From: Stephanodiscus triporus
Lineage: Eukaryota; Bacillariophyta; Thalassiosirophyceae; Thalassiosirales; Thalassiosiraceae
DNA length: 20,280 bases
Direction: 5' to 3'
Assembly: GCA_036939755.1 (NCBI GenBank)
Contig: JALLAZ010000139.1
Coordinates: 9,802 to 30,081, forward strand
A program made the position numbers and the translations under genes. Below, one piece after another: positions 1 through 20,280 of this stretch (positions within the stretch are counted from its first letter, which is position 1; every line of letters begins with the position of its first letter). A model generated the notes under the pieces. It was not told where the DNA came from. It worked only from the letters and a program-made list of their open reading frames with translations, and ran no database searches.

Positions 1-695
1 GGAAGCTCAAACCCCCCCCCCCCCCCCCCAAAAAAAAGGCCGAAATCGAAGGACCTGAACAGACGCCCTACCACACCCGATACTTTCAGCTCAAGCTCGT
101 TCTGTCGGCCGACTTCCCGTCCACGCCCCCGAGGGGATACTTCCTAACGAAGATCTACCACCCGAACGTCGACACGACCACAGGCGCCATATGCGTGAAC
201 ACCCTGAAGAACGACTGGACGCCGTCCACGACCATCGGACACGTGCTGACCGTGATACGATGCCTCCTCATCGTGCCGTTCCCGGAGAGCTCGCTCAACG
301 ACGAGGCGGGGAGGATGTTCATGGACAGCTACGACGAGTACGCGAGGCGGGCGAGGCTGCTGGCGGGCGTGCACGGGCTCACGGGATGGAGCTCGTCGGG
401 CAACGTCGGCGGCGGCGGCGGCGGCGGCGGCGGCGGGGACGACAAGGCGACAGCGGCCGGCGGCGGGGGGGACGACGGGGGCGTCGATAAAGACGACAAT
501 GATGACGACGACGACGACAACGACGCCTATAATGATGAAGACGACAACGACGACGATCACAAGAAGAAGGCGGCCGCGAATCCCGCCGGGGGGAACGCCA
601 GGCTCGGGAAGACGGGGAGTCGCGGCAACATCGTTCGGACGGGGAGCAAGACGTTGGACAAGAAGAATAAGAAGAAGAGTCTGAGGCGGCTTTGA
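1..695 (+). CDS. UBE2S: UBE2S-type ubiquitin-conjugating enzyme E2, 5'-partial
   Basis: E2 enzyme that would extend ubiquitin chains on substrates of the anaphase-promoting complex. The frame (first codon position = multiple of 3) is open from the window edge to the TGA at 693-695. The UBC fold is clear: IEGPEQTPY, FPSTPPRGYFLTKIYHPNV, then the catalytic Cys in AICVNTLKNDW (codon 192-194), then CLLIVPFPESSLNDEAGR. After the UBC domain (about nt 375) comes a Gly- and Asp-rich linker and a basic tail that ends exactly in LRRL. In animal UBE2S this terminal LRRL docks on the APC/C, which separates this family from other E2s. The N-terminal part of the domain is missing. Bases 12-29 are a C run followed by A's and an AG at 37-38, so the true exon may start at 39 after an intron. 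An AATAAA lies at 907-912. Family call is firm; the 5' limit is not. Confidence 0.9.
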   Translation, partial: KLKPPPPPPKKKAEIEGPEQTPYHTRYFQLKLVLSADFPSTPPRGYFLTKIYHPNVDTTTGAICVNTLKNDWTPSTTIGHVLTVIRCLLIVPFPESSLNDEAGRMFMDSYDEYARRARLLAGVHGLTGWSSSGNVGGGGGGGGGGDDKATAAGGGGDDGGVDKDDNDDDDDDNDAYNDEDDNDDDHKKKAAANPAGGNARLGKTGSRGNIVRTGSKTLDKKNKKKSLRRL

Positions 696-736
696 GGAGG
701 TTAGAGGTTATGCGGGGGGCGGGGAGGAGATGGGAA

Positions 737-780
737 GTGTGTGTGAGAGAGAGGGAGAGAGAGGGAGGGAGGGAGGGAGG

Positions 781-815
<35 letters not shown>
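737..815. repeat. GA/GGGA microsatellite
   Basis: Purine-only tract of GT/GA dinucleotides, then GGGA tetranucleotides, then GA dinucleotides, about 40 bp past the UBE2S stop. Simple-sequence repeat with no coding meaning. Confidence 0.9.
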
Positions 816-816
<1 letters not shown>

Positions 817-2082
817 CCGAATCGTTTTTATTGTTTCGGCGAGTGGGGAAAATGCGAGGACGCGGGAAAGAATTATTTTTATTGAGGGGGAATTTCAGAC
901 GTTGAAAATAAAACACATGCGTAAGGAAAGGCAGGATGCATTGAATGTACTCTAGGAATAGTTATAAATCCATAGATGATGACACATTTTTGTTTGCCGA
1001 TCGCCAGGGTGTGCATATTATGGCGGCTCAGTTTTATTCACGATGGATGTTCATTGCTTTCCTGCTTTGTTGGTGGATAGATAGGAACTTTTAAGCTGCA
1101 TTATGTATGCAGTTATAATATTCTCATTTCATTATGATAATATGACCCATGGGCCTATGGCTTGACCAACCAGAAAAAACAAAAATCAATAGAACAGAGG
1201 GAGTTCAGGCTCTTTAGACCCGTCAGGATTGTGGATTCAAATCTGCATAATTGAACTCAGGGTCGGGGGCAGCCTTGCACATATTTTTTCTAAGACCATT
1301 GTGGCAGGGTTTTAATGGATGGATTCATTAAATTCATGGTAGTGGAGTATAATTGAAATATTTATCTCCACCATGTGTGCATCAAAGTCAGGATCACCAT
1401 CCTATGTCTATGGCAACAATGTTGGTCGATGGAGGCGCCAATGATCTAAGATATGAATGTACTAACGAGATCATTAACAACAATAACATAACTCACTGCT
1501 ACTTTTTATGGAACAGAACCAACTTAGACTTAGCATCAAATGCCCGACCAGGTTGGTCAGTATCGGTGTCACTTGTGGGATGCCTGGAGATCAAAGTTTT
1601 AGTTGATGTGTCACTCCGTTGCAGCTGCTCTTGCCCTTTGGCCAGATAAGAAGACACACACTATGTCTGCCTTTCACCATGCTCTTTTTCACGGTGGTTC
1701 ACACCATCTTAGTATATTTTGTATTTGATAAATTAATAATTCTTCGGGTAATTCAGAAAACGTTAAAAAATTGGCCGCCATGCACAGCAAAACCTTGACA
1801 GCACCACTGGAGCTGAGAGTTCAGAACACTGGAGCACCACATGAGAGAAGAGAAGCTTAGCAGATTTTGTGTCTCTTAGATAATAATCATGGGCTCAATA
1901 TAAAAAAGCCTGAGTGAGAGACAGAGCACCACCTCCCAAATACGTACTACGGTGCATTTCGCAGTACAAAAATCGCCAGAAAATCTTTTTTTTCTTACTA
2001 ACATTCTCTAATCGCCAACCTTTCCACCATCAACCGCCCCAACCACAAAACGAGAAGCAGAAAAATAACAAAACGCACAACC
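816..2082. other. Long intergenic stretch without a supported gene
   Basis: AT-richer than the flanking genes and holding only short unsupported frames. It contains an AATAAA at 907-912 that may end the UBE2S transcript. A weak VDGGAN reading near 1427-1444 is discussed as a finding. No tRNA, rRNA or convincing exon was seen on either strand. Confidence 0.5.
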
Positions 2083-2184
2083 ATGGCGCAACTCTGCAAT
2101 GCCACCTGCCGCCGCCTGTGCCCCCCTGGCACTCATTTCGGATCATGCCCCCCCTCTATAGGTCTTTTATGTCCTTGCCTTTAA
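2083..2184 (+). CDS. Possible Cys-rich 33-residue peptide or first exon (weak)
   Basis: ATG at 2083 follows an A-rich, leader-like sequence (…AACCATGG) and opens a 33-codon frame beginning MAQLCNATCRRLCPPGTHF and ending CPCL, with seven cysteines. It overlaps the 3' end of the broken minus-strand gene. A GT follows AG at 2159-2161, and a GGTAAG lies at 2197-2202, so it could instead be a first exon. There is no family match and no continuing exon that I can identify. Chance is a serious alternative. Confidence 0.15.
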   Translation: MAQLCNATCRRLCPPGTHFGSCPPSIGLLCPCL

Positions 2185-3721
2185 AACTCCCACCATGGTA
2201 AGAATTGAGCTCTACTCTTATCTCCTTCAATGCCGTGAACACTTTTGTTTCGATACTCGACTGTTGTCTTACCTTCCCTTTCTGCATTTCATTCAATTTC
2301 GACTGCTGGTTAGCCAGTGCGAGACGCGCCTTCTTCAGCTTTTTTGCTAGTGCATCCTGAGAGCTCTGAAGCTCGTTTAGATGGATCACGTTAGATTGGT
2401 AAGACTCTCCCTGCCTGTCATCTTGTGAAGCAACAACCAATTGCCACCACTTGTTATGGGTGGCAACTGCACTCTTCATTGTCAAGGTAAGTCCTTTGGA
2501 AGAATCATCCCATTCATTCCGCTGCTGTGCTGTGTCGGCAATGATCTGTTGAAGGGCGGGAATAGATGTTCGATTCGATTCTTCTCCGGGTGCGTACTGT
2601 TCGATGTATTCATTTATCACATCCCGCAACAACTGAAAAAATATCGTTCACAATTCAAATTCACAGTGAAGCAGGGGTGAAAGATATTGGGTGAGTTCTA
2701 TGAAGGGCCACCACAGTGTCTTTTTTACCCCAAGCTTTGGCTCACTCTCGCTTGTCTCTGCAATCGTCCGAGCTTCGACGGGGCCACACATCGTCCACAT
2801 CTCACTCTCCTCATCAAAAAAATAGCCCCATGCTGCGTTACACAGCATGCACCACAATCCGGCCATCGATTCCTTTCCAAGCGCCATTGCTTGCGTTTCG
2901 CATGCGGCTAAGACGGAGTCTTTGTTATAGAATCTGAAGAGGTGATTAGCTATACGGTAAGCAGCATTGAACGTATCCTTTTCTTTTGATCCAGATATTT
3001 GAATGGCCACATCTAACCATTCCATTGAGTTACGAAAAGAACTGTCACTTGATGTCCATGGCACCCACATGTAGCATATTTTATTGTTCGATATATCAGT
3101 AGTGTTTAATACATATGTACAGTACTAAGCAGAGCATTTAATTCTCTCAGTAGACTATGCATAGATTTTTGAACCAATAGGTCTGTTGGATCAAAACACC
3201 CACCATCTTCTACCCCAAATGCCTTTGATAGAAAGGGATATAATGATGCCATATCAGTCTTTGCATTATTGATTATTTTTCGGCGTGACTATCGGGACAT
3301 CCTTGATGCTGTCATCATTGTCGCTGTCACTGCTATCGCCCTCAGTGTCATCATCCGTGTAATCTTTCTCCTTCTCACTTATGGTATTCCATACGAGCTG
3401 ATCCGTGCTTTGTCTGAACTGTTGTTGTTTGATTCTTAGCATAATAATCATTACACCATACATGTTCTGCTGCATCACAACTTTCCTTGGAGAATTTTGA
3501 TTGATAACGCCAATCCGAATGAAATGACGACTCTTCTTGTTCTTGTCAACTTTAGGCATTCCATTGATGAACCCATCAAAGTCAATTTTTTTGGTAGCAG
3601 TGAACCGATGCCCCCCAATAAAATTATTACACTCCGTTAATCTAATTCGGAATCCCCATGAATTAAAATATTGGGCAAGGTCGGCTGTTACAAAAAGGCG
3701 CTCATAGTCATGTTGAGACAT
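2156..3721 (-). pseudogene. Broken gene of unknown family (two frame changes, one stop)
   Basis: Four protein-like segments lie head to tail on the minus strand. Segment 1 (3721-3266, ATG start, 151 aa) contains YFNSWGFRIRL and ends in an acidic Ser/Asp-rich tail. Segment 2, in a shifted frame, has its ATG at 3252 and stop at 3106-3108, and includes SLYPFLSKAFGVEDGG. Segment 3 (3070-2651) is back in the first frame, contains MWVPWTSSDSS and ends at a TGA at 2648-2650. Segment 4 (2647-2156), in the same frame as segment 3, is Gln/Lys/Glu-rich and probably coiled coil. The two frame changes compensate, and the third break is a single in-frame stop. I looked for introns at each break and found no good GT-AG pair that restores the frame; the best at the third break (19 or 32 nt) are too short and out of phase. 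Decay or sequencing indels are the likely causes. I do not recognise the family. Confidence 0.45.
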
Positions 3722-4397
3722 TCCAAGTCAATCAGATAGGCTTATACTGCAGCCGTGAGCCAAATTCAGGCTAAACCAGAAGGATGACGCAGTGGAGAGG
3801 TACAGCATACACTCAGCCAGATGGTCTAGTATTAGTATGGCAGCATGATAACTTGTAGCCAAGGTACTTTTGGAATAGCCAAAATGGAAGACGGCTTATT
3901 TAGTATGAAATGAGACTGCTATTAAAAATGGCTATTTCCAGACCCCGAGGCAAAGGAGTTACATCGATTGCATCGTCGGCCATCAGATTGGATGAATTGC
4001 TATATGTTTATGTGAGAGAGGTGTCGAGTGTGATGGCGGGAGAAAAGGTTCTGATTTTTTTTTTCCCGCAAAAAAACTCCGATCGCCTTGGGAGGTGGTG
4101 AGAGAGGGGCGTGGTGAAACGTGACAGATGACTCAGGCACGCACGGAGAACTACCATACCAAACCTACTTCCGGACTCCAGCAGTTCGCAGAAGACACTT
4201 CAGCAGATAGGGACTCAGGATACTGCTTGGGAGGGCGGCAGGGGAGGGGGGTTCGTTGAGGAGACCATGATGTTCACCAAAGAGACTCACTATCATCACA
4301 CTCAACCCAACCAAACACAGTGTGTCAATCGTTCGGTTTCGGTACTACCAAGCACCCAATCCATTCCTTCCGTTCCCATACCGAGAGGCATCTTATC
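3722..4397. other. Intergenic region upstream of the sensor-cyclase gene
   Basis: Separates the 5' end of the broken minus-strand gene from the ATG of the cyclase gene, so it may hold divergent promoters. It has T- and A-runs near 4050-4075 and a G-rich patch near 4228-4255. There is no supported gene; short frames here lack family features. Confidence 0.5.
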
Positions 4398-5910
4398 ATG
4401 ACGTTGAATATATCCGATCTCATCATCACAATTGCATACTTCTCAATTCCTATACAGATATTGGTGGCTTTGTGCAGGTTTCCTCGGGTGACGAAACGAG
4501 CTACAAAGCGAGTCGTCATACTTTTGGTATTATTCGCCTTCTTCATCTTCCTTTGTGGGGCTGGTCATTTAATACGTTGCGTCGGCAGCGTGGACTCGAC
4601 CATTCACCACATAGTCAACGTCCTAACGGCGACCGTGTCCCTGACAACATCGGTATATCTCCTCTCATTTATCCCTATGATGCTTGATGGGACGGACAAG
4701 CTTTATCTCGAGGCCGCGGCCTCGAGAAGTATTTTAGAATCCTTGTACCCACCAATGATTAGGGAGCGACTTCTGCAGAGAGGCTGTGAAGATTCTCTGC
4801 CAAGTGTGATGGAGGAAGGTAGCGTCAAGGACGATTATAATCAGAACGATGATGTAGGAGCTGATATAAAACGTCCAAATGAAAGCATATTTCATAGGGT
4901 GATAACTCGCTCAGACTCGACGACAATTCGTCGTATACAAGACTTAATTCAGAAAAAACGAGAACGCCCATCAGGCGCTTGCGCTGACTCTAAACCGATC
5001 GCTGAAAGTTTTCCCGACACATCAATTATGTTCGCTGACATTTCCAACTTCACATTATGGTCGTCCATGCACTCCCCAAATCAGGTATTTACTCTATTGG
5101 AGTCTCTCTTCTTCGAATTTGACAAAGTCGCTACGGAAATGGAAGTGTTCAAACTGTCCACCGTTGGAGACTGTTACGTTGCAACTACCGGAGTTCCCTA
5201 TCCGCGAGAAGATCATGCTATAGTGCTGGCGAAGTTTTCAGAACGCTGTCGCAGGAAGGCAAATGAAGTTTTTCAAAGGTTATCTGAGCAAGGCGAGATA
5301 GACGGTATCAGCCAACTAAAAATTAGGATCGGAATTCATTCCGGGCCTGTCACGGCGGGAGTGTTAAGAGGGAACAATAGATTTGATGTTTTCGGAGACA
5401 CAATTAACACAGCATCACGCATAGAAAGTACAGGTGAGCCGGATCGGATTCATATAAGCAAGGAGACAGCGGAATTGCTTGAAAAGGCAGGGAAAGGTGA
5501 GTGCGGATGGTTTAATGTTATTTATGTCTTCGTGGATTGGTGTTAGGGAGAGGGGGGAATCGATGGCTCTCTCTGATCGTCATCCGAATCGCCCTCGTCG
5601 TCGTCGTTGTTGTTTGTGACCGATCGCAGGTGACTGGATAACCCCACGAAAAAATTCTGTGAGAGCAAAAGGACAGGGCGACCTCAACACATTTTGGCTC
5701 GAGATAGGGGATGACGACCCGGCGTCGTCGGGTAGGCCGGCTGGGTCGACGCCCCCCCCCCGACGGCGCCCCCGACGACGGTCGTCCCGGGTAACCGATG
5801 AAACCTGTGATGATTTTAACAATGGTCACATGAAGTTGCTGATAAATAAAATTGAACTAACTGAAAGAACTGTAGGGAGCTATGTCGAATCAACAGATGA
5901 GGTTCTGTGA
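4398..5910 (+). CDS. Ethylene-receptor-type membrane sensor fused to class III nucleotidyl cyclase (2 exons)
   Basis: Exon 1 is 4398-5496 and exon 2 is 5630-5910; the 133-nt intron has GTGAGT donor and GCAG acceptor. The joined product is 459 aa. Residues 1-96 have three membrane segments that read like the plant ETR1 sensor: ISDLIITIAYFSIP (D7, Y14, I17, P18), FIFLCGAGHLI (I50, C53, H57) and VLTATVSL. C53 and H57 correspond to the ETR1 copper ligands. No GAF or histidine kinase follows; instead a helix like those before cyclases (SILESLYPPMIRERLL, about 111-126), an acidic linker, then the cyclase. Metal aspartates are D214 (FADISNFT) and D258 (TVGDCYVA); transition-state residues are N337 and R341 (NTASR). 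Splicing restores the C-terminal end of the domain (GDWITPRK…LNTFWLEI). The purine-selecting positions are S254 and D330, so whether it makes cAMP or cGMP is uncertain. The first in-frame ATG is 4398, putting the sensor at the extreme N-terminus. Both domain calls are strong; ligand and product are inferred. Confidence 0.9.
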
Positions 5911-6087
5911 CTTTTGTCAGTTTAATGCCAGTGCAAGACCTCGTTTGATCTCTTAATGACAACAATAACTTGCACCATAGATAAACAAATCTATTCTAAA
6001 CGAATACAATTTATGTCTGCGTCAAGACTAATTTGCATTTACTACCAATGCCCTAGCAATTGTGCTTGAATGCAGGCAGACATCGTT

Positions 6088-8373
6088 CTAGAAAAGGTTC
6101 CCAAGCAGATTCTTGACTTTGGCAACAGCACGCTTTTCGTTCAAGTTCTTTACAGCATCTGCAACACTCTTGCCCACTGCCTCAAGTTCCTCTTCGTCGT
6201 CTGTAGACTCATAGAAGAATTGGGTTTGAGTATCGCTATCTTCATCGTAACCTGAGCTGTCGCATTGGTCGTGTCGCCCTTGGCTGTGTTTTACTTGAGG
6301 AGGCCTCTGAGAGTTCCCCGAAGGTTTATGCGCGTGTGCCTTAGCATGGACTCTCACATCTTCATGATCATTCCATTCATCGCTACCGTTGTCGACATCA
6401 TCATCACTTTCTCTGCCATCGTAACTTTTGTCCGTTAGCATTTGCCCGCCAATTCTTCGATGCGACATGCGCAAATTCTTCGTGTATTGCGATTGAGGTT
6501 GGATTCGCACTGTTTTGGGCTCAATGTCATATTTCATATTGCCATCGTGGACGACCCTCGTGTTCCAACCGACACCACACATCAAGTCGTCATCGCCGTC
6601 AGTGTCTGGTTTGGAATACAGTTTCCGAAGACGCCGCTTCCCTTGCCGGGAGCTGCTTTTGAGACCACTCTTGGCTATAACCTTTTGTCCAGCTAACTGC
6701 TCCCCGGCCCCTGACGCCGAAACCGTAGTGGACTTTCGGTTCATTGGTATGGCGTCATCATCTCCCCAAATAGGCTCTCCGAATTTGCCGGCAGCACCCC
6801 CACGAGCTTTGAGGGTTTGAGTACTGCTATCAAATGCGCCATCGTCGTCGTAATCTGAGCTGTCGCATTGGTCCTGTTGCCTTTCACCGAGTTTTTTTCG
6901 ACGCTGCCTATGGGAGTTTGCCGTGGGTCTGTGTGCGTGTGCCTTGGCATGGACTTTCACATCTTCGTCATGTGCAGATTCATCGCTATCGTTTTCGCTA
7001 TCATCATTATTCACCATGTCGTCGGCACCATTGTCCGTTCGCCTTAGCCCATCGATTCTTTGAGGCGGCATTTGCGAGCTCCGCACAAATTGAGATTGAG
7101 GTTGGAGTTGCACTGTTTTTGGCTCATCGTCAAACATGCTGCTGACGTGTATCCTCGTGTTCAAGCCGACACCGCGCATCAAGTCATCATCGCCTTCACT
7201 GTACGGTTTGGAATCCAGTTTCCGAAGCAGCCGCTTCTCTTGCCGGGAAATGTCTTTGAGACCACTCTTGGCCATAACCTTGTGTCCAGCAGAGTTCTCT
7301 CCGGCCCCTGACACCGAAGTAGACTTTCGGTTCATGGGAACGGGGACATCATCCCCCCAAGTCGGCTCCCCGACATTGCTGCCTGTACCCCCGCGAGCCT
7401 TCGTACCCTCCTCGCAAGTGGTGGATGCGAGCTTTAGGGATCTTTTCCCCTTCGGTGTTGAGACATGCGATCCTATGGCTGCCGCCAATTCACCGCATGA
7501 TTGTTCTGAACTATGAGAATTCGCAGAGTCAGAAGACACTCGCCGATGCCCATCTCGTTTCGCGCCGATGCATGCTTTCGAACGAGTGGGAGAACAAGAT
7601 GAGTTACGCGAGGGAATGAATGGTCCGCGATTTGTTTTTGATTCGTATTCTGGAGAGGTGCGAGGAGCCGACGCTGGCGAGTGCGAATTCACCTGCTTTG
7701 GCTGCTGCCTGGGTGTCGCGCAACGCGGTGGACGCTGCGAGTTATTCGCGTTCTTCGGAGGAGGAGGAGGAGGAGGGGCCGCTTTCGACCGGTTACTGCC
7801 ATTTGTTCTACCCAGCTTCAACCTCTCTATGCAGGCAGATTTGCCTGCACTTAGTTTCTTCAGCACGGGAGGGATTGGCGGAAGAGCGAGGTACTTCTCC
7901 GACGGACCGCAGATCAATGAAGGGTCGCTAAGGTTGAACGCGTCGTCCATTCGCATGGCCATTGCAATGACGGAGTCATCGTCGTCAAAATCGTTGCAGT
8001 ATTCGTATTCCCTAGCTACATTATCCTGTCCCCCATCTTCATCTATCGATGACATGGCATAGTTGTTGCTCCCGCGATGCACTTCCACGCCAATGCTATT
8101 ATCCTCTTCAACTGCACCGCCATTAGTGCCCGCCAGCGTGGCCGCGGCGTACGTGGATGGTTTTCTCGGTCTCTCCGATAGAGAGCCATCCGACGATAAG
8201 CAGCTGACGGTCTTACTTGATTCGCCGCTGCCGACGGCATCGATCGGCAACTGTGAGATCGATGCAAGATATTCGTTCATTTCCCTCATCAGGCGTTCTT
8301 GGGTGCTCGACAAGTCCTGGAAAAGATGTGGTCGAGATTCGTCAAATTCCGTGTTTTCTGGAATATGATCCAT
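6088..8373 (-). CDS. Hypothetical low-complexity protein with internal tandem duplication
   Basis: A 761-residue product from the ATG at 8373 (MDHIPENTEFDES). The frame stays open upstream to 8520 but has no ATG there. The N-terminal ~70 residues may form a helix (QERLMREMNEYLAS). A Ser/Pro/Asn-rich region with a run of seven prolines follows. Residues about 324-717 are two diverged copies of a ~195-residue unit, each with GEP.WGDD, P(M)NRKST, KSGLK, a basic RLLRKL-like patch, a GVG.NTR segment, VHAKAHAH and DQCDSS. The C-terminus is acidic, then ends in a Lys/Leu-rich helix (VKNLNEKRAVAKVKNLLGNLF region). No catalytic or known binding domain was recognised, and most of it is probably disordered. 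It converges on the cyclase gene, with about 180 bp between stops. Confidence 0.65.
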   Translation of the reverse strand: MDHIPENTEFDESRPHLFQDLSSTQERLMREMNEYLASISQLPIDAVGSGESSKTVSCLSSDGSLSERPRKPSTYAAATLAGTNGGAVEEDNSIGVEVHRGSNNYAMSSIDEDGGQDNVAREYEYCNDFDDDDSVIAMAMRMDDAFNLSDPSLICGPSEKYLALPPIPPVLKKLSAGKSACIERLKLGRTNGSNRSKAAPPPPPPPKNANNSQRPPRCATPRQQPKQVNSHSPASAPRTSPEYESKTNRGPFIPSRNSSCSPTRSKACIGAKRDGHRRVSSDSANSHSSEQSCGELAAAIGSHVSTPKGKRSLKLASTTCEEGTKARGGTGSNVGEPTWGDDVPVPMNRKSTSVSGAGENSAGHKVMAKSGLKDISRQEKRLLRKLDSKPYSEGDDDLMRGVGLNTRIHVSSMFDDEPKTVQLQPQSQFVRSSQMPPQRIDGLRRTDNGADDMVNNDDSENDSDESAHDEDVKVHAKAHAHRPTANSHRQRRKKLGERQQDQCDSSDYDDDGAFDSSTQTLKARGGAAGKFGEPIWGDDDAIPMNRKSTTVSASGAGEQLAGQKVIAKSGLKSSSRQGKRRLRKLYSKPDTDGDDDLMCGVGWNTRVVHDGNMKYDIEPKTVRIQPQSQYTKNLRMSHRRIGGQMLTDKSYDGRESDDDVDNGSDEWNDHEDVRVHAKAHAHKPSGNSQRPPQVKHSQGRHDQCDSSGYDEDSDTQTQFFYESTDDEEELEAVGKSVADAVKNLNEKRAVAKVKNLLGNLF
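6222..6809 (-). repeat. Internal tandem repeat, copy 2 (C-terminal)
   Basis: Second unit of the duplication inside the 6088-8373 gene. Anchor sequence TGAGCTGTCGCATTGGTC (plus-strand reading) recurs 603 bp away, at 6253 and 6856. The unit codes for about 195 residues. Copies are clearly diverged and differ by in-frame indels, so the duplication is old. Confidence 0.75.
6813..7401 (-). repeat. Internal tandem repeat, copy 1 (N-terminal)
   Basis: First unit of the duplication inside the 6088-8373 gene. It shares with the other copy the encoded blocks GEP.WGDD, NRKST, KSGLK, LRKL.SKP and VHAKAHAH in the same order. Boundaries are estimated by eye from where the similarity fades. Confidence 0.75.
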
Positions 8374-8771
8374 TGTTGATTTCTTTTGTGTGAATATTGA
8401 TGTGTATCGGTGTCGGTGCCAACAGAGAAAATGCTCGTAGTCACCGATCAAGAATCGATGAGGAAAGCATCTCCACCGCTTACCATGCCGGTCCCCAAGG
8501 CCACCGCTTCTTGATGACAAAACATTGTCGACACCATTATATTTTTTTCTGATCGTGAATCGTTAAAAGTCTTTTTTCTTCCACCCGCGCCCTGCCTGTG
8601 CCTTCGGCTACTTATTTTATTTTTTAGCTGTCGTTACGTACTTATCTGTCACATCAGTGGTCTTCAGCTATTTTAGCAGTTGCTCACAGGGCCACATATT
8701 TTTTTATCCCGTGGTTCATCTTTTTTTTGTTATCCCCCTGGCTTTGCCCTATTATTATCAACTCTCACGTC
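8374..8771. promoter_or_regulatory. Divergent promoter region
   Basis: Lies between the start codons of the repeat-protein gene (minus) and the MAPEG gene (plus), so it should hold both promoters and leaders. A possible GGTAAG donor in minus-strand sense near 8480-8485 hints at a leader intron for the minus gene. Pyrimidine-rich tracts cover 8690-8745. No specific factor site can be named. Confidence 0.45.
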
Positions 8772-9230
8772 ATGGTTTCCATCGAACTCAACCAAGACCA
8801 CGGCAAGTGCATCGCCGTCCTCGTGTTGCTATGGGTACAGCAGCAGCTCATCTTCGCGATTGCCGTGGCGGTTGCTCGAAAAAAAAGCGGCATCCAACCT
8901 CCCACCCTTTACCCGCGAGACTCCGAGATCAAGTCCCTTAACCTCTCCCCCGCCGACGTCGAATCGTACATGTGCGTCCAGAGGGTGCACCAGAACAACG
9001 TCGAATTTCTGTCTTGTTACTTCCCCGTGATGATGATGGCCATGATTGACTATCCGACACAGACGTATTACGCCAGCGTCGTGGTTTGGATCGGTAGGAT
9101 GTTCGTCGCGTTGGGATATTACAATGGCGCGTCGAAACGGGCGGCGGGGGCGTTCTTCCACTTCGGTGAATGGTACGTCGTTTACTTAGCGGGGAAATTC
9201 GCTCACAAGCTCGCTACGGAAGAGGCATAG
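8772..9230 (+). CDS. MAPEG family protein, microsomal GST 3-like
   Basis: A 152-residue, intronless membrane protein, the usual size for MAPEG members. ATG at 8772 begins MVSIELNQDHGK; the frame is open further upstream but only from non-ATG codons. The MGST3/LTC4-synthase signature is visible: ARKKSGI…YP, then YMCVQRVHQNNVEFL (compare CIQRAHQNTLE), then GRMFVALGYYNGASKRAAGA. Four hydrophobic segments fit the family's four-helix fold. Members use glutathione to conjugate lipophilic electrophiles or reduce lipid hydroperoxides in ER or outer mitochondrial membranes. Which reaction this one performs cannot be told from sequence. An AATAAA at 9236-9241 lies 6 bp past the stop. Confidence 0.88.
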   Translation: MVSIELNQDHGKCIAVLVLLWVQQQLIFAIAVAVARKKSGIQPPTLYPRDSEIKSLNLSPADVESYMCVQRVHQNNVEFLSCYFPVMMMAMIDYPTQTYYASVVVWIGRMFVALGYYNGASKRAAGAFFHFGEWYVVYLAGKFAHKLATEEA

Positions 9231-9330
9231 AGTAGAATAAACGAGGCTTTAGTTTGCACTATCATTCGAGACGCGAGGGAGGGAGGGAGGTAGGAATGGA
9301 AGGAAGCACGAGCTCCTGTGCGATAAGTCT

Positions 9331-9472
9331 GGTTTGGGCGGGGAAGAAGGTTGAGGGGGGGAGAAAACCTTCCCTGCGCGCAGGAAGGTTAAAAAAGTGG
9401 CGTAAAAAATGAGGCTCCCTGCGCGCATGGAGGGTTTTCTCCCCCCCCAAACTTTGGTCCCCCCCCCAAACC
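9331..9472. repeat. 142-bp imperfect inverted repeat (fold-back/MITE-like)
   Basis: Left arm starts GGTTTGGGCGGGG and continues through GGGGGGGAGAAAACC to TGCGCGCAGG. The right arm, read on the other strand, gives GGTTTGGGGGGGGG, then GGGGGGGGAGAAAACC and TGCGCGCAGG. Arms are about 54 bp around a ~35-nt A-rich centre. A smaller nested palindrome is centred on TGCGCGCA in the left arm. No clear target-site duplication is visible. It could be a MITE-like element, or simply a strong hairpin downstream of the MAPEG gene. Confidence 0.6.
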
Positions 9473-9808
9473 AAATGCCATGAGGGAAGAGAAGAGGATG
9501 AATCTAGCCGTCCAGCCGAAAAATGGGATAAACATATCGCTCTTCATAAAATGAAAAGTTGATTAGCAGTATTGACTCATTTAGTGGATGTAGATTGTCG
9601 ATGCAGCGCCCGATATCATCGATTCAGAATAAGTAAATACCATCGTATATAAATTTACAAAATAGGATAAATGTGGTGAAAACATGGAAAACCTAAAAGT
9701 TGTATTTCGTTAAAATGTGCCATAATGCACGTTAGGTTCTGCTCTTGTTGGTACAATACAATACTCTTGATCCATTCTTTCTCATTGCATTCCCTCCTAG
9801 TGGAAATA
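9473..9808. other. AT-rich intergenic stretch
   Basis: No supported gene. Its end holds a pyrimidine-rich run and CCTAG (AG at 9799-9800) that resembles a 3' splice site just before the small frame at 9809. Confidence 0.4.
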
Positions 9809-9994
9809 ATGACAACAGGACTGAAATCATCCTTCCAAAAGGAGAACCAGACAAAGTCGCTGAAGGAGTCACGCGACGATGCTGCCAAATCACTAAGGAA
9901 TCAAAAGACGAAGGAGGCATCCATAAAAGGGGGCAAGCACAGGCCCAATCCAAGCAAGGGCAAGAAGAGCGGATTTCAAACCGAGCATCGCTGA
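9809..9994 (+). CDS. Possible small basic protein, 61 aa (weak)
   Basis: ATG at 9809 opens a 61-codon frame rich in Lys, Ser and Arg (starts MTTGLKSSFQKENQTK, ends SGFQTEHR). A splice-acceptor-like CCTAG sits 9 bp before the ATG, so it may be the last exon of a longer gene, but I found no matching upstream exon. The low-complexity basic composition resembles many chance frames. No family recognised. Confidence 0.2.
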   Translation: MTTGLKSSFQKENQTKSLKESRDDAAKSLRNQKTKEASIKGGKHRPNPSKGKKSGFQTEHR

Positions 9995-10138
9995 GAGGAA
10001 GAGATGGCTAAAAAAGGACACCATACATTCAGATTATTGCCTCGCTCGTTCTCGTGTTTTAGATGAGCTTCTTCCTGTCTCGTCTGGTCGAATCAAAGGA
10101 CAATGACTGATTTGGGGTCTCTCTCTCTAGGATAGTTC

Positions 10139-10390
10139 TTATTTTTTCACCTCCCGATAAACTTTGAGCAACTCTCCTCCATTCAACCCGTTTAGAATCC
10201 CAATACCGTCAGTACCTCCACCTCCGCAACTGGCTCGGAGACTCCTTGCGGCGAGGCGCCCCTGATGTCATGCAATGGAATCGTCCGTACTCGCGATCAC
10301 AAGCCATTGTTCAGTGTCGTCCAGATTCCACTTGTCATAGCGGTTGCGAGACATGGCGTTGACCGGCAAGAATCCCCTACTGACGTTCAT
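10139..10390 (-). pseudogene. Coding-like trace with one in-frame TGA
   Basis: From the ATG at 10390 the minus strand reads MNVSRGFLPVNAMSRNRYDK and on through WNLDDTEQWLV to a TGA at 10268-10270 (40 codons). The same frame then continues 42 codons, through GGTDGIGILNGLNGGELLK, to a TAA at 10139-10141. Both halves have protein-like composition. A 39-nt GT-AG stretch ending CATCAG would remove the TGA in frame but is very short for an intron here. The upstream limit is a TAA at 10415-10417. It could be 3' exons of a gene, a decayed gene, or chance. No family recognised. Confidence 0.25.
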
Positions 10391-10417
10391 GTACACGCCC
10401 GTCCCTCCACCCCATTA

Positions 10418-10635
10418 AACAGGACGACGCTTAGTCTTCTTTTTCCAGTTCCAGGAAAGTGATGACACAAAGAGGGGGTGTTGTGAGGGAGGACATCGAT
10501 GAATGTACTACACCATATATTAAATGCTCATTCGGATAAGTTTATTCATAGTTGAGTCCATCAGAAGTGTTCAGCTGACTGATACTCCAGCGGGGTGGTG
10601 GATTCTTTGACTTAACTCGGAGCAGCTGTATGTCT
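10418..10635. other. Spacer downstream of the CDK5RAP1-like gene
   Basis: Follows the stop of the methylthiotransferase gene on the minus strand and probably carries its 3' UTR. No open frame of note. Confidence 0.4.
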
Positions 10636-13116
10636 TCATAGCGCCATAATCCGATCGGGACTCGAGATGCCCTCCATTGACCCCTTCATGTTCATCAAGC
10701 GCTCAAAACCAACTATTGAGGATCGCATTAAGCCGCGCCCTTTCAATGTATGCCCACGAACGTCAGTGATGTGAACGACTGCATAGTCACCACGAGACAA
10801 TCCCACCTTTGTCTTCAAATCATTAGGAGGACTTGCTAAGTCATCAAGCAGCAACGACTCTAGTCCTGTATATTTGCTAACAATTGCGTTCGATGATAGA
10901 AGATCTTCCTCAGTCCAACAAGCCTCGCTTGCGAATACCACACGCTTGTTCTGGTCCGTCCTCCCCGAAAACATTCTATTCTCGGCGGTGCTCCTCTTCG
11001 CATCTCCCTCGACGAGTACCAGGCGCAGCTTACCCATCTCCATCCGCTCGTTCCGAATTTGGACGTTTCGCCGGAAATTATCTATCACCTCATTCAATCG
11101 ACGAGCTTTCACGTCGGGGGGGACATCGTCGATCATCGTGCGGTGGGCGTGCGTCCTCTCCCTCATGCTGTACGCAAACATGAACGCCTGATCGAACTGA
11201 ACCGCGTCCATAAGCGACAGCGTCTCTTCGTGCTCGCCCTCCGTCTCGCCGCAAAATCCCGCGATGAAATCGCTCGAGATGGCGACGTCAGGGATCAGAT
11301 CCCTAACGTCCTCGATCAATTCCATGTACGCCTCCCTCGAGTATCCCCTCCTCATCCTGTCGAGTACCGCCGACGAGCCGGATTGCGCCGGCATGTGCAG
11401 ATGCTTGCATATGTTCGGACGCTCGGCCATCAGGTCGAGGAGGGGGGGGGGATAATCCTTCGGGTGGGGCGAGGTGAAGCGCACGCGCAGCTCGGGGGAG
11501 AGGTCGGACACCGCCTCCAGGAGGTCGGCGAAACGATGGCCCTCCCCGTGACGGAGGCGGAACACGTTCGAGAAGCCGTCGTTGGACGTACGGTATGTGC
11601 CGCCTCCGCCGCCGTCGTCGCCGTCCGCACCCCTCGTCCTGCCCCGCCCCCCCCCCACGTCGTGGTAGGAATTGACGTTCTGACCGAGGAGTATCACCTC
11701 CCGTATGCCCTCCTCCTCCAGCAGCCTCCTCGTCTCGCCCACCACGCTCTCCAATTCGCGACTCCTCTCCCTTCCCCTCGTGAACGGCACTACGCAGTAC
11801 GAGCACATGTTGTTGCACCCGCGCATGACCGACACGAACGCCGAGACGTCGTCTGGATCTGACCGTATCGGCGCGATCGAGGCGTATGTCTCGTCGAGGG
11901 AAAGGCGGACGTTGACTGCGCGCTCCGTCGGGAGGGATGAGGAAGACGAGGAGGAAGACGAGGAGGAGGAGGAGGACGCCGCCAGCATCGAGATCAGGCG
12001 GGGAAGGTCGCGATACGCGTCCGGACCGACCACGACGTCGGCCGTGCCGTCCCTGAACATGTCCTCCTTGAGGCGCTCGGCCATGCACCCCAGGACGCCG
12101 ATGATGCGCCTGCGGTGTTTTTTTTTCCGTCGCGGTCCGTGCCGGCCGGTCGTCGCGGATGTCGACGCCGTCGCCTCCGCGTCGTCCTCGCGGTCGTCGC
12201 CCGACGACGACGGGGAGGTGGGGTCGGAGTAGGAGAGCGGAAAGTTGCGATCGTGGGATCTCAATTCGCGCAGGCGATGCCAAACCTTCTGCTCGGCGTT
12301 CTCGCGAATGGCGCATGTGTTCGTTAGGAGGACGTCCGCGTCGATCTCGTCGTGTGTCTCGACGAACCTCAACGACGAGGTCGGCGACGGCGCGGCGACG
12401 ACGGGGTCGGCGAGATGATGGTTCACGAGTATCGACCGCACGATGTCGGTGCCGTTGACGTTCATCTGACAGCCGTAGGTCTTGAGGTGGAATTTCATCG
12501 TCGTCGCGGCGCGTCGTGGGGGGGCGTCGATCATCGCGCGTGGTCTTCGTCGGCCGAGGCGGTCCATCGCGTTAAACGACGGATCATCATCGGGACCGAG
12601 GAGGACATTTTTACGACCGGACATGGCGTCCGCGATGGTCGGATCCGGTCGTTCGTCTTCGTCTTCGTCGTCGTAGTATTCGTCTCCCAATTCCGCCGCC
12701 ACCGGCGCGGTGGAGGAGATCATCGCGGCATCATATTCGTCGTCGCGCGGATCATTCAGATCGTCATCCGAGGGAGAGGAGGAGGAGGTGGTGGCGCCGG
12801 CGATGAAATGGGAAAGGGTGAGCCCGTCGTCCTCGATGATCGTTCGTCGTCCCGAGCTACTGCCACCACGCGACATCGACGACGACGACGACGACGACGA
12901 CTGGCGCACGACGACGAAAACGCCCGATCGATCGCAGTCGAGGACGACGGCATCATAGGCGTCGTCGTTGTTCGCGCGGCGATATCGAGAGGAGATGACG
13001 CCACTACGACGAACGCCACCGCCCCCGATGATGATATCGGGAGTTCGATGACGTCGACGGTGCCCGAGATGCGGGCGCAGTAGGGCACCGATCGAAGAAG
13101 ATCGGCTTCGGATCAT
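10636..13116 (-). CDS. CDK5RAP1: tRNA methylthiotransferase (CDK5RAP1/MiaB family, radical SAM)
   Basis: An 826-residue product from the ATG at 13116. It would add a methylthio group to isopentenyl-adenosine-37 of tRNAs, using two iron-sulfur clusters. The UPF0004 domain shows its three cluster cysteines: C216 in KTYGCQMNVN, one in TNTCAIRENAEQKVWHRL and one in GVLGCMAERL. The radical SAM triad is C434, C438, C441 (RGCNNMCSYC), followed by VVPFTRGRERSR and VILLGQNVNSY. A TRAM-type domain lies at about 690-810 (LRLVLVEGDAKRS…VHITDVRGHTLKGRGL). YGCQMNVN and the AEQKVWHRL segment favour CDK5RAP1/MiaB over CDKAL1/MtaB. It is longer than human CDK5RAP1 (about 600 aa) because of a ~205-residue N-terminal extension and inserts, including a poly-Ser run near residue 385. 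The basic, Ser-rich first ~50 residues could be an organelle-targeting peptide. No introns are needed. Confidence 0.93.
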   Translation of the reverse strand: MIRSRSSSIGALLRPHLGHRRRHRTPDIIIGGGGVRRSGVISSRYRRANNDDAYDAVVLDCDRSGVFVVVRQSSSSSSSSMSRGGSSSGRRTIIEDDGLTLSHFIAGATTSSSSPSDDDLNDPRDDEYDAAMISSTAPVAAELGDEYYDDEDEDERPDPTIADAMSGRKNVLLGPDDDPSFNAMDRLGRRRPRAMIDAPPRRAATTMKFHLKTYGCQMNVNGTDIVRSILVNHHLADPVVAAPSPTSSLRFVETHDEIDADVLLTNTCAIRENAEQKVWHRLRELRSHDRNFPLSYSDPTSPSSSGDDREDDAEATASTSATTGRHGPRRKKKHRRRIIGVLGCMAERLKEDMFRDGTADVVVGPDAYRDLPRLISMLAASSSSSSSSSSSSSSLPTERAVNVRLSLDETYASIAPIRSDPDDVSAFVSVMRGCNNMCSYCVVPFTRGRERSRELESVVGETRRLLEEEGIREVILLGQNVNSYHDVGGGRGRTRGADGDDGGGGGTYRTSNDGFSNVFRLRHGEGHRFADLLEAVSDLSPELRVRFTSPHPKDYPPPLLDLMAERPNICKHLHMPAQSGSSAVLDRMRRGYSREAYMELIEDVRDLIPDVAISSDFIAGFCGETEGEHEETLSLMDAVQFDQAFMFAYSMRERTHAHRTMIDDVPPDVKARRLNEVIDNFRRNVQIRNERMEMGKLRLVLVEGDAKRSTAENRMFSGRTDQNKRVVFASEACWTEEDLLSSNAIVSKYTGLESLLLDDLASPPNDLKTKVGLSRGDYAVVHITDVRGHTLKGRGLMRSSIVGFERLMNMKGSMEGISSPDRIMAL

Positions 13117-13523
13117 GGCTGATGGGGTCGTGCCCTTGCCACACACTCCACACTCCGCCGCCGGGTCCTCTCGCGCCCTTCCCTTTTTTTGGAGCTACGG
13201 CAATTTGAGGGCGAGGGACGGACGGCGCGTGAATGATTTTTTTGTGTTTGTTTTTCTCTGTGTGGAAAGCAAAAGGGCGCGTGATAATAATATCGTTGTC
13301 TGTTGCCGCCGCCGTTTTGAGGGAGGTGAGAGGTCAAGTTTCGATCTCCTTCTCTAATTCCTGCTGCAAACGATTGCGCGGACGAATGTCATCGGTTGGT
13401 CGCTCGTGAATCAGGAAGCAAAATTGGACCTTATTGAGCGCCAAGCTTATTATTTGTCGAAATAAAATACCGTCGTCGCACCCCCCCCCCCTCCCCCCCC
13501 TTCTCGGAAGCCTCATTTGTCCG
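13117..13523. promoter_or_regulatory. Divergent promoter region
   Basis: Sits between the ATGs of the CDK5RAP1-like gene (minus) and the palmitoyltransferase gene (plus). It contains an almost pure C tract at 13481-13500 shortly before the plus-strand start. No named factor site is recognisable. Confidence 0.45.
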
Positions 13524-15319
13524 ATGACTAATCAAAATAATAATAGGAGGAGAACCAAAAAGGGAAAATTCTTCATCCCGAGGACAAGTATAGAATTCAG
13601 AACATGTCTTCAACGGTTGATCCTCCACCTTTTCAACGTGGCGTTCCAACTAGCCGACAAGACGATGTACCTGCTCGGCCCAGTTCTCATCGCTGTCGCG
13701 TCTGCTATAATAATCGGATTGACATATTTATACTTCGCGATAATCCTGCCGATGTTGGCCGGTACGAACTGGGTGGTTACAAACTCCGACTTGAGTGCCT
13801 ATTGGAAGGAACGGGGCTATGTTGTTTTGGCCGATGATGAAAATATGGGACGCTCGGATGATGGCACGTCGCAAATATCGCCGATCTCGTCCACCCTCAT
13901 TGCGCTCTCCACGCCCGCGGGAATATTCCACACGCTCCTCGTATCATTTTTCATCGTGAACATACTCTACAACTATTACAAATGCGTCGTGACAACGAAC
14001 TCCGGACCGAGCTATGATGTCGTCGTGAGGCAGATGGCGGACGCCACCGGCTTTCATTATCCAGAGACGGAGGATGAATTGTTACGATTCAAGAGGGATT
14101 TCGAACGAAAGATATACGAAAGTATGCAGCGGCAGCGGAACGAGATGATGTCCTCTTCTCGCGGCGATGTGAGCAACGATGTCGGCGCCAGTCAGGGCAC
14201 AGGCGATGAAGAGGCACAGGAATCCCAATCCTCGCCATTAATGGGGACGTCCACGGCAAACACGATAACACCCGCGGCACCCGCGGATAAAATCCCACAG
14301 GGTCAACCGCCAAAACTCTGGCAGCTGCTCTCTCCAACCGAATGGGGATATTGTCGATACTCGTCGCAACCAAAGCCACCCCGATCGCACTACGACCACG
14401 TTACGAAAGCTTTGGTATTGAACATGGATCACTATTGCCCATGGATGTTCAACTGTGTAGGGTATTTCAATTATCGGCGAGTCATTTTTTGCTTTGTTGG
14501 TGTATGTTGCGTCTGGTTTTGTGTTTCACATTCTCATTGTCGCTTTATCTCCTGCTCGACAGATATTTTTTCAATTTTTTATGGTTTGTATCTGCGGCGC
14601 TGTGGTATGGAACGGCCCTGTGTTTCCCGGCATTCATGAAACTTGGTGGCAAAGAGTACAGAGATCAAGTAAAAAAGGCAATCTTACTTGATAAGGCAGG
14701 TGGAGGCTTTCATGTGAGGCATATTCAATCGAATCCGTTCATTCCTACGCCCGCAGAGCGTGCACCTGTGACACTGGGCTTCATGTTGTGCATATGCCTC
14801 GCTGCGGCAGTAACGTGTTTGTGTGGTTTTCATTTGTATTTAGTGCTCAGTGCACAGTCAACAATCGAATTTCACGCCAATTTTTCCAAGAGGAGAAAGG
14901 CTGGGTGGAAGAATCCGTACTCTGCTGGAAGGTGGAAGAAAAATTGGGAGATGATATATGGTACTCGTTACTGGTCACGCCACAGTGCTGGTGGCAGTCG
15001 CGAAAGTGAAGATGAAGAACAATATAGCTATCATGGCTGTTGGGGTATTCTGATGGCGATGTTGCCAAGTAAAAGAGAGCCTGAGTTTCTACCCTTCCCT
15101 ATCAATGGGAGGTTGATTAGAAGAAACAAAAATGCCAATGAGAACGTAGTGACGGATATTGAGATGGCTTCATCAGAAGTAATCGCGAATGGAAAGTCGG
15201 CGACTAGTCACTCCGACGGGACAGATTTTATGATGGACCTGAAATGCACCAATGGGCCACTCGTGGAGAGGACTAGGGCAAGTACAACCTCGGACGGGGT
15301 ACAGGCAAGTTGGGACTAG
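13524..15319 (+). CDS. DHHC-type protein S-acyltransferase with DHYC active site (2 exons)
   Basis: Exon 1 is 13524-14476 and exon 2 is 14563-15319, giving 569 aa. The family transfers palmitate to cysteines of membrane-associated proteins. Two membrane segments come first (MYLLGPVLIAVASAIIIG and GIFHTLLVSFFIVNILY), then a polar ~140-residue cytosolic stretch. The catalytic block follows: KPPRSHYDHVTKALVLNMDHYCPWMFNCVGYFNYRYFFNFL, with the active-site DHYC at 302-305. Two more membrane segments and the STIEFHANF motif (family TTxE) follow. The frame breaks inside NYR|YFF. Removing 14477-14562, which starts GCGAGT and ends CAG, restores the family sequence exactly, so a GC-AG intron is the best model. 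Several zinc-binding cysteines usual upstream of DHHC are replaced (YCRYSSQPKPPRSHYDH). ATG 13524 is the first in frame. Confidence 0.85.
14477..14562 (+). other. Putative GC-AG intron of the palmitoyltransferase gene
   Basis: 86 nt, donor CG|GCGAGT, acceptor GACAG|AT. No GT donor near the break gives the correct phase; the nearby GTCATT is one base out of register. The interval is T-rich near its 3' end, as expected for an intron. Confidence 0.7.
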
Positions 15320-15551
15320 CGATAGATGTAATAAAAGGGGGGAGTGTTACACCATCCAGAGGCTGAGGAGGAAGAGACGTTTCAAACACGCCGTGAAGAT
15401 AAGGCCACACGCGTTCACTTTTAAGCTATCTACTTCAATCCCTGACACCTTTTGGAATTCTTGGATGCATGAAATGAATTGATCAACATTCTTGGTTCAC
15501 TCTCTTGTTATGTAGTTCTAAGATGAGTCCTTACATATTGGAATAACTACT
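15320..15551. other. Convergent spacer between two 3' ends
   Basis: Lies between the stops of the palmitoyltransferase gene and the unknown membrane-protein gene and should hold both 3' UTRs. No gene seen. Confidence 0.45.
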
Positions 15552-17474
15552 TTACGCAAACCCAATCGCATTCAACGCCTTCTTCTGCTCGCTGGCACCT
15601 AATCGATTCCAGAATATCATGAAATTCATCACTCCAGATATAATGGCAGCGAAAACCGATGGTATGAGCATGGCAGCAGCCCCACCATCGAGAGTAAAAG
15701 TTGTACATACCATCCATACTAAAGCTACAACATAACTCAGTATGACCACAATGCCTAGCCCGACCCGCATCTCTCCTAAACAGACACGACGCCATTCGTC
15801 ACCCAAAGCCAATTGCACTAAGTACTGCTTCATTAGCTGTGGAATTACGACCTTATCATTCTCTGGCGGGCACCATCGATACTGCAAGGGATCTGTGGAA
15901 AAGGCTTTTGCCAGCGCGAGTATTTGTAGCCAGCTAAAGGACAATAGACATTGGTTCCCATATTTCGTCGTATGCAAACAACATTGGCCGCACTCTCGAA
16001 TTACTCACCGTAACGGCAACCAGGTCACTGGAAACAAAAGTGGATCAGGATCAAATGCGCGCTCTCCAGCAACTCTGTTTCTGATGTTCCTGTTGGATTG
16101 ACGAAAAGTGTTCAAAGAAAAGTGTTTCCACTCCTCCATTTCTCTGATCCACTGTATTGGATGATGAATTATACGTCTCAGAAAGAGTTTGGGGCTTTCA
16201 GGATGCTGAGCAGTTGCTTGCAGTCGCAAAGGACCACCCCAAACTGAAAGAGCGACACCTACTACGTGTCCTATCCCTACTACCGTCCCGATCCAGAAGA
16301 AACCGCACAACCATGCCATACCTTTCCCTCGCCGGTGACATGGCAATCCGACTTTCCACCCTGGTCCTATGGCGATTTTTCTTCCTGCTCTCGCTCCTAC
16401 CAATGCTATATCTATGCCCGTTGCCCCGAATACAATAGGTGCGACGTCGCTGCTGAAAACCCAAAACATCCATAGCCTCACCGCCCAACTCAAGCCCAAC
16501 AGTATCCCTATTTGACTCACAAGCCTTGCACATGCCCGTGTAACTGCAGGAAATTCGTAATACCTCAAGTAGGCTCGTTCCAGCTTTGTGTACGTTGTTC
16601 GAAAAGTCCTCCCTCTGAAATAATCAACAATCGCTATCCATGTGTAATTCAGCGCACGACGCGAAAGGATGAGGTGAGGGAGTAGTGCCGCAGTTTGATA
16701 CAATAGGATAATTGAAGTTTCGACTGGTATACGAAGGCTCTCTAGAAGATTTTGGTCGTCACTGCTGGCACATTCGTGCTCATTCTGAGATGGCGATGAG
16801 TTTTCATGAATATCTAAGTTGTGCGTCGCCATTAAAGAAGGTGGAGATAAGTCCAAAGAAATTGATAATGCCGGGCCTCGATTTGGCACTCTCTTCCACT
16901 CATTATCTGGTCCGATCCTGCTTCGAATCTTTGTTCTAATGCTGCCGCCTTTATCTACACCATTTACCGCATGTGTATCGAATTCAATGGCAAGCTTCGG
17001 TCTTGGTAATAAATGTTGCACTTGGTGATATGGCGAGTTTGGACGGTCGTCAATGATTTCCCGTGCGCTGTCTATCTCTCGCTTATTCGTCATTGTGCTA
17101 GCATTGATTATCTCACATGGAACGTTCGTCGATTTTGTTCTGGAGCAAGCATCGAAACTTACCGTAGAACGATTATAAATCTTTGCATCTCCGATCAAAT
17201 CTTCGTTGAAGTCGTCATTGTTGTAAAAATTCTCGGCAGTGGAAGATCCTAGGCTACCTCCTCGACATTGAACCATTGCAAGCTTAATATGTATCGGAAG
17301 ATTGAACCCGTTCCATATCTCTTCCCTACGTCTCCTTCCATCTCCATCAACGTGAAGTATTTGCGCATAAGGTGGTATTCTCCATGACGAAAAGTCGCGG
17401 AGATTACGATTGAGAATCAAAGGATATCGATGATGAGCAAAATATGTTTCGCTCCCATGAGCTAAATCCGTCAT
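15552..17474 (-). CDS. Multipass membrane protein of unknown function (2 exons)
   Basis: Exon 1 is 17474-16009 and exon 2 is 15933-15552. The 75-nt intron has GTGAGT donor and TTTAG acceptor, and splicing keeps the frame (…TWLPLR|WLQILAL…), giving 615 aa. The first ~245 residues are polar and probably soluble or disordered. Hydrophobic segments lie near residues 250-275, 310-340, 345-365, 388-420, 543-568 and 572-597. Between them are basic and aromatic loops such as FRTTYTKLERAYLRYYEF and HHPIQWIREMEEWKHFS. No transporter, channel or enzyme signature was recognised. An alternative start is the internal Met of MVQCRGGSLGSS (about residue 68). The gene converges on the palmitoyltransferase gene. 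The gene model is good; function is unknown. Confidence 0.7.
15939..15990. repeat. Intron segment also present at 19226-19277
   Basis: 52 bp inside the 15934-16008 intron recurs at 19226-19277 with one mismatch (GTATGC versus GTACGC). Confidence 0.9.
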
Positions 17475-17960
17475 TACTTGAATTTAGCACCGTCGTGCTT
17501 TGCCAACAATCAGCGCTCTCTGCGCGTGAGGGAGAAAACGGGGAGGACGACGACGAAGGACGGGGGGGGGTGGACCACCCAACGCAGACGAGCCGACTGA
17601 CTCTGGCTGCTGCTGTGTGTGGAGTGTGTGGGGTTTTCAGCGGGAGAGAGTATTTATCGTATCGTATCGTATCGTATCGTACTTCTTCCCCCGAAGAGCT
17701 AAAACAATGGGATGCCCCCTTGCTATACTGCCACGTGGAGACAGTTGTGAGCTCTCGCTGAATGCTCGTTCCCTTTGACTTCTCTGCTGGTGTCTGCCCC
17801 TGGCGCCATTGGCAGTGCATCGCTTTTGCCATTTCCATTTTTGTTCTTCTTTGATTCAAAAGTGTTTCCGTAATATTCACATCTCAGAGCCTAATATCAA
17901 GACCTGTGTTATGTACTACTTACTATATGATAGCAGAAGCTGGACCGATGCAAAATATGG
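17475..17960. promoter_or_regulatory. Upstream region of the membrane-protein gene, with repeat tract
   Basis: Lies 5' of the 15552-17474 gene and 3' of the carrier gene. A long minus-strand frame here starts at a non-ATG codon and is low-complexity, so I do not call it a gene. It contains five perfect copies of ATCGT at 17656-17680 and a G/A-rich patch near 17535-17572. Confidence 0.4.
17656..17680. repeat. Pentanucleotide microsatellite (ATCGT)5
   Basis: Five perfect head-to-tail copies, about 180 bp upstream of the start codon of the minus-strand membrane-protein gene. Confidence 0.9.
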
Positions 17961-18048
17961 CTAAGCGTAACCCAACGAGCCCATTATCAAATCGTATACC
18001 CAAAACGTCACCCCATTACTCACTGCTGCACGCAAGAGTAGAAGGCCT
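17956..18048 (-). repeat. Carrier 3' end, also present at 19132-19224
   Basis: 93 bp that recurs at 19132-19224 with two mismatches, both synonymous in the carrier reading frame (Ser TCG/TCT and Ala GCT/GCG). It covers the last coding bases, including LIMGSLGYA and the TAG stop. Confidence 0.9.
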
Positions 18049-19004
18049 AATCCACTGAAGAACGCACCTATGCCTTCAGTCTTGTACATTACAACAGCAA
18101 CATCGATAGCACCGACAGGTTTTCCACTTGCAGATTCTCCACCCTTCGTGTTTTGCATGCGTGTCTTGACTACATCGATCGGATAGACTGGTATCCAGCA
18201 CGCCATTCCACTGATAGCCCCGCAAACCATTGAAGCCATGATTCCTAGTGCGTCCTTCATGGCGGTTTGCATCAAAAGTCCGTAGACAACGAAATATATT
18301 GCATTACTGGGCACCTCTCGCGCCAATGTTATGCCAAAGCCACGCGTCAGAAGACCACGCCACCCTTCACTTCGAAGAATAGCGTTGAAACAATCCAGCT
18401 CGTTGGCATACAGGGATCCATTTTCTTGAGCTTGCATCATAACTTTGATTCGATCTTTTGCATTTCAAGAGAGAAAAGGTGTTGTTCTTGCCGTGTAAAG
18501 GTAGTGTTTGAATCAATTAAGAGCACATTCAATGAGCCCTTCCATTAGATGAAACTATGGTTCGAACTTACCCACAGGAACAACAACAAACGTCTGTACG
18601 AAACCCGACAAACATGCCGCAAGAAGCAACGTTACGAATGGAGTTACAGCCCTACCATCAACTCCTCCGCCCAAGAAATTGAATGCATCCAGCACACCAA
18701 TCACCAGCTTATTGGTACTGAAGGAGACAGCACTGATCAACGCGCTCCCAATCATAGCGGATGTCACTCCGCCAAAGAATCCAGGAATGCCTTCCCGTTG
18801 AAATGTATTACTCGCTCGCTCAAATACAGTTTCACCCGCTGTTCCTTTGGTGCAGACTTTCACTTGCGCCTTCGTTTTGAGCACATCGATCGGGTACGCG
18901 ACACACACGCCAATGGCACTGCCGACTCCACCAGCCAAGATGGAGGCAGCGGTGCTCCCAATGACGACCGAGAGTGACGTCGAGACAACTCCATCTTCTC
19001 CCAT
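17961..19004 (-). CDS. Mitochondrial carrier family (SLC25) protein (2 exons)
   Basis: Exon 1 is 19004-18572 and exon 2 is 18454-17961. The 117-nt intron has GTAAGT donor and AAAAG acceptor; splicing gives 308 aa, the usual family length. Three carrier repeats are visible. Repeat 1 has YPIDVLKTKAQ and repeat 3 has YPIDVVKTRMQ. The repeat 2 motif is created by the splice: VPVG reads into DRIKVMMQAQ, giving P-V-D-R-I-K. Glycine-rich helices and GFFGG, GLLTRGF and GAFFSGLG segments fit the family's even-numbered helix pattern. REVPSNAIYF after repeat 2 resembles carnitine/acylcarnitine and basic amino acid carriers (SLC25A20/A29 group), but the substrate cannot be fixed. It acts in the inner mitochondrial membrane. 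ATG 19004 is the first Met in frame. Confidence 0.9.
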
Positions 19005-19131
19005 TTCAAGGGATTGTTTGCGCAGAGCGTCGTCGAAATGTATGGCGAAAAGTCGAAGCTGTATTTTTTAAACTCTACGATAATCAGAGCCTGGGCAGCT
19101 AAGACGATTATACTCACATGGTAATTAATAC

Positions 19132-19224
19132 TATGGCTACGCGTAACCCAAAGAGCCCATTATCAAATCGTATACCCAAAACGTCACCCCATTACTCACT
19201 GCTGCACGCAAGAGTAGAAGGCCT
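19132..19224 (-). pseudogene. Truncated second copy of the carrier 3' end
   Basis: A 93-bp, near-identical copy of 17956-18048 that stops directly at the N. It encodes the same last residues and stop codon, with synonymous changes only. It therefore looks like the end of a second, functional allele or paralogue cut off by the assembly, not random debris. Confidence 0.8.
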
Positions 19225-19225
19225 N
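19225..19225. other. Ambiguous base N, probable contig join
   Basis: The only N in the window. It sits exactly between two unrelated duplicated fragments: carrier 3' end on the left, intron fragment on the right. Confidence 0.8.
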
Positions 19226-19277
19226 GGACAATAGACATTGGTTCCCATATTTCGTCGTACGCAAACAACATTGGCCG
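19226..19277. repeat. Second copy of the 15939-15990 intron fragment
   Basis: 52 bp starting right after the N and matching the intron of the 15552-17474 gene except for one base. Similarity ends at TTGGCCG. Confidence 0.9.
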
Positions 19278-19280
19278 GTC

Positions 19281-19410
19281 GCATCCTCAATCGTATACGA
19301 ATGACGACGAACGACGGATGACGGCGAATCGCCGACCCGCCCCGTCGCCGTCGTCGTCGTTCTCGTTCATCGTCGACTTCGGTCGGTCAGTCGTCCTATT
19401 TCGTCATATT
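19281..19410. repeat. Diverged direct repeat, copy 1
   Basis: Shares TCGTATACGAATGACGACGA, then ACGGCGAAT and GCCGACCCGCCCCGTCG, with copy 2 at 19569, followed by weaker similarity (CTTCGGTCGGTCAGTCGTCC). End point is approximate. Confidence 0.7.
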
Positions 19411-19450
19411 GTCGAAGAAACTGAACCTTTAGAGCGAATCCATGGACGGT

Positions 19451-19478
19451 GGGGGGGGGGGGGGGGGGGGGGGGGGGG
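19451..19478. repeat. Poly-G run (28 nt)
   Basis: Uninterrupted G homopolymer after GGT. Its length is unreliable in most sequencing methods and may mark another weak point of the assembly. Confidence 0.9.
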
Positions 19479-19568
19479 ATCCCGGTCCCTCCGTACGAAG
19501 GATCAGATCCGCCAAGAAGCGTCGTCGGAGTTAACGTAGATCCAAACATGGTCGTTTTTCCTCCCGTC

Positions 19569-19672
19569 GCGTCCTCGATCGTATACGAATGACGACGACT
19601 ATGACGGACGACGGCGAATTGCCGACCCGCCCCGTCGTCATGTTCTCTTCGGCCGGTCGGTCGTCCTTCTCC
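19569..19672. repeat. Diverged direct repeat, copy 2
   Basis: Second copy of the 19281 unit, offset by about 288 bp, with small indels (for example an extra TATG-like insertion after GACGACGAC). Confidence 0.7.
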
Positions 19673-20204
19673 TCCTCGATTTCCGGTTGGACGAAACGAA
19701 CGGCGGGGAGGAACAACGGGGCGTAAATCGCCTCGATCCTGCCGCCTCCGATTCGTCGTCTACGCGCGCGCGCGCTCGCCCGCCGCTCCCCCGCGTCGTC
19801 CGTCGTCCCAGTTCCGCTGGCCCCCGGCAGACCCCCCCCCCCCCCACCCACCTATAATATAAAACGGCCCGGGGGGGGAGGTCGTCCGTCGTCCGTCGTA
19901 GTCATGGTCAGAGGCGGGTGTCCTCCCGTCCAGTCCGAACCGCGCGGGCAGTGTCGGCACCATGCCGACGCGCACGTCCCGTTCCCCCTTCCCCCGTTCC
20001 CCGCGTCCCCTTTCAAGACGCGAAGGACGACGCCCCCCCCCCCCATCCTTTCGTCCACCCCCTCGCGTTCGTTCGATGTTCATCTCAACGAAACGGCGAC
20101 GACGGGGCGAGCGCGCGTGGTGTGTGGATGGGATGACGACGACGACGATGATGAATATCATCGCGTGGGTAGCGACCGAAACCGAGAAGGTTCGGTGGGG
20201 ACCG
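19673..20204. other. GC-rich low-complexity stretch without a gene
   Basis: Holds CG dinucleotide runs (19761-19772), C runs (19831-19846 and 20033-20044) and purine tracts. Open frames on both strands are Gly/Arg/Pro-rich with no family features, so none is called. Confidence 0.5.
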
Positions 20205-20280
20205 CTGATACCAACTGATACCAACTGATACCAAGTGATACCAACTGATACCAACTGATACCAACTGATACCAACTGATA
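20205..20280. repeat. 10-bp tandem repeat reaching the window edge
   Basis: Unit CTGATACCAA repeated about 7.6 times, with one C-to-G variant (GTGATACCAA at 20235). The array is open at the window end, so its full length is unknown. Confidence 0.92.

Follow-up and report, generated by a model that had tools for sequence, protein, structure and literature searches.

Diatom proteins that join a predicted ethylene-receptor-type sensor directly to a class III nucleotidyl cyclase

Gene model and genomic neighborhood

We analyzed a window of 20,280 nucleotides from Stephanodiscus triporus (the whole stretch of DNA under study), which carries on its forward strand, at 4398..5910, a two-exon gene for a 459-aa protein with a predicted ethylene-receptor-type sensor and a class III nucleotidyl cyclase. 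The gene start was taken as the first in-frame ATG (4398), from which the frame stays open until a stop codon ending at 5546. An intron of 133 bases (5497..5629, forward strand, GTGAGT...GCAG) connects this frame to exon 2 and to a TGA ending at 5910. Many alternative joins were possible; we chose this one because exon 2 then opens with DWITPRKNSVRAKGQGDLNTFWL and so supplies the C-terminus of the cyclase domain, a stretch that runs on continuously in the proteins of Cyclostephanos (P0005) and Cyclotella (P0006, P0012 and P0015). With this join, exon 1 (4398..5496, forward strand) encodes residues 1-366 plus the first base of the next codon, and exon 2 (5630..5910, forward strand) encodes the end of the cyclase (AKGQG...TFWL), a proline/arginine-rich tail and the stop codon. 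The intron is located inside the cyclase domain, whose end is supplied by exon 2, and the sensor and most of the cyclase lie within one uninterrupted exon.

A Pfam search with E-values up to 1 yielded two matches in the protein, both above cut-off: ETR1_N (PF25487) at residues 5-96 (57.8 bits for a cut-off of 27, E-value 1.3e-15) and Guanylate_cyc at residues 203-391 (152.9 bits for a cut-off of 21.9, E-value 9.3e-45). No GAF, histidine-kinase or receiver domain was found at this threshold. The initial annotation had described a single gene in which the cyclase directly follows the sensor, without GAF or kinase, and this is the arrangement that we recovered.

The neighbors identified in the window are ordinary genes, namely those for a MAPEG protein (8727-9230, forward strand), a radical-SAM/UPF0004 protein (10636-13146, reverse strand), a DHHC palmitoyltransferase (13434-15319, forward strand) and a mitochondrial carrier (17961-18440, reverse strand); 5 of the 10 frames scanned in the window had no Pfam match. 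The C-terminus of the fusion protein (...STDEVL, 5890-5910) ends on a hydrophobic residue, like a PDZ ligand. A hydrophobic last residue also occurs in P0005-P0008, P0010, P0012, P0014, P0017, P0053 and P0082, which are fused proteins and two diatom kinases, and is missing from the fused protein P0015.

Sensor domain and predicted copper pocket

The ETR1_N or ethylene-binding domain (4410..4685, forward strand) comprises predicted membrane helices at residues 5-27 and 37-62 and the start of a third helix at 68-116. The initial annotation had paired seven residues of the ETR1 pocket, which we take to be D25, Y32, I35, P36, I62, C65 and H69, with D7, Y14, I17, P18, I50, C53 and H57 of the window protein, and all seven were found exactly where it had placed them. 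The predicted copper-ligand motif C53-G-A-G-H57 (4554..4568, forward strand) corresponds to C65/H69 in the ETR1 numbering used in PMC9603746.

We aligned 74 sensors, of which 15 are fused, 40 belong to eukaryotic kinases and 19 are of cyanobacterial type. I17, C53 and H57 are invariant in all 74, the Cys and His ligands being kept in 15/15 fused, 40/40 eukaryotic-kinase and 19/19 cyanobacterial-type rows. Y14 and P18 each fail in one row and D7 in three, one of which (P0005) is missing its start. I50 is Ile in 66 rows, including all fused and all cyanobacterial-type ones; 39 of the 40 eukaryotic kinases have Ile or Val there. In a wider set, CxxxH was present in 19/19 fused rows (leaving out the paralogue on host contig C1293 described below), 89/96 eukaryotic-kinase rows and 225/242 cyanobacterial-type rows, several of the misses being partial matches.

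A structure model of residues 1-130 predicted with the 74-row alignment (pLDDT 82.7, copper-free) has helices at 5-27, 37-62, 68-116 and 119-129. C53 and H57 sit on the second membrane helix of this model, and helix 3 runs unbroken to residue 116, towards the cyclase. The initial annotation had named a position of the two residues off the copper-binding helix as evidence against its reading, and the predicted model does not refute that reading. A near-full-length model, for which 15 sequences were used, was of low quality: its pLDDT was 54, and residues 91-206 fell under 50.

Ethylene receptors are known as kinase-type proteins. Like plant ETR1/ERS and Synechocystis SynEtr1 (slr1212), the window protein has the three-helix sensor and all seven pocket residues, the Cys/His copper ligands among them. 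Unlike them, it has no GAF, histidine-kinase or receiver domain (Pfam, E-values up to 1), so that the histidine-kinase or kinase-like output of such receptors, usually placed after a GAF domain, is replaced by a class III cyclase. ETR1 also has an N-terminal cysteine pair before helix 1, which the window protein (starting MTLNISDL) lacks.

Signaling helix, linker and cyclase domain

Helix 3 extends into a candidate signaling helix with a cyclase-proximal YPPxIRERL segment (4689..4781, forward strand, residues 98-128), followed by a poorly conserved cytosolic linker (4782..5003, forward strand, about residues 129-202). The fused and kinase rows of the 74-row alignment partly agree up to about residue 110 (D100, L102, E105, S109 and K/R110) and diverge at 116-120. 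Because histidine kinases and guanylyl cyclases share such a signaling helix (PMC1592074), an exchange of outputs at this helix is plausible.

The Guanylate_cyc domain (5004..5703, forward strand, residues 203-391) is split by the intron and carries D214, D258, N337, R341 and K380. We take D214 and D258 to be the metal aspartates and N337 and R341 the transition-state pair of class III cyclases; the initial annotation had likewise noted both metal aspartates and an Asn/Arg pair. It had passed over Ser254, which occupies a substrate-specifying position and is neither Lys nor Glu: in human AC5 and AC8, the adenine-site Lys of the second domain aligns over Ser254 and its partner Asp over Asp330, so that the Ser254/Asp330 pair is neither the Lys/Asp pair of ATP cyclases nor a Glu/Cys-type pair of GTP cyclases. 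Ser254 is invariant in a 15-row alignment of fused proteins, and other cyclases of the host genome have E/C, E/T and K/D pairs. Adenylyl cyclases use K and D, and guanylyl cyclases E with a varied partner, according to PMC4215837. Of the two residues in the window protein, Asp330 would point towards ATP, and Ser254 favors neither substrate.

Blastocladiella rhodopsin-guanylyl cyclase (RhGC) likewise has a membrane sensor ahead of a class III cyclase. Its cyclase domain was among the best PDB sequence matches and ranked first when a poor model was compared with known folds. RhGC differs in its unrelated, light-sensing rhodopsin and in its Glu/Cys substrate pair (from the residue names in the PDB title).

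Distribution of the fusion in diatoms

A search of a database of 5.8 billion proteins using residues 1-130 as a query yielded 30 proteins: 17 with both domains, 12 with kinase domains and 1 with ETR1_N alone (P0016), the later part of which looks like a frame-shifted cyclase. Named fused proteins come from Cyclotella cryptica (P0006 and P0012, both annotated in public databases as guanylate-cyclase-domain proteins), Cyclotella cf. meneghiniana and Cyclostephanos tholiformis, which places the host as a diatom near Cyclotella and Cyclostephanos, in line with the unicellular alga guessed from the sequence. The pairing is a real, recurrent and coherent architecture. Across 11 relatives, identity was 58-94% in the sensor and 68-96% in the cyclase, both of which are therefore better kept than the linker at 11-91%; for linker residues 131-195, the range was 11-62% in 10 of the 11 and 91% in the closest.

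Using the sensor of a Nitzschia kinase as a query instead, we retrieved 102 proteins, 97 with kinase domains and 5 that are fused cyclases. Named kinase-type proteins come from Nitzschia, Mayamaea, Seminavis, Fistulifera and a Bacillariaceae sp. The closest non-cyclase sensors are those of pennate-diatom ETR1_N histidine kinases (for example Nitzschia inconspicua P0022 and P0025, Seminavis P0043 and Fistulifera P0082), with 41-55% identity to the window sensor over the matched part. Two pennate kinases that we rescanned (P0018 and P0022) join the sensor directly to the output without GAF, as the fused proteins do, and the two groups share the helix up to about residue 110, whereas the kinases have HisKA-HATPase as their output, in most cases accompanied by a receiver. 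In a sensor tree of 17 fused, 58 kinase and 25 cyanobacterial rows (99 columns), the fused sensors formed one clade (support 100/99) that grouped with eukaryotic kinases, apart from cyanobacteria. This clade was drawn inside the kinase clade with support of 81/78, and a tree holding the kinases together was not rejected (p = 0.687).

Diatoms have ethylene-receptor homologues according to reviews (PMC7700396 and PMC6944256). The domain arrangements of SAR proteins are said in PMC7700396 to point to a wide variety of outputs, and functional studies of these proteins did not exist at the time. A description of a sensor-cyclase fusion was not found among the papers listed in the literature searches; within that coverage, this is consistent with the remark in the initial annotation that the architecture was not known as described.

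A second copy in the host genome that has lost pocket residues

The host assembly (21.65 Mb in 1,324 contigs, and possibly incomplete) contains two ETR1_N loci above the cut-off, the window gene and one on contig C1293, both of which are cyclase fusions; a third match, at 11.8 bits, was below it. The second copy (1495-2613 of locus L003, reverse strand) scores 34.6 bits for ETR1_N and carries A in place of P18 and R in place of H57, with the sequence CGVDR. Its exon 2 still codes for the cyclase end, with a donor that by our reading of the sequence would be GC instead of GT. We calculated dN/dS against the window gene over 361 codons (Nei-Gojobori, pairwise) and obtained 0.61 for the sensor, 0.94 for the helix, 0.56 for the linker and 0.27 for the cyclase. 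Most of the change lies on the C1293 copy, since its end branch in the sensor tree is 0.74 long, versus 0.029 for the window gene. This pattern, a relaxed sensor next to a constrained cyclase, fits an enzyme that would still be needed with a pocket that would not, and judging by this copy, which lost P18 and H57 and kept its cyclase, the cyclase can matter without the pocket.

HisKA gave no match in the 21.65 Mb of the host assembly, whereas the same search was positive in 12 of the 14 prokaryotic genomes used as controls; given the possibly incomplete assembly, an absence of such kinases from the host is suggestive only. Receiver domains gave four matches, two of them above the cut-off.

Cyclase genes beside sensor kinases in cyanobacteria

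Among 194 genomes sampled from the phylum to which a Pleurocapsales record (L012) belongs, 53 had the sensor (E-values up to 0.001). We then examined 120 stretches, mostly extending 6 kb on each side and some cut by contig ends, which covered 124 of the 130 matches listed; the sensor-frame profile was positive in 117 of the stretches, the exceptions being L163-L165. With a diatom-derived cyclase profile, which could miss very divergent cyclases, no frame combining sensor and cyclase was found in any of the 117 cyanobacterial loci, and Guanylate_cyc was not found among the 120 matches listed of 2,812 to a cyanobacterial sensor query.

In three of the 117 loci, Pfam identifies a sensor-kinase gene and, next after it in the same orientation, a gene for a receiver-cyclase: L046 (5631-12341), L047 (6871-13240) and L048 (5966-10255). 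The long ones among these ETR1_N kinases carry GAF, PAS and receiver domains. The neighboring products may communicate, which would make the loci relay clusters from ethylene to cyclic nucleotide in three genomes, and the sensor family is probably coupled to cyclases by a relay in some cyanobacteria. Because these loci set such a kinase directly before a receiver-cyclase gene, the link from sensor to cyclase has a likely relay precedent. They differ from the window in that the same sensor family would feed a class III cyclase through two or three separate genes and a putative phosphorelay, versus one protein. One of the 120 listed matches to the cyanobacterial sensor query, the ETR1_N protein P0164, carries GGDEF (PF00990) and EAL (PF00563) domains and may be an ethylene-type sensor acting on c-di-GMP turnover.

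Proposed mechanism and alternatives

The product of the window gene is probably a membrane-bound, ethylene-type receptor with a class III nucleotidyl cyclase as its output, producing cAMP or cGMP. As the pairing occurs in several related diatoms, ethylene may be signaled in them through a second messenger and not through the customary kinase. From its sequence we infer copper and ethylene binding, dimerization, a direction of regulation and a cyclic-nucleotide product. Two subunits would dimerize through their three-helix sensors and the extension of helix 3. A Cu(I) site formed by C53 and H57 would take up ethylene, the likely cue, or a comparable small olefin. This would move the shared helix (residues 68-116) and alter how the two cyclase domains meet, so that synthesis of cAMP or cGMP would be raised or, more probably, lowered. 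Plant ethylene receptors are switched off by ethylene. The Synechocystis receptor is likewise switched off, according to PMC7700396. We expect inhibition of the cyclase because ethylene turns both kinds of receptor off, and by this analogy a lowering of cyclase output by ethylene would be favored by little more than the toss of a coin.

The copper pocket may instead serve a different cue, either copper itself, CO, a small olefin other than ethylene or the redox state, that is passed to the cyclase, which we regard as unlikely. The window sensor has diverged from cyanobacterial domains, the best of which reach 157 bits for ETR1_N, far above its 57.8; its pocket residues would suit copper sensing too; and the literature covered reports no ethylene synthesis or response for the host organism. 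Diatom ethylene production is described as rare and its biochemistry as obscure in PMC10518463. Against a different cue, all seven ethylene-binding residues of ETR1 are kept, beyond the two metal ligands.

It is less probable still that the three-helix part is a mere membrane anchor or dimerizer, with a cyclase that is constitutive or under other inputs. The C1293 paralogue would suit such a role: it has lost P18 and H57, and dN/dS against the window gene reaches 0.61 for the sensor and 0.94 for the helix, compared with 0.27 for the cyclase. CxxxH, however, is kept in all 19 other fused rows, and the sensor, unlike the linker, comes close to the cyclase in conservation. An assembly chimera or a gene-model error fusing two genes might be feared in a fragmented assembly of 1,324 contigs; this explanation is close to refuted, however, by the single uninterrupted exon holding the sensor and most of the cyclase, by the presence of both domains in 17 of 30 relatives, including the named Cyclotella and Cyclostephanos proteins, and by the second host locus with the same pair.

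For the ethylene-receptor-type cyclase, a wider reading is possible that we hold somewhat more doubtful than not: in Cyclotella-type diatoms, olefin sensing may have departed from two-component signaling, the only ethylene-type receptors being cyclase fusions with direct control of cAMP or cGMP, of which one has an intact pocket and, in S. triporus, an additional copy is ethylene-blind and keeps its cyclase. If so, a plant-hormone gas would feed into cyclic-nucleotide signaling in this group of phytoplankton. A direct sensor-to-cyclase protein would give ethylene an easily read output in the form of cyclic nucleotide, through which diatom ethylene sensing and its messenger would become testable in one heterologous assay, with the pocket-dead paralogue of the host genome as a natural control.

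Proteins that could read the cyclic nucleotide appear to be present in the host, whose assembly gave 8 matches for PDEase_I and 27 for cNMP-binding domains, one of the latter under the cut-off. The same assembly contains, on contig C1038 (2016-2651 and 6438-7069, reverse strand), two adenylyl-type cyclase domains with a K/D pair, about 4.4 kb apart, which are on the same strand, identical over the main exon shown and perhaps a recent tandem copy.
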